Assembly (NCBI GenBank): GCA_000739535.1
Contig: DF820463.1
Coordinates: 318,195 to 382,194, forward strand
Direction of reading: 5' to 3'
From: Candidatus Vecturithrix granuli
GTDB lineage: Bacteria > Moduliflexota > Moduliflexia > Moduliflexales > Moduliflexaceae
DNA length: 64,000 nucleotides
The first letter of the stretch is position 1. Each line of letters opens with the position of its first letter. Of the stretch, positions 1-64,000 are shown one piece after another. The position numbers and the translations under genes are program-made. The notes beneath the pieces were generated by a model, which saw only the letters and a program-made list of their open reading frames with translations, was not told the origin of the DNA and searched no databases.

Positions 1-11
1 GACGCCGATAA

Positions 12-38
12 ACCCGCCACGTAGGGCGGGGCTACCAG
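12..38. repeat. GC-rich hairpin at left edge
   Basis: CCCGCC (13-18) pairs with GGCGGG (25-30) around a short loop. The following GGGCTACCAG also occurs in the palindrome near the right edge (about 63894-63903), so this may be the tail of a related dispersed repeat. No coding signal is seen between 1 and 101. Confidence 0.45.
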
Positions 39-101
39 TGTGTATTTATTTCCGAAACGCTGTACTACAGCCTATCAAAAACTTCTGTCTCTTCCTCCAT
101 C

Positions 102-1571
102 ATGAGTCAAACACAGCGAATCGCCTATGGAGATTTCCAGACACCGGAGCAGCTTGCACGCCGGGTTACCGCGCTATTAAAAGACCTCGATCTACATCCT
201 ACGGTCATCATAGAACCGACGTGCGGGATCGGAAATTTTGTCCATGCAGCACTCAACACCTTCGGGAAACACCCTCGTTATATTGCGTTTGACATAAATT
301 CTTCGTATCTTGCTCAATTGCGAGCCTCTTTACCACAGGATAACCATACTCAGATCACAATTGAAACGAAAAACTTTTTTGAGCACGATTGGTCAACCTT
401 TTTTCAAGATTTTCAGACTGATCATATTTTGATGCTTGGGAATCCTCCCTGGGTCACTAATGCGAAACTTGGCATGATTGGAAGCAGCAATGCCCCCCAA
501 AAGAGCAATTTTCAAAGATATAGCGGTCTTGCTGCCAAAACGGGAAAAGCCAACTTTGACATTGCCGAATGGATGCTGATTAAATTACTCGAAAGTTTAC
601 AAGGGCATACCGCCTGGATAGCCATGCTCTGTAAAACAGCGACCGTGAGAAAAGTTCTTCGTTATGCTTGGGAGCAAGATTTTCAGATTGGTCAATCTTC
701 TTTACACCTCATTGACACCAACGCCTCGTTTCAAGTGTCAGTTGACGCCTGTCTGTTTCTGACGCATATCGGCGCTCCGCAATCAACCAAAGAGGCTGCG
801 GTTTATTCAAGCTTAGACTTTTGCCACAAAATCTCCAGGTTTGAAATGTATGGGACAGAACTTGTTGCTGATATTGACTTGTATCAGGATGTGAAAGAGT
901 TTGATGGCGCTTCAGAGTACATCTGGCGATCGGGCATAAAACATGATGCCGCAAAAGTCATAGAATTAAGCCAAAAGGGTAGCCATTTTGTCAATGGCTT
1001 CGGAGAAATTGCGGATATAGAAGATGATTATATTTTTCCTCTCCTCAAATCCTCGGATATTGCTAACCACAGACTGATTCCACACAAATACGTCATTCTT
1101 ACGCAAACATCAATGGGCGAGGATACCGCAAAGATCAAGACCTGTGCTCCGAAAACATGGAAATATTTAGTCTGCTATAGAGACATCCTTCAAAGCAGAA
1201 AAAGCAGTATTTACAAGAACCGTCCGCCGTTTTCGATTTTCGGCGTTGGCAAATATAGCTTTGCGCCCTGGAAGGTCGCTGTTTCAGGGTTCTATAAACA
1301 GATGAGATTTGCTGTTCTTGGGCAGCAGGCAGGCAAGCCGATCATGGTTGATGATACTTGTTACTTTATTTCCTGTTTTTCTGAGGCAGAAGCCGCGTTT
1401 CTTACCACGCTTTTGAATTCTGAACGCTGCCAGCAGTTACTTCGCTCACTGGTATTTTTCGATGCGAAACGTCCAATTACGCGAGATATTCTCAAACGGA
1501 TCGACATCAAGAGGCTTGCCGCATATTATCAGCAGGAAAAGACAGCCCGCCACCATCTTTTACCCAGATAA
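102..1571 (+). CDS. DNA methyltransferase, N6-adenine type (orphan)
   Basis: Protein of 489 aa. A SAM-binding motif I (IEPTCGIGNF, about residues 37-47) is followed by NPPW (about residue 114), the catalytic motif IV of N6-adenine DNA methyltransferases. Motif I before motif IV is the alpha/gamma order. The C-terminal 200 residues resemble the target-recognition part of TaqI/Eco57I-like enzymes, with a 'fGVGKYSFAPWKVAVSG' stretch and a terminal helical region. The length fits a stand-alone type II methyltransferase or a type IIG fragment, but no nuclease motif is visible and no restriction gene is adjacent on the right; the left side lies outside the window. The ATG at 102 has no clear Shine-Dalgarno site. 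Methylation of adenine is inferred from the motif; the target site is unknown. Confidence 0.82.
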   Translation: MSQTQRIAYGDFQTPEQLARRVTALLKDLDLHPTVIIEPTCGIGNFVHAALNTFGKHPRYIAFDINSSYLAQLRASLPQDNHTQITIETKNFFEHDWSTFFQDFQTDHILMLGNPPWVTNAKLGMIGSSNAPQKSNFQRYSGLAAKTGKANFDIAEWMLIKLLESLQGHTAWIAMLCKTATVRKVLRYAWEQDFQIGQSSLHLIDTNASFQVSVDACLFLTHIGAPQSTKEAAVYSSLDFCHKISRFEMYGTELVADIDLYQDVKEFDGASEYIWRSGIKHDAAKVIELSQKGSHFVNGFGEIADIEDDYIFPLLKSSDIANHRLIPHKYVILTQTSMGEDTAKIKTCAPKTWKYLVCYRDILQSRKSSIYKNRPPFSIFGVGKYSFAPWKVAVSGFYKQMRFAVLGQQAGKPIMVDDTCYFISCFSEAEAAFLTTLLNSERCQQLLRSLVFFDAKRPITRDILKRIDIKRLAAYYQQEKTARHHLLPR

Positions 1572-1595
1572 TTCCACATTTTCTCATATTTTTTA

Positions 1596-1626
1596 TTGAC
1601 AAATGGTAATGGTAGTTTTTTATTAT
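1596..1626 (+). promoter_or_regulatory. Promoter with tandem ATGGTA repeats upstream of gntR
   Basis: TTGACA (1596-1601) is a consensus -35 box; TATTAT (1621-1626) or TTTATT (1619-1624) can serve as -10. Between them lie two perfect head-to-tail hexamers, ATGGTA at 1603-1608 and 1609-1614. NanR, a FadR-type GntR regulator, is known to bind tandem GGTATA-like hexamers, so this looks like an autoregulatory operator. The -10 box touches the first ATG of the regulator, so the transcript may be leaderless or begin at the ATG at 1631 or 1634. Confidence 0.6.
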
Positions 1627-2362
1627 GATCATGATGTCAGACAGCCTAACAGCCGGACAGCTTAAACCGTTGTCCAAAAAAAATCAGTCGGACCAGGTGG
1701 TTGATGTTCTCAAAGAGTATATCGCTTCGGATGAAATTCAGGTCGGGGAAAAACTCCCTCCAGAACTTACCCTTGCGAAAATGCTCAATGTCAGTCGCTC
1801 GACCGTGCGCGAAGCGATCCGGACATTATCGGTGCTCGGGTATATCGAGATTGTGAATGGGAAAGGCTCGTTTCTGCGGCAAAAGAAGGCCGATCTTCCC
1901 ATACAGCAGATTACTTCCTGGTTTGAGAGCCATAAGCTGGAACTTAGTGATTTCATTGAGGTGCGGCAGCTCATTGAACCCTATGCCATTGCCATGGCGA
2001 TCGAACGAGGCACCCCGGAGGAATTTATCCGGGTTGACGAGATCCGGCGAACGTATGAGCAAGAATGGGAGCGCGGCGCGAATCTACGATTGGCGGATTT
2101 GGATGCCAGGTTTCATCAGGCCATTGTTGACATGGCGCACAATCGTGTCCTGAGTAAGATGTACAAAGTTGTGGTGGAAGCGTTTGCGGATTATCGGCGG
2201 CGATCGTTTACAGTGCAAGAGCACGCTGACAACGCCATAGAACCACACCGCAAGATCAATGCCGCTTTAGAGGAACGGAATATCCTTGAAGCCCAGCGTT
2301 GTATGCGCGAGCACCTGGACAAGGTCTATCGGGATATGTCGTTTTCTCAGACAAACCAATAG
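1625..2362 (+). CDS. GntR-family transcriptional regulator, FadR/FCD type (NanR-like)
   Basis: Protein of 245 aa. The N-terminal winged helix is clear (LPPELTLAKMLNVSRSTVRE, about residues 44-63, then a GYIEIVNGKGSFL wing). The C-terminal all-helical FCD domain keeps the metal-binding pattern Asp-x3-His (LDARFH), His (EPHRKI) and His (MREHLDKV) seen in FadR/NanR-type sensors. It is followed after 40 bp by the TRAP transporter genes, so it most likely controls them in response to the imported sugar acid or a catabolite. Three in-phase ATGs (1625, 1631, 1634) are possible starts; the first overlaps the likely -10 box, so a later one may be used. The effector is not shown by the sequence; sialic acid or another 2-keto sugar acid is inferred from the aldolase downstream. 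Confidence 0.88.
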   Translation: MIMMSDSLTAGQLKPLSKKNQSDQVVDVLKEYIASDEIQVGEKLPPELTLAKMLNVSRSTVREAIRTLSVLGYIEIVNGKGSFLRQKKADLPIQQITSWFESHKLELSDFIEVRQLIEPYAIAMAIERGTPEEFIRVDEIRRTYEQEWERGANLRLADLDARFHQAIVDMAHNRVLSKMYKVVVEAFADYRRRSFTVQEHADNAIEPHRKINAALEERNILEAQRCMREHLDKVYRDMSFSQTNQ

Positions 2363-2402
2363 CCCAGATTTACTAATATTACTTTCACAAAAGGAGTATG
2401 GT

Positions 2403-3383
2403 ATGAAAAAATTGATGCTGCTTGTTGTCTCTCTGCTTATAACAGCAGGATTCGTCGTAAGTGCTACTGCACAGGAAATCAATCTTAAAGCGTATGTGCC
2501 CACCAATCCAACAGCAGTCCCGACCAAAGCATTGGTGTACTTCGCGGAAAATGTGAAAGAGAAAACCAATGGCGCAGTGAATATCAAAGTCTTTCACAGC
2601 GGACAATTGGGAAATGATCGGGAAGGTATAGAATCCACAAGAATCGGAACGATTGATATAATGTTCGCTGGAACTGGTGGTTATTCAACGTTCTACGACA
2701 AAACTAAAATCTTTGATCTCCCTTTCCTCTTCGATAATTCTCAGGAAGCTTACGAAGTGGTCAATGGCCCCGTGGGTGAAGAGATTTTCTCAGATATGGA
2801 ACAATTCGGTCTGGTATATCTTTCGACTGGCGATAATGGGATGCGTCATATCAGCACAAGTAAAACCCCGGTGCATAGCGTGGAAGATGTCAAAGGACTG
2901 AAAGTTCGCGTACCCGAGATCAATACCTATGTTGATCTCTGGACCTGGTGGGGTGCAGTGGTCACTCCTATGCCGATTACCGAACTCTATATGGCGCTCA
3001 AAACCGGCGTGGTCGATGCGCAGGATAATGCTCCTTATCATTCTGTTGCAAGTAAAGTGTATGAAGTACAGGATTATTATTCCATGATCAATTATATGTG
3101 GATGGGGTTGACCATGGTGATGAACAAGGCAAAATGGGAAATTCTCCCTGAAGAATACCAGAGAATTATCAAAGAAGAAGCCAAAGTCGCGGCAAAATGG
3201 TCGTTTGATGAAATCGAACGGGATAATGTCACAGCGTTAGAAGCCATGAAAGCCCGGGGAACTAAAATTGATATGAATCCTGACCGAGAGAGTTTTATGG
3301 CCGGGATTGAGGAGTTCTACAAGAAGTATGAGAACGAACCCTGGTATGATAAGAATCTGATTGACGCACTGAGAAATAACTAA
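2403..3383 (+). CDS. dctP: TRAP transporter solute-binding protein (DctP family)
   Basis: Protein of 326 aa starting at the ATG at 2403, chosen because AAGGAG (2391-2396) is 6 nt upstream and it gives a clean signal peptide (Lys-Lys, hydrophobic core, cut near TAQ-E); the open frame extends further upstream without support. The mature part has the family signatures: a GLKVRVPE segment with the conserved carboxylate-clamping Arg, a TPMPITELYMALKTGVVDAQDN stretch and a helical C-terminus. The protein acts in the periplasm, delivering an organic acid to the DctQM membrane complex. Length and layout match SiaP/DctP. With a NanA-like aldolase and FadR-type regulator in the same island, a sialic acid or related sugar acid is plausible, but the substrate is not proven. 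Confidence 0.93.
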   Translation: MKKLMLLVVSLLITAGFVVSATAQEINLKAYVPTNPTAVPTKALVYFAENVKEKTNGAVNIKVFHSGQLGNDREGIESTRIGTIDIMFAGTGGYSTFYDKTKIFDLPFLFDNSQEAYEVVNGPVGEEIFSDMEQFGLVYLSTGDNGMRHISTSKTPVHSVEDVKGLKVRVPEINTYVDLWTWWGAVVTPMPITELYMALKTGVVDAQDNAPYHSVASKVYEVQDYYSMINYMWMGLTMVMNKAKWEILPEEYQRIIKEEAKVAAKWSFDEIERDNVTALEAMKARGTKIDMNPDRESFMAGIEEFYKKYENEPWYDKNLIDALRNN

Positions 3384-3413
3384 TTGCCCCGGAAAAGAAG
3401 AGGTTGTGGGGTA

Positions 3414-3521
3414 GGGCTGTTAAGTTCTCGCAAAATATAGCGTCTCGACTTCGCTCGACGTGCGGTATTCCGGTCATCGAGCGGAGTCGAGATGACAACA
3501 ATCCGTAGAACTTAACAGTCC
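3414..3521. repeat. Palindromic repeat (GTCGA-core family), copy 1
   Basis: Outer arms GGGCTGTTAAGTTCT (3414-3428) and AGAACTTAACAGTCC (3507-3521) match at 14 of 15 positions. Inside, TCTCGACTTCGCTCGA pairs with GAGCGGAGTCGAGA. The element sits inside the TRAP operon between dctP and dctQ and shares its TTCGACTTCGCTC core with the palindromes near 7.3 kb and 24.8 kb. It could attenuate or stabilise the dctP message. Confidence 0.7.
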
Positions 3522-3545
3522 TGAGGTTTTGGGGGAGGCGTGTTC

Positions 3546-4034
3546 ATGTTCATCAACCGAGTGCAGCGCGTAAACAGTATGTTGACACACCTGGTAAGCG
3601 TTCTGATTGGAATGACTGTCGCCGCGATGGCAATTCTGATTATGCTGTCTGTTATTGTCCGGAACCTGATGGGATTCTCGTTCCAATGGATCGTGGATGC
3701 CAATCGTCTGATTTTTATCTGGATGTGTTTTCTCGGGGTTGTCTATGCGAGTGATAAAGAGCTGCTCATCCGGTTTGATCTGCTTGACAAACGCTTTCCC
3801 CCCACCGTTCACAAGTTCTTCACCTTGCTGCGTTATCTTGCTTCGCTTGCGCTGTTCGGAATTATGGTGAAAGCCGGAATTGAAGTGAGCCAGTTTGCAA
3901 AAGCCCAGGTTTTCTCTACCATGCCGATATCGACAAGGTGGCTCTACATTGCTGTTGCGACAGCCGGCGCGCTGCTGGTCTTCCAGACGGTGGTAAAAAT
4001 CCTGCTGTTGCTGCTGGTTCCTCAAAACCGGTAG
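3546..4034 (+). CDS. dctQ: TRAP transporter small membrane subunit (DctQ family)
   Basis: Protein of 162 aa. The ATG at 3546 is preferred over the GTG at 3540 because GGGGGAGG (3531-3538) ends 7 nt before it and only one before the GTG. Four hydrophobic helices are visible (about residues 17-40, 50-70, 90-110, 130-152), with the usual DctQ 'W-x-DANRLIFIWMCFLGV' segment around helix 2. In tripartite TRAP systems this subunit forms the integral membrane complex with DctM. It lies between dctP and dctM, 20 bp before the latter, in the typical gene order. Confidence 0.9.
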   Translation: MFINRVQRVNSMLTHLVSVLIGMTVAAMAILIMLSVIVRNLMGFSFQWIVDANRLIFIWMCFLGVVYASDKELLIRFDLLDKRFPPTVHKFFTLLRYLASLALFGIMVKAGIEVSQFAKAQVFSTMPISTRWLYIAVATAGALLVFQTVVKILLLLLVPQNR

Positions 4035-4054
4035 AACGATAGGGGAGTGACGGT

Positions 4055-5323
4055 ATGATCATGTTGTTTTTGCTGTTCTTTATTTTGATCTCGATCGGCT
4101 TTCCTATTGCTATCGCGATCGGCCTGAGCGCAGTTGTCTCGCTGAAATATTATGGCTACCCACTGATTGTGGTCGCGCAGAAAATGGTCACAGGCATTGA
4201 TTCCTTTACCTTTATCGCCATCCCGCTGTTTATCCTTGCCGGAGAATTGATGAACGTCGGCAAGATTACCGACAAAATTTTTAATTTTGCTAAGACCATT
4301 GTCGGGTGGATTCCCGGCGGTCTGGCGCATGCCAATGTCGTGGCAAGCCTCATTTTCGCCGGGATGTCGGGTTCTGCGATTGCCGATGCGGGAGGTTTGG
4401 GAGTGGTTGAGATGAAGGCCATGCGGTATGCCGGATTTGATGACGAGTTTTCGAGCGCGGTCACCGCGGCAAGCTCGACTATTGGGCCGATCTTCCCGCC
4501 CAGTATTCCCTTTGTGATTTACGGAGGGATTGCGAGTGTCTCAGTCGGAAAACTGTTTCTGGGCGGAGTAATTCCAGGCCTAGCCATGATGGTCGCCTTG
4601 ATAGTCATGATTTTCTTCTATGCCCTGAATAACAAATACCCCAGGACTCCATTCTCTTTACGCGAATTGGGCGGAGAATTTGTCAAAGCAATCATTCCCC
4701 TGCTGACACCCGTCATCATTCTCAGCGGTTTTGTTATCGGATTATTCACCCCTACCGAAGCGTCAGCGGTGGCGGTGTTCTACGCGCTGCTGGTCGGAGG
4801 GTTTCTTTATCGGGAGATTTCCTTGAAAAAATTGATGAACGCCCTGAAAAATACGGCAGTGTCTTCCGCGAATGTCATCTTCATTATCGGCACGGCCACG
4901 CTCTTCTCCTTTATTCTGACGAACGAAGGCTTTACCGAAATCATTGCCGGGAGGCTCTTTTCTATATCAGAAAATCCCATTGTGGTTCTGCTGATCATCA
5001 ATCTGGTGCTGTTTCTGTTAGGCATGATTATGGAACCGGGCGCAATTCTGATCATGATGCTGCCGATCCTGCTGCCGATTGTGGAACATCTGGCATTGGA
5101 TTATGTCCATTTCGGAGTGATGATGATTCTGAACCTCATGATCGGACAGGTGACGCCTCCATTTGGGATGTGTCTGTTTACAATCAGTCAGGTCGGAGGC
5201 GTGTCCCTGCACCGGCTGTTCCGTGCGATCATCCCCTTTATTTTTCCGCTGGTGTTCGTTCTGCTGCTTACGCTGTTCATCCCGGAGATCATCACCTGGC
5301 TGCCGGATCTTCTTATGAAATAG
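4055..5323 (+). CDS. dctM: TRAP transporter large permease (DctM family)
   Basis: Protein of 422 aa with about 12 hydrophobic helices across the whole length, the expected size for DctM. Family signatures include FIAIPLFILAGELMN, an AGMSGSAIADAGGLG loop, the ASSTIGPIFPPSIPFVIYG segment and the C-terminal GQVTPPFGMCLF motif. The ATG at 4055 follows AGGGGAG (4041-4047). It is the Na+-coupled channel-forming subunit that takes solute from the DctP protein. It is co-directional with and 20 bp from dctQ. It is followed 76 bp later by the SDR gene, probably in the same transcript. Confidence 0.95.
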   Translation: MIMLFLLFFILISIGFPIAIAIGLSAVVSLKYYGYPLIVVAQKMVTGIDSFTFIAIPLFILAGELMNVGKITDKIFNFAKTIVGWIPGGLAHANVVASLIFAGMSGSAIADAGGLGVVEMKAMRYAGFDDEFSSAVTAASSTIGPIFPPSIPFVIYGGIASVSVGKLFLGGVIPGLAMMVALIVMIFFYALNNKYPRTPFSLRELGGEFVKAIIPLLTPVIILSGFVIGLFTPTEASAVAVFYALLVGGFLYREISLKKLMNALKNTAVSSANVIFIIGTATLFSFILTNEGFTEIIAGRLFSISENPIVVLLIINLVLFLLGMIMEPGAILIMMLPILLPIVEHLALDYVHFGVMMILNLMIGQVTPPFGMCLFTISQVGGVSLHRLFRAIIPFIFPLVFVLLLTLFIPEIITWLPDLLMK

Positions 5324-5399
5324 TGCCAGGTGACTTCAAGAATTCCTTTTCATCTTATTAAAAACTTATTCACAATTTTACGAAAATAGGAGTTTCGTA

Positions 5400-6227
5400 A
5401 TGACGGATACATTATTTGATATTACTGAGCGCGTCGCAATTGTCACGGGCGGACTTGGGCAGATTGGGGTTGAGTTTTCGCTCGAATTGTTGCGTCGCGG
5501 AGCAAAAGTCTCGGTATTTTCACGAAATATCAGGAAAGAGATTGTAGAGAGCAGATTTCCGCAGGAATACCGCGACACCGACAGAGTCCGGTTTTTTGCG
5601 GTAGATATTACGATCAAGGAAACGATCGAAAAGGCTCTTGATAAAATTATTGCTGCATGGGATGTGCCGCAAATTTTGATTAACAATGCCGGAATTGATA
5701 CGCAACCGAGCGCTCCGCCTGAAGTGTCGGGGCCTTTTGAGCAATTCCCGGAAGAAGTATTCCGGGAAGTTGTGAATGTGAATCTGGTAGGCACATTTCT
5801 TTGCAGCCAGGTCGTAGGGGCTAAAATGGCTGAAGTCGGCAGAGGCTCAATCATCAATATCGGTTCGATCTACGGGATGCTCTCGCCAGTGCAGGATATT
5901 TATGCGTATAAGCAAGAAAAAACCGGCATACCCTTTATCAAACCGGTGGCCTATTCTGCATCGAAGTCCGGCGTCTATAATCTGACCCGTTACATGGCAA
6001 CTTATTGGGCAAAGAAAGGGGTTCGGGTGAATGTATTGACCCCATCGGGAGTATTTCGCGACACCCAGGATGACGAATTCCAGAAAAACTACTGTGCGCG
6101 GATTCCGATTGGCCGAATGGCCCAACCGGATGAATACAACGGCGCCATGATTTTCCTCGCATCGGACGCCTCAAAATATATGACCGGATCAAACCTGGTC
6201 ATTGATGGCGGTTGGACGGCCTGGTAA
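5400..6227 (+). CDS. Short-chain dehydrogenase/reductase
   Basis: Protein of 275 aa with a Rossmann fold: TGGLGQIG (residues 16-23) for the dinucleotide, NNAG (95-98), catalytic Ser146, Tyr175 and Lys179 (YSASK), and a C-terminal G-G-W. Ser and Tyr are separated by 28 residues instead of the usual 12; the extra stretch (about 150-170) is a likely substrate-pocket insertion, a feature I associate with SDRs acting on nonulosonic or other sugar acids such as the PtmA-like group. The start is supported by TAGGAGTT 8 nt upstream. Between the TRAP transporter and the aldolase, it probably oxidises or reduces the imported sugar acid or its product. The exact substrate is unknown. Confidence 0.88.
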   Translation: MTDTLFDITERVAIVTGGLGQIGVEFSLELLRRGAKVSVFSRNIRKEIVESRFPQEYRDTDRVRFFAVDITIKETIEKALDKIIAAWDVPQILINNAGIDTQPSAPPEVSGPFEQFPEEVFREVVNVNLVGTFLCSQVVGAKMAEVGRGSIINIGSIYGMLSPVQDIYAYKQEKTGIPFIKPVAYSASKSGVYNLTRYMATYWAKKGVRVNVLTPSGVFRDTQDDEFQKNYCARIPIGRMAQPDEYNGAMIFLASDASKYMTGSNLVIDGGWTAW

Positions 6228-6258
6228 GTAATTGGACAGAATTATTGTTATAGAGCCA

Positions 6259-6307
6259 GGAGTGCGAAAGCTCTGCTTTCGCTGTCAAAGCAGAGCTTTG
6301 ACACTCC
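6259..6307. repeat. Hairpin repeat between SDR and aldolase genes
   Basis: GGAGTG (6259-6264) pairs with CACTCC (6302-6307), and AAAGCTCTGCTTT pairs perfectly with AAAGCAGAGCTTT inside. The right end (TTTGACACTCC) is the same as the end of the repeat at 7286-7458. There is no U-tract, so it is not a standard terminator; it may act on mRNA stability between the two genes. Confidence 0.65.
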
Positions 6308-6377
6308 AAATTATGACATTAATTTTATCCAAGTACTTAACAAAGCTGTTCAGGAAACAGACGATGAGGCAAGAAAT

Positions 6378-7259
6378 ATGAAGAATAATATCGAAGGAAT
6401 TTACGCCGCTATAGTGACTCCAATGACAGCAACTGGTGAGGTGAACCTCTATGCTTTGCGCAGCCTGGTGCGCTGGGAACTGAAACACGGAGTTGAGGGA
6501 TTTTATGTGTGTGGTTCTTCAGGCGAAGGACTTTTGCTCTCTCTCTCAGAGCGCAAACAGGTGCTTGAGACTGTGCTCGATGAAACCGGGGGGCATGTTT
6601 CCGTTGTTGCGCACACCGGCACCATCCGCACCGATGATGTAATCGAACTCGCCAGACATGCGGCAGAGGCTGGCGCGGTGGCAGTCTCGATGATCCCGCC
6701 CTACTATTATCATTTCAATCAGGAGGAGATTGTCGGGTATTACGAAGATGTGTTACGCGCCGTAAATATTCCGATCATCATCTATAATATCCCGGCATTT
6801 ACCGGGGTGTCATTTACCAGGGGCAGCAGCGCCAGATTACTTGCCCATTCTCAGATCGTCGGTATTAAACATACTTCGGTAAATCTGTATGATCTGGAAA
6901 GAATGAAAGCTGCGTATCCGGAAAAGATCTATTTTAACGGGTATGACGAGATTTTTCTTTCCGGGCTGGCTGCCGGAGCAACCGCAGCTATAGGAACAAC
7001 CGTCAATCTGTTCCCAAAGTTATTCAAAGAAATTCGTGCGCTCTATCTGGCAGGAAACATGCAGAACGCTGCGGAATTACAGCACAAGCTCAATACGGCC
7101 GTAGAAGTTTTTCTGGAGGTAGGAATTTTTAATGCCGTCAAGTACGCCTTTACACTCAGAGGAATCGAATGCGGCTCCTGCCGTCGCCCGTTTATCCCCC
7201 TTACGGACGATCAGAAGCAAAGAATCCAGGCACTCCTTGGTGTGTTAGAAACCTCCTGA
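6378..7259 (+). CDS. N-acetylneuraminate lyase-like aldolase (DapA/NanA superfamily)
   Basis: Protein of 293 aa forming a class I aldolase TIM barrel. The key positions align with those of E. coli NanA by count: Ser47-Ser48 in G-S-S-G-E, Tyr136 in YNIPA and the Schiff-base Lys164 in GIKHTS. The YNIPAFTGV stretch is closer to lyases of 2-keto sugar acids than to dihydrodipicolinate synthase. It would split a 2-keto-3-deoxy sugar acid into pyruvate and an aldehyde. It ends the TRAP/SDR island and probably degrades what the TRAP system imports. GAGG lies 9 nt before the ATG. The later sialic-acid enzymes (NanK, NanE, NagA, NagB) are not in the window, so sialic acid use is only suggested; a KDG-type aldolase is the alternative. 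Confidence 0.85.
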   Translation: MKNNIEGIYAAIVTPMTATGEVNLYALRSLVRWELKHGVEGFYVCGSSGEGLLLSLSERKQVLETVLDETGGHVSVVAHTGTIRTDDVIELARHAAEAGAVAVSMIPPYYYHFNQEEIVGYYEDVLRAVNIPIIIYNIPAFTGVSFTRGSSARLLAHSQIVGIKHTSVNLYDLERMKAAYPEKIYFNGYDEIFLSGLAAGATAAIGTTVNLFPKLFKEIRALYLAGNMQNAAELQHKLNTAVEVFLEVGIFNAVKYAFTLRGIECGSCRRPFIPLTDDQKQRIQALLGVLETS

Positions 7260-7285
7260 TACACAGTGAGTTAACGCCAGGACAT

Positions 7286-7458
7286 GGGTGTCAAGGCCAG
7301 ACCTTGAGACTGTCGGTAATGGTTAAATGGTAAGTGATGCGTTCCCTGAGCGAAGTCGAAGGGAACAATGAGCGGCTCGTTTCGACTTCGCTCAACGAGC
7401 GAGCATCACTTACTATTTAACCCTCTACCAGACTGTCAAAGCCGGGCTTTGACACTCC
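7286..7458. repeat. Composite palindromic repeat (GTCGA-core family), copy 2
   Basis: Arms GGTTAAATGGTAAGTGATGC (7321-7340) and GCATCACTTACTATTTAACC (7403-7422) match at 19 of 20 positions. The centre holds GAGCGAAGTCGAA and TTCGACTTCGCTCA facing each other. The outer flanks are GTGTCAAGGC hairpins and a CAAAGCCGGGCTTTG hairpin. The element fills the convergent gap between the plus-strand aldolase and the minus-strand kinase, where it can end transcription from both sides. Confidence 0.8.
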
Positions 7459-8573
7459 TACGCTTTGGGCAAGGTGAACCGGAACGTCGTCCCTTTGCCT
7501 TCTTTGCTTTCTACCCAAATTCTACCGTTGTGTTTTTCGATAAATTCTTTACAGAGAATTAAGCCCAGGCCCGTCCCTTTCTCGCCGGCTGTTCCGTCGC
7601 GTTGAAATTTTTCATCGATCTGAAAGAGCTTTTCGATTTTTTCCGATGGAATGCCAATACCAGTATCTGCAATACTGATCGTCGCTTCATGTTCATCTGA
7701 GATGGCTGACATCTCTATCACTCCCTGGGGTTCGGTAAACTTGATCGCATTCGAAACGAGGTTACGCATCACGGTATGCAACATGTTATAATCGGCGCAC
7801 ACTTCAATGTCTTCCTGAGTGGAGTGCTTCAAGACGATCTGTTTTGTGTCGGCCTGAGAATGAAACAGTTCAAGCGTGCGCATAAAGATCATTCTCACAT
7901 CGAGCGGTTGTGGACAATATTCGATCATGTTCCGATTCAAGCGCGACCAGGTAAGCAAATTTTCGAGTAAAGCAAACAAAGTCTCTGCTGAATTCCGAAA
8001 TAGTTTGGAGTATGTTCGAAACTCATCTTTTCCTAACAACTCGATGTTTTCTAAAATTTCAGTAAAGGAAAGAAAGCCAATGAGAGCATTGCGTAAATCA
8101 TGAGCGATAATGGAAAAAAAGAGGTCCTTACTGGCATTGGTCGCTTTTAATTGAGTATTTTTTTCTTCAAGCTGTTTTTGAAGCCGACGAATGGTCAAAT
8201 GGGTATCGACTCTTACCAGAACTTCTGCAACGTCAACTGGTTTGGTAATATAGTCAACTCCCCCGACTTGAAATCCCCTGACTTTGCTTATGGTTTCTGC
8301 TAAGGCCGTCATAAAAATAACCGGAATATTTTTATACTCCTCATGTTGCTTGATCCGAAGACAGGTTTCAAACCCATCAATGCCGGGCAACATCACATCC
8401 AATAGAATCAAATCTGGCTGAATGTAGTCGATCTGCCGCAGAGCACTTTCACCATCAAGAGCCACTAAGGTTCTAAAACGAGATTCATCAAGAGCTTCAA
8501 GTAAAACGTGCAAATTATCCGGGTCATCATCGACGAGCAGGATAACAGATTTGGATTCTTGGGTTGAAAACAT
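7458..8573 (-). CDS. Receiver-histidine kinase fusion (REC-HisKA-HATPase)
   Basis: Protein of 371 aa. An N-terminal receiver (acidic pair in LLVDDD, phospho-acceptor Asp59, Lys111) is joined by a short coiled coil (about 125-150) to a DHp helix with FFSIIAHDLRNA (His158). A HATPase follows with N-box LVSNAIKF, G1 DTGIGIP and G2 GTGLGL. There is no transmembrane segment, so it is cytosolic and takes phosphate from, or is gated by, another component before autophosphorylating. It is the last gene of a minus-strand signalling array and closely resembles the next protein upstream (8642-9877) but lacks its longer linker. No output domain is attached; its phosphate target is unknown. Confidence 0.93.
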   Translation of the reverse strand: MFSTQESKSVILLVDDDPDNLHVLLEALDESRFRTLVALDGESALRQIDYIQPDLILLDVMLPGIDGFETCLRIKQHEEYKNIPVIFMTALAETISKVRGFQVGGVDYITKPVDVAEVLVRVDTHLTIRRLQKQLEEKNTQLKATNASKDLFFSIIAHDLRNALIGFLSFTEILENIELLGKDEFRTYSKLFRNSAETLFALLENLLTWSRLNRNMIEYCPQPLDVRMIFMRTLELFHSQADTKQIVLKHSTQEDIEVCADYNMLHTVMRNLVSNAIKFTEPQGVIEMSAISDEHEATISIADTGIGIPSEKIEKLFQIDEKFQRDGTAGEKGTGLGLILCKEFIEKHNGRIWVESKEGKGTTFRFTLPKA

Positions 8574-8591
8574 GGTTTTCTCTCAGTAAAT

Positions 8592-8624
8592 CAGGAATAC
8601 AAAAGCTTCGCTTTTGTATTCCTG
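8592..8624. repeat. Perfect hairpin between two kinase genes
   Basis: CAGGAATACAAAAGC and GCTTTTGTATTCCTG are perfect 15-bp arms around a 3-nt loop, between the end of one receiver-kinase gene and the start of the next. It lacks a U-run, so a role in mRNA processing or partial attenuation is more likely than strong termination. Confidence 0.7.
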
Positions 8625-8641
8625 TCAGCCGCTTTCTTTTC

Positions 8642-9877
8642 CTATATATCCGTTGAAGGGGGCCTGGGAAGTGTGAACTTGAAGGTGCTGCCTTTCCCTG
8701 CTTCACTCTCTACCCAGAGCTGCCCTCCGTTTTTTTCAATCAGTTCCTTACACAGCACCAACCCCAGTCCTGTGCCCTTTTCACCGGCCGTCCCGACCCG
8801 GGTATGGTGCGTATCAATTCGAAGTAAGGTCGGCAGCACTTCCGCCGGAATACCAACGCCTGTATCTGAAACAGCTACCTCGACCAGTCGTTCTGCGACC
8901 ATTACAGATAACGAGACATGATCGCCAGAGGAGGTAAATTTCAACGCATTAGAGGTCAGATTCCGAATCACGGTATTGAGCATACTGTAATCGGCATAGA
9001 CGAAAGTTTGGGCCTGAATTGAGTTATGTAAACGGATTTGTTTCTGTTCCGCGTTTGGCATGAACAGCGCCACGTTATCTTCTACAATTTCAGCCAGATC
9101 AAGTGGTTCAGGATCATATTCGATTGCGCCTCGCTGAATGCGCGACCAGGTCAGGAGATTTTCCAACAGGGCATATAAACGTTCGGCCGCAGTTCGTATA
9201 TAGATTACTTTCTGTTGAATTTCTTCTAAGGTATATCGTTCCAGATTCTCCGATAAAATTTGGGCAAATCCTAACAAGGCGTTAAAAGGACTTCTGAGAT
9301 CGTGGGAAATGATCGAAAAAAATTTGTCCTTACTGGCATTTAACTCGGCCAATTCCAGCTTTTGCGCTTCTAATTCTGCGGTGCGATCTCGCACCTGTTG
9401 TTCAAGAGTTGCATTAAACCGTTCTAATTCGCGATTCAATTGTTGCAGAATGCGATTCTGCTCTTCTAATTGTTTATCTTGAAAATAGCTTCGCAGCGCT
9501 TCAGCCACTGTCAGCTTTAAATCGGCCTCTTCCCAGGGTTTCGCAATATATCGGTAGAGTTTCGCGTAATTCACGGCATTCCCGACCGCATCGGCATTAG
9601 CCTGACCGGTTAACAGGATTTTCAAGGTTCTGGGCAGCAGGTGGTGCAGGTGGATTAAAAGGGCATCACCTTTCATCCCTGGCATGATTTGATCGGCGAT
9701 GACGATTGGCAATTCGATCTGTTCTGTATTCAATTCTTCAAGCACTTCTAAAGCCTCTTCTCCGCTTTCAACGGTTTCAATCCTGTAGTCTCCTCCAAAA
9801 TGCCGTTTGAGTTGCTCTTTCAGGCTGACCAAAATCATTTTTTCATCATCAACGCATAAAATCACCGGCTTGCTCAT
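8642..9877 (-). CDS. Receiver-coiled coil-histidine kinase fusion
   Basis: Protein of 411 aa. The receiver spans about residues 4-125 (VDDEK acidic pocket, Asp62 in ADQIMPG, Lys113 in KPW). A long coiled coil follows (about 130-180), then the DHp site FFSIISHDLRSP (His192) and a HATPase (N-box LTSNALKF, DTGVGIP, GTGLGL). There are no membrane segments. Its ATG overlaps the stop of the upstream single receiver gene by 4 nt (ATGA), so the two are translationally coupled and probably work as a pair. The receiver is nearly identical in style to that of the cyclase at 18141-19469, which suggests recent duplication and a shared upstream kinase. Confidence 0.94.
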   Translation of the reverse strand: MSKPVILCVDDEKMILVSLKEQLKRHFGGDYRIETVESGEEALEVLEELNTEQIELPIVIADQIMPGMKGDALLIHLHHLLPRTLKILLTGQANADAVGNAVNYAKLYRYIAKPWEEADLKLTVAEALRSYFQDKQLEEQNRILQQLNRELERFNATLEQQVRDRTAELEAQKLELAELNASKDKFFSIISHDLRSPFNALLGFAQILSENLERYTLEEIQQKVIYIRTAAERLYALLENLLTWSRIQRGAIEYDPEPLDLAEIVEDNVALFMPNAEQKQIRLHNSIQAQTFVYADYSMLNTVIRNLTSNALKFTSSGDHVSLSVMVAERLVEVAVSDTGVGIPAEVLPTLLRIDTHHTRVGTAGEKGTGLGLVLCKELIEKNGGQLWVESEAGKGSTFKFTLPRPPSTDI

Positions 9878-10269
9878 ACGCCCTCCAATCCTGATAGCAA
9901 TGTTTCAATTAATTCTTGCTCAGTCCAGGGTTTGTGTAAACACCGATGCAGATTCGCTTCTTTTTTTGCTCGTTCGATAGCGTCTTCATGGGCTTGACCT
10001 GTGAGCATCACGGTGATAACCTGTGGAAACCGCTGGTGTACTTCGATCAAAAATTCATCGCCTCTCACATTGGGCATGAGCCAATCTGAGACAATCACCA
10101 GGATTTCTATGCCCGCTTCATCAAGTTCTTCGATCACTTCCCAGGCTTCATCGCGGCTTTCAGCAAATTCATACAGATACCGATCTCCAAAATGCTTTTT
10201 GATTTGAGCCTTGAGACTTTGCAAGATAATTTTTTCATCATCCACACATAAGATGGCTTTTTTCGACAT
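9874..10269 (-). CDS. Single-domain response regulator
   Basis: Protein of 131 aa, only a receiver domain: VDDEK acidic pocket, phospho-acceptor Asp62 (SDWLMPN), Thr in MLTGQ and Lys113 in HKPW. The start at 10269 is chosen because GGGAGAGG lies just upstream and the fold begins at once; the open frame extends 15 codons further without support. It overlaps the following receiver-kinase by 4 nt. With no output domain, it probably shuttles phosphate or docks on a partner, as CheY- or DivK-like proteins do. A near copy lies at 17618-18010. Confidence 0.92.
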   Translation of the reverse strand: MSKKAILCVDDEKIILQSLKAQIKKHFGDRYLYEFAESRDEAWEVIEELDEAGIEILVIVSDWLMPNVRGDEFLIEVHQRFPQVITVMLTGQAHEDAIERAKKEANLHRCLHKPWTEQELIETLLSGLEGV

Positions 10270-10291
10270 CGGCCTCTCCCATGTAAATCCC

Positions 10292-10345
10292 GTTTGTAGT
10301 AAACGCTTTAGCATTTCCTCATGCCGCTAAAGCGGCTACTACAAG
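10292..10345. repeat. Imperfect hairpin (GTAGTA...CGCTTTAGC family)
   Basis: GTTTGTAGTAAACGCTTTAGC pairs imperfectly with GCTAAAGCGGCTACTACAAG. The same words (GTTTGTAG, CGCTAAAGCG, CTACTACAAAC) recur at the borders of the palindrome at 24770-24952, so this is a dispersed repeat. It sits just upstream of the single receiver gene. Confidence 0.55.
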
Positions 10346-10436
10346 CCAGATTTTCATTCTTGCGTGTGCTACGTTTTCGTGTCATTCGATGTCCCCATTT
10401 GGATGTCAACCACAGATGTTCTGTGATTCACATATC

Positions 10437-11675
10437 TCAGACGGGTTTCAAGACGATTGAAAAATAAAACGTACTCCCCTGATTTGGTTCACTTTCGAGC
10501 CAGATCCTGCCCTGCATTTTATCAATGATTTCTTTGGAAATCGTTAACCCCAGGCCAGCGCCGGCAAAACGTTTGGTTAAGGCATCTTCTCCGAGTTCAA
10601 AGGGTTCAAAAATCTGTTGGTGTTTATCTTTCGCAATTCCTATGCCGGTATCGTGAATCGTAAAGAGCAAATTATGCGATTGAGTCTCACCGCAAGAAAT
10701 GTTCAGGTGAATCTGTCCTTCCAGGGTATATTTCAATGCATTGATCAGCAGATTCATCAGAACTTGTTTCAACCGTTGCATATCTCCGATGACCATATCT
10801 GGAACATTTTCAGCGATCTGATAGGTTAACCCGATCTGTTTCCATTGCGCCTGGATTTTAAGAGTCTTCATGACCTCTGTAATGATAGTATGCAAGGAAA
10901 ATGGTGATTCCTTCAATATCAGGCGGCCTTCCACGATTTCAGAGAGTTCCAGGATATTATTCAGGACATCAGTAAGGCTCCAGCCGGCGTGTTTAATTCG
11001 TTGCAAATAGTCGTGTTGCTGGCCTGTTATCGGCGTTCTCAAGAGTATTTCAGCCAAACTGATAATGCCATGTAAGGGTGTTCGTAATTCATGCCCCATG
11101 TTGGCTAAAAATTGAAAACGGGCTTTTTGAGCAATTTTTGCCTCTTCCAACGCCTGTTCTAAAGCTTGCCGCTGTTGGTCAATCAGGCAGAGATCGCGGT
11201 ATGAACGCAGCGCGGAAATCATGGACGTATCCAGACTTTGAACGGTGAGCATGGATTTCAATTTATAATCATTGATATCATACTGGGTAATAATTTCATG
11301 CTCCGGAGCCTGGCCTGGCTGCCCTGTCCGAAGGATAATGCGGAGAAATCTATTCTGAAGCTCCTCCCGAATGTACCGCACAACATCTAATCCGGCATGC
11401 TCGTTTTCCATGACCACATCAAGCAGCATAATTGCTGTGTCCTGATGTTCCTGAACCAGCCGAATCGCTTCGGCTGCGGAATACGCATCCACAAAAGAAA
11501 ACCCTCGATTTTCAAATCGAAAATCTTCAAGGACGCTGCGGGTGATGGCATGAACGTCAGGTTCATCGTCAACAATCATCAATTTCCAGGGTGGAAATGA
11601 CGATGTAGAGGATGACACATCTGGCTCCGGGGCATAGGTCAGCAAGCTCTGTTCATCATTTATTCTGTTCATCAT
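10437..11675 (-). CDS. Receiver-histidine kinase fusion
   Basis: Protein of 412 aa. An N-terminal tail of about 28 residues precedes a receiver (VDDEPD, Asp86 in MLLDVVME); the usual Lys-Pro is replaced by a YKLKS stretch. A coiled coil follows, then DHp site ANMGHELRTP (His195), and a HATPase with LINALKY, DTGIGI and GLGLTISKEI. The DHp type resembles hybrid kinases of the EvgS/BarA group rather than the other two fusions in the array. It is cytosolic. The start region holds a direct duplication of about 15 nt (ATGATGAACAGA twice), giving two possible Met codons at 11675 and 11672. It lies downstream of the giant sensor and could receive phosphate from it, but this is inference. Confidence 0.92.
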   Translation of the reverse strand: MMNRINDEQSLLTYAPEPDVSSSTSSFPPWKLMIVDDEPDVHAITRSVLEDFRFENRGFSFVDAYSAAEAIRLVQEHQDTAIMLLDVVMENEHAGLDVVRYIREELQNRFLRIILRTGQPGQAPEHEIITQYDINDYKLKSMLTVQSLDTSMISALRSYRDLCLIDQQRQALEQALEEAKIAQKARFQFLANMGHELRTPLHGIISLAEILLRTPITGQQHDYLQRIKHAGWSLTDVLNNILELSEIVEGRLILKESPFSLHTIITEVMKTLKIQAQWKQIGLTYQIAENVPDMVIGDMQRLKQVLMNLLINALKYTLEGQIHLNISCGETQSHNLLFTIHDTGIGIAKDKHQQIFEPFELGEDALTKRFAGAGLGLTISKEIIDKMQGRIWLESEPNQGSTFYFSIVLKPV

Positions 11676-11736
11676 TTATAGCGTAATGTTCTGACATTCC
11701 TAAATAAAAGTTATAAGTGACTAAAGTTTCAAGTGA

Positions 11737-11766
11737 CTAAAGTTGGAGAATCCTTCTCAACTTTAG
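11737..11766. repeat. Hairpin upstream of receiver-kinase gene
   Basis: CTAAAGTTGGAGAA pairs with TTCTCAACTTTAG. It is flanked by further scattered copies of GACTAAAG and TTTAGTCC in 11715-11800. It lies in the gap between the giant kinase stop and the next kinase start, and could end or attenuate the long transcript. Confidence 0.5.
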
Positions 11767-11800
11767 CCCTTTTAGTCCCCTTAGTTCCTTTAGTCCTTTA

Positions 11801-14800
11801 CTAATTTCTTTGATTTATCGGCAGAAAAATGCAAAATGTCGTATTTCCCGGTTGGCTATTAACCGTAATTTTCCCCTGGTGTTTATCAATAATTTTATGC
11901 ACAATATCCAGGCCCAGTCCGCTGCCTTCACCTGATGGTCTGGTCGTAAAGAACGGTTCAAAAATCCGTGCTTGAATCTCCTCCGGAATACCGCAGCCCG
12001 AATCGGTAATGGCAACAACAATATGTTGTTCTTGCTGTGAGACGGTAATGTGTAGCGTGCCTTGTTCTTGCATCGCTTGAACGGCGTTATGGATGAGATT
12101 GGTCCAGACCTGATTTAATTCATCGGGATAACACAAGATTTCCGGAACGGTTTGATAGTGCTTGATCACCTCGATTCCATGTTTGAGCTGGTTATGATAG
12201 AGCGTTAAGACGACATCTATCCCCTCTGTGATGTTGGCTCTGATCATCTCCCCTGAATAGTCGTAATGGGCGTAACTTTTTAAGGCAAAGACAATTTTAG
12301 AGACGCGTTCAATGGCGGTGAGAATATTGTCGCTGTTATATTTTTGCGTCGAGAGGTTATAGGCTGTTTGTAAAATCAAGGCGGCCTGTTGGGTTTGCAA
12401 GAGAGAGGCAAAGGAAGGGAGATTTTCATAAATCCCCATATCCACCAGCGTATCGGCGGTAGAGTCGGCATCGTGAATGTGCAGATCGTCTAAAGCGTTT
12501 CGTAATTGACGCCGGAGTATCCGTTCTTCTTTGGAAGTCAGATATTTTTTCTGGTGTAAAGCTGTGTTTATAAAGCTTAAAAATTGCTGCTGCTGCTCTG
12601 AAGAAAGGTGTTGAAATAAGAGCGGTAATTGTTCTAACGATTGACTCAAGGCATTCGTAATGTTGCCGATGGAGGCGCGGATAGCTCCAAGCGGGGTGTT
12701 GATTTCATGAGCGATGCCGGCAATCAGTTGCCCTAAGGCCGCCATTTTTTCCGATTGAATAAGCTGAGCCTGGGTGCGCTTCAAGTTGTCCAATATGGTT
12801 TTTAATTCAATATTGGCTTCGATCAATTCTTCTTCCGTATATTTCCGGGCGGTAATATCGCGGGCAATGCCCTCAATTCCCAGCATATTCCCATCTTTAT
12901 CCTTATACGCATGAGAATTCACACTGGCCCAGATGAACGTGCCATCTTTGCGTTTGAGTTGTACCTCAAAGCCTTCAATATATCCGCGCTTTTTAATTTG
13001 CGAGACGAATTCCTCCCGTTGCTGTGGATACACATACACATCTCTGAGTAAATTTAAACGGACAGCTTCTTCAGGGGTATAGCCCATGATATATTCAACC
13101 GAGGGCGAAATTAAGAGAATATTGCCCTTTTTATCAGCGCGATAAAAGACATCTTGCAGATTTTCAAACAACACCCGGTATTTTTCTTCCGATTCGCGCA
13201 GGGCTTCTTCAGCTTGCTTGCGTTCGGTGATGTCGGTGGACATATCCGCGATACCAATCAAGGTTCCCTGTCGGTCAAAAATCGGAAACGTCTTGATTAA
13301 CAACGTTCGGAAATGCAGCGCACATTCACAATCCGGAAAAGTATCTTCCTCAACAATGACCTCGCCGGGCCGAAGTTGGAGAGCAGCCAGATCATCTTCA
13401 CGCCATTTCTGCAGAGTCGCTTGATCGACTCTGTTTTTCCATATCTCTCCTTCTGTTTTACCAAGCACTCCATCTAAGGGTTTTCCGATACTCCTTAAAT
13501 ACGCTCTGTTAGCGGCAATGATCTTGAAATCCAGATCTTTGATCACAGCCGTATCTTCCGTGCTTTCGATAATCGCCGCCAGATACGCGGTTTCACGTTC
13601 GGCTTTTTTATGCTCGGTAATATCTCGATTAATTCCCAGAACGCCGATAATTTCACCAACGTCATTCCGTAAGGGGACGGTTGATTTTAACATCCAGACC
13701 GTTTTTCCACCCAGGTTTTCATACAGCATTTCCCTGGAAAGAAGCGGTTCTCCAGTCTGGTAAATCGCGGCTTCCAATTCGGTAGTGGCCTGCGCCTCGT
13801 GTTCCGACATGAGATCAAAAACGGTTTTGCCAAGTAATTCCTGTTCACTTTTCGCGTTTAGCAATTGCACAAACGCCTGATTTGTGGTTAAATACCGGCC
13901 GGCTTTATCTTTCACATAGACGACGTCGGGAATCGTATCAATCAGGGTTCGCAAGAGTTTACGTTCTTCGGCCAGAGCCTGTTCTGCTTGTTTCAATTCG
14001 GTAATATCATACACACTGGCATCAAGGCGTTCCAGGCGGCCGCGGTGATCGAGGGTCGGAATCGCGGATTCTCGCACCCAGCGGATCTGTCCGTCTTTTT
14101 TGATAATCCGATATTCCTGCGACACCATCTGGCCGCTCATAAGCGTCTTGAGTTGCTCGATTAAACGGCTTACATCCTCGGGATGGATCATCTTCAGATA
14201 CAAATCCGGGGCATGAAAAAATTCGTCTGGCGTATATCCATATAATTGTTCGCATTTCGGGCTGATATACGTCAACTTCATATTTCCATCCGTGGAATAG
14301 ATCACTTCCGGCACATTATTGATGATCGATTCTGTGAAAGCTTTCGCCTGTTCTAAGGCGTTCTGGGTCTGTTTTAACGAGGTAATATCGGTGATAACAA
14401 CCACACCGCTGGTGAGATGCTCGTCTTTATCGAAAATCGGCTGGGGCGAAACGATGACCGGAAAGCGGGTACCGTCTTTGCGAATACATTCCAGTTCATA
14501 AGGCGTGATACGTTTTCCTTTCGTCTTACAGCGGATTTTGTTCTGAAGCGTCAGGAAATTCTTTTCATCCACGTAATTCGTGATATGCGTACCAAGCATT
14601 TCTCCGCGGGTATATCCAAACATTTCGCACAATTTGGAATTGGCATACATAATAACCGAATGTTGGTCAAACGCGGCCAGCCCCTCATTCATGGTTTCGA
14701 TGATCAGGCGATTATATTCTTCGCTTTCTTTCAGGGCCTTTTCCGCATGCTTGCGTTCAATAATTTCATCTTCCATCCGCCGGGCGTGTTCTTGCAGGTC

Positions 14801-17560
14801 TTTTGTACGCTCCTGGACCTGGACTTCCAACATTCGCTTTTGATACCTGATTTTTTTGGTACGAACGATGTAGCCGAAAATAACCAGGGCGACGAGAAAG
14901 AGTCCTCTGAAGGCTTCAAACCATAGGGTGCGCCAGAATGGTGGTACAATCGTAATTTGAATGGCGGCTCCCTCGTGATTCCAGACTCCATCACTATTCG
15001 AGCCTTTGACGCGAAACGTATAAGTTCCTTCAGGCAAATCTGTGTATTGGGCGAACCTCCGCGAGCCTGAAAATGTCCATTCTTCATCAAACCCTTCCAT
15101 GATATAGGCATATTGATTTTTTTCAGGAATGCTAAAATCCAGCGCAGCAAATTCAAAGGAAAATACATCTTCTCGATGGGAAAGCGTGATCGCAAAGGTT
15201 TCGGTAATAGCGCGTTGCAGTGGGGATGGTTGCAATTCATACTCGACGGACCCATCATGCTTTTTCGTCGGTCGGTTATAGAATGTTCCTGGACTCACGG
15301 CCTGATTAAACAGCGCAAAGCTGGTAATCACAATGGGCGGGATATAGCTATTTTCACCGATGTGTTCAGGATAAAAGGCCGTCAATCCTTTGAATCCACC
15401 GAAAAAGAGTTCGCCCCGGGCATCCTTGTAATAGGCATTAGGACTAAAGTAATTATTTTGCAACCCATCGCTGGCGTAATAATTTTTACACATCGTGGTA
15501 CGGGGATCAAATCTGGACAGACCATTATTGGTACTAAGCCAGAGATAGCCCTGAAGATCTTCAACGATCCCATAAATAACGTCGCTCGGAAGCCCATGCG
15601 ATAGGCGATAGGTGTTAAACGTGTTTGCGCTGCGATCAAATTTGTTTAGCCCGCCGCTCGTGCCAATCCAGAGCATCCCGGCCTGATCCTCATAGATTGA
15701 CCAGATCGTATTGTTGCTGATGCTCCCAACCGTATCAGGGTCATTCTGGTAATGCGTGAACCGGGCTGTTTGGGGATCAAAGCGATTCAATCCTCGGCTG
15801 AAAGTGCCAATCCAGAGCAGCCCTGACTGGTCTTCGTAGAGGGTAGAAATTGCATAGTCGCTGATCGTGGAGTCAGGCCGGATCGGATCCGGAAGATAAT
15901 GAGCAAATTGTTCAGTGCTCGGATCAAGCTTATTTAATCCCCCGCCCAGGGTTCCAACCCATAGATTTCCCGCATGGTCTTCAAGTAATGAGGATACAGT
16001 ATCATTCCCAAGACTGTCAGAGTTGATCGGATCATGACGATAGTGCGTAAATTGGGAGGTTTTACGATCAAAGCGATTCAGTCCTCCGCCTTCCGTGCCA
16101 ATCCAGAGCATTCCAGCGTGATCTTCTATCAGTGTCCAAATCGCATCATGACTCAGGCTGTTCGGATCGTCAGGATGGTGTTGATAACGCGTCACATTAC
16201 CGGTTGCCCGGTCTATTTGATTCAGGCCTCCGCCAAAGGTGCCGACCCATAACATGCCTTCTCGATCTTCCAGGATCGAAAAGACCATATTATGGCTTAA
16301 ACTATTCGGTTTGTACGGATTGTGCACATAGGTGCGAAATGCGGTTTTTTGCGGAACAAATTTGTAGAGTCCGCCGCCATAGCTGCCGATCCAGAGCACC
16401 CCGGCGCGATCTTCATATACGGTCGAGATATAATTGCTGCCCAATCCGTTTTGATCCGCGGCGTGCGCCTGATAGCGTTGAAATTGTCTGGATTCCCGGG
16501 AGAAACGATTCAATCCTCCTCCTTCTGTCCCGATCCACAGCGCGCCGGCCTGATCTTCGACAAGGGCGATGATGCGGTTATGGCTTACGCTGTAAGGATT
16601 AGCGGGATCATGCCGGTAACACGAAAATAGTCCGGTATCCTGATGAAAGAGGGCTAATCCGGAGTCTGTCCCGATCCAAAGCGAACCGGAACGATCTTCA
16701 TGCAACGTCATAATCTGATTCCCGCATATACTCTGGGGATCCTGCGGGTGATGGCGATAATGCACAAACTCGTGCCTCTCCTGATCGAAACGATCAAGCC
16801 CATTTTCAGTGCCAATCCAGAGCCGTCCGCTGTGATCGGTACGAAGATCCCAGATCCTGTTGTGGCTGAGGCTCTGGGGATTTTCCAGGTTAGCGTAATA
16901 CCTGGTAAAACGTCCAGAAGTCCGATCAAATCGATTTAATCCGGCTTCTGTCCCAATCCAGAGATTTCCGGCTTGATCTTCAGCTATGGCAGTCACAACA
17001 TTGTGGCTCAGACTGTGAGGCACTTGTGGGTCATGTTGATAACGCACAAATCGTTCCGCAGCGCGATCAAATTTATTTAAACCTCCGCCTTCTGTCCCAA
17101 TCCAGAGGTTTCCGATCTGATCTTCATAGAGCGTCTGAATGTTATTATGCCCCAAACTCTGCGGATTCCCAGGATCGTGGCGATAAACCGTGAACGCATA
17201 TCCATCATAGCGCGTCAGGCCATCATCTGTGCCAAACCAGAGAAAGCCCCGGCGATCTTGCAGAATACAGGCAATCGAACTCCCCGGCATCCCTTGCTGC
17301 CCTGAAATCGCTTCAAACCTGAGTTTTTCTTCCGCAAGGGCTGCCAGAGAAAATACCGAGCGATCTTCTTTTTTTTGAGCTGCCTGTTCAGATTGCACTT
17401 GAAGATGCGGCGTTGTCGAGCTTTGCTCCGGCCGGGGCAACAGCACGAAGATGAATTTGAAAAGAAGCAGCAGGATGCCTGCACACAAGAGCTTTTGCTT
17501 CCATCCAATGACCCGGCAGCCCCGGCAGCAGATATTTTTCCAGTTACATAACTTGTTCAT
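11801..17560 (-). CDS. Giant propeller-sensor histidine kinase (Reg_prop x14, Y_Y_Y, PAS x5, HisKA, HATPase)
   Basis: Protein of about 1919 aa. A TM anchor near residue 30 leads to 14 repeats of about 45 residues with an L-W-[IV]-G-[TS] blade signature (about 90-745), enough for two seven-bladed propellers. A Y_Y_Y domain (about 800-890) and a second TM (about 895-920) follow. Inside the cell come a coiled coil, five PAS units (about 965-1590), the DHp site EKMAALGQLIAGIAHEINTP and a HATPase (LNQVWTNLIHNA, DSGCGIP, GEGSGLGL). The architecture resembles the polysaccharide-sensing hybrid kinases of Bacteroidetes but has no receiver or AraC output. The frame reaches 17605, but that ATG lies inside the terminator hairpin at 17585-17619, so 17560 is preferred. 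A helical stretch of about 100 residues separates the two DHp helices, as in the kinase at 32298-34607. Confidence 0.93.
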   Translation of the reverse strand: MNKLCNWKNICCRGCRVIGWKQKLLCAGILLLLFKFIFVLLPRPEQSSTTPHLQVQSEQAAQKKEDRSVFSLAALAEEKLRFEAISGQQGMPGSSIACILQDRRGFLWFGTDDGLTRYDGYAFTVYRHDPGNPQSLGHNNIQTLYEDQIGNLWIGTEGGGLNKFDRAAERFVRYQHDPQVPHSLSHNVVTAIAEDQAGNLWIGTEAGLNRFDRTSGRFTRYYANLENPQSLSHNRIWDLRTDHSGRLWIGTENGLDRFDQERHEFVHYRHHPQDPQSICGNQIMTLHEDRSGSLWIGTDSGLALFHQDTGLFSCYRHDPANPYSVSHNRIIALVEDQAGALWIGTEGGGLNRFSRESRQFQRYQAHAADQNGLGSNYISTVYEDRAGVLWIGSYGGGLYKFVPQKTAFRTYVHNPYKPNSLSHNMVFSILEDREGMLWVGTFGGGLNQIDRATGNVTRYQHHPDDPNSLSHDAIWTLIEDHAGMLWIGTEGGGLNRFDRKTSQFTHYRHDPINSDSLGNDTVSSLLEDHAGNLWVGTLGGGLNKLDPSTEQFAHYLPDPIRPDSTISDYAISTLYEDQSGLLWIGTFSRGLNRFDPQTARFTHYQNDPDTVGSISNNTIWSIYEDQAGMLWIGTSGGLNKFDRSANTFNTYRLSHGLPSDVIYGIVEDLQGYLWLSTNNGLSRFDPRTTMCKNYYASDGLQNNYFSPNAYYKDARGELFFGGFKGLTAFYPEHIGENSYIPPIVITSFALFNQAVSPGTFYNRPTKKHDGSVEYELQPSPLQRAITETFAITLSHREDVFSFEFAALDFSIPEKNQYAYIMEGFDEEWTFSGSRRFAQYTDLPEGTYTFRVKGSNSDGVWNHEGAAIQITIVPPFWRTLWFEAFRGLFLVALVIFGYIVRTKKIRYQKRMLEVQVQERTKDLQEHARRMEDEIIERKHAEKALKESEEYNRLIIETMNEGLAAFDQHSVIMYANSKLCEMFGYTRGEMLGTHITNYVDEKNFLTLQNKIRCKTKGKRITPYELECIRKDGTRFPVIVSPQPIFDKDEHLTSGVVVITDITSLKQTQNALEQAKAFTESIINNVPEVIYSTDGNMKLTYISPKCEQLYGYTPDEFFHAPDLYLKMIHPEDVSRLIEQLKTLMSGQMVSQEYRIIKKDGQIRWVRESAIPTLDHRGRLERLDASVYDITELKQAEQALAEERKLLRTLIDTIPDVVYVKDKAGRYLTTNQAFVQLLNAKSEQELLGKTVFDLMSEHEAQATTELEAAIYQTGEPLLSREMLYENLGGKTVWMLKSTVPLRNDVGEIIGVLGINRDITEHKKAERETAYLAAIIESTEDTAVIKDLDFKIIAANRAYLRSIGKPLDGVLGKTEGEIWKNRVDQATLQKWREDDLAALQLRPGEVIVEEDTFPDCECALHFRTLLIKTFPIFDRQGTLIGIADMSTDITERKQAEEALRESEEKYRVLFENLQDVFYRADKKGNILLISPSVEYIMGYTPEEAVRLNLLRDVYVYPQQREEFVSQIKKRGYIEGFEVQLKRKDGTFIWASVNSHAYKDKDGNMLGIEGIARDITARKYTEEELIEANIELKTILDNLKRTQAQLIQSEKMAALGQLIAGIAHEINTPLGAIRASIGNITNALSQSLEQLPLLFQHLSSEQQQQFLSFINTALHQKKYLTSKEERILRRQLRNALDDLHIHDADSTADTLVDMGIYENLPSFASLLQTQQAALILQTAYNLSTQKYNSDNILTAIERVSKIVFALKSYAHYDYSGEMIRANITEGIDVVLTLYHNQLKHGIEVIKHYQTVPEILCYPDELNQVWTNLIHNAVQAMQEQGTLHITVSQQEQHIVVAITDSGCGIPEEIQARIFEPFFTTRPSGEGSGLGLDIVHKIIDKHQGKITVNSQPGNTTFCIFLPINQRN

Positions 17561-17584
17561 GGTCACAGATACTAGGAAATCGCA

Positions 17585-17619
17585 TGAAAAACCAGGTTTC
17601 TTCAAGAAACCCGGTTTTT
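17585..17619 (-). terminator. Hairpin terminator on receiver stop codon (CCGGGTTTC family)
   Basis: Read on the minus strand, AAAAACCGGGTTTCTTG pairs with AAGAAACCTGGTTTTT, with the T-run forming the 3' arm and tail. It begins on the stop codon of the single receiver gene and lies just before the giant kinase. The same hairpin type recurs at 21849-21936, 32267-32300, 51631-51663 and 53865-53897. Confidence 0.7.
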
Positions 17620-18010
17620 ACACGTTTAGTCCGGAAACCAGGGTATCAATCAACTCCTGTTCTTCCCAGGGTTTATATAAACAGCGGTGCAGGTTCGCCT
17701 GCTGCCTGGTTCGTTCAATCGCGTCATGATCGGCTTGACCGGTCAGCATCACTTTGACAATGTGAGGATATTTCTTGTGGACCTGAATCAGCAGTTCATC
17801 CCCTTTCATATTCGGCATTAACCAATCAGAGACTATCAGGAGAATCTCAATGCCATCATTTTGTAATTCTTCGATCACTTCCCAGGCTTCACTGCCGCTT
17901 TCGGCAAATTCATAAACAAAACGATCCCCAAAATATTTTTTGATTTGCGCTTTTAAACTTTGTAAAATAATTTTTTCGTCATCAACACACAAAATGGCTT
18001 TTTTGAGCAT
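17618..18010 (-). CDS. Single-domain response regulator
   Basis: Protein of 130 aa, a receiver domain alone: VDDEK pocket, Asp62 in SDWLMPN, MLTGQ and Lys113 in YKPW. Start at 18010 is chosen for the GGGAGAGG site just upstream; the longer frame to 18049 adds an unsupported N-terminus. It is a close paralogue of the receiver at 9874-10269 and sits between the cyclase gene and the giant kinase in the same direction. It is a good candidate carrier of phosphate between kinases of the array. Confidence 0.92.
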   Translation of the reverse strand: MLKKAILCVDDEKIILQSLKAQIKKYFGDRFVYEFAESGSEAWEVIEELQNDGIEILLIVSDWLMPNMKGDELLIQVHKKYPHIVKVMLTGQADHDAIERTRQQANLHRCLYKPWEEQELIDTLVSGLNV

Positions 18011-18140
18011 GCTTTCCTCTCCCGTGTCCATATAGAGCGAAATGAACATTTTGCTCCAGGAAATATTATCAATGATTTTTTATCCTTCCTCACTTTTCAA
18101 GAATTTGGAGGAATTGTCAATGGTTTTTTACCACGCCGAT

Positions 18141-19469
18141 CTACTTACTTTCCATGGCTTCAACGCCTTGCCATCCTTCAGGCACACCATGCACCATAAA
18201 TTGCGCCGACCGTTCAAGATAAAGTTTGGCGGTTTTATCGGTCGGGTTTTCTTTCAGAACATTTTTAAACATCACGGCAGCTTCAGCGAATTCTCTGGTA
18301 AAGTAGTAACATAAGCCTTTTTCAAAACTGACCGTCGTTTTCAATTTGACCTCGATCAATTCGTCTGAATCGCCGTCATAAATTTCATACACGTCAACTG
18401 CCTGATTTTTGCCTTTGACCTGGACTTTTCCTAAAAAACGGATATGGTAGCGAGTTTCCTCATGGAGTTCACGTAAGGTGTATTCACTCATTAAAAGCGA
18501 TACGCCAAACCGTTTCGTCAGCCCCTCTAAACGAGCCGCCAGATTCACCGCATCAGAAATGACCGTTCCATCCATGCGGTTAGGGCCGCCGACAGTGCCA
18601 AGCATCAGCGTCCCGGTATTCAGGCCGATGCCAATCCGAATCTGGGGATAACCCTTGCGAGTACGTTGGACATTATAGCGGATTAACTGTTTGAGCATCG
18701 TGATGGCCCCATCTACGGCATCATTCACAGTGGTTGGAAACAAGGCCATAATCGCATCCCCATTATATTTGTCGATAACGCCGTGATGCGCTCGAATCAC
18801 CGGTTCCATTTGGCTGAGATACGCGTTGATAAATTGAAAATTTTCCTGTGGCGTCATCGTTTCTGATAGCGAGGTAAAGCCGCGAATATCGCTGAACATC
18901 ACGGTCATATTTTTTTGAACCTGGTCGCCAAGCTGCACATCGAGAATACTGGATTTCTCCAAAAAGCTGAGAAATTCTCGGGGTACAAAGCGTTGATAGG
19001 CCGCATTGATCTGTTCCAGATTCCAATTCATCTCTTGTAACGCGGCATTTTGTTCTTCCAGTTGTTTCTCCTGCCCATAGCTCCTCAGGGCTTCGGTCAC
19101 GGTCAACACCAAATCCGTCTCTTCCCAGGGCTTGGCGATATAGCGATACAGGTTTGCGCGATTCACGGCATTGCCAACCGCGTCTGCATTCGCCTGCCCG
19201 GTCAACATAATTTTTAAGGTTTTTGGTAACGTTTGATGAATGTGAATCAGAAGAGCATCACCTTTCATCCCTGGCATAATCTGGTCGGCAATCACGATCG
19301 GGAGATCGACGCGTTCTTCCTGGAATTCACCAAGCAATTCCAATGCTTCTTCGCCGCTTTCGACCGTTTCAATCAGATAGTCATTCTGAAAATGTCGTCG
19401 TAGTTGCTCTTTCAGGCTGGTTAAGATGATTTTTTCGTCATCTACGCATAAAATTACCGACTTTTGCAT
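18141..19469 (-). CDS. Response regulator with class III adenylate cyclase domain
   Basis: Protein of 442 aa. A receiver (Asp62 in ADQIMPG, Lys113 region KPW) and a coiled coil (about 125-165) lead to a class III cyclase domain. The metal-binding Asp residues are in MFSDIRGFT and KYNGDAIMALF, the Lys before NGD and the Asp in TVISDAVNLAARL are the adenine-specifying pair, and the transition-state Asn and Arg are in VNLAAR. A TPR-like C-terminal helical tail follows. It should make cAMP on phosphorylation. Start at 19469 follows GGAGA and matches its paralogue; the longer frame to 19487 is unsupported. It heads the minus-strand array and is the only recognisable effector in it. Confidence 0.93.
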   Translation of the reverse strand: MQKSVILCVDDEKIILTSLKEQLRRHFQNDYLIETVESGEEALELLGEFQEERVDLPIVIADQIMPGMKGDALLIHIHQTLPKTLKIMLTGQANADAVGNAVNRANLYRYIAKPWEETDLVLTVTEALRSYGQEKQLEEQNAALQEMNWNLEQINAAYQRFVPREFLSFLEKSSILDVQLGDQVQKNMTVMFSDIRGFTSLSETMTPQENFQFINAYLSQMEPVIRAHHGVIDKYNGDAIMALFPTTVNDAVDGAITMLKQLIRYNVQRTRKGYPQIRIGIGLNTGTLMLGTVGGPNRMDGTVISDAVNLAARLEGLTKRFGVSLLMSEYTLRELHEETRYHIRFLGKVQVKGKNQAVDVYEIYDGDSDELIEVKLKTTVSFEKGLCYYFTREFAEAAVMFKNVLKENPTDKTAKLYLERSAQFMVHGVPEGWQGVEAMESK

Positions 19470-19933
19470 AGGGTCTCCAATTGCCACAAGTATTTCCCAA
19501 CACGCAGGTCAGATCCTGTCTCTATCTCACCTATTCAGATCCCTTTTCCCTGTCAAGATTTTGTCAAGTGTGTATTCTTTTTTTGATGAAAAGTCAAGTT
19601 TTCTGAAAAGATTCAGACAGATGAGAGCTTGCATGGGTTGATGAGGTTTAGAAGGTAGGCATCATTGTTCCTCTCCAGGAAAGAAATACCTGATGAGAAA
19701 CTATACTCTTCTTCCCCTATTGCGACGATACGTATCAGTGATTATACAGGAGGCAATCATAAAAATACTTGACTTGTCTATGATCGCCATGTATAAGTTT
19801 TGATAACTATTTTGCGCCTTTGCACAGTCGTTCGAGCGTACGGTGATGAGATACTTACCAAAAATAGCTTGGGCATGAATGTTGATTGACGGAATCGTTC
19901 ACAACATCATAAGGTCCTCTTGAGGGAAAAACT
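19470..19933. other. Divergent intergenic region
   Basis: 464 bp between the minus-strand cyclase gene and the plus-strand chemoreceptor. It holds the plus-strand promoter at 19769-19797. On the minus side, two TTGACA words (about 19546-19572) and a further TTGACT near 19600 lie 80-130 bp before the cyclase start, but none has a convincing -10 box. No coding sequence is recognised. Confidence 0.5.
19769..19797 (+). promoter_or_regulatory. Sigma-70-type promoter
   Basis: TTGACT (19769-19774), a 17-nt spacer and TATAAG (19792-19797). It points at the chemoreceptor locus starting at 19934, leaving a leader of about 130 nt. Confidence 0.6.
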
Positions 19934-21046
19934 ATGGAATGGATTCAACAATTTGAGGATTACGCCATATTAGTAGGACTCAATCTCTTTGGCATCTCAT
20001 TAGTCTTGGCGAGTCTTTATATCGCATATCGCCGGAAAATTGCGCTCCGGATCGGATTTCTTTTTCTGATTGGGGCGGTTGTTTTAAATACCCTGACCTT
20101 TTTTTTGGGGAAGGAAGGCGTGACCGTCGCCAATAGTCTCTGGGTTGTTGGTCTTGGCGGTCCAATCGTGGTTGTGACTTTACTCTATCTAAGTAAGCGC
20201 ATGATTACGCCCATTATTACGCTCAAGGATGTCGCGCTGATGCTGACGACCGGGAGTCAGCAGATCCAGGCTGGGGCAGAGAACCTGTCACAGGGAGCCT
20301 CTGAGCAAGCGTCCTCGACCGAACAAGTGTCTGCAACAATGGAAGAAATGGCTGCGACAATCCGTCATAATGCCGACAATGCGCTTCAGATGAAACAGAC
20401 GGCCATCCATTCGGCAGACGATGCGATACACGCAGGAGAAACGGTGCTTGAAACGGTGGCGGCGATGCAAAAAATTGAAAAAAAGATTGTGATGATTGAT
20501 GAGATTACGCATCAAACGCAGATATTGTCGTTAAATGCGACGATTGAAGCCGCGAAAGCCCAGGAATATGGCAAAGGGTTTGCCGTTGTGGCGACGGAAG
20601 TCCGTGCGTTAGCGGCGCGAAGCCAGGAGGCGGCGACAGAAATTAAGGAATTAATCCAGATCGGCTTGGCGTTAGCGAATAAAGCGAGCGACATGCTGAA
20701 ACGTCTTATTCCAGAAATTCAAAAAACTTCCGATGTCTCATAGGAAATCAGCGCGGCCAGTGAAGAACAAAGCACCGGCATCCAACAGGTGACGTTAGCT
20801 ATCCAGCAATTAGATCAAGTGACGCAGCACAATGCCTCGATGGCGGAAGAACTCTCGGCAACAGCCGACAGCTTTACGCAACAGGCGGCACGTTTGTGGA
20901 AGACCATCACGATTTTAGACAGTGATCAACAGGGATTGCCGACCAATCCGCCAAATCCATCAACACCCCCAATTGAGCAAAAGCACCATATATCGAAACC
21001 TCTTCCCAAGGAAGATCGTTTAGATGAAGAGTTTGAAAGGCTTTAA
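19934..21046 (+). pseudogene. Methyl-accepting chemotaxis protein interrupted by in-frame TAG
   Basis: The reading frame encodes a 370-residue chemoreceptor except for a single TAG at 20741-20743. The N-terminus has three hydrophobic helices (about residues 10-30, 38-58, 68-90) with no long periplasmic domain and no HAMP, then a signalling domain with the hairpin tip motif ([20 protein letters not shown]). After the stop, the frame runs on for 101 codons (EISAASEEQ... to a C-terminal DEEFERL). In both paralogues the stop position is Gln (V-Q-E-I), so one C to T change (CAG to TAG) explains it. The shortened 269-residue product lacks the last descending helix and the tail. TAG is an ordinary stop elsewhere in the window, so readthrough would need a suppressor. 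This is probably a recent nonsense mutant, or possibly a sequencing error. Confidence 0.85.
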
Positions 21047-21305
21047 TTCGAGTACTATCAACGTTCAGGTTGTGGAACCCTCTTTTGATTGCTATCGCAT
21101 TATTCAGTGAAATTGATACCAGAGATCAGGATAGCCAGGGTTTGTCTTTAGCCTTCAAAACCAGACGTTGACCCCGCTTTTGATAACAACTCCATTATTT
21201 TTAAAATCTTTGGACTTGACTTTCTGCTCCTCATGAAACAGAATAAATAACAGGTTATCAGTGGAATCAAGATATTAACCGGTCTGTTTAACAAGGAGGG
21301 GAACT

Positions 21306-21815
21306 ATGCGTAAATATATGATGAGTGTGATGGTTGTGGGGTGTGCTCTTTGTTTGGTTGCGTCTGTCGTCTTCGCGCAGGACAAAGAACTTTCGCCTAT
21401 TGCCAAGAAAACGAAGGCGATTGTTGAAGCCGCGCATGCGTTTGTCAGCGAACACTCGGAGGATATGGCCGCAGTTCAAAAAGCTTTTGAGGAAGATCCA
21501 CGGTTTCGCGATGATGAAAATGGCCTTTATATTTTCATGCATTGCTATAATGCCGAGAAAGAGGAAGCGATTTGTTGCGGACAGGGGGAGAATCCTGCCC
21601 TGGTTGGGAGGAATATGTGGAACCTGCGGACACCGAGCGGGCGGCTGGTGTTTCATGAGTATGTTGAACTGATTGAAAAGTACGACGAGTTTTGGCTCGA
21701 ATACGACTGGCTTAATCCTCAACAAAAAATCCAAACAAAACATTCATTTTTCAAGAAAATCGTCCTGAAAGACGGCCGAAATGCCTGGGTTGGCTGCGGA
21801 TACTGGAAGAATTAG
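21306..21815 (+). CDS. Secreted single Cache domain protein
   Basis: Protein of 169 aa with a signal peptide (cut near VFA-Q). The mature part follows the sCache_2/Cache pattern: a long first helix (KTKAIVEAAHAFVSEH), then NGLYIFMHCYN, a NPALVGRNMWNLRTPSG loop, and FFKKIVLKDGRNAWVGCGYW at the end. Such domains bind small ligands in the periplasm and are usually part of a chemoreceptor or kinase; here it is free. It lies 211 bp before an intact chemoreceptor that lacks its own recognised Cache domain, so it may present ligand to that receptor. AAGGAGGGG precedes the ATG. Confidence 0.85.
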   Translation: MRKYMMSVMVVGCALCLVASVVFAQDKELSPIAKKTKAIVEAAHAFVSEHSEDMAAVQKAFEEDPRFRDDENGLYIFMHCYNAEKEEAICCGQGENPALVGRNMWNLRTPSGRLVFHEYVELIEKYDEFWLEYDWLNPQQKIQTKHSFFKKIVLKDGRNAWVGCGYWKN

Positions 21816-21848
21816 GACGCCGCTTTATCAATTCGGCGACACATTGAG

Positions 21849-21936
21849 GTGTGTCAGAAACCGGGTTTTTTTGAAAAACCCAGTTTCTCCAAGAGGTGTG
21901 TCAAAAACCGGGTTTTTTCAAAAACCCGGTTTCTCC
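21849..21936. repeat. Two tandem hairpins (CCGGGTTTC family)
   Basis: Two tandem copies of GTGTCAAAAACCGGGTTTTTT...AAACCCGGTTTCTCC-like sequence. Hairpin 1 is at about 21857-21887 (arms slightly imperfect) and hairpin 2 at 21905-21932 (AAACCGGGTTTT paired with AAAACCCGGTTT). They follow the Cache gene and precede the chemoreceptor. They probably terminate the Cache transcript and block the upstream frame extension of the chemoreceptor. Confidence 0.75.
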
Positions 21937-22025
21937 GATTTGATGATGTGTCGTTCCTGCTTGTGAGGATATCCGTACTTTTTTCCAACCATCATGTTCG
22001 ATGCGAGAAAGCGAGGTTCATCAAT

Positions 22026-24032
22026 ATGACAATCAAAAACAAAATCCTGACCATGACCGGGGGAACTTTTTTAGTGTTTGCAGTGCTTTCCCTCATCAAT
22101 ATCTGGACGTACCAGCAAGTGAGAGCGAATTTTCGGGTGCGCGACGCTGTGAATGCCGAGCTTAACAGACTTGAAGATTTTGCAAAATGGAAAAATACGC
22201 TTGTTAATTTTGTCTCAACCAGCGTGGCTTCAGGGCAAGTGCCAGCGTTTGCCAAAGAACAATTCAATGTCCCATCTGACGTGTTAACTGAAGAAAGCGC
22301 GGCTCTCATTCAAACCGGGAAGATGTTGTTAGCGTTCATTGAGCAACGCGCCGATATCCTGCACAACATTGAGCAGGGCTTTATAAACAAGCGGAAAGAT
22401 ATTAATGATCTGTACGATAAACTTGAGCAAGAAATTGCCACGGTGTTAGCGAAAGCTGAAATGAATCAGGTGTTAGGAATGGATACCGGCAAAGAAAGTT
22501 CAATGGCAGCTTATGTGTTAAAGAGCCTCAATCAGTTGACGTTGGTTGCGCTGAATGCGCTGGATGCCCAACAGTTTACAGAAAAACAAAAAGGAGTGGT
22601 GGAAAATAATAAGCGTTTTATCACGAGCCAGATCCAGACAATTGATCCAGATGGGACGATTGCCACTTTATTTCAAGATTTATTTGGAAAGATCGATATC
22701 CTGGAAGCGTTTATTAGCAATTCCAGGCAAGAACTATCGGTGATGGAAGCTCAAATTACGACGGCAAAGGAAGATTTTGAAAAGGCCGTTGGAACTACTG
22801 CGATTGAAGACATTATTACGGAGGCGCAGGGGAAAGTTCAACGTGCCAACCAGACACTTGAGACCACCAGTCGGCTCAATTTATGGATCGTTATCGTGTT
22901 TTTGATTATTGCGCCGCTGACTGTGGGCGTCATCATTTTTTCGTTAAACCGCGCGATTATCCGGCCAGTTAATCATCTCCTCACAATTGCCCAACGAATG
23001 ACCGAAGGTGATTTAAGCGCGGAAATTGCGCTGCAGCAACGCGATGAAATTGGAATTCTGGCAGGGGCCTTACACACGATGATCGCCCGATTTCGGGAAG
23101 TGGTGAGCGACGTAAAACAGGCTGCGTATAATGTGAGTGCTGGCAGTCAAGACATGAGCGCCAACGCCTCAGAGATCTCACAAGGCGCAACCGCCCAGGC
23201 TGCAGCATCTGAGGAAGCGTCCTCATCAATGCAGCAAATGGTCGCCAATATCCGACAAAACGCTGATAATGCGGTACAGACCGAAACCATCGCAGCCAAA
23301 GCGGCGGTGGATGCTCAAGAGAGTGGCGAGGCTGTTGTCAAGGCCGTCAAAGCCATGCAGGAGATTGCGCAAAAGATTTCGATTATTGAAGATATTACCA
23401 GTCAAACCCGGATGCTCTCATTGAACGCCACGATTGAAGCTGCACGAGCGCAAGAACATGGCAAGGGGTTTGCTGTTGTGGCCTCAGAGGTCAGATCCCT
23501 GGCCGAACGGAGCCGGCAAGCGGCGGCTGCAATTATCGATCTGACCAATAGCGGCGTCGTGCTTGCAGAACAAGCGGGTGAGATGCTGAGAAAACTTGTG
23601 CCTGATATTCAAAAGACTGCGGAACTGGTGCAGGAAATCAGGGCTGCAAGTCACGAGCAGAACACGGGCGCCGAACAAATTAATAAAGCCATTCAGCAGT
23701 TAGATCACGTGACCCAGCAAAATTCCTCAAGCTCGGAGGAAATGGCGGCAACAGCAGAGGAATTGGCGGCTCAGGCCGAACAATTGCAAAGAACCGTGGC
23801 TTTTTTCAAAACTGGCGCAACGACCAGGATTGAAACAGAACCTTCCTCAGAAACTACGATCCGAAGCGTAATCGGCAAAGGAATGCCTAACGATGTCATT
23901 AACCCTCCTCCTATTCGACAGCAAGAACGACCTGATCGTGTAAACCGCCAGGATATCAACTATCAAATTGACGAGACACTGTTTCGACCCAAAATGACTG
24001 ACCAGGATGACGAGGAGTTCGAACGCTTCTAA
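22026..24032 (+). CDS. Methyl-accepting chemotaxis protein
   Basis: Protein of 668 aa. TM1 (about residues 8-28) and TM2 (about 285-310) enclose a 255-residue, mostly helical periplasmic domain of uncertain family. HAMP follows (about 310-365), then a long methylated coiled coil and the tip motif [20 protein letters not shown]. The C-terminus ends DDEEFERF, a tail shared by all three receptors of this window and fitting the aromatic-x-x-aromatic pentapeptide used to tether CheR/CheB in other bacteria. The start at 22026 has GAGG 9 nt upstream; the longer open frame back to 21849 only translates the hairpin repeats. It signals to a CheA kinase, which is not in the window. Confidence 0.93.
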
Positions 24033-24042
24033 GCAACGACGT

Positions 24043-24753
24043 ATGCACCTGCATCTCATTCGACATGCTGATCCCGATTATGAACGGAATTCCCTGACCT
24101 TGCAGGGACATCTGGAAGCGCAGGCACTGGCAGACAGGTTTGCAATTGATGGATTAGATGCGCTTTATGCTTCTGATACAGTTCGTGCGATTGAAACGGC
24201 CAGATATACTGCCGCACGCCTCGATCTTTCCGTGCAGATTTTGCCCTGGCTGCGCGAGCCAGACTCCTTACATATCAGTCAGCAAGGGCGAATATATTGC
24301 CTGTGGGATACTTTTGGGGAAACAATTCGCGCTGATTCACCGCCTCCAGGCCAACAAGATTGGCATACGCGCGCGCCGTTTGATAACCCTGAGGTCCTAA
24401 AAATGTGGCAAACCTTCCGTAATCACTGCGATCTTTTGCTTGCTCAACAGGGGTATCTGCGTGAGAACGGACGCTATCGGATTCGAACATCGAATCGGAA
24501 ACGACTGGCATTTTTCTGTCATAACGCCACTGTACTGCTCTTTCTGGCACATTTGCTTGAATTGCCATTTCCGCTGGTATGCTGCGGATTCTATAGCTGG
24601 CCGTCTTCGGTAACGACGATCTATTTTGAAGAACAGAGTCAGCAGTGGGCGGTTCCGCGCGCCCTGCACGTGGCGGATGTTTCCCATCTTTACGCTGCCG
24701 GTCTTCGTCCGCAGCCGCGAGCAATGGGCGACCGCTATGAGGCATACTGGTAA
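24043..24753 (+). CDS. Histidine phosphatase family protein (phosphoglycerate mutase-like)
   Basis: Protein of 236 aa. The N-terminus has the family motif in the form LIRHADP (His6 or so, R-H-A instead of R-H-G). ASDTVRAIETARYTA carries the conserved Arg, and FFCHNATVL carries the second catalytic His. It should transfer phosphate from a small substrate via phosphohistidine. The ATG at 24043 puts the catalytic motif at its usual place near the N-terminus; an ATG at 24007 inside the chemoreceptor end is possible but adds a basic tail. It follows the chemoreceptor by 10 bp and may be co-transcribed. The substrate is unknown. Confidence 0.85.
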   Translation: MHLHLIRHADPDYERNSLTLQGHLEAQALADRFAIDGLDALYASDTVRAIETARYTAARLDLSVQILPWLREPDSLHISQQGRIYCLWDTFGETIRADSPPPGQQDWHTRAPFDNPEVLKMWQTFRNHCDLLLAQQGYLRENGRYRIRTSNRKRLAFFCHNATVLLFLAHLLELPFPLVCCGFYSWPSSVTTIYFEEQSQQWAVPRALHVADVSHLYAAGLRPQPRAMGDRYEAYW

Positions 24754-24769
24754 ATATTCTCGCAAAATC

Positions 24770-24952
24770 GTTTGTAGCGAGCACTTTAGTGCTCTTCAAT
24801 AAGAAATCGCGGTAGTGGTTAAATGATAAGTGACATCCGCTCGTTGAGCGAAGTCGAAACGAGTCTGGACGTGTTCCTTTCGACTCCGATCAGGGAACGG
24901 TATCAGTTACCATTTAACTACTACCGAAATCGCTAAAGCGATTACTACAAAC
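24770..24952. repeat. Composite palindromic repeat (GTCGA-core family), copy 3
   Basis: Arms GGTAGTGGTTAAATGATAAGTGA (24811-24833) and TCAGTTACCATTTAACTACTACC (24903-24925) match at 20 of 23 positions. The centre has TTGAGCGAAGTCGAAACGAG. The outer borders GTTTGTAG (24770) and CTACAAAC (24945-24952) enclose GAGCACTTTAGTGCTC and ATCGCTAAAGCGAT hairpins related to the repeat at 10292-10345. It fills most of the gap between the phosphatase and the ABC importer genes; the remainder up to 25075 holds only the AAGGAGG site of the next gene. Confidence 0.8.
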
Positions 24953-25075
24953 CTTTGATGAAAGTGAGGTGATATACTTCGTATAAAGAAGTTTTACAAA
25001 GTGTGTTTGTGTGGGTAACATCGTGTGAATGAAGAGAGATGTGTATAACATTTCTGCATTTAAAGGAGGATCATT

Positions 25076-26041
25076 ATGAGACGTTTAACCCCGTTTTTCT
25101 GCCTTGCGATTGTCTTTGTTTTGCTCTCCGCTGTTCAGGTCTTCGCCCAGTCCGGTACTGTGGTGGTCTATGCTCCTCATGGCCCGGAAATTACCGATCC
25201 GATTATTGAAAAATTTAAAGCCCAATATCCCGATATTGAAGTGCAACTGATTAAAGCCGGAACCGGTGAATTATTAGCGCGTATCCGGGCTGAAAAGGGC
25301 AATCCGGCGGCGGATGTGATGTGGGGTGGTTCGACCATTTTGTTCGACTCGGAGGCAGATCTGTTTGCTGTATACCAATCGCCTGAAGATCAGGCCATGC
25401 TGAAAAGCGATCCGAATCATAAATGGCATCCCTTTGCGATTCTATGTCAGCCGATTCTGGTGAATACCAATCTGTTGAAAGAAGATGAATATCCCAAAAT
25501 GGTTAAAGATCTGAACGATCCTAAATGGCAGGACAAAATCGCGCTGGCTGATCCGAATAAATCGGGCACAGGTTTCACCATTGTGTCAGGCATTTCAGGT
25601 GCGTATGGATGGGATTTCGTGCAAGAATTCGTGCAATACTGCCGAATAGCTCCTGGTTCAGATGCCATGTTTAAAGCCATAAAAGATGGCGAAGTGCCAG
25701 TGGGATTTATCAACGAAGACCTCGGTATCAAATGGGAAGAAGAAGGACTGCCGGTCAAAATGATCTACGCGCCCGACGTGGTGACGGTCCAGATGGATGC
25801 TATTGCCCTGGTTGACGGTGGGCCTCATCCTGAACTCGGCAAGGTTTTTCTGGATTTCATCTGCTCCAAAGAAGTACATGAAATTGCCCGCGATACGATC
25901 AAACGCCGTTCGGCCCGTAAAGATGTGGAACCTCCGGAAGGTTTGCCAGCCTTAGGCGATTTGAAATTGTATCCTGAAACCGAACCACGCGATGTGGTTA
26001 ATGCCAAGTTCACGAAGATTCTGCAAGAATTAGGGAAATAG
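25076..26041 (+). CDS. ABC transporter substrate-binding protein (Fe3+/phosphonate type, family 1)
   Basis: Protein of 321 aa with a signal peptide (cut near VFA-Q) and a two-lobed periplasmic binding fold: VVVYAPHGPEITDPIIEKF at the N-terminus, the ADVMWGG loop, and the WQDKIALADPNKSGTG segment typical of the AfuA/FbpA and 2-aminoethylphosphonate-binding group. The paired Tyr residues that bind iron in FbpA are not evident, so an organophosphorus or other anion is as likely as iron. AAGGAGG lies 7 nt before the ATG. It is followed by a fused permease and an ATPase, making a complete importer. A histidine phosphatase gene lies upstream, on the other side of a repeat. Confidence 0.9.
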   Translation: MRRLTPFFCLAIVFVLLSAVQVFAQSGTVVVYAPHGPEITDPIIEKFKAQYPDIEVQLIKAGTGELLARIRAEKGNPAADVMWGGSTILFDSEADLFAVYQSPEDQAMLKSDPNHKWHPFAILCQPILVNTNLLKEDEYPKMVKDLNDPKWQDKIALADPNKSGTGFTIVSGISGAYGWDFVQEFVQYCRIAPGSDAMFKAIKDGEVPVGFINEDLGIKWEEEGLPVKMIYAPDVVTVQMDAIALVDGGPHPELGKVFLDFICSKEVHEIARDTIKRRSARKDVEPPEGLPALGDLKLYPETEPRDVVNAKFTKILQELGK

Positions 26042-26116
26042 AGCGAAATACTGGGATCGCTGGCGTCTTCGCCGGCTCTCTGATAGCCAAAAGATGCAGG
26101 CGATCCTGACATCCTC

Positions 26117-28168
26117 ATGCAAAAAGGGCTGCTGCGTTGGATACATGACCCCTGGATGCTTTTTGCACTGCTGGCGGTGCTGCTGGGGATTGGCCTGATT
26201 GTTGCACCGCAAATCTGGATTCTGCGGGCGTCGCTTCAGGAGGCTGGCGGCAAGTTTCATCTGAAAGCTGAGGCCAGTGCCGGCATTGTGACGGTCATCC
26301 CGGAAACAGTAGAACGTTATAACCTTCAGGAAGTGGAAACTGGCGTATATGCAGTCAGCCGCCATCAGAGCTTCTATTTTTCTATTTACAGTCAGGGGGA
26401 GAGGTCCCTGCGTCTTGAAGCGGCTAAGGGCGTCCAATTTTCAGTCATATCCGGGGCAGATAATACGCTCAGGCTCTCAATTCAACAGGCTGATTTTGTC
26501 ATTTCACAAAAAGTGTTCTTTTCGTTCTTCGAGACGCAAACCGAAGTGACGCCACTGCAAGCCAAAATGCTCGCGCCCGGTGTGGTGGAACTCACATTTC
26601 ATCCGAACGCCTATATCGCCTTTCACGACCAGCGACTGCATTACACCCTGCAAAATTATGTGACCTTCTTATCCCAAAATCGCTATCTCAAAGCGATCTG
26701 GAATAGTCTGATCGTGACCGTGTGTGCAACTGCGCTGGCCTCGGTGATTGCGGTTTCCTTAGCTTACTTTCTGGCGCGCTACCGAATTCCGGGGACAGAG
26801 ACCATTCTGGTGCTAATCACCATGGCCTCGGTTGCGCCGCCGTTTTTAGGGGCGTATGCCTGGCGCATGTTGTTGGGCAGCTATGGCATTCTGACGCGTG
26901 CGCTCGGTTTGGATTGGACGATCATTGGGATTCACGGCGTCATCTGGGTCGTGACCTGGTTAATCTTTCCGGTCATCTTTTTGCTGACCTACGACGCCTT
27001 TACCTCGATCGATCATTCCTTGCGCGAATCCTCCATGAGTCTGGGCGCGGATAAACGCACGACCCTGTTCAAAATTGAAATTCCTCTGGCCATGCCCGGC
27101 ATCGTGACCGGATTGTATCTGGCGATGATGACGGCGTTCACCGATTTTGGCACGCCTTATGTGATTTCGATTGATTTAAACGTGCTGCCAGTTGTAATTT
27201 ATAAAGAATACATGAGCGAGGTTGGTTCGAATGTCTCGATTGCCAGTACCGGCAGCATCTTGATGATCCTGATTTCCAGCCTGATTTTGATGGGGCAGCG
27301 CATCTATCTGGCCAGCCGCTCGTATGCTTCGGTTAAATCGCGCCAACCTTCCGTCATGCAGCCATCGCAGACAAAGCAACGCTGTATTCTCGGATTCACC
27401 GCGCTGGTGTGTGCATTTGCGTTTCTGCCGCATGTTACGGTGTTGATTACTTCATTTCTCAAGTGGAATGTCGGCATCGTGACAACCATCCCGACCCTCA
27501 GGAATTTTGTCAAATTATTCTCAACCGAACTGCACGCCGTATTTGTGAGCGTTTTTCTGGGAGTCTCAGCGACCGCGCTTGATTTTGTGTTTGGCATTGG
27601 CATCGCCTACATTATCGTGCGCAAACGCTATGTGGTATTGGCGAATTTTCTGAATCTGCTGGTCATGGTGCCCTACATCATTCCGGGCACGGTTTTGGGA
27701 ATCGGATTCATTCTGATTTTCAATCAACCGCCGATCTTACTGACCGGCACCTGGATCATTCTGGTGCTGGCCTATTTTATCAGAAAACTGCCCTATTCGG
27801 TCAAAAGTTCGGAAGCCACGCTGTATCAAATTCATCCTGCCCTGGAAGAAGCCGCGAAAAGTCTGGGCGCCAGACCGCTGCGCAGTTTTCGTGATGTCAC
27901 CTTACCGCTGATGTTAGGGGGCATTATCTCCGGCGCGAGCCTATCGTTTCTGCATATTATGACCGAACTCAGTTCGACCATCATCTTGTATCGTCCGCCC
28001 TGGAAGCCGATGACTGCTGTGATTTTTGAAAATGCGATTTCCGCCGGAGCGGATTTCGGCGTGGCCGGAGCTATGACGGTGGTACTGATGCTGCTGTTAT
28101 ACGCGCCGTTGTATCTGATTACGATCAAAACCCGTAAGATTAAGGAGATGAACATTGAATCCATCTGA
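26117..28168 (+). CDS. ABC transporter permease, fused two-domain, with periplasmic insertion
   Basis: Protein of 683 aa holding two copies of the binding-protein-dependent permease domain. Each has the cytoplasmic EAA loop (ESSMSLGADKRTTLFKI at about residue 300 and EEAAKSLGARPLRSF at about 580), which contact the ATPase. Total TM count is about 12, as in the fused FbpB/ThiP type. Unusually, the first TM helix (about 13-35) is separated from the second (about 190) by some 150 residues of mostly beta-type, non-hydrophobic sequence that should lie in the periplasm. The start has only a weak Shine-Dalgarno site. Its 3' end overlaps the ATPase gene by 14 nt. Confidence 0.92.
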   Translation: MQKGLLRWIHDPWMLFALLAVLLGIGLIVAPQIWILRASLQEAGGKFHLKAEASAGIVTVIPETVERYNLQEVETGVYAVSRHQSFYFSIYSQGERSLRLEAAKGVQFSVISGADNTLRLSIQQADFVISQKVFFSFFETQTEVTPLQAKMLAPGVVELTFHPNAYIAFHDQRLHYTLQNYVTFLSQNRYLKAIWNSLIVTVCATALASVIAVSLAYFLARYRIPGTETILVLITMASVAPPFLGAYAWRMLLGSYGILTRALGLDWTIIGIHGVIWVVTWLIFPVIFLLTYDAFTSIDHSLRESSMSLGADKRTTLFKIEIPLAMPGIVTGLYLAMMTAFTDFGTPYVISIDLNVLPVVIYKEYMSEVGSNVSIASTGSILMILISSLILMGQRIYLASRSYASVKSRQPSVMQPSQTKQRCILGFTALVCAFAFLPHVTVLITSFLKWNVGIVTTIPTLRNFVKLFSTELHAVFVSVFLGVSATALDFVFGIGIAYIIVRKRYVVLANFLNLLVMVPYIIPGTVLGIGFILIFNQPPILLTGTWIILVLAYFIRKLPYSVKSSEATLYQIHPALEEAAKSLGARPLRSFRDVTLPLMLGGIISGASLSFLHIMTELSSTIILYRPPWKPMTAVIFENAISAGADFGVAGAMTVVLMLLLYAPLYLITIKTRKIKEMNIESI

Positions 28169-29237
28169 GCATCGTCTTGCTACAAGCGTCAGCATTGAGG
28201 GGGTTTCAAAAGCCTTCGGCAAATTACAGGCGTTGAAATTCGTCAGTTTACAGATCGAGCGCGGGGAATTTTTCACTCTGCTGGGCCCGTCGGGCTGCGG
28301 CAAAACCACTTTGCTGCGCACCATCGCCGGATTTGAACAACCGGATCATGGTCGAATTTTGTTTAACGATACCGATGTCACCAGCTTACCCCCCTGGGAC
28401 AAACAGATCGGGTTTGTGTTCCAGAATTACGCGCTGTGGCCTAACATGAATGTATTTCAAAATATTGCCTACGGCTTGAAAATCCGCAAAAAATCAGCGC
28501 AGGAAATCGCGGAAAAGGTGCGTTGGGGTCTGGATCTGGTTAATCTGCCCGGAATCGAAACCAAATTCCCAGAGCAGCTGAGCGGCGGACAGCAGCAGCG
28601 CATCGCCATTGCCAGAGCCTTAGTGATCGATCCGCAGATTTTGCTGCTGGATGAGCCGCTTTCCAATCTGGATGCCAAGCTGCGAATTTCCTTACGCAAA
28701 CAGATTCGCGAGATTCAAAACCGTCTGGCTCTGACGGTCGTGTATGTGACCCACGATCAGGAAGAAGCTCTGGAAATTTCGGATCGCATTGCGGTGATGA
28801 ATCTGGGTGAAGTACAGCAAGTGGCCGCGCCGGATGTCATTTACGAAGAACCGGTCAACCTGTTTGTGGCGGATTTTGTGGGCAAGACTAATGTGCTCAA
28901 CGGTTCGATTGATGCGCAAGGCCGGTTCGTGAGTCAGGATGCAGCTTTGCAGTTTGCACTTGCAGAACAGCCTTGTTCCAAGACAACCCTGCTTGCTCGC
29001 CCTGAAAATATCAGTGTCACGACCGCCAGCGATTCCTGGCACCTGCACGGCGTGGTGCAGCGCCGCTTTTATCTGGGCAATATCAAACGCTACGAAGTGC
29101 GGCTGCCCAATCAAGCCATCTTCCTGATCGAAACCCACCTCAATCTCAAACAAGAGGAAAAAATCTACCTGCGCTTCGAGCACTATCGGTTGTTAACAGC
29201 CTCAACCCAGGACTCTGTGCCCCATAGTTCCAAATAA
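28155..29237 (+). CDS. ABC transporter ATP-binding protein (Fe3+/spermidine/phosphonate type)
   Basis: Protein of 360 aa starting at TTG 28155, chosen because TAAGGAG (28141-28147) is 7 nt upstream; the overlap with the permease implies coupled translation. All ATPase motifs are present: Walker A GPSGCGKTT, Q-loop FVFQNYALWP, signature LSGGQQQRIAIARAL, Walker B LLLDEPLSNLDA and H-loop THDQEE. The C-terminal 120 residues form a TOBE-type domain as in FbpC/PotA. It powers uptake of the ligand bound by the protein encoded at 25076. Confidence 0.95.
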   Translation: MNPSEHRLATSVSIEGVSKAFGKLQALKFVSLQIERGEFFTLLGPSGCGKTTLLRTIAGFEQPDHGRILFNDTDVTSLPPWDKQIGFVFQNYALWPNMNVFQNIAYGLKIRKKSAQEIAEKVRWGLDLVNLPGIETKFPEQLSGGQQQRIAIARALVIDPQILLLDEPLSNLDAKLRISLRKQIREIQNRLALTVVYVTHDQEEALEISDRIAVMNLGEVQQVAAPDVIYEEPVNLFVADFVGKTNVLNGSIDAQGRFVSQDAALQFALAEQPCSKTTLLARPENISVTTASDSWHLHGVVQRRFYLGNIKRYEVRLPNQAIFLIETHLNLKQEEKIYLRFEHYRLLTASTQDSVPHSSK

Positions 29238-29258
29238 CGCTGCCTGCCATCTTTTTTG

Positions 29259-29287
29259 TTGACAAGATTCAATCGACAGTTTATAGT
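29259..29287 (+). promoter_or_regulatory. Consensus promoter of the restriction-modification operon
   Basis: TTGACA (29259-29264), 17-nt spacer, TATAGT (29282-29287). The expected start of transcription (about 29293) lies after the ATG at 29288, so that ATG cannot be used, and translation must begin further down, most likely at 29351. Confidence 0.75.
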
Positions 29288-29350
29288 ATGCAAAAGAAAA
29301 TAACAAGCAAACAAAAGGTAAATATACGATTAGCTAACATTTGCACTGTT

Positions 29351-30223
29351 ATGAAACCTGTTGAAACTCAAATCAAACACGGCGATTGTTTGGAAATTTT
29401 GAAAGACTATCCGGATAATTTTTTTGATTTAATCGTGACATCCCCTCCTTATGCAGATAGTCGGGAAAATACGTATGGAGGCGTTAAACCCGATCAATAT
29501 GTTGAATGGTTTCTTCCTCGAAGTGAACAATTTTTACGCGTGTTAAAGCCTTCTGGCACATTCATTTTGAATATTAAGGAACGAGTCGTGAATGGAGAAA
29601 GGAGCACCTATGTCATAGAGCTTATCCTGGAATTAAGAAAGCAAGGATGGTTTTGGACAGAAGAATTTATCTGGCATAAGAAAAATTGTTATCCTGGAAA
29701 ATGGCCTAATCGTTTTCGAGACGCCTGGGAACGATGTTTACAGTTTAATAAAACCAGGAAATTTCAGATGTATCAGGAAGCCGTGATGGTGCCAATGGGA
29801 GATTGGGCGAAAACTCGCTTAAAGAACTTAAGTGACACAGACAAAATTCGCGATACTTCTGATGTCGGAAGCGGATTCGGCAAGAATGTCTCGAATTGGC
29901 TCAATCGAAAAAAAGCCTACCCTACGAATGTGCTTCATTTGGCAACTGAATGCTTTAACCGGAATCATAGCGCGGTATTTCCGGAAGCACTTCCTGCCTG
30001 GTTTATAAAACTATTTACCCGCGAATATGATTGGGTGCTTGATCCGTTTCTCGGTTCAGGAACGACATGTAAAGTTGCGCAAACGATAAATAGGAATTCG
30101 GTAGGGATCGACATTCTTCCTGAAAATTATGAACTTGCCCAAAAACGAACGATAACAACTCAATATAAGATGCTTGAAGAAGAGGCAGAATATGAGACAG
30201 ATTTCACAGCAGGAAATCATTGA
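29351..30223 (+). CDS. DNA methyltransferase, N4-cytosine type (beta class)
   Basis: Protein of 290 aa. The catalytic motif TSPPY comes first (about residues 29-33) and the SAM-binding FLGSGTT motif near the C-terminus (about 240), the circularly permuted beta order. SPPY favours N4-cytosine methylation. The start at 29351 gives HGDCLEIL directly before motif IV, as in the family, and is required by the promoter position; its Shine-Dalgarno site is poor. The gene overlaps the restriction endonuclease gene by 32 nt, forming a type II system in which the methyltransferase protects host DNA. Base composition appears lower in GC than the ABC genes before it, which suggests transfer. Confidence 0.9.
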   Translation: MKPVETQIKHGDCLEILKDYPDNFFDLIVTSPPYADSRENTYGGVKPDQYVEWFLPRSEQFLRVLKPSGTFILNIKERVVNGERSTYVIELILELRKQGWFWTEEFIWHKKNCYPGKWPNRFRDAWERCLQFNKTRKFQMYQEAVMVPMGDWAKTRLKNLSDTDKIRDTSDVGSGFGKNVSNWLNRKKAYPTNVLHLATECFNRNHSAVFPEALPAWFIKLFTREYDWVLDPFLGSGTTCKVAQTINRNSVGIDILPENYELAQKRTITTQYKMLEEEAEYETDFTAGNH

Positions 30224-31307
30224 GTATGTTGAAGCCAACATCCCTCAATTTCATCAGAGCCGTTTGAATAAACTGCTATCTTTAAAGTTGGAAGAGATTC
30301 TGAAACACAAGAACCCATATCTCTTTAAAGCCAGGAATATCTGCACGGCTGAAGAATTAGTACGAAATACATTAGACGCCTTTCTCTCATCTTCTGAAGA
30401 GGGATTGTTTGGAGAGTTTTTGGAAAAATTGGCGATATTTATCTGTGTTCAAGTATTTGGAGGAAGAAAATCTTCTGCTGAGGGAATAGATTTAGAATTT
30501 GAACAGGATCACACGAAGTTTATCGTTTCTATCAAATCGGGACCAAACTGGGGCAATAGTGGTCAAGTAACGAAAATGGTCACTGATTTCAAAAAGGCAA
30601 AAAAAATTTTAAGGTCGAACACGTCTTCTACAATGAATATTGTGGCAGTAAATGGGTGTTGCTATGGTAGAGACAATAGACCAGATAAAGGTGATTATCT
30701 CAAGTTATGTGGTCAAAGATTCTGGACCCTTATTTCTGGAAGTGAAACATTATATACGGATATCATAGAGCCTCTTGGACACAGAGCAAAAGAGAAAAAT
30801 GAGAAATTTCTTCAAGAATACAGTAAAGTGGTCAATAAATTTACGCTTGAATTCATACAAACGTTTTGTGATTCAGAAGGACAAATCCATTGGGATAGAG
30901 TTGTACAGTTGAATTCCGCCAGAAGGTATGACCTTGAAAAGTATCCTTTGGCGACGGAAGAAGAAAAAAGGGGTAATTTATCATCAGCAATAGCAATCTT
31001 AGAAGACATTTGTAGAAAGGGCACCCCTGAGGTTGGGATTCACAAAAGATTATCCCAAATGTGGAGGAAGTTGTATAAAGAACATTTCAAAAATAATGAG
31101 CACGAAGAAGCTGTGAACATTATTAAGAGCATGATGGAAATGTATGAATTTCTTGAACAGAGTGAAGATGAAGCAATTCAACATTGCTCAAACTTCTATT
31201 TCACCCTCTCAGATGCTCGAATACTCTTTCAACATTCAAAAACTATGGGTTCGCAAGAGTGGTCAGAGAAAGCTTCTTATTTGATTAACAAATTCAAAAA
31301 TGCCTGA
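30192..31307 (+). CDS. Type II restriction endonuclease (PmeII-like)
   Basis: Protein of 371 aa. A PD-(D/E)xK-type site is visible: Glu and Asp in AEGIDLEF (about residues 103-110) and Ser-Ile-Lys (SIKSG) about 13 residues on, followed by a GNSGQ loop and a short CCYG stretch. The layout matches what I remember of the PmeII type II endonuclease family. The C-terminal third (about 265-371) is helical and TPR-like, which is unusual for the class and could aid dimerisation or specificity. Start at 30192 follows GAGGCAG; the frame could begin at 30174. It is AT-rich compared with flanking genes. The target site should be that of the overlapping methyltransferase but cannot be read from sequence. 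Confidence 0.82.
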   Translation: MRQISQQEIIEYVEANIPQFHQSRLNKLLSLKLEEILKHKNPYLFKARNICTAEELVRNTLDAFLSSSEEGLFGEFLEKLAIFICVQVFGGRKSSAEGIDLEFEQDHTKFIVSIKSGPNWGNSGQVTKMVTDFKKAKKILRSNTSSTMNIVAVNGCCYGRDNRPDKGDYLKLCGQRFWTLISGSETLYTDIIEPLGHRAKEKNEKFLQEYSKVVNKFTLEFIQTFCDSEGQIHWDRVVQLNSARRYDLEKYPLATEEEKRGNLSSAIAILEDICRKGTPEVGIHKRLSQMWRKLYKEHFKNNEHEEAVNIIKSMMEMYEFLEQSEDEAIQHCSNFYFTLSDARILFQHSKTMGSQEWSEKASYLINKFKNA

Positions 31308-31610
31308 GGGATGAAAATGAACGCTTATGCAACCGCTTGTCTTCTGTGATGGTGCTGACCTTCACCCCACAATATCTTCTGTCATAAATACAATCGGGGA
31401 ATCGAAATTCAATCGTTCTATGATCCGTAACTTCTGCACCAGATTCATGAGGCGGTAGAGGTATATTGTTAAGCCTTTGAACCTATTGAGTTAAGCATTT
31501 TATAAGAATTTCAATATGACAATAGAAAAAGAGTAACGTTATTTTCTCTGTATTTGTCAATACGATCAAATTTACTTTTTTTACTTTAAAATCTTGAAAG
31601 GAGATCAGGT
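31308..31610. other. Gap with possible gene relic on the minus strand
   Basis: 303 bp after the endonuclease. On the minus strand, a stop-free reading of about 61 codons ends at 31294-31296 and runs back to about 31478 (it contains a protein-like PPHESGAEVTDHRTIEFRF stretch) but has no start codon. An overlapping second frame ends at 31362. Neither is assigned to a family. The last part is AT-rich and leads to the AAAGGAGA site of the next gene. Confidence 0.35.
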
Positions 31611-32012
31611 ATGGCTGTTATAACTATTTTCAAGAACGAACAAATTACTGTTTACTATTATCCAGAAGAAAAAATCATTCATCATGTCATGCACAAATAT
31701 ACTTATGGCCAGACATTTCGTGATGCATTAATGGCCGGTGCTGAAGCTATGAAAACATACGGGGCGCACAAGTGGTTATCCGATGATCGAAATAATCCGG
31801 TTTTGAGCCCGGAAGATCAGAAGTGGGGCATTGAAGTCTGGGAGCCTCAGGTCATTGAAGCGGGTTGGAAATATTGGGCGATTGTGCAGCCTGAACATGT
31901 TATTGCGAAATGGAGAATGCTCAAATTAGCCGAGATGTATTCGAAAAAAGGGATTACGGTCCAGCTTTTTACCGATCCGGAAGAAGGGATGAAGTGGCTG
32001 GAGAGCCAATAG
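31611..32012 (+). CDS. SpoIIAA-like/STAS-type small protein
   Basis: Protein of 133 aa without signal peptide. It fits the SpoIIAA-like (SEC14/STAS fold) group: an N-terminal beta strand pair, a WLSDDRNNPVLSPEDQKWG segment, then a W-E-P...AGWKYWAIV stretch and a final FTDPEEGMKWL helix. These proteins are thought to act in regulation or lipid binding; no catalytic residues are seen. Good AAAGGAGA site 9 nt upstream. It stands alone between the restriction system and the alcohol dehydrogenase relic, so context gives no further hint. Confidence 0.72.
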   Translation: MAVITIFKNEQITVYYYPEEKIIHHVMHKYTYGQTFRDALMAGAEAMKTYGAHKWLSDDRNNPVLSPEDQKWGIEVWEPQVIEAGWKYWAIVQPEHVIAKWRMLKLAEMYSKKGITVQLFTDPEEGMKWLESQ

Positions 32013-32064
32013 AAAACAATTTCTTCGTTTAGCATTGATTACCCATAATAAGGAAAAAAGAGGC

Positions 32065-32266
32065 ATGTTCTCTCTATCAAATTTGCGGAAATTTGTTGCC
32101 CCGGAAATAATTTTTGGAGCAGAAGCAAAGGCATTAGCCGGGAGATACGTCCAAACGTTTTCAGCTTCAAAGGTGCTTGTGTCACAGATCAGGGGGTAAT
32201 TGCGGCGGGTGGGGCCGAAGTACAGCAAAGCCTTGAAGAAGTTGGAGTGCCACACCAGGTATTTAT
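32065..32266 (+). pseudogene. Truncated, frameshifted iron-containing alcohol dehydrogenase
   Basis: From the ATG at 32065 (AAAGAGG upstream) the frame reads MFSLSNLRKFVAPEIIFGAE then ...ALAGRYVQTFSASKVLV and hits TAA at 32197. A one-base loss near 32180 restores the family sequence in another frame: VTDQGVIAAGGAEVQQSLEE, then VGVPHQVF. This is the N-terminal Rossmann part of iron-type (group III) alcohol dehydrogenases, where V-T-D-x-G-V is the cofactor-binding segment. The homology stops at the hairpin 32267-32300, and about 300 residues including the iron-binding histidines are gone. It is a dead remnant cut by the repeat or by a deletion ending there. Confidence 0.8.
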
Positions 32267-32300
32267 AAAAACTGAGTTCTTTCAAAAAACTCAGTTTTTA
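32267..32300 (-). terminator. Hairpin terminator on kinase stop codon (CCGGGTTTC-like family)
   Basis: AAAACTGAGTT and AAACTCAGTTTT form an 11-bp stem with A/T runs at both ends. It covers the stop codon of the minus-strand kinase, as the hairpin at 17585-17619 does for the receiver gene, and it also marks the break point of the alcohol dehydrogenase remnant. Confidence 0.65.
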
Positions 32301-34607
32301 GGTATTTTGCGAATGGATGGCGGCGGCAGTAATTGGTAAAAAAACGCTGAAAGTGGTTCGTCCGGGCTGACTTTCTAATTCAATTTTTCCCGCATGTTTT
32401 TCGACGATTTTCTTGACAATATCTAATCCTAAACCGCTTCCTTCTCCTGCTATTTTTGTGGTAAAAAACGGTTCAAAAATGCGCTCGCGGATCTCTTCAG
32501 GAACTCCGCAGCCGGAATCTGTCATCCGCACAACAACTTGATTTTCTTTCTGAAAAACAGCAATTTCAAGCTGGCCTTCTCCGTTCATGGCCTGAACTGC
32601 GTTGTGCACCAGATTCGTCCAGACCTGATTCAATTCGTCAGGATAGCACTGAATGGCTGGCACCGGATCATAGTACTTAATTACCTCAATCCCATGTTTT
32701 AACTGGTTATGATATAAGGTTAAGACAATATCAATTCCTTCCGTAATATTGGTCCGGGTCATTTCATCGGAATGATCATAATGGGCGTAATTTTTCAGCG
32801 CAAATACAACCTTTGAGGCGCGCTCCACTGCCATCATGATGTTTTGACTGTGGTGCTGCTGGCTGGTGAGATTGTAGGCCGCCCTGAGAATTTCAGTACT
32901 GTGACCATCCTGAAATAACGTGATAAATGGAGTAATATCCTCATAGATTCCCATATCAACCAGTGTATCGGCAAACATTTCGGCATTGGCAATCTGATGG
33001 GTTTCAAGTTCCTGACGTAAATCGCGACGCAGTTTGCGTTCTTCTCTGGATGTTAGATTTTTTTTACCTTGTAACGCCTGTTGGATGAGCATGAGAAAGG
33101 TCTGCTGTTGCTCCGGGGTTAAGCGTTGCAAGAGCGCAGGCAGATGATACAAGGTTTCCTGTAAGACGCTGGAAATATGTCCCATTGAGGCCCGAATTGC
33201 CCCTAAAGGGGTATTGATTTCATGGGCGACGCCGGCGATCAATTGCCCCAGTGCCGCCATTTTTTCCGATTGAATCAGTTCCCGTTGCGTGGCTTTCAAA
33301 TGTTCAAGCGCCAGCGAGAGTTCCTGCGTGCGTTCTTTCACTTCTCGTTCCAGGTTAGCCTTATAAGCATGTTGCAAGGCTTCTGCTTGTTTACGCTCTG
33401 TAATATCGATGAGTGAGCCTTCGTAATAGAGCAGTTTCCCATTGGGATCAAGCACGGTGCGTGCCGAAATGGAGGCCCAGATAATCGCGCGATCTTTACA
33501 GCAAATCTGGGTTTCAAAGCGGATGACTTTGCCTTCGTCATGAAGAACTCGTTCAAAACTGTGTAAATCTTCTCGATTCACATAGACTTGTTCCATAAAA
33601 TTCGTGACGGTGGAAAGTAATTCCTGGGGAGAATCATACTTGATGATGGCTGCCAGCGCCGGATTAGCGTTGAGCAGCCGGCCATCGGTTCTGATCTGAA
33701 AAATACCTTCCAGGCTATTTTCAAAGATCATCTGGTATTTCTTTTCTGTTTGTAATAATGAGAGTTCTGCGCGTTTGCGTTCTTTGATTTCCGCCTGTAA
33801 ATTTTCCGTCATGGTGCGCAACGACGTATTCAACACCCCGATTTCATCCCCACTTTCCGGCAGCCATTCGATTTCTTCTTTTCCGGCGCGAATGCTTTCG
33901 GCAATATCCACAATACGTGACACAGGATGGATGATGGAATGCTTAATAATAATAGCAATCAACGTCAGCGCGCTGATGACTATAATAATCGAGATGAGCA
34001 GATTCATTTTGCCATAGCGTCGCGCCATGATATTGATTGAATCGAGTTCCGTTTTCAAATTGTTGGCAAATTGATCAACAAAAGAACGTAATCGTTCCTG
34101 AATCTCTTCCGTTTGTTGTCCAAGTTGAATCGCTCGATCTTGCAGCGCAGGATCAAGCTGTTCGGTTGTTTCTGGTGTGATATCTTCTGTATCGGCAAAA
34201 GCGGAACTCAATTTCACATACACCTCCTGAGCCGAAACAGTAAACGCAGTGACTTGTACCAGCACTTCTCTGATCATTTCTTTTTGTTGCGGATTGAGTT
34301 CTTCCAGATTGATGATAATCTGAAGCGCAGTTCTGGTTCTTTCTGCATAATTTTGCGCAGATCCGATCAGCGATTCTTCGCCCATCATGACGGCGTCGTT
34401 ATACAGTCTAATCTGTTCATTAAACGCCGCATACGCCAGCTCACTCTGCTTGGCAGCCGGAATCAGCGCTTCAGAGACATCTCGCAACCGCGTTTTCATA
34501 GATTTTTCAAGGTGAAAAGACAGAATGACCAGGATCAAATATCCTAAGACCAGAATACTGAGGCTTAACCAGATTTTGACCGCGATGGTTAAAGAGCGTT
34601 TCATCAT
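32298..34607 (-). CDS. Membrane histidine kinase (sensor helix bundle, HAMP, PAS, HisKA, HATPase)
   Basis: Protein of 769 aa. TM1 (about residues 10-30) and TM2 (about 205-225) enclose a 170-residue helical periplasmic domain of 4HB type. A HAMP domain (about 225-280), one PAS domain (about 290-410) with a PAC tail, a coiled coil, DHp site EKMAALGQLIAGVAHEINTP and HATPase (LNQVWTNLVHNA, DSGCGVP, GEGSGLGL) follow. Between the two DHp helices lies an insertion of about 100 residues with DTLVDMGIYE in its middle, shared with the giant kinase at 11801-17560 and very similar in sequence; the helix 2 part reads RASKVVFALKNYAHYD. No response regulator lies next to it. The hairpin at 32267-32300 ends the transcript. 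Confidence 0.94.
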   Translation of the reverse strand: MMKRSLTIAVKIWLSLSILVLGYLILVILSFHLEKSMKTRLRDVSEALIPAAKQSELAYAAFNEQIRLYNDAVMMGEESLIGSAQNYAERTRTALQIIINLEELNPQQKEMIREVLVQVTAFTVSAQEVYVKLSSAFADTEDITPETTEQLDPALQDRAIQLGQQTEEIQERLRSFVDQFANNLKTELDSINIMARRYGKMNLLISIIIVISALTLIAIIIKHSIIHPVSRIVDIAESIRAGKEEIEWLPESGDEIGVLNTSLRTMTENLQAEIKERKRAELSLLQTEKKYQMIFENSLEGIFQIRTDGRLLNANPALAAIIKYDSPQELLSTVTNFMEQVYVNREDLHSFERVLHDEGKVIRFETQICCKDRAIIWASISARTVLDPNGKLLYYEGSLIDITERKQAEALQHAYKANLEREVKERTQELSLALEHLKATQRELIQSEKMAALGQLIAGVAHEINTPLGAIRASMGHISSVLQETLYHLPALLQRLTPEQQQTFLMLIQQALQGKKNLTSREERKLRRDLRQELETHQIANAEMFADTLVDMGIYEDITPFITLFQDGHSTEILRAAYNLTSQQHHSQNIMMAVERASKVVFALKNYAHYDHSDEMTRTNITEGIDIVLTLYHNQLKHGIEVIKYYDPVPAIQCYPDELNQVWTNLVHNAVQAMNGEGQLEIAVFQKENQVVVRMTDSGCGVPEEIRERIFEPFFTTKIAGEGSGLGLDIVKKIVEKHAGKIELESQPGRTTFSVFLPITAAAIHSQNT

Positions 34608-34765
34608 GTTCTCTGTATATCCTTAGTTAGCCTGAAATTAGATAGTTTTTCAGAAAGAAAACGATATATGATTGGTAAATATGACAGACAGTGAATTATT
34701 TGTAAAGAAAACTTCGAAAAATTTTTCCGTTTAGAGTGTGTTGCCTGTGAAATTAGACATACTAT

Positions 34766-35638
34766 CTACAGAGTTTCAATATTTCCCGGAATGTATGGTT
34801 GATGTAAATGTTGCAAGACGCGTTCCAGGAGGATGCCTTCGCGAGCCGGATAAGACGGGTAGCTGAAAGTCGTTCTGATTGCGATGGAAAGAAATTGCAC
34901 CGCCCGATCTATTGCCAATGGCAGACTATCACCGTGCAACAGGCTACCGGTCAGGATACTGGTAAAGGCATCGCCGGTGCCAGGAAAGGCGGCAGGAATT
35001 TCGTCATACAGGATACGCCAGAATTGTCCTTCGTCCCGATTGTAAGCCACAACCGCTTTTTGACGAGACGTATGACCTATCGGAACACTCGTGAAAACGG
35101 TGATACGCGGGCCTTTTTCAGCAAATTCGAGCAGCCATTCCTTGATTTTAACCACATCGAATATTGAGCGGTAAGGTTTCCCTAAAAGCAATGCGGCTTC
35201 GGTCACATTCGGAGTGATGACATCTGCCAGACCAATATACGTCTGCATCCGAGCGACCATGTTTGCGTCGGTAATGCCATACAACTTGCCATTGTCGCCG
35301 AGTACGGGATCAATAATGATGAGTTGATCCCTGGAAGAGAAATCCAGAATGAAGTCGGTCATGACGTCGATCTGGCGAGCTGAATTCAAAAATCCGCTGT
35401 AAATAGCATCAAAGGTCATGCCGATACTACGCCAATGTTCGAGGTATTCCCGAAGAACATCAGTCAGATCATTCATCTTGACGCCGGGAAACAATCCGTG
35501 TGTCGAAAAAACACCTGTTGGTACCGGACAGACCTGAATACCCATTGTCGCAAGGATCGGTATGACGACGGTCAATGAAGCGCGTCCGAATCCTGAGAGA
35601 TCATGAATCGCGGCAACACGTGGAACTGGTGGTTGCAT
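34766..35638 (-). CDS. pdxY: Pyridoxal/pyridoxamine kinase (PdxY/PdxK-like)
   Basis: Protein of 290 aa of the ribokinase superfamily. The N-terminal HDLSGFGRASLTVVIPIL stretch and the PTGVFSTHG segment are typical of bacterial pyridoxal kinases. D-P-V-L-G-D-N-G and the anion-hole/catalytic base motif GTGDAFTS (Asp about residue 230) are intact. It phosphorylates pyridoxal, pyridoxine or pyridoxamine with ATP to supply PLP cofactor by salvage; PLP is used, for example, by the threonine aldolase at 60899. The gene is monocistronic, separated from the upstream membrane protein gene by an inverted repeat. The Shine-Dalgarno site is weak. Confidence 0.87.
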   Translation of the reverse strand: MQPPVPRVAAIHDLSGFGRASLTVVIPILATMGIQVCPVPTGVFSTHGLFPGVKMNDLTDVLREYLEHWRSIGMTFDAIYSGFLNSARQIDVMTDFILDFSSRDQLIIIDPVLGDNGKLYGITDANMVARMQTYIGLADVITPNVTEAALLLGKPYRSIFDVVKIKEWLLEFAEKGPRITVFTSVPIGHTSRQKAVVAYNRDEGQFWRILYDEIPAAFPGTGDAFTSILTGSLLHGDSLPLAIDRAVQFLSIAIRTTFSYPSYPAREGILLERVLQHLHQPYIPGNIETL

Positions 35639-35644
35639 GTGATA

Positions 35645-35711
35645 AGGGAGTAAGGAGTAGGGAGTAGGGAGTAAGAAACCTCCTTCCTATTCCCTACTCC
35701 TTACTCCCTAC
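35645..35711. repeat. Inverted repeat (GGAGTAAGGAGTAGGGA arms)
   Basis: GGGAGTAAGGAGTAGGGAGT at the left pairs with the TTCCCTACTCCTTACTCCCT right arm with two mismatches over about 24 bp; the left arm also contains direct repeats of GGAGTAG. It overlaps the last codons of the membrane protein gene at 35694 and could end its transcript. Confidence 0.75.
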
Positions 35712-38264
35712 TTCTTTCAAAGTAATTTTTTGCGTCATTGTTGCTGAACCGCTAGTTGAAAACCATTGAATCAGTTCACTGACCATATCAAGTTCAACTT
35801 CGAACTCTCCCGCGACTTCCGGGGTTCTGAGAAGCATATCGATCCGCACTTCTTCGCCCGGGGCCACATCATAAGGCAAAAAACCGCGTGAAAGCAGCAA
35901 TTGTGGAAAATGAACTTTCAGAGATTCCCCCGATGTTCTTTCACGCCAATCGGTTACAGCCAGATGTACTTCACCGACAGGGTGTGTCCGATTTTGTACA
36001 TCGGCTTTCCAAAGGGTATCGCCGCTATTGCGCACGATCACCCGAATTGGCAGCAGTTTGCCTGACTCCCCGACATCCGGCAGCTCAATTTTCAAAAAAT
36101 CTGCCAGGAGTTTACCTGGATGGCGACTGTCAGGAATTTCCGCTGATACTGTGACCGGAAAGCTCTGGGTGTGTTCCATAAATAAAGGGTGTTTTGTTTG
36201 TACCGTTAATTCATATTCACCTGATTTCCCAGGAGGAACAAAGGTCAAGGCAATTGAAGCATCCTGCTCAATCAGGATGGGAAATTGAATTTCTCGCGTG
36301 TCAGTGAAGCGTTCTCCGTTTTGCGCTGTCCATTCCAAATCAATATGGGCGCGTTGGTATGGTAAAGTGCAAAACGGAGATGCCTGGGGGTGTAACTCAA
36401 TTGCGCCTGTTGCCATTTCTCCGGGGCGAAGCATTGACGGGATCACTGGTTGAGCCGCCAGGATGTGGGTGACAAATTTGCCGGAATTTTCCCATGCCTC
36501 GGAATCTCGATCTGACATAGTCAGGACAAGATCATCGCCAAATTGTTGGATGATTTCAAGTTCTTGCGGCAACGATGATAGGAATGCTTGTGCAAGTTGA
36601 GCGGTATGGACGATGATATAGTGAACTCCCAGGGTCTTCAGTACATTCACCGATATTTCTGACGGGAAGGTTTGCATTGCATTGAAAAGATAATTAGTCC
36701 CTTCAGGAATAAATGCGCTGCGGCCATTCACCAGTCGTTTCCAATGAAACGTCGAATAATAGGTATATTCGAAATTTGCTTTGACGGAATCCAGCGGAAG
36801 CTCGATTATGCGAATATCTTCAGGCTGCTGCGCCAGCCAACGATAAACGGCGGGAATGGTTTCTTGCGTCCCCGGGTAAAAAGAAAGGGGTTTCGACAGC
36901 GAGGCATATTCCAGGAGGATTAAGCTGCTTACAACCCCTGTCAGAACAGTCTGCTTCAGCGTAGGCCAGGAAAACCAACGATGACGCTGCAAAGAGGTCA
37001 AAATCTGCGTCATGCCGAGCGCCGCAAGCACTGCCATTGCAAAAAACACCAGCACAGCGAAACGCGCCGGCACGCGCATTGACTGAAATCCAGGCACAAT
37101 ATGATACAACCAGAGATAGGGTAATGACAACGTTTTCCCTTGAAAAACAAAGAATGGCCCTAAGGACAATAACGCGGCAATCAGGAGCAACACAAGATAG
37201 GTCAAACGGACAATCTGGAATCGCTGAAATCGGTCGTGCAGTTTAAGCTTTACAAACATGGACACAACTCCCCAAATTGCTAAAATTGTTGGGATCAGTC
37301 CTCCAAACAAAATTTGTTCGCGGGGAAACGGCGAGGTCGGGGAAGCGAAGCGCTGCGTAAGCTTGCCGTACAACAAATTTTCTTGCGGAGCAACCAGATA
37401 ATCCTGAATTCTGGCTGATAATAAAGTAGCTTCCTCAAGAGTTCGCTGAAAGCCCATTTCCTGATTCGCTCGAAAATACGGCAAACCAAAGGGGAGTAAG
37501 AGCAGGCCGACAAGACATCCGCCAGCGATAAACAACAGCATTTCCCGTCGTGTGCGAAAGGCGAAAATTTCGGTCGTTGCGCGCAGTCGAAACGCATATT
37601 TCCATTGAAATACGAGCGTTCCAACAAGTACGATGCCGATAATATAGGTCAGCATGAACAAATAATTGAAGGAAGTCAAGACTTGCAGCAGATAACAACT
37701 CCAAAATCCGGCGAGAAGGCAGGCAACTTTGGCGGTTGTGCGTTGTTTAAGAAACAAATAACGGGTCAGAAAGAGCAGACACAACGGCAGCCATTGAATG
37801 CTTAACAGGTTGAGATGATCGAGATGTGCGAAACGATACGGCAGAAAGCCGAAAATGAGTCCCGCCAGAAACGCCGCATCGCCATTTCCGGTCAGTTCAT
37901 GCGTGAAAAGATACATGCCGTATGCTGAGAGCACAAACGACAGGATCAGTAACAGATTGTAGGTGAGAATAGGATTGTGCGTCAATGTAAAAATTGGCAG
38001 TCCTAAAACACTGAGCACAAAAAGATGATCATGATAAGCAAAGGTATTGGAATAGGGGTAAAAAATATTGGCGTCAAAATAATTGGTCAGGGAACTGGTC
38101 AGTTTGTGAATATTCCACTGTATTACCCAGATCTGCAGAAGCGGGTCACCAGATTGGGCTGCGAGCAAACCGTTTGACAGGTACAGCGGCAACGGATAGA
38201 GCAACACGCACGCAATCAGCGTGAAGCACAGCAGAAGCAAGAGATGGGTTGTCAGGAGTCGCAT
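35694..38264 (-). CDS. Polytopic membrane protein, GT-C glycosyltransferase-like
   Basis: Protein of 856 aa. The first 470 residues carry about 11 TM helices; an early loop with SGDPLLQIWVIQW matches the catalytic acidic loop position of GT-C enzymes (dolichyl- or polyprenyl-phosphate-sugar dependent). The remaining 380 residues are extracytoplasmic: a small alpha/beta part (KTLGVHYIIVH) and two beta-sandwich-like regions near the C-terminus. I cannot name its substrate; membrane proteins of the YfhO/PMT-like kind modify envelope glycans or proteins. Start at 38264 has AAGGA and GGAGG upstream; the frame extends to 38294 without support. It overlaps the preceding methyltransferase gene by 13 nt. 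Confidence 0.78.
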   Translation of the reverse strand: MRLLTTHLLLLLCFTLIACVLLYPLPLYLSNGLLAAQSGDPLLQIWVIQWNIHKLTSSLTNYFDANIFYPYSNTFAYHDHLFVLSVLGLPIFTLTHNPILTYNLLLILSFVLSAYGMYLFTHELTGNGDAAFLAGLIFGFLPYRFAHLDHLNLLSIQWLPLCLLFLTRYLFLKQRTTAKVACLLAGFWSCYLLQVLTSFNYLFMLTYIIGIVLVGTLVFQWKYAFRLRATTEIFAFRTRREMLLFIAGGCLVGLLLLPFGLPYFRANQEMGFQRTLEEATLLSARIQDYLVAPQENLLYGKLTQRFASPTSPFPREQILFGGLIPTILAIWGVVSMFVKLKLHDRFQRFQIVRLTYLVLLLIAALLSLGPFFVFQGKTLSLPYLWLYHIVPGFQSMRVPARFAVLVFFAMAVLAALGMTQILTSLQRHRWFSWPTLKQTVLTGVVSSLILLEYASLSKPLSFYPGTQETIPAVYRWLAQQPEDIRIIELPLDSVKANFEYTYYSTFHWKRLVNGRSAFIPEGTNYLFNAMQTFPSEISVNVLKTLGVHYIIVHTAQLAQAFLSSLPQELEIIQQFGDDLVLTMSDRDSEAWENSGKFVTHILAAQPVIPSMLRPGEMATGAIELHPQASPFCTLPYQRAHIDLEWTAQNGERFTDTREIQFPILIEQDASIALTFVPPGKSGEYELTVQTKHPLFMEHTQSFPVTVSAEIPDSRHPGKLLADFLKIELPDVGESGKLLPIRVIVRNSGDTLWKADVQNRTHPVGEVHLAVTDWRERTSGESLKVHFPQLLLSRGFLPYDVAPGEEVRIDMLLRTPEVAGEFEVELDMVSELIQWFSTSGSATMTQKITLKEVGSKE

Positions 38265-39667
38265 AGATTCCTTTTCCTCCAGACATAGACACATTTTCTG
38301 AGGACTTCTCTTCCATACCCGCCCATTTGCTGGCTGCTGTTTCCTTTTCCCTGGGGAAGTATGAGGATGTTTTCAACACTAAATCCTGACTGTTCAGCAA
38401 TATTCGATAACATCAGATCAACCGAAATACTTGCGCCGGCATAGCGCATATTATCATTCACCATAAACATCAGCCCATCCTCTTTGAGGAGGCGAGCACA
38501 TTCGGCGATCACACAGGCTATTTCATAAAAATACCCTTTCACCATGCGAGCAATCCCGGTATTATTCAGTTGCTTTTGTATTCGTTGATAGTCAAGATAT
38601 TGGAGTATCTTATGGAGCAATGGTTGCTCTTCTGCTGCCGCAATTGCCTCTTTCCAGTTCGGATTGATGCATAAAAGATCCTTTGATCGATTTTCTACAG
38701 TACAGCTTAACATCGTCTGTCGTAATTGGACAAGTTCTTTCTCAGTGATCCCTAAAAGCGCATGTTCTAAGGCATAGGTGCGAGTATAATCATAGCAATT
38801 ACAATAAGGGGGCGAGGTGACCACTGCAGTATATTTTGGGGATTCCAGCGTTGGCAGGATATGCAAGCATGAGCCTTTCAATAAATGGATTTCCCCATAG
38901 TCAGGTTGTTCGTGAAACAAATTGTATTTATCTTCACTATTTTCAACATCGCTGATAATTTCGTGGAGTTTTGCGGTGATGGCTTCTTCAAAAGTATCGA
39001 TCTTCCCCTTATCAAAAGGTTTTTTACCGGCATTTCTTCCTGACCGATAGTCCCAGCGCAAATATTGGCCGTCTTTTCTGGTATAACTGATTGATTCCAG
39101 GATGCACAATAGAATGAAAAGAAGAATAGCATGAACTTGTTCAGATTCTTTTTCCAAACATGTCAGATATTTCCCGATTTCTGTTTCAGTGTCAGATGGG
39201 TAAGCCCCTTTGGTAATTCTTAACGAAGGCACGGGTTGTATCTTATCAGTATTTTGCCAGGGTTTTTCAGCGCGCCATTGTTTTAAAATTGAAAGTTCTT
39301 TATCGGTAATATGATGGAGTAAATAATTATGAGCTGTAATGACACGTTGCCCTATTGGCACGAGTTCTATGCCATCCGCTGAATATCCGAATTTACTCCC
39401 GGTAAATAAGGTTGTGCCAATCCCGGCAAAAGGATCAAGGAGTCTTCCTTTTCTCACCTGATAGGTTTGTAAAAGATAGGCGACGAGATCAGCAGAAAAA
39501 GCTTCTTTATATTTATAGGCACGATAGAGTGGTTTTTCTTTATTCGCCTGAAAACTTACTAACTGGCGTGTGAGGGAATTATCAAGCGACATCACAGGCG
39601 CATAATGACGTTCTAATTCCTGATCCAATGCGGTGATTTCTGCAAGATATTGCTCTTTAGTTTCCAT
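38252..39667 (-). CDS. DNA methyltransferase (DPFAGIGTT/TSPPY type, orphan)
   Basis: Protein of 471 aa. The SAM-binding motif DPFAGIGTT (about residues 78-86) precedes the catalytic motif TSPPYCNCYDYTRTYALEHA (about 285-305), so the order is opposite to that of the methyltransferase at 29351. SPPY points to N4-cytosine or N6-adenine modification of DNA. C-terminal elements LKEDGLMFMVNDNMRYAG complete the fold. No endonuclease is next to it. It overlaps the GT-C-like gene, which is odd for a restriction gene and suggests either a regulatory orphan methylase or insertion of a module into an envelope locus. Confidence 0.85.
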   Translation of the reverse strand: METKEQYLAEITALDQELERHYAPVMSLDNSLTRQLVSFQANKEKPLYRAYKYKEAFSADLVAYLLQTYQVRKGRLLDPFAGIGTTLFTGSKFGYSADGIELVPIGQRVITAHNYLLHHITDKELSILKQWRAEKPWQNTDKIQPVPSLRITKGAYPSDTETEIGKYLTCLEKESEQVHAILLFILLCILESISYTRKDGQYLRWDYRSGRNAGKKPFDKGKIDTFEEAITAKLHEIISDVENSEDKYNLFHEQPDYGEIHLLKGSCLHILPTLESPKYTAVVTSPPYCNCYDYTRTYALEHALLGITEKELVQLRQTMLSCTVENRSKDLLCINPNWKEAIAAAEEQPLLHKILQYLDYQRIQKQLNNTGIARMVKGYFYEIACVIAECARLLKEDGLMFMVNDNMRYAGASISVDLMLSNIAEQSGFSVENILILPQGKGNSSQQMGGYGREVLRKCVYVWRKRNLCDS

Positions 39668-39748
39668 GGCCTGACTCTTTACTGTAAAACTCTATGAATT
39701 AAGAATAAGCAAAAATAGAACTCATTATAGGGAGAAGTGATTCAAGGG

Positions 39749-40960
39749 TCATCGATTAAGAATTTTCTGACAAAATGCCAGATATTTATCGGCGGCTTGC
39801 TGGATTGAATGCTGTTCGATGATGAATTTCCTTGCCTGCGCCCCCATTGTTTGGCGTTGCTCCGGATCACGAGAAAGGGCAACAATCGCCTGAAAAATTT
39901 TTTCCTCTTCAGTATCGTTTAGAGGAATTTTGATACAAACCGTTGATGGGAAATCGAGATTTTCGCCAAGATCGGAGATAATCGCTGGTTTGCCAAAAGC
40001 CATGATTTTCAGAATATTAGCCGAAGTTGCCCGCACCGTAGGATGGCGCAGATTGACACATACATCGGAAAGAGCCAGGTAGTCCAAAAATTGATTATAA
40101 GGCGTAAATCCGGTAATGAGGACATGTTTTTCAATTCCCAGGTCACGAATAAGCTTGCGGATATCAAAGTTCGATACCTCTTGCGGGCTGGCCAGATGCC
40201 CTACTAACAGGCAGAGGGCTTCAGGAGTCTCTTTTACCAACTCAGCAAAGGAACGCAGCAACTCCGGAATTCGTTTTCCTGGCTGAATATATCCATAGGC
40301 TCCCACAACAAAACGATCGTATGGAATCTGATACTGTTTTCTCAGCGTGTTCACATCATATTGGCTGAGATCCGGAGGCATAATGCCCATTGGAATCATT
40401 TCTACATGAAGTGATGCATCGTAGCGGAGAATTTTCTGTTTGACATATTGACTATGCACAATTGTCCCTCGACTTGGAACAACCACCCTCTGGAACAAGG
40501 GATATTGATAGAACACATAATCATGGAGAATTCCTTTGCGAAAGTTGTTAGCAATCACCCGTCCTTCTGGCCCGTAATAGGTTTCCATCATCTCTTGATA
40601 TTCGTCAAATCGCTTTTGTTTTGTACATAAGAAAATATAAAGATGCTGAAGTGCGTAATCGTGTAGGGTTACGATGCCGGGATAGGTTTGAATAAGGGCA
40701 TCCATATAATGATGATATTTCGGATTGTTCCCCATTTGATAGAGACAGAGATCATAAGGAGCGGCCTGATGTCGTCTCCCAAATTGGGTATAAGGATAGA
40801 CTGGAAAATTGTCGACAATCTTTGAATTTGTCGGGGACACGCCTTCATCCGTAAAAAGTTCAAGCATCGCTCCCTGGGCTAAAAATGGCAGCAGATCTTC
40901 GCTGTAATCCGAAATCCCAGATCGTTGAGGAGGCAGAGGAGAAAAAAAAGCAAGTTTCAT
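39749..40960 (-). CDS. Glycosyltransferase, GT4-like
   Basis: Protein of 403 aa with two Rossmann-like halves. The N-terminus has the donor-independent SPLPPQRSGISDYSEDLLP segment (glycine loop for acceptor binding). The C-terminal half has VGAYGYIQPGKRI, VLITGFTP, then NLRHPTVRATSANILKIMAFG. The usual E-x7-E acidic pair of GT4 enzymes is not evident there (Ala/Thr and Lys take those places), so activity may differ. It should transfer a sugar onto an envelope glycan in the cytosol. It follows the coiled-coil methyltransferase gene by 15 bp in the same operon as lptD. Confidence 0.85.
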   Translation of the reverse strand: MKLAFFSPLPPQRSGISDYSEDLLPFLAQGAMLELFTDEGVSPTNSKIVDNFPVYPYTQFGRRHQAAPYDLCLYQMGNNPKYHHYMDALIQTYPGIVTLHDYALQHLYIFLCTKQKRFDEYQEMMETYYGPEGRVIANNFRKGILHDYVFYQYPLFQRVVVPSRGTIVHSQYVKQKILRYDASLHVEMIPMGIMPPDLSQYDVNTLRKQYQIPYDRFVVGAYGYIQPGKRIPELLRSFAELVKETPEALCLLVGHLASPQEVSNFDIRKLIRDLGIEKHVLITGFTPYNQFLDYLALSDVCVNLRHPTVRATSANILKIMAFGKPAIISDLGENLDFPSTVCIKIPLNDTEEEKIFQAIVALSRDPEQRQTMGAQARKFIIEQHSIQQAADKYLAFCQKILNR

Positions 40961-40975
40961 AGTCTTTCCAGGTAC

Positions 40976-42463
40976 TTATACCACAGGTCTCTTACGGGCA
41001 ATAATGGCATAATCGAGATGTCCATACAGAAGCGTATTCAATTGTTGGAAATTGTGGTTGGACACATCTATCATAGCACGTAACAATTTATCCGCCGTTT
41101 CAGGAGGTTCCAGGAGTTGAAGAGTTTCTTTGGCCGGAAATGGATTTTTGTATACAATCTCTACTTGTTGAAACCCCACACTTTTCGTGAGGAACAGGAT
41201 GGCTTCAGGATGTAACGGTTTATCGTGAGATAAATCTTTATAAAAATATTGCGAAAGCGCATAAACAGAACATGGATTTGGGGTCTCGATTACAAGATAG
41301 CGATGAGGCGCAAGCTTCTCGAAACATAATTGCAAGAGTTTCCGTAAATCCATCATTGGAAAATGTTCAATCAAATGGGCGATGAACAGACCATCTAATG
41401 AATTATCAGGAAGAGAACTGAGATAAGAAAGCGCATCAATTTCCTGGACAGATAGCCCTTTCTGTTGGCAATATTGTATGAATGAATGATTCAAATCAAT
41501 ACCATGCCCCTGGATATGATGTTCAGCAAGCAATTCTAAAAATTCTCCCCGCGCACACCCAATATCAAGCACATTCGAACACCCTTTGAAATATTTGACA
41601 TAATCCGCCAAACGAGGCTTGATTGTTTTTTCATCGCCACGGTGACGATTTTCAAAGACGAAATAACTATAATCTTTTTGTTGTTCCGGCGGAGGTAAAT
41701 GTTCCATATCAGGAATTTCACCACGTTTAAGAGAGTGTATCGCCGCAAGAACCTGCTCCAGTTTTTGATTCAAGGAAATCTGTTCGAATTCTAACGCCTC
41801 TTTGCGACGGTCATACGCCCAAACGATCAATTCAATCTCAGCACAGCGCGGTTCAATTTGCTCCAACCGGTTCTCGATATGATTTTGCAACCTATTAAGA
41901 TGGGTTTGGAACGTATCGAGCTGAGTTTGGAACGTATCGAATTGGGTTTGGAACGTCTTGAGATGATGATCCACTTCTTCACGTAACCGGTCCAACTCGG
42001 AAGACGTAAGATCCACGAGATCATTTAAGCATTGGACAAGTTTGGCATTCACCTCTCTTTGGGCTTCCAATTTCCGAACGGCTTCCTGATTCGTGAGTTC
42101 AACAAGGCTGTTATATGTCTGAACAAATCGGGCGTTTACTTCGTTTTGCTGGTGCACCACAGAATCAATGGCTGGCTGTATCCAGCGTAGAATCAATTTT
42201 TTTACAGGAAATACTAATTTTCCCAAAAACGATGATGGCGGCTGGAGAACGAGGATCGATGGCACATGCCATGTCTGATTCAAATGGAGCAAGTGTTGAT
42301 TCCACAATGTCTTATGGAAATGGGTTGCCTGTGTGCCTGCCGCATCTCGACAGGAAGCATCTGTTTGTAAATCCCAAAGGGTATTTAATGCAGTGAGATG
42401 TTTATCCCACATCTGAAAACAAAGATGCGATTGTAACGGCTGCCGGGTGGTCGAATTTTCCAT
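40976..42463 (-). CDS. Coiled-coil SAM-dependent methyltransferase
   Basis: Protein of 495 aa. The N-terminal 160 residues are of unknown fold, then a coiled coil of about 100 residues (about 160-260) including heptads built from a 21-nt tandem repeat (41901-41963). The C-terminal part is a class I methyltransferase: motif I VLDIGCARGEFLELL, a LFIAHLIEHFP post-motif and VIETPNP. This arrangement resembles O-antigen chain-terminating methylases (WbdD-like), in which a coiled coil measures chain length, but there is no kinase domain. Start at 42463 has AAGGAT upstream and follows the lptD stop by one base; the frame to 42541 lies inside lptD. A role in capping or modifying a surface polysaccharide is inferred. 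Confidence 0.82.
   Translation of the reverse strand: MENSTTRQPLQSHLCFQMWDKHLTALNTLWDLQTDASCRDAAGTQATHFHKTLWNQHLLHLNQTWHVPSILVLQPPSSFLGKLVFPVKKLILRWIQPAIDSVVHQQNEVNARFVQTYNSLVELTNQEAVRKLEAQREVNAKLVQCLNDLVDLTSSELDRLREEVDHHLKTFQTQFDTFQTQLDTFQTHLNRLQNHIENRLEQIEPRCAEIELIVWAYDRRKEALEFEQISLNQKLEQVLAAIHSLKRGEIPDMEHLPPPEQQKDYSYFVFENRHRGDEKTIKPRLADYVKYFKGCSNVLDIGCARGEFLELLAEHHIQGHGIDLNHSFIQYCQQKGLSVQEIDALSYLSSLPDNSLDGLFIAHLIEHFPMMDLRKLLQLCFEKLAPHRYLVIETPNPCSVYALSQYFYKDLSHDKPLHPEAILFLTKSVGFQQVEIVYKNPFPAKETLQLLEPPETADKLLRAMIDVSNHNFQQLNTLLYGHLDYAIIARKRPVV
41901..41963 (-). repeat. 21-nt tandem repeat, three units, in coiled-coil region
   Basis: Three in-frame units of TGGGTTTGGAACGTATCGAG-like sequence, each encoding a heptad of the T-F-Q-T-Q-x-D type. 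Repeats of exactly seven codons lengthen a coiled coil without breaking it, so copy number could tune its length. Confidence 0.85.
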
Positions 42464-42464
42464 G

Positions 42465-44723
42465 CTATCCTTCAATATCAAAAAGTTTGCCAAGATGCTT
42501 GAGTTCCAGGAGGATATGAAAGCCTCTATCAGTTTCGTCATTCACTAACTGTTCCACATAGCTTCCTGTCAGGTCCCAACACTGGCCGGTATAGGTCAAT
42601 CCGAAATTATCTTCAATTCGTTTATGTTCTTCCAGATTAAATCGCCCGCGATATGAAAGCCCCAAACGGTCAAACAATGTTACACTGGTCGAAACATCGA
42701 GAAAACGATAAATCTGGTTAATTTTAAGTTCATCATTTTCACGTTTTAATGACGCACTTCGACGCCAGTTCACATTAAAATCAAATACCTCCCGGACTGT
42801 GCCATTGAAAGTAACATTGGTTTGCGTAAACGAGTCAACATAAATATTATATGTTGCTCCTACAGTAAACCTGTAATTGTCGAAAGGAGTCACATTGAGA
42901 GAGGTGGTAATATCACTAAAATTTTCTTTGTCTTTTTCAAAATCGTAGGATTGGGAAATATTAAATGAAGCGAGTTCTTTGGTTTCTGTCGCGAGTTCAT
43001 CAACATAGAGTTCTTCTTCTCCCTCCTTAAATCGAGTCCAATCGGTTTGGGTTACTCGTTTTAGCAACAATCGCTGAGTTACTCCATAATTGACATTCCG
43101 GCTTCGATTTATGCTCCCTACCCTGTCGATACTATCGAATTTAGGGTACTCATTTTCATCAATACCAGGCCTGTACGTAAATGATAGTGAAGGTTCAATC
43201 AGATGTTTCATTTTTTGGACTCGATGGTTGGCACCAAAATCAAAGATCCGATTAAATTTGGGACCACTCACTCCGAGCGAGGCGATATAATATTCGCGAT
43301 GGGTTGATTCTGCTCCTAGACTCTGATCCATAGCCGTCTCGGCATTGCGCGTATAATACGTCTCACGCAGTTGAAGTTCCGGGGTAATCGTCAATGCCTG
43401 TCCCAGAACATTCCAGGGCAGCGAAAGGGTCGGCTGAATATCAAGTCGGCCAAACTCAAGTTCCTCACTTTTTTTTCCTTCTCGTTTTAAGTATGACATC
43501 TTTGTAGTTTGTTGGATATATAAGGGGCTACCAAAGATTTGTTGTTTTTGGCTCGTGACAGTTAATTCCGGGAAGCGTTGGTCCGCTCGATCCTCGCTGT
43601 CTTCTTGTAAATCATCTACTCGATTAAACACAAGAAGGATGGAATGTTGGGAAAAATTTCGTGTAAAAGACACATTTGAGTTTAATTTACGATTTGAACG
43701 TTCATCGAGGTTGGTTGAAAAATCTTCATCAAATGCATCGTCAGAAGTCCAATCTAAATTGACTCGCCCGATAATGGAATACGGCAACCCCTGCTGATGA
43801 TACCATTCCAGGCGTTTTTTCTGCGTCAAATCCGATTTATCCTTAATGAATTGTCCAATAAAGGTACCCTCAGTCTCTGAACTATAAATATAGCGATATT
43901 CTAAATCGAATTTATGACCGCGTTCAGTGTAGTACGTATGACCAAAGGTGGCGTCTTGACTTTTCGTAATCACCCAAAAGAACTGCGTGCCGACGCTAAA
44001 TCCATTTGTGGTGCTATTGCCAATATCTGGAACGAGAAGGCCGGTTTGGCGCTCAGATTTGATTGGGAAAAAGAAATATGGAAAATAAATGATCGGGATG
44101 CCTTTCACAAAGCCGACTGTATGCCAGGATTGTAAATATTTTTCCTCTTCAACTTTTGCTCTCCAACTTTTAAATTCCCAGGCAGGTCGTGGGCTATTAC
44201 AGGCGGTATATGAACCCTTACGAATGAGATATGTTTTTTCTCCGATTTTTTCAATTTCTCTTCCCGTAAGGTAGTGATCGTCCTCAAGAGTAAGATCACC
44301 GCTGTAGATCATTCCCCGATCCTGGTCAAAATTAAACTCCGCACGGTCGGCCGTGACCGTTTCTAACCCCTCTTGATAGACAACATTACCAAGAGCGAGA
44401 GCATCTCCAGTGAGTTCATGAAATTCAACGCGGTCAGCAAGCAGCCGTGCTGTGCGATAAGTAATTTCAACAGAACCTTCGGCAATATACAAATTTTCAG
44501 TGATAAAGTAACTTAATGATTCCGCTGAAATCGTAAGCGCATCCCCTTCCGTCAATTGTAAACTTTCCCCAATTGTTGCCTGAGCTGAAGGAGAAAAAAT
44601 GCAAAACAAGAAGAAACAACTACTCCACAAGATCAGGTGCTTGAAAAAGTTTTGTATAGATTTGATGCGATTGTTCACTTGCAATCCAGGTCTCTGACCA
44701 TATCGAAAAAGACAACAATTCAT
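42465..44723 (-). CDS. lptD: LPS-assembly protein LptD (OstA)
   Basis: Protein of 752 aa. A signal peptide (hydrophobic stretch about residues 30-47, cut after AQA) is followed by an OstA-like periplasmic jellyroll (about 55-200: repeated beta strands such as GDALTISAESLSYF) and a large beta-barrel domain with alternating aromatic strands to the end. A W-x-F...KGIPIIYFPYFFFPI segment is typical of LptD. It inserts lipopolysaccharide or lipooligosaccharide into the outer membrane together with LptE, which is not seen here. Two cysteines lie in the N-terminal region. Its presence shows an outer membrane with LPS-like lipid. It shares an operon with the methyltransferase and glycosyltransferase genes. 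Confidence 0.92.
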   Translation of the reverse strand: MNCCLFRYGQRPGLQVNNRIKSIQNFFKHLILWSSCFFLFCIFSPSAQATIGESLQLTEGDALTISAESLSYFITENLYIAEGSVEITYRTARLLADRVEFHELTGDALALGNVVYQEGLETVTADRAEFNFDQDRGMIYSGDLTLEDDHYLTGREIEKIGEKTYLIRKGSYTACNSPRPAWEFKSWRAKVEEEKYLQSWHTVGFVKGIPIIYFPYFFFPIKSERQTGLLVPDIGNSTTNGFSVGTQFFWVITKSQDATFGHTYYTERGHKFDLEYRYIYSSETEGTFIGQFIKDKSDLTQKKRLEWYHQQGLPYSIIGRVNLDWTSDDAFDEDFSTNLDERSNRKLNSNVSFTRNFSQHSILLVFNRVDDLQEDSEDRADQRFPELTVTSQKQQIFGSPLYIQQTTKMSYLKREGKKSEELEFGRLDIQPTLSLPWNVLGQALTITPELQLRETYYTRNAETAMDQSLGAESTHREYYIASLGVSGPKFNRIFDFGANHRVQKMKHLIEPSLSFTYRPGIDENEYPKFDSIDRVGSINRSRNVNYGVTQRLLLKRVTQTDWTRFKEGEEELYVDELATETKELASFNISQSYDFEKDKENFSDITTSLNVTPFDNYRFTVGATYNIYVDSFTQTNVTFNGTVREVFDFNVNWRRSASLKRENDELKINQIYRFLDVSTSVTLFDRLGLSYRGRFNLEEHKRIEDNFGLTYTGQCWDLTGSYVEQLVNDETDRGFHILLELKHLGKLFDIEG

Positions 44724-44792
44724 ATTTTCCGATACGATCTCTTCTTTTCATTGAAGGTTGACATATTACGAGAATCTCATAAAATCATGGCT

Positions 44793-44821
44793 CGTTTAAC
44801 AAACCCCCAGACATTTGTCAA
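44793..44821 (-). promoter_or_regulatory. Possible promoter of lptD
   Basis: On the minus strand TTGACA (44821-44816), 17-nt spacer, TAAACG (44798-44793). The -35 is consensus but the -10 is weak. It lies between the terminator of the SPOR gene and the lptD start, with a leader of about 65 nt. Confidence 0.45.
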
Positions 44822-44829
44822 GTTTAGAA

Positions 44830-44864
44830 ATAAAAAACTCCGAACAGGGTACCCTGTTCGGAGT
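44830..44864 (-). terminator. Intrinsic terminator of the SPOR-domain gene
   Basis: On the minus strand ACTCCGAACAGGGT and ACCCTGTTCGGAGT make a perfect 14-bp stem with no real loop, followed by TTTTTTATTT. A textbook intrinsic terminator 25 bp after the gene. Confidence 0.9.
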
Positions 44865-44888
44865 AAGGCGCGGGGAAGGCAGGCATTG

Positions 44889-46262
44889 TTAGCTTAACGA
44901 GGTAATCCAGGTCTCAAACCCCCTGCTCCTTAATCGACTGGCATCTTGCTGAGCAAGAGATTTACTGGCATATTTTCCTACCCGGACTCGGAATAAACAA
45001 TCGCTGCCCCGGAATGATTCGGAGATATAAGCGTCAAATCCATAGGCACGCAATTGGTCCACCATGGCGAGTGCTGACGACCTGGCTCGAAAGGCCCCTA
45101 TCTGAATCGTATATCCAGCCGAATATGTTGGATCCGCTACACCATAAGGCACCATCGCAGGTGGCGGAGCAGTCGGCGGCATTGTCGTAAAGGGAGGCAT
45201 AACTACAGGCTGACCGGGAATTTCAGGCACAATATACATCGGCGGAGCTTGTGGGATCGATGCTACTTCTGCTGGTGGACAGGGAACTGAAGGCATTGAG
45301 GGCACTGTTGGCTTTGGCTTATATCTGGGGTAAGCAATTACCACTTCAAAGCGCTCAACATCAGAATAGGCTTGATCTCGATTGGAACGATCAATCAATT
45401 TGACCTCATAACGCCCGCTTTTCGTAAACGGAAACTCATCAATATAAAATCCCACTTTATTGCGTTCGGCATTCAGGACTTGGGGAACAATTGTATGTTC
45501 ACGTCCGGAAGGGTCGACAATATAAAAATCTACTTGTTCTGAGGGTAGTTCTCGATTGAGTTGCAGCGTAACCATTTTTCCACGAGTCACTTTATAGGGA
45601 TCAAGGTTCACAATATATAACCCGTCGTTGAATTGCTGCTGTGTACTCATGACAACGACTTCTATACGTTTAATAATAAAATCTTCGGCTCCGGTGACAG
45701 AGATCCTAATTGGCAAAATCTGCCCTTCCAGAAGCTCATGCGGAGCTTTATCAATTCTGCGAACCTCATATTTGGAAGAGGGATAGCGAATACGCCAATA
45801 TTGATTGCGATTCGAAGGATCGGTAACATCTCCGTATAGATCTTCATCGGCAAAACGAAAGACAAATGGACGCCAGGCATCCCCGCTCATTCGTGTAATT
45901 TTTTCAAACCGATTTTTTCCTTTTCCAATAAATACCGTTGGCCCGATGTTCAGGTCATTTGAGGTTGAATACCCATCAATCCAGATTTCAATAATATCGT
46001 CTCGGCGAAGAGAACCAACCGCAACATTATAGGTAACATCGCCGCCATCGAGATGATTCGCTCCTAAATAGATCCAGCCATTCTGGTCAGATTGAACGTC
46101 TCCACTGGCTCCATCAAGTTGTAAAAGATTGACTTTATGAGAAGCCCACGCTCCTTCAGATAATTCCGCCACGCTTCCGGTTTTGGAATAGGCAGGAAGT
46201 GTCAGAGCAACATTCCAGAGCATAATGCCAACAATCACAAGAAAAGAGGAACTTCTTCGCAT
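44889..46262 (-). CDS. SPOR-domain cell envelope protein
   Basis: Protein of 457 aa. A signal peptide (about residues 5-26, cut near AYS-K) leads to a beta-rich region (about 40-320) that shows no catalytic motif, then a Pro-rich linker of about 60 residues and a C-terminal SPOR domain (YTIQIGAFRARSSALAMVDQL ... FRVRVGKY, about 375-457). SPOR domains bind denuded septal peptidoglycan. Start at 46262 follows AGGAGG by 6 nt and exposes the signal peptide; the frame to 46376 adds an unsupported N-terminus. It precedes lptD but is separated from it by a strong terminator. Confidence 0.85.
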   Translation of the reverse strand: MRRSSSFLVIVGIMLWNVALTLPAYSKTGSVAELSEGAWASHKVNLLQLDGASGDVQSDQNGWIYLGANHLDGGDVTYNVAVGSLRRDDIIEIWIDGYSTSNDLNIGPTVFIGKGKNRFEKITRMSGDAWRPFVFRFADEDLYGDVTDPSNRNQYWRIRYPSSKYEVRRIDKAPHELLEGQILPIRISVTGAEDFIIKRIEVVVMSTQQQFNDGLYIVNLDPYKVTRGKMVTLQLNRELPSEQVDFYIVDPSGREHTIVPQVLNAERNKVGFYIDEFPFTKSGRYEVKLIDRSNRDQAYSDVERFEVVIAYPRYKPKPTVPSMPSVPCPPAEVASIPQAPPMYIVPEIPGQPVVMPPFTTMPPTAPPPAMVPYGVADPTYSAGYTIQIGAFRARSSALAMVDQLRAYGFDAYISESFRGSDCLFRVRVGKYASKSLAQQDASRLRSRGFETWITSLS

Positions 46263-46526
46263 AATTGATCCTCCTGCTAAAAATAGACTCCTAAAAATTC
46301 TCATATCATCGTTCCCGTTTATTCGTGATCCTGAAAGAATACAAAATTTTTTCCTCATACTCCGTGAGGTTTTCAACCTGGCGCATGATGACAGAAGTTT
46401 TTAGTCCCCCATACAGCCGTGTTCAATTTGCGAACAGGGCTGTTCGCGGTACACAGTGCTGCTGAAAACTTCCGACGTCATGCACTCGCGGTTATGAAAA
46501 TTATAAGCTACTATATAATCAATTCT

Positions 46527-46556
46527 TTGACAAGAAAAAAGTGCAATAAATATATA
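46527..46556 (+). promoter_or_regulatory. Orphan promoter
   Basis: TTGACA (46527-46532), 18-nt spacer, TATATA (46551-46556). No convincing gene follows for 560 bp; the next structured element is the palindrome at 46768. Confidence 0.5.
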
Positions 46557-46767
46557 AGATGAGAGAAGATATTTTTACCCGCTCTCTACTAACCCTTTAT
46601 TTTCTAATGAGATGTAAAAAAACAATAAATTTCATGATTATTATCAAAATATCAGAAAAAATCAAAAAAGTACATATTTTTCTAAACGTCCTGGTAAACT
46701 CCTCTGGATTTTGCGCTTATGAAGCAACCATAAATTTTGTTTGACATATCTCTTTTTTTCTGAGGAG

Positions 46768-46928
46768 ATGCATCAATACTTCGGACAGTTTTTCAGTTGT
46801 TTCGGGAAGGAGTCTTCGAAATTCCCGAAACAGAGGGCATATTCAGATTTCGGGACATCGTGCGGCTCATTCCCGAAACAACCAGCTATATGGGCATCTT
46901 CACAAAACTGTCCGAAGTATTGATGCAT
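46768..46928. repeat. 161-bp nested palindrome
   Basis: Perfect 25-bp outer arms (46768-46792 and 46904-46928, starting ATGCATCAATACTTCGGACA). Inside are perfect 13-bp arms GTTGTTTCGGGAA (46796-46808) and TTCCCGAAACAAC (46870-46882), then TCCCGAAA (46823-46830) and TTTCGGGA (46848-46855). The whole folds into one long stem with nested stems. No transposase is present; it could be a miniature transposable element or a structured RNA. The TTCGGGAA/TTCCCGAA words recur at 61946-61986. Confidence 0.88.
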
Positions 46929-47033
46929 AAAATATTTATGGTTTTCATGTCGCTTCGCTATGTTTGGAGAAGATCGCAGCGATAGAGAACGTTTTTTCCT
47001 CATAAAACTCAACTTAGAAGAACAAAAGGTTGT

Positions 47034-47062
47034 CATAACAAGCACATTCAATGCTTGTTATG
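47034..47062. promoter_or_regulatory. Perfect 11-bp inverted repeat upstream of kinase gene
   Basis: CATAACAAGCA and TGCTTGTTATG around a 7-nt spacer, 57 bp before the kinase start. The 29-bp dyad with an 18-bp centre-to-centre distance could be a regulator binding site or an RNA hairpin. Confidence 0.55.
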
Positions 47063-47118
47063 AATAACGAAATAGAGGTTCATGGTCAAATACAGAATCA
47101 ATAAAGGGTTAATGGACA

Positions 47119-49503
47119 ATGTCTGAAAGTAAAACTTTTCTTAGCAAAATATTTGGGGTGTTATTTGTCGTTGCTGCTGGTGTCCTGATAGTTATTGCAT
47201 CTCTTTCTGATGGGAAAAGTTCGAGCTTATGGGCAGGTGTGTTTTCAGGGATTGGAGTGCTGGCCGGAACGTATCTGATTATGCTGAAACATACGATTAG
47301 AGTGATCGAAAAACGGGTCAAAAGCACGCAGCGGATTGTGGAAGAAACCTATGCCAAAGAACTTGAAGAATATACGGAAAAATTAGAACAAGAAACGCAG
47401 AAATTACAAGAGACGACAGATTTTTTACATAGCATTTTAGATAGCTCGACCGAATATTCAATTATTACCACCGGAAAGGATGGGAAAATTACCTTATTTA
47501 ATAAAGGGGCTGAACGTTTAATCGGATATTCAGCAGAGGAAATCGTCCACAAAGAAAGCCCTTTATTATTTCTGCGCGGGTCTTCGAGTAAATCTTTTGC
47601 TCAGGTTGGTGTGCAAATCATGAAGTATGGCGTGGATGAAAGTGAATGGGAAGTCATTCGTAAGGACGGTCAGGTACGAACCATGATGTTTACCATGACG
47701 CCGATGAGAAATCGAGAAAATCAGATGTTAGGATTTCTCGGGATTGCCAAAGACATCACAGAACAGAAAAAGCTCGAACGCCAACTCCAGGATTATACTG
47801 AGAATCTTGAAATTATTGTTGAAAAACGCACAGAAGAACTTGCTAAAAAGAATCTTGAACTCGATACCGAACGTCAGACCGCAGAACACCGCGCCCAGGA
47901 ATTGGATTTGATCAATAAACTGTCGCAAGCCATTAGTTCGACGATTGAATTGGAAAAAGTGTTGGCAATCGGCGCGGAACGAGTGGTTGATTTGCTGCAT
48001 GTCACGCAATCGCGCATTTTCTTGATCAAGGAAGGGACGGAACATCTGGAATCGCTGTATAAATACGATAGAATCACTCAACACGGGGAATTGAATGTTG
48101 TGAGCGCTCCCCTGACCCGCTATCCTGACTTTTTAAAAGCCATCGACACCATGCAACCTGTGATCATTGACGATGTGCAGACAAGCGCCATGGCTCCGGA
48201 AGTGAAACGGGTCTTTGAAAAGCAAGGAATCTCGTCGCTCATGAACCTTCCACTGCTCTCAAAAGATGCGGCGATTGGCATTATGATGCTCTTGCACACT
48301 GGCGAACAACGGCATTTCACGGAAGAAGAAATTCGTTTAGCCGAAACTGTGACCAGCCAGCTTGCGGTGGCGTTAAAGAATGCTCAACTGTTTCGAAGAG
48401 TGGTCGAAGAAAAGGGGCGAATTGAAGCGTTGGTGAATTCTTCTGCTGATGGAATTCTCATGACGGATAACCGATTTCATCTGATGTTGACGAATGCAGT
48501 CATTGATCGACTGTTTCAAATCCAGGCCGTCACCTATCATGGAAAACACCTGATTGAATTTGTTGACAATCAGAAAGATAAATTTAAGCATTTTGATTTC
48601 GTCAAGCAAGTCGTATATCAACTTATTACATCCCCCCAGAAAACAATGAGTGAAGAAATTAGCCTGACTGCTCCGGCTCGGACCTTAAAAATTCTCGGAA
48701 ATCCAGTATTAGGAGAGGAACAAGAAGTCATTGGACACATGATTGTGTTACATGACATCACGCAGGAAAAACAGTTGGAGCAGATGCGCGACGATTTTGT
48801 CAGCATGATTGTGCATGATCTGAAGAACCCATTAGCTGGTGTGATCGGATTTTCTGAAATTATGCTGAATAAGGCTAAGAAATGTGGTATTGATGATTTT
48901 GGGCGTTTTCTGACCGGTATTCTTGATCAAGCCAATACCATGCACGATCTGGTGAATAATATTCTGGAAGTGCACAAAATGGAAGATGGCTCTATGGAGA
49001 TTCAAAAAGATCTGGCAGAATTCAAAGACATTATTGATAACGCGATTCGGCAGGTGGATGTTTCAGCCAGACAAAAAGAGATTACAATTCAATTATCTAT
49101 TCCGGAGGATTTTCCAGCCATCTTTGTGGATCAGGCCAAAATGGTACGTTTATTTGCCAATATTCTAAGCAATGCCGTGAAATATACGCCTGAACAGGGC
49201 ACAATTGCAATTCAGACCAAAATTCTGGAGGATCACATCCTGACCGGGATTACGGATACCGGGAAGGGTATACCGACAGAATATCTTGAAACTATTTTCG
49301 ATCGCTTTGCGCAGGTTGATCGAAAACGTCAGGGAAAGGCAGCTTCGGTCGGGTTAGGACTGTATTTTTGTAAACTTGTGGTTGAGGCCCATGGCGGAAA
49401 AATCTGGGCTGAAAGTGAAATTGGCAAGGGAAGCACATTTTATTTCACCATTCCGCATCTCATGGCCGAGACGCATGAAGAGGCCGAGACACTGGTGATT
49501 TAA
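47119..49503 (+). CDS. PAS-GAF-PAS histidine kinase
   Basis: Protein of 794 aa. Two TM helices near the N-terminus (about residues 9-28 and 36-57) with almost no periplasmic loop, so it senses from inside or from the membrane. A coiled coil, PAS with PAC (about 100-220), second coiled coil, GAF (about 265-425), a second PAS (about 430-550), DHp site MIVHDLKNPLAG and HATPase (ILSNAVKY, DTGKGIP, GLGLYF) follow. The DHp differs from the other kinases in this window, lacking the inter-helix insertion. No receiver gene lies near. The dyad at 47034-47062 may control it. The Shine-Dalgarno site is weak. Confidence 0.93.
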   Translation: MSESKTFLSKIFGVLFVVAAGVLIVIASLSDGKSSSLWAGVFSGIGVLAGTYLIMLKHTIRVIEKRVKSTQRIVEETYAKELEEYTEKLEQETQKLQETTDFLHSILDSSTEYSIITTGKDGKITLFNKGAERLIGYSAEEIVHKESPLLFLRGSSSKSFAQVGVQIMKYGVDESEWEVIRKDGQVRTMMFTMTPMRNRENQMLGFLGIAKDITEQKKLERQLQDYTENLEIIVEKRTEELAKKNLELDTERQTAEHRAQELDLINKLSQAISSTIELEKVLAIGAERVVDLLHVTQSRIFLIKEGTEHLESLYKYDRITQHGELNVVSAPLTRYPDFLKAIDTMQPVIIDDVQTSAMAPEVKRVFEKQGISSLMNLPLLSKDAAIGIMMLLHTGEQRHFTEEEIRLAETVTSQLAVALKNAQLFRRVVEEKGRIEALVNSSADGILMTDNRFHLMLTNAVIDRLFQIQAVTYHGKHLIEFVDNQKDKFKHFDFVKQVVYQLITSPQKTMSEEISLTAPARTLKILGNPVLGEEQEVIGHMIVLHDITQEKQLEQMRDDFVSMIVHDLKNPLAGVIGFSEIMLNKAKKCGIDDFGRFLTGILDQANTMHDLVNNILEVHKMEDGSMEIQKDLAEFKDIIDNAIRQVDVSARQKEITIQLSIPEDFPAIFVDQAKMVRLFANILSNAVKYTPEQGTIAIQTKILEDHILTGITDTGKGIPTEYLETIFDRFAQVDRKRQGKAASVGLGLYFCKLVVEAHGGKIWAESEIGKGSTFYFTIPHLMAETHEEAETLVI

Positions 49504-49562
49504 TTTTAGATTGTCATGCAAGAGTTTTCTCGCTAAAATAAATTGTAGGTGGATATCACACT

Positions 49563-49597
49563 ATCAAAGGCATGATCCAGATGATTATGCCTTTGAT
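49563..49597. promoter_or_regulatory. Perfect 11-bp inverted repeat just before rtcB
   Basis: ATCAAAGGCAT and ATGCCTTTGAT flank 13 nt that also partly pair (GATC/GATT). It ends 20 bp before the rtcB start, so if transcribed it would fold close to the ribosome site and could affect translation. Confidence 0.55.
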
Positions 49598-49616
49598 GGT
49601 CTGGAGCATACACGTT

Positions 49617-51071
49617 ATGACGGATAAACCAAAATTTCGAATTGAAAAGATTGATGATTGCCGATGGAGAATTCCCCAGACAGGAAAGATGCAGGTGGAT
49701 GGGATTGTCTATACCAGTGAACGGATGCTTCCGCACTTGCAACAAGATGATACCCTCAAACAGGTGGCGAATGTCGCCCATCTCCCTGGAATCATTCAAC
49801 ATTCTCTGGCGATGCCGGACGCGCATAGCGGGTATGGATTCCCGATTGGCGGCGTGGCAGCCTTTGATATGGATGAAGGCGTGATTTCCCCTGGAGGAGT
49901 CGGGTATGATATTAATTGTGGCGTACGGTTGATGCGCTCAAATCTCAGCTATCATGAAATTGAAGGACATATTCGGGATCTTGTTGCCGCCTTATTCCAA
50001 AATATCCCCTGCGGTGTGGGGTCAAAACGGAAAGATCTGAAACTCTCGGCCAATACTGAACGCCAGGTGCTCACCAAAGGTGCGGAATGGGCTGTTGCTC
50101 AGGGATTTGGATCTGAACGCGACATCTTGCACATTGAGGAACATGGGTGCATTGCCGGAGCAAATCCGGAGGTGATTAGTAAACGCGCGTATGAACGCGG
50201 ACGCCCTCAGTTGGGCACTCTCGGATCAGGCAATCATTTTGTCGAAATTGATTATGTCGAAGAGGTATTTGATTCGCAGATAGCCGCGACACTGGGATTA
50301 GAAAAAGATCATATTGCCATAACTGTTCACACCGGTTCCCGTGGATTTGGCTATCAGGTTTGCGATGATTTCTTGCAGGAGATGTTGAAAGCGTCGCAAA
50401 AATATGGCATTGAACTGCCCGATCGACAGCTCTGCTGCGCGCCTATTCACTCGGAAGAAGGCCAACGCTATTTTGCAGCCATGGCCTGTGCCGCCAATTA
50501 TGCGTTTACGAACCGCCAGATCATTACTCATTGGGTACGAGAAACCTTTGAGCGCGTATTAGAGAGAACCCCCCAGGAGTTACAAATGGATCTAGTGTAT
50601 GATGTCGCCCATAATATCGCCAAATTTGAAACCCATCTTATTGACGGAAAAGAACGCAAGGTGTGCGTGCACCGGAAAGGTGCGACGCGCGCATTTCCTC
50701 CCGGACATATCGAGGTTCCGGAAGCGTATCGAGCGATCGGGCAGCCTGTGCTGATTCCTGGCGATATGGGGCGATGTTCTTATGTGTTGGTGGGAACTGA
50801 GGACGCCATGAGCGATACCTTTGGCAGCACCTGTCACGGCGCTGGACGGATGCTCAGCCGCACTGCGGCGAAAAAACAGGCAAAAGGCAGAGCGATCTGG
50901 CGTGAAATGGAAGATCAAGGCGTGATTGTGCGCTCTGATGGGCGCGCCACACTGGCCGAAGAAATGCCGGAAGCCTACAAGGATGTCTCAGAAGTCGTGG
51001 ATGTCGTCCATCACTCTGGAATTAGCCGTAAGATTGTCAAACTTCGACCAATCGGGGTCATTAAAGGTTAA
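49617..51071 (+). CDS. rtcB: RNA ligase RtcB (3'-phosphate/5'-OH splicing ligase)
   Basis: Protein of 484 aa. All metal and nucleotide ligands are present: Asp98 and Cys101 in GYDINCGVRL, His in LGSGNHF, His in TVHTGSRGFG, His in VAHNIAKFE and the guanylylated His in TCHGAGR. It joins RNA 2',3'-cyclic phosphate (or 3'-phosphate) to 5'-OH ends using GTP, in tRNA or rRNA repair. Start at 49617 has GGAG about 9 nt upstream and the family's usual N-terminus; the frame to 49572 runs through the hairpin at 49563-49597. No archease or RtcA gene is next to it. The gene stands alone. Confidence 0.96.
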   Translation: MTDKPKFRIEKIDDCRWRIPQTGKMQVDGIVYTSERMLPHLQQDDTLKQVANVAHLPGIIQHSLAMPDAHSGYGFPIGGVAAFDMDEGVISPGGVGYDINCGVRLMRSNLSYHEIEGHIRDLVAALFQNIPCGVGSKRKDLKLSANTERQVLTKGAEWAVAQGFGSERDILHIEEHGCIAGANPEVISKRAYERGRPQLGTLGSGNHFVEIDYVEEVFDSQIAATLGLEKDHIAITVHTGSRGFGYQVCDDFLQEMLKASQKYGIELPDRQLCCAPIHSEEGQRYFAAMACAANYAFTNRQIITHWVRETFERVLERTPQELQMDLVYDVAHNIAKFETHLIDGKERKVCVHRKGATRAFPPGHIEVPEAYRAIGQPVLIPGDMGRCSYVLVGTEDAMSDTFGSTCHGAGRMLSRTAAKKQAKGRAIWREMEDQGVIVRSDGRATLAEEMPEAYKDVSEVVDVVHHSGISRKIVKLRPIGVIKG

Positions 51072-51390
51072 AAAGTGATAATGCAGAGATTGTAAAATTC
51101 TTTTAAACTTTCGTTTGTAAAAATCCTCTTACTATTGACGTGGATCTGAAATAGAAGATTTTTCAGAAAAAGAGTCTTCCAGATGTGTTTGAGGAAAAAT
51201 CCAAAACCTGGATGCTTTTCTCTGAAAGTCTCTCATTGCAACGTGCAGCTAGAGGAAGCCGATTTCTTGTACCCTTTTTGCAGCGTCGTGAAAAAATTGA
51301 CGTTGGTTGTTCAGGTGAGGTCACGTGAATTATGAATGATGTCAATTAGAAATGTGCAGGGGTGGAAGATTCGGTGAGGAGGCAATTTTT
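51072..51390. other. Intergenic region before repeat lipoprotein
   Basis: 319 bp. Two TTGACG words (about 51135 and 51297) lack a matching -10 box. A 60-codon minus-strand frame at 51163-51345 has no Shine-Dalgarno site and resembles nothing I know. The GGAGG of the next gene is at 51379-51383. Confidence 0.4.
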
Positions 51391-51612
51391 ATGAAAACGA
51401 ATATTATGGTAAAGTTGTTAGTGGTGTTGATGGTCGTGAGTTTCACTCTGAGCGGCTGCTACACTGGGGGGCAGGAAACCATCCCCTCATCGGAAACAGT
51501 GCCGACGACCCAGGATCCGGTGAAACAAGAGCCAGTGAAACAGGAACCGGTCAAACAGGAACCAGTGAAACAGGAACCGGTCAAACAACAGCCAGTGAAA
51601 CAATATCCGTAA
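51391..51612 (+). CDS. Small lipoprotein with Pro-Val-Lys-Gln-Glu repeats
   Basis: Protein of 73 aa. A lipoprotein signal with lipobox LSGC (Cys22) gives a lipid-anchored mature part of 52 residues, of which the last 30 are six copies of P-V-K-Q-[EQY]. The repeat is like a stiff, charged spacer such as those of Pro-rich TonB-type linkers. The ATG at 51391 has GGAGG 7 nt upstream; an upstream frame is unsupported. It ends in a good terminator at 51631-51663. No function can be named; a periplasmic or surface spacer or antigen-like variable protein is a guess. Confidence 0.8.
   Translation: MKTNIMVKLLVVLMVVSFTLSGCYTGGQETIPSSETVPTTQDPVKQEPVKQEPVKQEPVKQEPVKQQPVKQYP
51517..51609 (+). repeat. 15-nt tandem repeat, six units
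   Basis: Six in-frame 15-nt units (CC[AG]GT[GC]AAACA[AG]GA[AG]-like) alternating between two variants (CCGGTCAAACAGGAA and CCAGTGAAACAGGAA), which points to duplication of a 30-nt pair. Copy number can vary by slippage without changing the frame. Confidence 0.9.
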
Positions 51613-51630
51613 GATCAGCAACACAAAGCA

Positions 51631-51663
51631 AAGCCGGATTTCTTCAAGAAACCCGGCTTTTTT
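51631..51663 (+). terminator. Intrinsic terminator (CCGGGTTTC family)
   Basis: AAGCCGGATTTCTT and AAGAAACCCGGCTT make a 14-bp stem with one mismatch, followed by TTTTT. It ends the lipoprotein transcript and, in the opposite sense, could also serve the minus-strand gene ending at 51702. Confidence 0.85.
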
Positions 51664-51701
51664 CATGACTGATACACCTCAGTTCCAACTTCCAAAATTT
51701 C

Positions 51702-52970
51702 CTATAAGTTTGGGCTGCGCCGCCGAATGTTCACGGTAAATTTCCCGCAATTGCCCTGATACCAGTAATCGTTAATCCCTAAAAACACTTTTCCGTCGCT
51801 TCCAGCCTGAAAAGAATAGCGTTCTCCAATAAAGAACGGTGAACTGGTTTCGCCGATTTTCCCAATTAATCCGGAATGAGGTCGATTCCAGATCGGATCT
51901 TTTTGGTCGCGTGTATCGCTCCAGGTTGTCCCTGCGGGACCACAAGCATAGCCTGTAGCAGAATACACCACCGTACCCTGCGCTGTAAAAGTGAGCATGT
52001 CTCCAGATGCGACTGCCACGCCGGAATCCAGCCAACGCGTATTCCCCGGAACCACTACGGTACGTTCAAAGGTTTTGTACGCCATAGATGAATTATCCCC
52101 CGAAAGAATTCCCTTGAGGTGAGGTTCATCTAACTCTGAATTTTCGACATATTGCAGCCAGGTGCTGGGAGGATAGGGACGCCAGATCGCATCAGGACGA
52201 TGATAGGGGCCGGAACCGACCCAGGTCCCGGAGTCAACCGGAGCGGCGCCATCCCCCTTTACTCCTTCAAATTGGTAAGTAAACACTCTATTATACAATG
52301 TCGTCGAGTCTGCATACGACGGTTGACCGTCAGCGGCAACCCAGATTTTCATCGTTCCCGAATATGGAGAGGAATCACTATAAGTAACTTCGTATTTATA
52401 GACCGGATAGTTCCACACACTTGCTCCATAGTATAGTTCAGCGGCAAAACCCATACCATGCCCGTGCATAGCGTTATCACCACGGAGTTCATTACGTAAA
52501 TATCGCCAAAACAATCCGGGGCTGGGATCATTGACAAAAATCTCATAATAGATGCCATCAGCGCATTTATGATACATCTCAATCAGCAGCCCTTTTTGAT
52601 CGCGAATACGAAAGGTCACACCATTGAGCTTTTTTTCTGTTGCCGGTTGTTTTTCCCAACACGCCGCTCCTGACCACGCATGGCAATGCCCCCACCAGGG
52701 TTCCGGATTTTGTGGGGGACCGTGGTGCTCATATTCCCAGGCCTGCGACTTTGCGCCGACATCGAAGGCATCATACCGGGCCATGGCTTCATTCGCATCA
52801 TACAGATTTGGATTGTAATCGTTATGAAACGGCCAATACCAGGAAGACCACACCATGTAGTCGGCCGGCACTTCTCCCGAATCTATCGCAGCAGAGGCGA
52901 AATGAGGCGATATAAACAAACAAAACAATAAGAGTATTATGACGACATATTTCATTACGGATACTTGCAT
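51702..52970 (-). CDS. Secreted protein: transglutaminase-elicitor-like region plus LecA-like lectin region
   Basis: Protein of 422 aa. A signal peptide (cut near ASA-A) leads to a region with WWGHCHAWSGAACWE (about residues 85-100), resembling the Cys/His active-site segment of the transglutaminase elicitor (M81D) family, with a later GHGMGFAAELYYGASVWNYP stretch. The C-terminal 110 residues (about 310-422) match the PA-IL/LecA beta-sandwich pattern (GNTRWLDSGVAVASGDMLTF, PHSGLIGKIG, SDGKVFLGINDYWY). It is exported to the periplasm or outside and may bind galactosides while acting on proteins. Start at 52970 follows AAAGGAGGT. It is cotranscribed with the gene at 52994. Family assignments are from motif memory. 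Confidence 0.72.
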   Translation of the reverse strand: MQVSVMKYVVIILLLFCLFISPHFASAAIDSGEVPADYMVWSSWYWPFHNDYNPNLYDANEAMARYDAFDVGAKSQAWEYEHHGPPQNPEPWWGHCHAWSGAACWEKQPATEKKLNGVTFRIRDQKGLLIEMYHKCADGIYYEIFVNDPSPGLFWRYLRNELRGDNAMHGHGMGFAAELYYGASVWNYPVYKYEVTYSDSSPYSGTMKIWVAADGQPSYADSTTLYNRVFTYQFEGVKGDGAAPVDSGTWVGSGPYHRPDAIWRPYPPSTWLQYVENSELDEPHLKGILSGDNSSMAYKTFERTVVVPGNTRWLDSGVAVASGDMLTFTAQGTVVYSATGYACGPAGTTWSDTRDQKDPIWNRPHSGLIGKIGETSSPFFIGERYSFQAGSDGKVFLGINDYWYQGNCGKFTVNIRRRSPNL

Positions 52971-52993
52971 CTTGACCTCCTTTATCCTGATAC

Positions 52994-53797
52994 TCAATTG
53001 CGCCCCATTTTTACAAGCCAATAACGCCTGGTAATCTCAGAATTTTCAACACTTTCACCATAAATACACCAGGGAAATTGCGGATTCCAATGCTGTTTTT
53101 CCTGTAAGGCGATGGTGGTGCTGATCGTAATAAACACATTGCCTTCTTGCGGAATATTGCCGACCAGACCTAAAAAATCCGGGTGCGCCTTTTCAGTCAG
53201 CGATTTCACGGCGATACTTTGCACTTCTTGCAGCATCTCAAACTCCGGGCTTGCATAAGCCGGCGCAGTGGAACTTATAGACTGCTCGTTCGCAAAGGTC
53301 TCACTGTTTTCACTCTCAACAGCAAACACCGGAACGGCAAGGGGAAGCGTTGGAAACGTGGTCGTGAGAAAAGGGGTGGTTCCCGCAGGATCAAAATCTT
53401 TGCGAACAACTGATGAAGCCAAATTGCGTGTATTGGCTGTGCTGCTCTTCAATTGATGCAATTCATATCGGGCGATATATCGATCCGACTGTCTGAACCA
53501 ATAACGAAACCAATACGGACATGGGTTGTCTTCGATAGGACGAACGGCTACGACAAAGTATGGTTGGCCTGCAATGGACTCCTGCTGTTCAACGTCAAAA
53601 CGCCAGGCCTGGGGCGGAAGCCATCGCGGCGGCGTATCCTTACGAATAATGCCACCGGAATCATATCGCTGAGTTTTGACCACCCACCAGTCGCCAACAG
53701 CCCAGGCCGGGGGTTCGATTTCCTGAGCATGAAGAACTCCGGAAGGATCGCCAAGAATACAGAGAAACCAAAGGATACAAATATAATGATATTTCAT
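52994..53797 (-). CDS. Secreted protein of unknown function
   Basis: Protein of 267 aa. A signal peptide (cut near LHA-Q) is followed by a beta-rich mature part with many Trp and Tyr residues (PPAWAVGDWWVVKTQRYDSG, then a CPYWFRYWFRQSD stretch). The middle (about 125-200) is low in features and the end contains a GNVFITISTTIAL strand. I do not recognise a family. Start at 53797 has AAAGGAGG, the same strong site as its downstream partner 23 bp away, so the two secreted proteins are probably made together and may act together. Confidence 0.78.
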   Translation of the reverse strand: MKYHYICILWFLCILGDPSGVLHAQEIEPPAWAVGDWWVVKTQRYDSGGIIRKDTPPRWLPPQAWRFDVEQQESIAGQPYFVVAVRPIEDNPCPYWFRYWFRQSDRYIARYELHQLKSSTANTRNLASSVVRKDFDPAGTTPFLTTTFPTLPLAVPVFAVESENSETFANEQSISSTAPAYASPEFEMLQEVQSIAVKSLTEKAHPDFLGLVGNIPQEGNVFITISTTIALQEKQHWNPQFPWCIYGESVENSEITRRYWLVKMGRN

Positions 53798-54132
53798 GAA
53801 TCTCTCCTCCTTTACGCACCAAAGGCTGCTTTTCACAAAATTCTTGTAAAATATGTGCACACCTAAAAACCGCGTTTTTCGAAAAATGCGGTTTTTTTGC
53901 TGTAAATCTCTTTCTCACAATCTATAACTTAATTATACCATACGACTTTATACAATGTCCAGAAAAAACCTCTCTTTTTTTGGAGAATAAAGAACGAAAT
54001 AGGTGTGTATTGAGATCACATTTTTGCATTATATGCTTGACGGAATTGACCAGTATCCCATAAAAAATCAGGTTTTTAGAATCCTCGAAAATAGGGGTCA
54101 GATATGTATTTTGGTATTGAGGTAGATTAAAA
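53798..54132. other. Divergent intergenic region with hairpin
   Basis: 335 bp. A hairpin at 53865-53897 (AAAAACCGCGTTTTTC with GAAAAATGCGGTTTTT, 15 of 16 paired, plus T-run) belongs to the CCGGGTTTC-like family, here placed upstream of both flanking genes. TTGACG at 54037-54042 with ATAAAA 17 nt later may be the promoter of the endonuclease gene. The sequence AATAGGGGTCAGATATGTATTTTGG (near 54090-54115) resembles ends of small transposable elements, but no transposase is present. Confidence 0.5.
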
Positions 54133-54807
54133 ATGAATATGCTTGCTGAAAAAACCGGACAGGTGGTCGTGCTTTTAGAAAACACACTGGGCATTCCTCA
54201 ATTAGAAAATCCCATGCCTCCCCTGGATAATTTGATGCTCACTATCCTTTCGCAAAATACGAATGATGTGAATCGAGACAAAGCGTATCACAATTTACAA
54301 ACACATTTTCCAACCTGGGAAGCGGTAATGCACGCCGAGGTGCGGGAAATTGCCGATGCTATCCGTATTGCGGGGATAGCCAACCAAAAGAGTCAGCGTA
54401 TACAGGCGATCTTGCAGTGGATTTATGCGCAGTACGGAAAGTTGGATTTAGCATTTCTGTGTGAGATGGACCCGCAGGAGGTCATCCAAACCTTCTGTCA
54501 ATTAAAAGGCATTGGGATTAAAACCATCTCAGTCGTGTTAGCGTTTTCCTGCGGCGTGGATATTTTCCCGGTGGATACGCATGTACATCGCCTGTGTAAC
54601 CGGATTGGACTGGTCAAGCCGCCTACGACCTCGCCTGAGCAGACGTTTTCCCAGATGCAGTCACGTGTGCCAGCCGGAAAAGCGTTTTCGTTTCATTTGA
54701 ATCTCATCAAACATGGCAGAGCCATTTGTAAAGCGCGTAAGCCTTTGTGCGTTCAATGCCCGTTACGTCAAATCTGCGATTATGCTGGGGCGTTGTCTCA
54801 TGTCTGA
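54133..54807 (+). CDS. nth: Endonuclease III-like DNA glycosylase
   Basis: Protein of 224 aa. Helix-hairpin-helix motif LKGIGIKT with catalytic Lys130, catalytic Asp148 in FPVDTHVHR, and a 4Fe-4S cluster pattern Cys-x6-Cys-x2-Cys-x5-Cys (CKARKPLCVQCPLRQIC) near the C-terminus, all as in the Nth/MutY superfamily. It removes oxidised pyrimidines (or related lesions) from DNA and nicks the abasic site. No MutY C-terminal domain is present. The overlap with the B12-binding radical SAM gene by 8 nt implies translational coupling. The start at 54133 has GAGG 13 nt upstream. Confidence 0.93.
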   Translation: MNMLAEKTGQVVVLLENTLGIPQLENPMPPLDNLMLTILSQNTNDVNRDKAYHNLQTHFPTWEAVMHAEVREIADAIRIAGIANQKSQRIQAILQWIYAQYGKLDLAFLCEMDPQEVIQTFCQLKGIGIKTISVVLAFSCGVDIFPVDTHVHRLCNRIGLVKPPTTSPEQTFSQMQSRVPAGKAFSFHLNLIKHGRAICKARKPLCVQCPLRQICDYAGALSHV

Positions 54808-56122
54808 TCATGCGATTATCTTTGTTGAATGCGACTACAATCGCTATAGTCTGGCTGTGCTGACAGGAATTCTTGAAGAAGACGAACGGTTTGAGAACCT
54901 GGATCTTCATTTTCTCAAATTTAGAAAAAGAATGCGTTCGGCGCATTCCAATGCTCTGCACGTGGCGGAACAAGTGGCAGAACTTGTCAGACGTTATCAC
55001 AAATTAGTGTTGGCGTTTTCCTTCCATACGGCCAATGTGATGGCGATAGGGGAATTGATCCGGGACATCCGTCACAAGCTGGCAGCACATCATATCGAAC
55101 ATGTCCTGTTTGTTGCAGGCGGGCCGCATCCTTCCGGCGATCCGGAAGGGACATTGCGGTTGGGAATTGATGTTATTGTCATTGGGGAAGGAGAAGCGAC
55201 ATTTCCTTGTTTATTGGATGCCTACTTCCATGATAAAGACTACCGCTTGGTTGAAGGAGTGGGGTTTTTGAGAGATGATGGTCACTTTCAAGCGAATGTT
55301 CGCCCGTCGCCAGTTGATTTAAGCGATTTTCCTCCCTTTGCGCTCTGGCATAAACGCTTTTGTCCAATGGAAATCAGCCGGGGATGCCCCTGGGGCTGTT
55401 ATTACTGTCAGACGCCGTTTTTGATGGGAGCTTGTATGCGGCATCGTTCCCTCGAAAGTATTATCACGTATGCAGAACGGGCAAAACGTTTGCGGTGCAA
55501 TCTCTTACGTTTTATCACGCCAAACGCGTTCGCCTATGGCGCGGCCGATGGCCGCTCAGTGAACCTTGAAGCTCTTGAGGCCATGTTAAAGGCGGTTTCT
55601 GGCATCTATGGAAAAGAGCAGGTGTATCTTGGGTCGTTTCCTTCTGAGGTACGGCCAGAGCATATTTCCGCCGAAACTATCGCATTGATCAAAGCCTATT
55701 GCGCCAATGACAATCTGGTAATCGGCGCGCAATCGGGAAGCGACCGTTTACTTGAGGCGATTCATCGTGGTCATGGCGTGGCAGAAATTCTGCGAGCAAC
55801 GGAACTGACTCTGAACGCAGGGTTAATTCCGAATGTTGATCTTATTTTCGGTTTGCCTGGTGAAATTCAGCAAGATCGGGAGGCGACCCTCCAATTGATC
55901 ACACGTTTGATTGCGATGGGCGCTCGCATTCATAGTCATGTCTTCATGCCGCTGGCAGGAACTCCATTTTTCAAGAGCAGGCCGGGATCTGTTGATGCTC
56001 ATACTCGATATATCATCGAACAACTCCGAGGAAAACAACTTGAACATGGGAATTGGAAGCAACATGAACGCATTGCGCGGGAAACAGCCGATTTTCTGAC
56101 ATTGCAAAAAGCAGGCTACTGA
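54800..56122 (+). CDS. B12-binding domain radical SAM protein
   Basis: Protein of 440 aa. An N-terminal cobalamin-binding Rossmann-like domain (about residues 1-140; GGPHPSGDPEGTLRLG, VIGEGEATFP) is followed by a radical SAM core with Cys-x3-Cys-x2-Cys (RGCPWGCYYC, about 192-202) and later GSDRLLEAIHRGH and DLIFGLPGE. The architecture fits the group that includes archaeal MJ_1487-like proteins (TIGR04013 by memory). The reaction is unknown; such enzymes methylate unreactive carbons or thiomethylate RNA or proteins. The ATG at 54800 lies within the last codons of nth. Confidence 0.88.
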   Translation: MSDHAIIFVECDYNRYSLAVLTGILEEDERFENLDLHFLKFRKRMRSAHSNALHVAEQVAELVRRYHKLVLAFSFHTANVMAIGELIRDIRHKLAAHHIEHVLFVAGGPHPSGDPEGTLRLGIDVIVIGEGEATFPCLLDAYFHDKDYRLVEGVGFLRDDGHFQANVRPSPVDLSDFPPFALWHKRFCPMEISRGCPWGCYYCQTPFLMGACMRHRSLESIITYAERAKRLRCNLLRFITPNAFAYGAADGRSVNLEALEAMLKAVSGIYGKEQVYLGSFPSEVRPEHISAETIALIKAYCANDNLVIGAQSGSDRLLEAIHRGHGVAEILRATELTLNAGLIPNVDLIFGLPGEIQQDREATLQLITRLIAMGARIHSHVFMPLAGTPFFKSRPGSVDAHTRYIIEQLRGKQLEHGNWKQHERIARETADFLTLQKAGY

Positions 56123-56153
56123 AAGAATTTCCTCCCTACCAGCCACCTGCTTG

Positions 56154-56807
56154 TTATGAGAGGTTTGCCTGTTGTTGCAGATAGGCGTGCAAAGCCCGTG
56201 TTTCTTCTAATCGCTGTCGAATAGTGGAATTGGCAGGGTCATCGCGGAGTATTTTTTGATAGAGCACTATCGCTTTCTCGCAAAGGTTCTGTCTGACATA
56301 ATCTTCAGCCAACGCCATCTCTGATCGTGAAATAGCAGTAAAAGATGTGGCCTCTGCTTTTGAAACCAATGTCTTACGAGGAGGAAGATCTGGTTTTTTC
56401 TTCTGCGGAGAAGGTTTCACGAGTTTCGTATAAAGATTGCTGAATGTTGCGAGAATCGTTTGATCTTCCTCCTGTTGCCCATTCGCCACATTATCTACCT
56501 GTTGGCTTAAAATATCAACTACCTGAAACAAAAAATCAATGCTCGCACTGGATATGGTCAGTTTGTGATCGCGGATGTCCCCGAGCAGATTTTCGATTTT
56601 ATGAGCAAATTGGCTTAGTACTGAAAGTCCCAACATGCCCGCCGATCCCTTAATCCCATGTACTGAACGGAAAAGGCGGTCAACAAGGTCCACATCATCT
56701 TGTTGTTGTTCTAAGGCGAGTAAATCATCATTAATGCTTTGCAGATGCTCGCTGGCCTCAACAACAAAAAAATCGATCATATCGGCATTATCTGATTGTA
56801 CGCTCAT
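56154..56807 (-). CDS. HPt domain protein with TPR-like tail
   Basis: Protein of 217 aa. The N-terminal 115 residues are a CheA P1-type HPt helical bundle with phospho-acceptor His50 in RSVHGIKGSAGML. A linker (about 130-160) leads to a C-terminal TPR-like pair (ALAEDYVRQNLCEKAIVLYQ). It should relay phosphate between a kinase and a receiver, possibly the single receivers or receiver-kinases of the array at 7-19 kb. It follows the large chemoreceptor gene by 12 bp, in the same transcript, so it may tie that receptor to a phosphorelay. AAGGAT lies 9 nt upstream of its ATG. Confidence 0.9.
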   Translation of the reverse strand: MSVQSDNADMIDFFVVEASEHLQSINDDLLALEQQQDDVDLVDRLFRSVHGIKGSAGMLGLSVLSQFAHKIENLLGDIRDHKLTISSASIDFLFQVVDILSQQVDNVANGQQEEDQTILATFSNLYTKLVKPSPQKKKPDLPPRKTLVSKAEATSFTAISRSEMALAEDYVRQNLCEKAIVLYQKILRDDPANSTIRQRLEETRALHAYLQQQANLS

Positions 56808-56819
56808 AGTGTCATATCC

Positions 56820-59800
56820 TTAATAGCGTTCAAATTCACGATCCTGTTCGTCTTGCGATGTTGATTCTTGTTCCTGCATACCAAGAACATAGCGTGAAGC
56901 GAGATTCTTTTTCTTGCTGTTATCAAGTTTTTTACGTGCGCCCTGAGTCTGATGAGTTTTAAGAGTCGGTTGATGAAATGGGTGGGGCTTTTCTTGCTGT
57001 TTTACTTGTTTTGGTTCTGTAATGGTTTCATTAACCTCAAAAAATGCCATGGTTTCCTGAAGTTGTTCTGCCTGGCTTTCCAGGGATTCCGCAGTCGATG
57101 CCATTTCTTCGGAAATAGAGGCATTTTGCTGAATTACCTGATCTAATTGTTGAATCGCCTTATTAATTTGTTCTGAGCCGGTGTATTGTTCTCGACTTGC
57201 GGCGCTGATCTCTTGCACAAGCTCTGCTGTTTTTTGAATATCCGGAACAAGCTTTTTGAGCAATTCTCCGGCATTTTCCGCGATTTGCAGACTGGAACTC
57301 GCCACCGTCATAATTTCATTTGCAGCGACCTGGCTGCGTTCGGCCAGGGCGCGAACTTCTGCTGCGACGACCGCGAACCCACGTCCATGTTCAGCCGCTC
57401 TGGCGGCTTCGATGGTGGCGTTCAATGACAATAACCGTGTTTGTCCGGCAATATCTTCAATCAAAGTGATTTGATCTGTAATAGTGCGCATGGCACTTAC
57501 GGTTTCACTCACGGCCCGGCCGCTTTCCTGCGCGTCACGCGCCGCTTTGAGTGCAATTTTTTCTGTTTGCAGCGCATTATCCGCATTTTGCCTGATATTG
57601 GCAGCCATCTGTTCCATTGAAGACGATGCTTCTTCAGCAGAAGCGGCTTGCTGGGTTGCGCCTTCTGACATCTGCTGCGCGCTTGAACTCATTTGCTGGC
57701 TGCTATAAGCCACATTCGTGCTGGCCTCTTTGACCGCGACTACCACTTCATTCAATCGCTGGAGCATTTGATTCAGGTTTCGCATGAGCAGATCGTTTGC
57801 TGACCGTTCTTTAACTTCGATTGCCAGGTGGCCCTGCGCCATTTCATCTGCAAGGTGGGTAATCTCATGCATGGCGTCGAGCAGAAGGTTCAGGTTTTCC
57901 TTGATCTGATTGAAATCGCCATAATATTCCGCTGTAATTTTTTCGGGAAGATCGCCTTTGCTGATGCGGTCAACATACGCAGCGGCCATGTTTAACGGCT
58001 CAATCACCGCATCGAGGGTGTTGTTGATACCCTGGACAATTCTGGCATAATCGCCGCCGAACTGATCAACGTGCCCTCGTACTGACAAGTCTCCTTGCAC
58101 AGCAGCTTCTGTCAGCTTTCCAGCCTCGTGTACGAGCGCGCTGATGGACTCTTTCACTTGAAGCAGGTTTGTATTGATCTGGACAAAATTTTCGCGGACT
58201 TCGGTAGTGTATTGATCAGCCTCGGCAATCTCGATCTTAAACGACAAATCCCCCCGGGCCAGCGATTCTAAATTCTGAGCCAATCGCTGGACTTCGGCGT
58301 CTTGATATTCCTTTCGACGCCGGGTTGCAGTAATCTCCTGGACAAGCTCAATATGTCCGATCCGTTCGCCCTGAACATTTGTAATGTAGGTGGCATCAAC
58401 CTGGAAATCTTTGTCAAGTCCAGGTTGTCTGAGAAATGATGTCGGCGTTCCCCTGCGTAACATCGCAATACCGCAGCGTTCAGTATTGCAGATATCGGCA
58501 TTCCAGTTGCTGCACTGCTGTCCGATCACCTGCTTTCGCTTCAACCCGGTAAGCTGCTCTGCGGCTTTATTAATGAAAGTCCACTTCATGTCCATATCTG
58601 TGACAGAAAGCGGCCACGGCAAAGAATCCAACATTTGTTCATACCAGAAAACTTTTTCGACTACCAAATCCAGGGTGTTGTTGATACCTTCCACAATTTT
58701 GCGAAAATCTCCCTGATGCCTGGAAATATCGGCACGTGTGGTGAATTGCTCAGCCAGCGCAGCCTGAACCAGCATGTCGGTGTCATCGATCAGATTCCGC
58801 AAATTCGTGCGCAACAAATCCATACGCTCATTCGCAAGCACTTGCTTTCCGGGAAGTTGTTCGAGCCGGGGCGTAAAATCCCCTTCAGCATATTGGGATA
58901 AAATATTGAGGATAGTTAGAAAATTTTTCACGTGTAACCCGACCGCTTCATTGTACCCGTGCGCGACTTCTTTATAAATTCCGCTAAACTGGTTGATGTC
59001 AATCCGCGTCTCATAATCGCCTGCTTTTTGCTCTGCATACATCGTGTTCATGGCTGAAATTAAAGCACTTAGAACATCGAGGCATCGGTTCAGATTGTTC
59101 TTGATCTCATTAAAATCGCCCTGATACTCTTCGCTGATTTTTTCCGGAAGATCGCCTTGCGAGATACGTTCGATATATTCAGCCGTCACGTTAATCGGGC
59201 TGACAAACGCCCCGATTAACTCATTGATCCCGATGATCAATTCACTCCAGCCTCCGGAATAATTTTCTGCGCTGCCTCGTAAATCGAGCCGTCCTTTTTG
59301 AACTGATTGAATCAATTCGTTCACTTCGCTTAACACCGCCTGTAACTTTTTCAACATGGTACTCATCGCGTTCATGAGTCGGTCAGTTTCAGAGCGGGGG
59401 GTAATCTGCAATTCCAGGTTCCCTTCAGCAATTTCTTCGGCAATGCGGGTAGTTTCATGCACACTCTCAATAAGCCTGTTGATACTGCGTTTTATGAGAT
59501 TAAAATCCCCCTGATAGTCTTCCGTAATTTTTTCCGGAATGTCACCCCGCGAAACTTGTTCAAGAGTTTCAGCCGTCGTTTTAAATGGCGTCACAAACGC
59601 CTCAAGCAGGTGATTCACGCCAGACACCAGTTCTCGCCATCCTCCGGTAAACTGCTCGGCATTTCCGCGAGCATCTAAATTCCCTTGCTGCACAGACTGA
59701 TAGAGGGTATTGGTTTCTTGTAAGACCTGTCGGATTCTGGCGGTCATCTGCTGCATGGCCAGGAGTAACTGTCCGGTTTCATCGCGACTCTGAACGTCGA

Positions 59801-60524
59801 TCGTTTCCGGGAGATTGCCGTCAGCGATCTGTTGAGAAATTTGCACGGCTTGCTTTAACGGATTGGTAATGCCCCGGCTGATGAGCAATGCCAGTCCAAG
59901 GCCAACGCCTATTCCCAAAGCCGTGAAAATCAGCAAATTCATTTGAGTGGCCTGATAGGTCTGTTGCGCTGTTTGGTGCGCCTGTTCGGCGATCTGTAAA
60001 TTGATCTCCGTGAGTTGGTCGAGGTGCGCGCGCATGGCATCAAAGTTTTCCCGAACGACGCCAATACTTAAATTGATCGTCCCTTGTTTATTCTCAAAAC
60101 CTGTCTTCTGCGTTTGCTCGACAACCTGACGCGATAGGGCTTTCCATGCTTCTCTGGCTTCCTCATATTGGGGAAGAACCGCTCTTTCCTGAGATGTGAG
60201 GGGTAATTCCTTATATTTTCCCCAACGTTCCTCAGATTGCCTCAGATTCTCTTCATAAAAATTGAGCAGGTTTTGAAATTCGTCTGACAAGGGATCCGTG
60301 AAGATCATCGAACGTTCTGCGACCAGGAGTTGGTACAGATCTCGGTCAATTTCTAGAATGTAATCAAAGCCCGGAAGTCGCACCTGAAAAATCTCATCTA
60401 GTTTGGTTTGGATGGTGAAAACGCTGCGGTATCCTGAAACGCCGATAATTCCCATAAAAACGATCATGAGAGCAAATCCCAGCGCTAATTTCGTATGTAC
60501 CTTAAGATTTTTGAACCATTTCAT
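56820..60524 (-). CDS. Large chemoreceptor with many HAMP repeats and a Cys-containing PAS domain
   Basis: Protein of 1234 aa. TM1 (about residues 12-32) and TM2 (about 192-215) enclose a four-helix-bundle ligand domain. HAMP and HAMP-like units repeat about ten times along residues 215-1000 (recurrent GDLPEKI-x-[EA]EYxGDFN), interrupted near 620-740 by a PAS domain with four Cys residues in a [15 protein letters not shown] stretch. Then come the methylation helices, the tip [20 protein letters not shown], and a C-terminus ending REFERY. Start at 60524 has AAGGAGA 6-7 nt upstream; the ATG at 60650 overlaps the -35 box and is ruled out. The HPt gene follows by 12 bp. Confidence 0.95.
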
Positions 60525-60898
60525 GAAAAATCTCCTTTTTTTCAATTCTCTCTCGGTTCCAGACTCCGAACATCTCAACAGACATTCCTTGAAGTTCAGA
60601 CCATTGTGCGCCTGTTTATGTATATACTGTCCTAAAAATTTTTCTGTCAACTTTTTTTCTATCCGGTAGATTCCCCTTCTATTCTAAAATCTGCTATTCA
60701 TCAGTCTGCGTGTCCCCGGAAATTTTCTTGACAATCTCTGCAAGATTGGATGACATGAAAACCTGAGAACGTTTAAAAATTTTTGTTCCTCCGCAATGTT
60801 TTCGTTGCAAGGGAAGAACTATTGCAAATGAGGCAGGACGATTCCTTCAGGCTGGTGGAGGCGGTTTTCCCGTGTTCTGAAGGCAATCAGTGTGAAAC
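60525..60898. other. Divergent intergenic region
   Basis: 374 bp between the minus-strand chemoreceptor and the plus-strand aldolase. It carries the chemoreceptor promoter at 60621-60650. On the plus side, TTGACA near 60729 has no matching -10 box, and the part just before the aldolase (60830-60895) is G-rich and may fold but matches no riboswitch I recognise. Confidence 0.5.
60621..60650 (-). promoter_or_regulatory. Consensus promoter of the large chemoreceptor
   Basis: On the minus strand TTGACA (60650-60645), 18-nt spacer, TATATA (60626-60621). The leader is about 90 nt. It rules out the upstream ATG at 60650. Confidence 0.75.
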
Positions 60899-61936
60899 AT
60901 GAAAGTACCGAAACATTTTGCCAGCGATAATTTTGCAGGGGTACACCCTGATATTTTGAAAGCAATTGCTTCTGCCAATAGCGGGCATTATAAAGCCTAT
61001 GGCGCGGATAAATATACGGATGCGGCGATCAAAAAATTTCATGATCATTTTGGCGATCGGATTGATGTGTATTTTGTCTTTGGAGGCACAGCGGCCAATG
61101 TGCTCGGACTCAAGATGATTACAGAATCCTATCATGGCATTGTCTGCGCCGAATCCGCTCATATCAATGTTGATGAATGCGGCGCTCCTGAAAAATTTAC
61201 CGGGTGCAAATTACTGACTGTCCCTTCACCCGATGGAAAAATCACGGTTGAACAGGTCTCACATTTTTTATCGGCCTTTGGTGTGGAGCATCATAACCAA
61301 CCCAAAGTGATTTCAATTACCCAGACCACAGAAATGGGCACCGTTTATACTCCCGAAGAAATCGAGACGCTCGCCGCGTATGCTCATCAACATGACATGT
61401 TGCTCCATGTTGATGGTGCGCGCCTTGCGAATGCCGCGGCATCGCTTGATCTCCATTTAAGCGACCTGACCACTGATGTCGGAGTCGATGTGCTGTCATT
61501 TGGCGGTACGAAAAATGGGTTAATGTTCGGAGAAGCCGTGATTTTTTTTAAACGTTCCCTTTCAAAAAATTTTAAATATCTTCGTAAACAAGGGATGCAA
61601 TTGCTGTCGAAAATGCGATTTATTTCCGCACAATTTGACGCCTATCTTTCTAATGATTTATGGCTCAAAAATGCCAGACATGCAAATGCGATGGCTCAAC
61701 TCCTTGCCAGCGAACTTGAAAAGATTCCGACGATCTCAATCACCCAGAAAGTTCAAGCCAATGCGGTCTTTGCGATCTTTCCAAAAGAAATTATTCCAAC
61801 GGTCCAAGAGAAATATTATTTTTATGTGTGGAATGAACACAGTTCTGAAGTGCGGCTGATGACTTCGTTTGATACAACCAAAAAAGAAGTGAAGGGTTTT
61901 GTCGAAGCTATCAAAGATACTCTGAAACAGAAATAG
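60899..61936 (+). CDS. Threonine aldolase (low-specificity type)
   Basis: Protein of 345 aa, fold-type I PLP enzyme. Lys205 in FGGTKNGL binds PLP as in L-threonine aldolases, His88 in ESAHIN stacks on the ring, Asp172 in HVDGARL pairs with the pyridine nitrogen and Arg175 holds the carboxylate. It splits threonine (or allo-threonine) into glycine and acetaldehyde. The N-terminal ASDNFAGVHP segment is typical. The Shine-Dalgarno site is weak. A short hairpin at 61946-61986 follows. The gene stands alone, so its role (glycine supply or threonine use) is inferred. Confidence 0.92.
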   Translation: MKVPKHFASDNFAGVHPDILKAIASANSGHYKAYGADKYTDAAIKKFHDHFGDRIDVYFVFGGTAANVLGLKMITESYHGIVCAESAHINVDECGAPEKFTGCKLLTVPSPDGKITVEQVSHFLSAFGVEHHNQPKVISITQTTEMGTVYTPEEIETLAAYAHQHDMLLHVDGARLANAAASLDLHLSDLTTDVGVDVLSFGGTKNGLMFGEAVIFFKRSLSKNFKYLRKQGMQLLSKMRFISAQFDAYLSNDLWLKNARHANAMAQLLASELEKIPTISITQKVQANAVFAIFPKEIIPTVQEKYYFYVWNEHSSEVRLMTSFDTTKKEVKGFVEAIKDTLKQK

Positions 61937-61945
61937 GAGATTCAT

Positions 61946-61986
61946 GTTATTTCGGGAATGAAGTACAGCGGAATTCCCGAAATAAC
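61946..61986. terminator. Hairpin after threonine aldolase
   Basis: GTTATTTCGGGAAT (61946-61959) and ATTCCCGAAATAAC (61973-61986) are perfect 14-bp arms around 13 nt. The stem core TTCGGGAA is shared with the palindrome at 46768-46928. It lacks a T-run, so it may act as a stability element rather than an intrinsic terminator. Confidence 0.6.
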
Positions 61987-62227
61987 TCACAAGAAACCCT
62001 TATGACGTGAATAAGATCATTAATTTCCCATCTTTCTCCTTCATTCGGAAATAACATTTCAGATCCACAACATGAGGGTGTTCATCTCTCTGCTTTGATG
62101 GGTTGTAAACTTCTGAAAACGCGCCCTTTTCCCTTTCTCCTTCCTAAAAATTTTTTATGGAATAGAACTTGCACAATAGTAAAAGTAGAAAAATTCAGGA
62201 ATTTGTATTCTTCGAACATAAAAAAAG

Positions 62228-62256
62228 TTGCAACTTTCTTAACAACGTTGTATCAT
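62228..62256 (+). promoter_or_regulatory. Probable promoter of the OmpA-family gene
   Basis: TTGCAA (62228-62233), 17-nt spacer, TATCAT (62251-62256). The leader would be about 95 nt. Confidence 0.5.
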
Positions 62257-62355
62257 GTAGAAAGATGTTTGAGGAGTTACAGCATGTCTTATAAAAATAG
62301 AGGCTCATGTTCACAAGACATGTTGTCTTTATCAGTATTCAGGAGGAATAGATTT

Positions 62356-63576
62356 ATGAAAAATTTTAGAGTATATCAATGTGGTATCTTTATTCTTGTG
62401 GGATTGCTTTTACTGGGAAGCGCGGGTCAGAGTTTTGCTCAGGTTCGTCCGCGAGAATCAGCCCCGGAAACACGCAAAATTGTGCCGCAGCCCAGAGACA
62501 ATATTACGGTGGATTTGTGGTTTGACAAACAATGCGGGGCCTCGTATCGGCAGGGTGAAAAAATTATGATTAATTTTCGCACAAATGTCGATGCATACCT
62601 GACACTCTATGATATTGATACCCGTGGAGAGGTTTCTGTGCTGTTCCCAAACCGCCATTATCCGAATAATTTTGTACGAGGCGGGGCGACTTACACGATT
62701 CCGACGCCGAATTATTCGTATGATCTGATTGTTGAAGGCCCGGAAGGCATTGAATATGTAGATGCGGTGGCGTCAACAGACCCATATTATCAATGGGAAT
62801 ACAATCGAGGCGAACCGCAGTGGCTGCGCGACTGGGGGTTAAAAGGCCGAAGCGTCAATAGAGAACCCTCTAAGAACTATAAGCGCAGTGCGGAATATCA
62901 AAATCGTCCACAGGAATTTGGTTCTGAAGGGGAACAAAGTTTAGCAAGAAATTTTTCGCTGTCCGGTCAATTACGCGAAGATATCAAAGCTAAGATTGTT
63001 ACCCGGCCGCGTGTGGTTGAAAGTCCGCGCCAGGAAGATTACGGCACTGCGACCTGTTATTTCTATGTGGTCGGGTATCCAGGCCAGCCACAGCCGTATC
63101 CGACGCAGCCGCCGTATCCGCCGCAGCCCTATCCCTCGCGCGAAGAGTATCTGCGGCAGCAGCAGCAGGATTTTCAGCGGATTCCCGGGTTTGATGCCAG
63201 ATTATCAGGCGAACGATTGCTGGTGATGATTCCGAATACGATCCTCTTTGATTTCGACTCGTATGCGTTACGTTATGAAGCGCGCCTGGATTTGGATCGA
63301 GTGACAGATATCCTGCTGCGCTACCCTGAAACGACGATCGTTGTCGCTGGCCATACTGATAGTATTGGTGATGAGAATTATAATCAGCGACTTTCCGAAT
63401 ACCGGGCGCAATCGGTCGCGAATTATCTCGTAAGTCGGGGAGTTCAATCCTATCGAATCAGCGCGGTTGGTTACGGCGAGAGCATGCCGATGGCCTCAAA
63501 CGCCACTGAAAGCGGACGGCAGCGCAATCGCCGGGTCGAACTGGAAATTCGCGTGAATCCAAAATACGGTATGTAA
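62356..63576 (+). CDS. OmpA-family protein with DUF4384-like region
   Basis: Protein of 406 aa. A signal peptide (about residues 1-28, cut near SFA-Q), a DUF4384-type beta domain (about 45-145: NITVDLWFDKQC...GEVSVLFPNRHY) and a Pro/Tyr/Gln-rich linker (about 235-270) precede a C-terminal OmpA peptidoglycan-binding domain (ILFDFDSYALRYEARLDLDRV, AGHTDSIGDENYNQRLSEYRA, then NRRVELEI; about 290-400). Asp in AGHTD and Arg in RNRR are the diaminopimelate ligands. It links the outer envelope to peptidoglycan. AGGAGG (62341-62346) is 9 nt before the ATG at 62356, and the longer frame is unsupported. Confidence 0.9.
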   Translation: MKNFRVYQCGIFILVGLLLLGSAGQSFAQVRPRESAPETRKIVPQPRDNITVDLWFDKQCGASYRQGEKIMINFRTNVDAYLTLYDIDTRGEVSVLFPNRHYPNNFVRGGATYTIPTPNYSYDLIVEGPEGIEYVDAVASTDPYYQWEYNRGEPQWLRDWGLKGRSVNREPSKNYKRSAEYQNRPQEFGSEGEQSLARNFSLSGQLREDIKAKIVTRPRVVESPRQEDYGTATCYFYVVGYPGQPQPYPTQPPYPPQPYPSREEYLRQQQQDFQRIPGFDARLSGERLLVMIPNTILFDFDSYALRYEARLDLDRVTDILLRYPETTIVVAGHTDSIGDENYNQRLSEYRAQSVANYLVSRGVQSYRISAVGYGESMPMASNATESGRQRNRRVELEIRVNPKYGM

Positions 63577-63591
63577 CTTGTACTCGACGCT

Positions 63592-63691
63592 CCCTGTCAA
63601 GGTTCTGAAACCTGGCAGGGATTTAAAACATCCAATCTCAAAACACCTTATCCTCGGATTGAAGGACTCAACGACTATTTCCTTCAATCCG
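63592..63691. repeat. Two hairpins after the OmpA-family gene
   Basis: CCCTGTCAAGGTT pairs with AACCTGGCAGGG (63592-63620), and CGGATTGAAGGA (63655-63666) pairs perfectly with TCCTTCAATCCG (63680-63691). They follow the stop by 16 and 79 bp and are probably the transcript end. Confidence 0.6.
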
Positions 63692-63783
63692 GGGTTGTTA
63701 TCTCTCAATCACCTTCTTTCTTGTTGTATCTTTCCTTTCTTCCTAAGAGCAATCAGAAATTTTCAACCGTATGAAGTTTCTCC

Positions 63784-63812
63784 TTGACTGTAAAAGGAAA
63801 ATTTTCGATAAT
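63784..63812 (+). promoter_or_regulatory. Promoter near right edge
   Basis: TTGACT (63784-63789), 17-nt spacer, GATAAT (63807-63812). It precedes the palindrome at 63816-63949, which would then lie in the leader of the next gene. Confidence 0.6.
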
Positions 63813-63815
63813 ATG

Positions 63816-63949
63816 ATAACGTGAGTTCGGGATAAGAAAAACGCCGTAAAAGTCTCAAAAGGACGGGACCTGGTAGCCCAGGGTTCACCCCCTGGGCTAC
63901 CAGATTTCGCCCCGTTGGGGCTTAAAAACTTATCTCGAACTTACGTTAT
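63816..63949. repeat. 134-bp palindrome with inner GGTAGCCCAGGG hairpin
   Basis: Outer arms ATAACGTGAGTTCGGGATAAG (63816-63836) and CTTATCTCGAACTTACGTTAT (63929-63949) match at 19 of 21 positions. Inside, CTGGTAGCCCAGGG pairs with CCTGGGCTACCAG (63870-63903), followed by a CCCCGTTGGGG hairpin. It sits between the promoter and the partial gene at the edge, and shares GGGCTACCAG with the left-edge hairpin. Confidence 0.8.
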
Positions 63950-63988
63950 GATAAAACGTGGTATGCTTCAAGAAAGGGGGATAGAGAG

Positions 63989-64000
63989 ATGGAAGAAGTC
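63989..64000 (+). CDS. Possible start of a gene cut by the window edge
   Basis: ATG at 63989 with GAAAGGGGGATAGAGAG upstream; only four codons are visible. The promoter at 63784 points toward it. Confidence 0.3.

Follow-up and report, generated by a model that had tools for sequence, protein, structure and literature searches.

Introduction

The specificity of two-component systems is normally ascribed to a few residues, located in the DHp helices of the histidine kinase and in helix alpha1 of the receiver. Orthodox HisKA/HATPase_c kinases (WalK, HK853, ZraS and NtrB-like kinases) combine a DHp hairpin with an ATPase fold and carry the H-box HEINTP as well as the N, G1, F and G2 boxes. The kinases described here share all of these features, but an insertion of about 88 residues separates their two DHp helices, and they match the Pfam HisKA profile only partially and below its cut-off.

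LvrB-type kinases are controlled by a Rec domain (PMC13269768). Three receiver plus kinase proteins resembling this type (7458-8573, 8642-9877 and 10437-11675) are encoded in the window, i.e., the whole stretch of 64,000 nucleotides of Candidatus Vecturithrix granuli that was analyzed. The kinase P0002 from the same window differs from the LvrB type in that it lacks a receiver domain (no Response_reg match) and possesses the insert in its kinase part.

Results

Two Kinases of the Window Share an Insert between the DHp Helices

P0002 is composed of a helical N-terminal region, a HAMP domain (residues 222-272), a PAS domain (about 290-404), the DHp domain with the insert and an HATPase_c domain (656-760). 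The giant kinase P0001 comprises a Reg_prop propeller, Y_Y_Y and a PAS array, followed by the same C-terminus as in P0002 (Table 1). The H-box sequence was found twice, once in P0002 and once in P0001 (12693-12712), and none of 100 shuffles gave two matches. The predicted phospho-acceptor is H462 in P0002 (codon 33222-33224), located within DHp helix 1, and H1633 in P0001. In both kinases, about 88 residues including DTLVDMGIY separate the H-box from R[AV]SK[IV]VFALK[NS]YAHYD; the ATPase domain that follows is normal. Thus, the insertion of about 100 residues reported in the preliminary description was recovered in both proteins with a length of about 88 residues (482-569 in P0002; 1653-1740 in P0001, at 12386-12649).

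Table 1. Features of the long-insert kinases and their candidate partner receivers in the window.
Feature	Position	Strand	Details
Long-insert histidine kinase P0002	32298..34607	-	769 aa
H-box DNA match in P0002	33208..33227	-	sequence AHEINTPLGAIRAS
DHp insert of P0002	32901..33164	-	residues 482-569 (model 68-155)
Second DHp helix of P0002	32784..32900	-	residues 570-608 (RASKVVFALKNYAHYD)
Giant long-insert kinase P0001	11801..17605	-	1934 aa
Stand-alone DW receiver (VSDWLMPNMKGDELL)	17618..18049	-	alpha1 K26, K33, K37
Second stand-alone DW receiver (VSDWLMPNVRGDEFL)	9874..10314	-	alpha1 K26, K33, K37
Receiver + guanylate/adenylate cyclase (DQIMPGMKGDALL)	18141..19487	-	alpha1 K26, K33, R37
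Receiver + histidine kinase (DQIMPGMKGDALL)	8642..9877	-	alpha1 K26, K33, K37

The Pfam domain HATPase_c was matched strongly by both kinases. The HisKA matches of P0002 and P0001 scored 23.0 and 25.1 bits as compared to a gathering score of 26.9, and they covered the first DHp helix only (about model positions 2-46 of 66). Since a full-length HisKA match is interrupted by the insert, the kinases are termed a HisKA variant rather than typical HisKA members. The H-box and the N, G1, F and G2 boxes were present as conserved columns in the family alignments (H48, E49, N51, P53; N251, N255; D283, G285, G287; F297, T302; G307, G309, G311). As judged from their sequences, P0002 and P0001 are HisKA-type histidine kinases, for which dimerization and autophosphorylation are predicted.

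A receiver gene is absent next to P0002, which is therefore an orphan kinase. Near its gene, no RNA element was detected at the gathering threshold. Downstream of and convergent with P0002 lies an open reading frame of 133 aa (31611-32012) without a match in Pfam.

Predicted Fold and Conservation of the Insert

Residues 415-769 of P0002 were modeled as a monomer with AF2, using 52 window and related sequences as input (model numbering corresponds to the P0002 residue minus 414). The mean pLDDT of the model was 93.5. Helix 1 reached residue 81 and was followed by four insert helices (84-99, 106-122, 128-138 and 145-151), helix 2 (156-194) and the ATPase domain. Thus, the insert (68-155) consists of the end of an elongated helix 1 and four short helices. 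Packing of the second helix on the first, on which the preliminary description had made its reading depend, was canonical in this monomer model, and the DHp-CA chains of WalK could be aligned over 200-202 residues (2.7-3.0 Å). Since helix 1 (28 to about 62) and the ATPase domain supply only about 186 residues, part of helix 2 is canonically placed in the alignment.

The insert modeled alone reached a pLDDT of 91.8. A phmmer search with the insert sequence gave no match at E<=10, and a solved structure covering the insert was not found. When the insert-only model was compared with solved structures, the best Foldseek E-value was 3.2 and the best VIA Z-score was 4.7, with only common helical arrangements being matched. 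These weak matches of the insert alone do not show that its fold is new.

The insert had been described as being as conserved as the catalytic parts, which did not hold. Between P0002 and P0001, sequence identity was 52% in the insert, but 82% in the H-box helix and 74% in the ATPase domain. Over 23 family members, the insert contained 2.08 bits per column, the H-box helix 3.44 and the ATPase domain 2.93. Only E108, R110 and L120 (model numbering) were invariant in the inserts of these 23 members.

Distribution of the Kinase Family

Nine insert-type kinases are encoded in this genome, five of them close (55-100% identical) and four distant (about 31-37%). A survey of named genomes gave a graded series of insert lengths: long inserts were found in Cyanobacteria, Bacteroidota, Leptospiraceae, Desulfococcaceae, Beggiatoa-like bacteria, beta-proteobacteria and Ignavibacteria; the insert was shorter in Vibrio, and kinases with a short loop occurred across many phyla. 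The profile of the inserts termed long-A was related to that of the long-B inserts (hhalign probability 99.1) and to the Vibrio insert (97.1). In a tree calculated without the insert columns, all 26 long-A kinases were located on one side of a single branch (SH-aLRT 95), and the four kinase classes required three changes, which is the minimum. The same tree departed from the organism phylogeny, the window paralogues being placed close to sequences from Desulfococcaceae and Cyanobacteria. This mismatch fits a report that filamentous gliding bacteria, among them cyanobacteria, Thiotrichales and the candidate phylum KSB3, have exchanged genes (PMC6390638). The insert marks a coherent kinase subtype present in several phyla. 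The relatives in other phyla that had been mentioned in the preliminary description were thus found, and, as anticipated there, searches of the open-access literature yielded no structural description of them; a published description of an insert between the DHp helices was not found in this literature either.

Two variants of the insert were observed. Kinases of Vibrio/Photobacterium (L052, L053, L055-L057, L064) have a related insert of reduced length (STSEER) and adjoin a receiver of 165-189 aa with the motif DHIMPxxTG; the two proteins are perhaps a parallel pair. In a kinase of Parabeggiatoa (L095:8001-8606), about 29 residues are missing where the insert begins, and the SxREER part is retained. 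This natural deletion could reveal which of the insert helices are required.

A Stand-Alone Receiver Accompanies the Long-Insert Kinases

Beside long-insert kinases, a stand-alone receiver (DW receiver) is encoded that is about 130 aa long and carries the motif SDWLMPxxKGDEF. At 15/22 long-A loci, it lay on the same strand as the kinase and no more than 1 kb away, as compared to 0/52 short-loop loci (p 9e-11). DW receivers possess the acid pair D23/D24, the phospho-acceptor D75, the Thr/Ser of the LTG/LSG motif and K126, lack an output domain and in most cases have open frames of 130-180 aa. The two DW receivers of the window, at 17618-18049 and 9874-10314, are accordingly classed as single-domain response regulators.

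Kinase and receiver also co-occurred at the level of genomes. Among 38 genomes reached through the loci, the DW motif was present in 21 of the 24 with clear long-insert kinases and in none of the 14 without. In addition, 194 cyanobacterial genomes were drawn regardless of the kinase and were searched with the kinase profile (E<=1e-15) and, separately, with the DNA pattern DWxMPxxxGD. Kinase and DW receiver were found in the identical 13 genomes (13/13 versus 0/181; Fisher p 2e-20), and for 32/33 receivers, a kinase was encoded no more than about 2.1 kb upstream. Thus, the co-occurrence of a dedicated receiver, for which the preliminary description had proposed a check, was confirmed. Conversely, the 3.2 kb upstream of 84/100 fetched DW receivers contained a long-insert kinase. 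In Bacteroidota, the DW receiver was present in 2/3 genomes with a clear kinase; two further pattern matches in this group (G236, G474) lack the KGD motif, probably arose by chance and were rejected as receivers.

Two kinase-rich genomes were exceptions. A Leptospiraceae genome (G020, of L049) encodes 36 insert-type kinases and only two DW receiver motifs, representing a large kinase expansion that shares few receivers or uses others. Genome G014 (of L043) encodes 12 insert-type kinases and no DW pattern, and the neighbor at L043 is a DYIMPGMHGDEL receiver. Moreover, the long-B kinases of Candidatus Vecturithrix granuli have no DW-type receiver nearby; hence, DW receiver docking cannot be the role of all family members.

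A third gene accompanied the pair. At nearly every matched site, the start of a D[YHQ]xMPxxKGD receiver follows the DW receiver at a distance of about 390 bp. Where D[YHQ]-type receivers adjoin the kinases, the output fused to them is a SpoIIE phosphatase, a cyclase, GGDEF, HD or a kinase.

Covariation between the Insert and Receiver Helix alpha1

For covariation analysis, 180 receiver regions were fetched and kinase-receiver pairs were built, 71 at first and subsequently 51 non-redundant pairs that came from newly sampled genomes and were held out. Partial correlations with the receiver distances (71 pairs; each region controlled for all others) were highest for the insert (0.32), followed by helix 2 (0.22), helix 1 (0.07) and the ATPase domain (-0.01). 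The best coupling in these 71 pairs, D137-K33, exceeded all 40 shuffles. Averaged over the whole insert, the coupling with alpha1 was not raised in the 71 pairs; the insert-alpha1 signal resides in few positions. An acidic residue at 109 combined with a basic residue at 26 (E109, K26), or neither, was found in 65/71 pairs (24,3/3,41), and this was equaled in 0/2000 within-genome shuffles. In the 51 held-out pairs, three of four named couplings were replicated (p 3e-5, 8e-5 and 0.009). The coupling T122-K26 failed replication in these pairs and was discarded.

Mutual information with APC was then determined for all 122 non-redundant pairs, a measure short of a full direct-coupling model and applied to mostly cyanobacterial pairs with common ancestry. 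The z-scores were 13.6 for D137-K33, 8.7 for D137-K37, 8.0 for D133-K33 and 7.1 for E109-K26, with a shuffle maximum of 7.1 (n=25). The leading couplings were, in order, D137-K33, H172-A34, D137-K37, N165-A34, D133-K33, E129-A34, A59-Y39, E109-K26 and N165-K38. The ATPase domain was missing from the top dozen. Although alpha1 accounts for 13% of the receiver columns, it received 10/10 of the insert couplings among the top 30, 8/9 of those of helix 2 and 5/8 of those of helix 1, but 0/3 of those of the ATPase domain.

The couplings were separated on the surface of alpha1. On the helix, no more than 40 degrees separate positions 26, 33 and 37, which had their strongest couplings with the insert. 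Positions 31, 34 and 38, at 80-140 degrees, coupled most with DHp helices 1 and 2, and 34 and 38 also with E129 of the insert. Insert positions 129, 133 and 137 share one face of the helix containing DTLVDMGIY. The covarying positions of helix 1, A56 and A59, correspond to H+8 and H+11, the specificity sites changed in the rewired HK853 structures; their recovery serves as a positive control. Taken together, the covariation indicates that the insert is likely located on receiver helix alpha1, with direct contact inferred. Of the two possibilities raised originally, a docking or a regulatory bundle, docking is thus well supported by the dedicated receiver and by the insert-alpha1 covariation.

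A Putative Charge Code in the Signaling Cluster of the Window

The region 7458-19487 is a dense one-strand signaling cluster that contains the receiver-cyclase, two DW receivers, P0001 and the three LvrB-like proteins. The DW receiver at 17618-18049 lies 12 bp upstream of P0001. P0002 and P0001 share the insert residues E109, D133 and D137; in P0002, the candidate receiver-facing residues are E523, D547 and D551. Since the code of P0002 equals that of P0001, P0002 is predicted to feed the two DW receivers, and the orphan kinase probably shares the receivers of the giant one. Judging by their alpha1 residues (Table 1), the receiver-cyclase and the receiver-kinase at 8642-9877 are likely effectors of the same kinase-receiver module. 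The receivers of the proteins starting at 10437 and 7458 have alpha1 residues outside the code.

Elsewhere in the genome, the residues on both sides differed. One paralogue has A/A/N at 109/133/137, and the adjacent DW receiver has E/R/Q at 26/33/37. In a further paralogue, R109 occurs beside a receiver with E26, i.e., the charges are reversed. Long-B insert kinases (L153-L160; G000, G003) showed the reversed charges K133 and R137 in 3/4 examined, and these opposite charges suggest a different receiver.

Discussion

The insert is most likely a module for receiver docking and specificity, which broadens the ordinary DHp-receiver interface. The monomer fold, the dedicated partner and the covariation at the interface were computed, and the following mechanism builds on them. 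The docking module would have grown from the tip of the DHp hairpin. H462 would be phosphorylated from ATP in the usual HisKA way, and alpha1 of the DW receiver would dock on the two DHp helices, as it does in ordinary complexes. At the same time, we infer physical contact of the outer alpha1 face (26, 33, 37) with two insert helices, one carrying E109 and the other, the DTLVDMG helix, carrying 129/133/137, largely through acid-base pairs. This second contact would add affinity and partner discrimination and might insulate the pathway. The phosphoryl group would be transferred to the DW receiver and, on a presumed effector branch, to the co-encoded receiver-effectors (D[YHQ]xMPxxKGDEL), with orphan P0002 feeding the receivers at 17618-18049 and 9874-10314.

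Since the insert is helical and located in the dimerization domain, it might instead be a regulatory bundle for ligand sensing, sensor-kinase coupling or dimer strengthening that is unrelated to the receiver, and the long-B relatives without a dedicated receiver would fit such a role. This is unlikely, as a regulatory bundle predicts neither a nearly one-to-one receiver partner nor covariation of the insert with alpha1 above that of the ATPase domain. It is equally improbable that the insert docks a different partner (the receiver-effector or an adaptor, for example) and that the DW receiver is a bystander or phosphate sink. The regular position of the D[YHQ]xMPxxKGD receiver-effectors after the DW receiver and the matching alpha1 code of some receiver-effectors in this genome would be explained; however, the covariation was measured on the stand-alone receiver itself. 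Mere co-inheritance of kinase and receiver as an operon, with covariation due to shared ancestry, is very improbable: the genes are neighbors and duplicate together, and genetic linkage lifts all distance correlations, but the equally linked ATPase domain lacked the partial correlation of the insert, the top couplings fell on a single receiver helix with charge complementarity, within-genome shuffles failed to reproduce them and held-out genomes replicated them.

Receiver docking by the insert may be part of a larger arrangement, for which the chances are somewhat below even: a separate recognition domain inside the phosphotransfer domain, a clamp on a second face of alpha1, a charge code (109/133/137 with 26/33/37) that insulates parallel pathways, and a three-gene cassette apparently spreading between phyla. 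The proposed cassette genes encode the kinase, the stand-alone DW receiver and a receiver-effector with interchangeable outputs. A whole inserted bundle seems to share the specificity role, with a readable charge code. If true, pathway insulation could be studied in a natural system, an orthogonal kinase-receiver pair would be at hand for engineering, and the partners of orphan kinases such as P0002 could be predicted from a sequence rule. The data indicate that a bundle gripping one dedicated partner is a route to specificity for which the open-access literature yielded no published description.

Several features link this system to known ones. As in ordinary kinase-receiver pairs, H+8/H+11 of helix 1 and helix 2 covary with alpha1. 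Short-loop AHEINNP-type kinases of cyanobacteria, Bacteroidota and proteobacteria (141-185 aa from H-box to N-box) have the same catalytic core and a helix 2 motif, IVxxLRxFSRxDE, that resembles the one of the long-insert kinases. However, their loop is about 50-90 residues shorter, they form a separate branch in the insert-free tree, and their neighbors are mostly DQRMP receivers fused to outputs and never the DW receiver. The DW receiver shares its size of about 130 aa and intact catalytic receiver residues with single-domain response regulators of the CheY/Spo0F type. It differs from them by the Trp directly after the phospho-acceptor Asp, by the KGDEF motif and by being tied to long-insert kinases.
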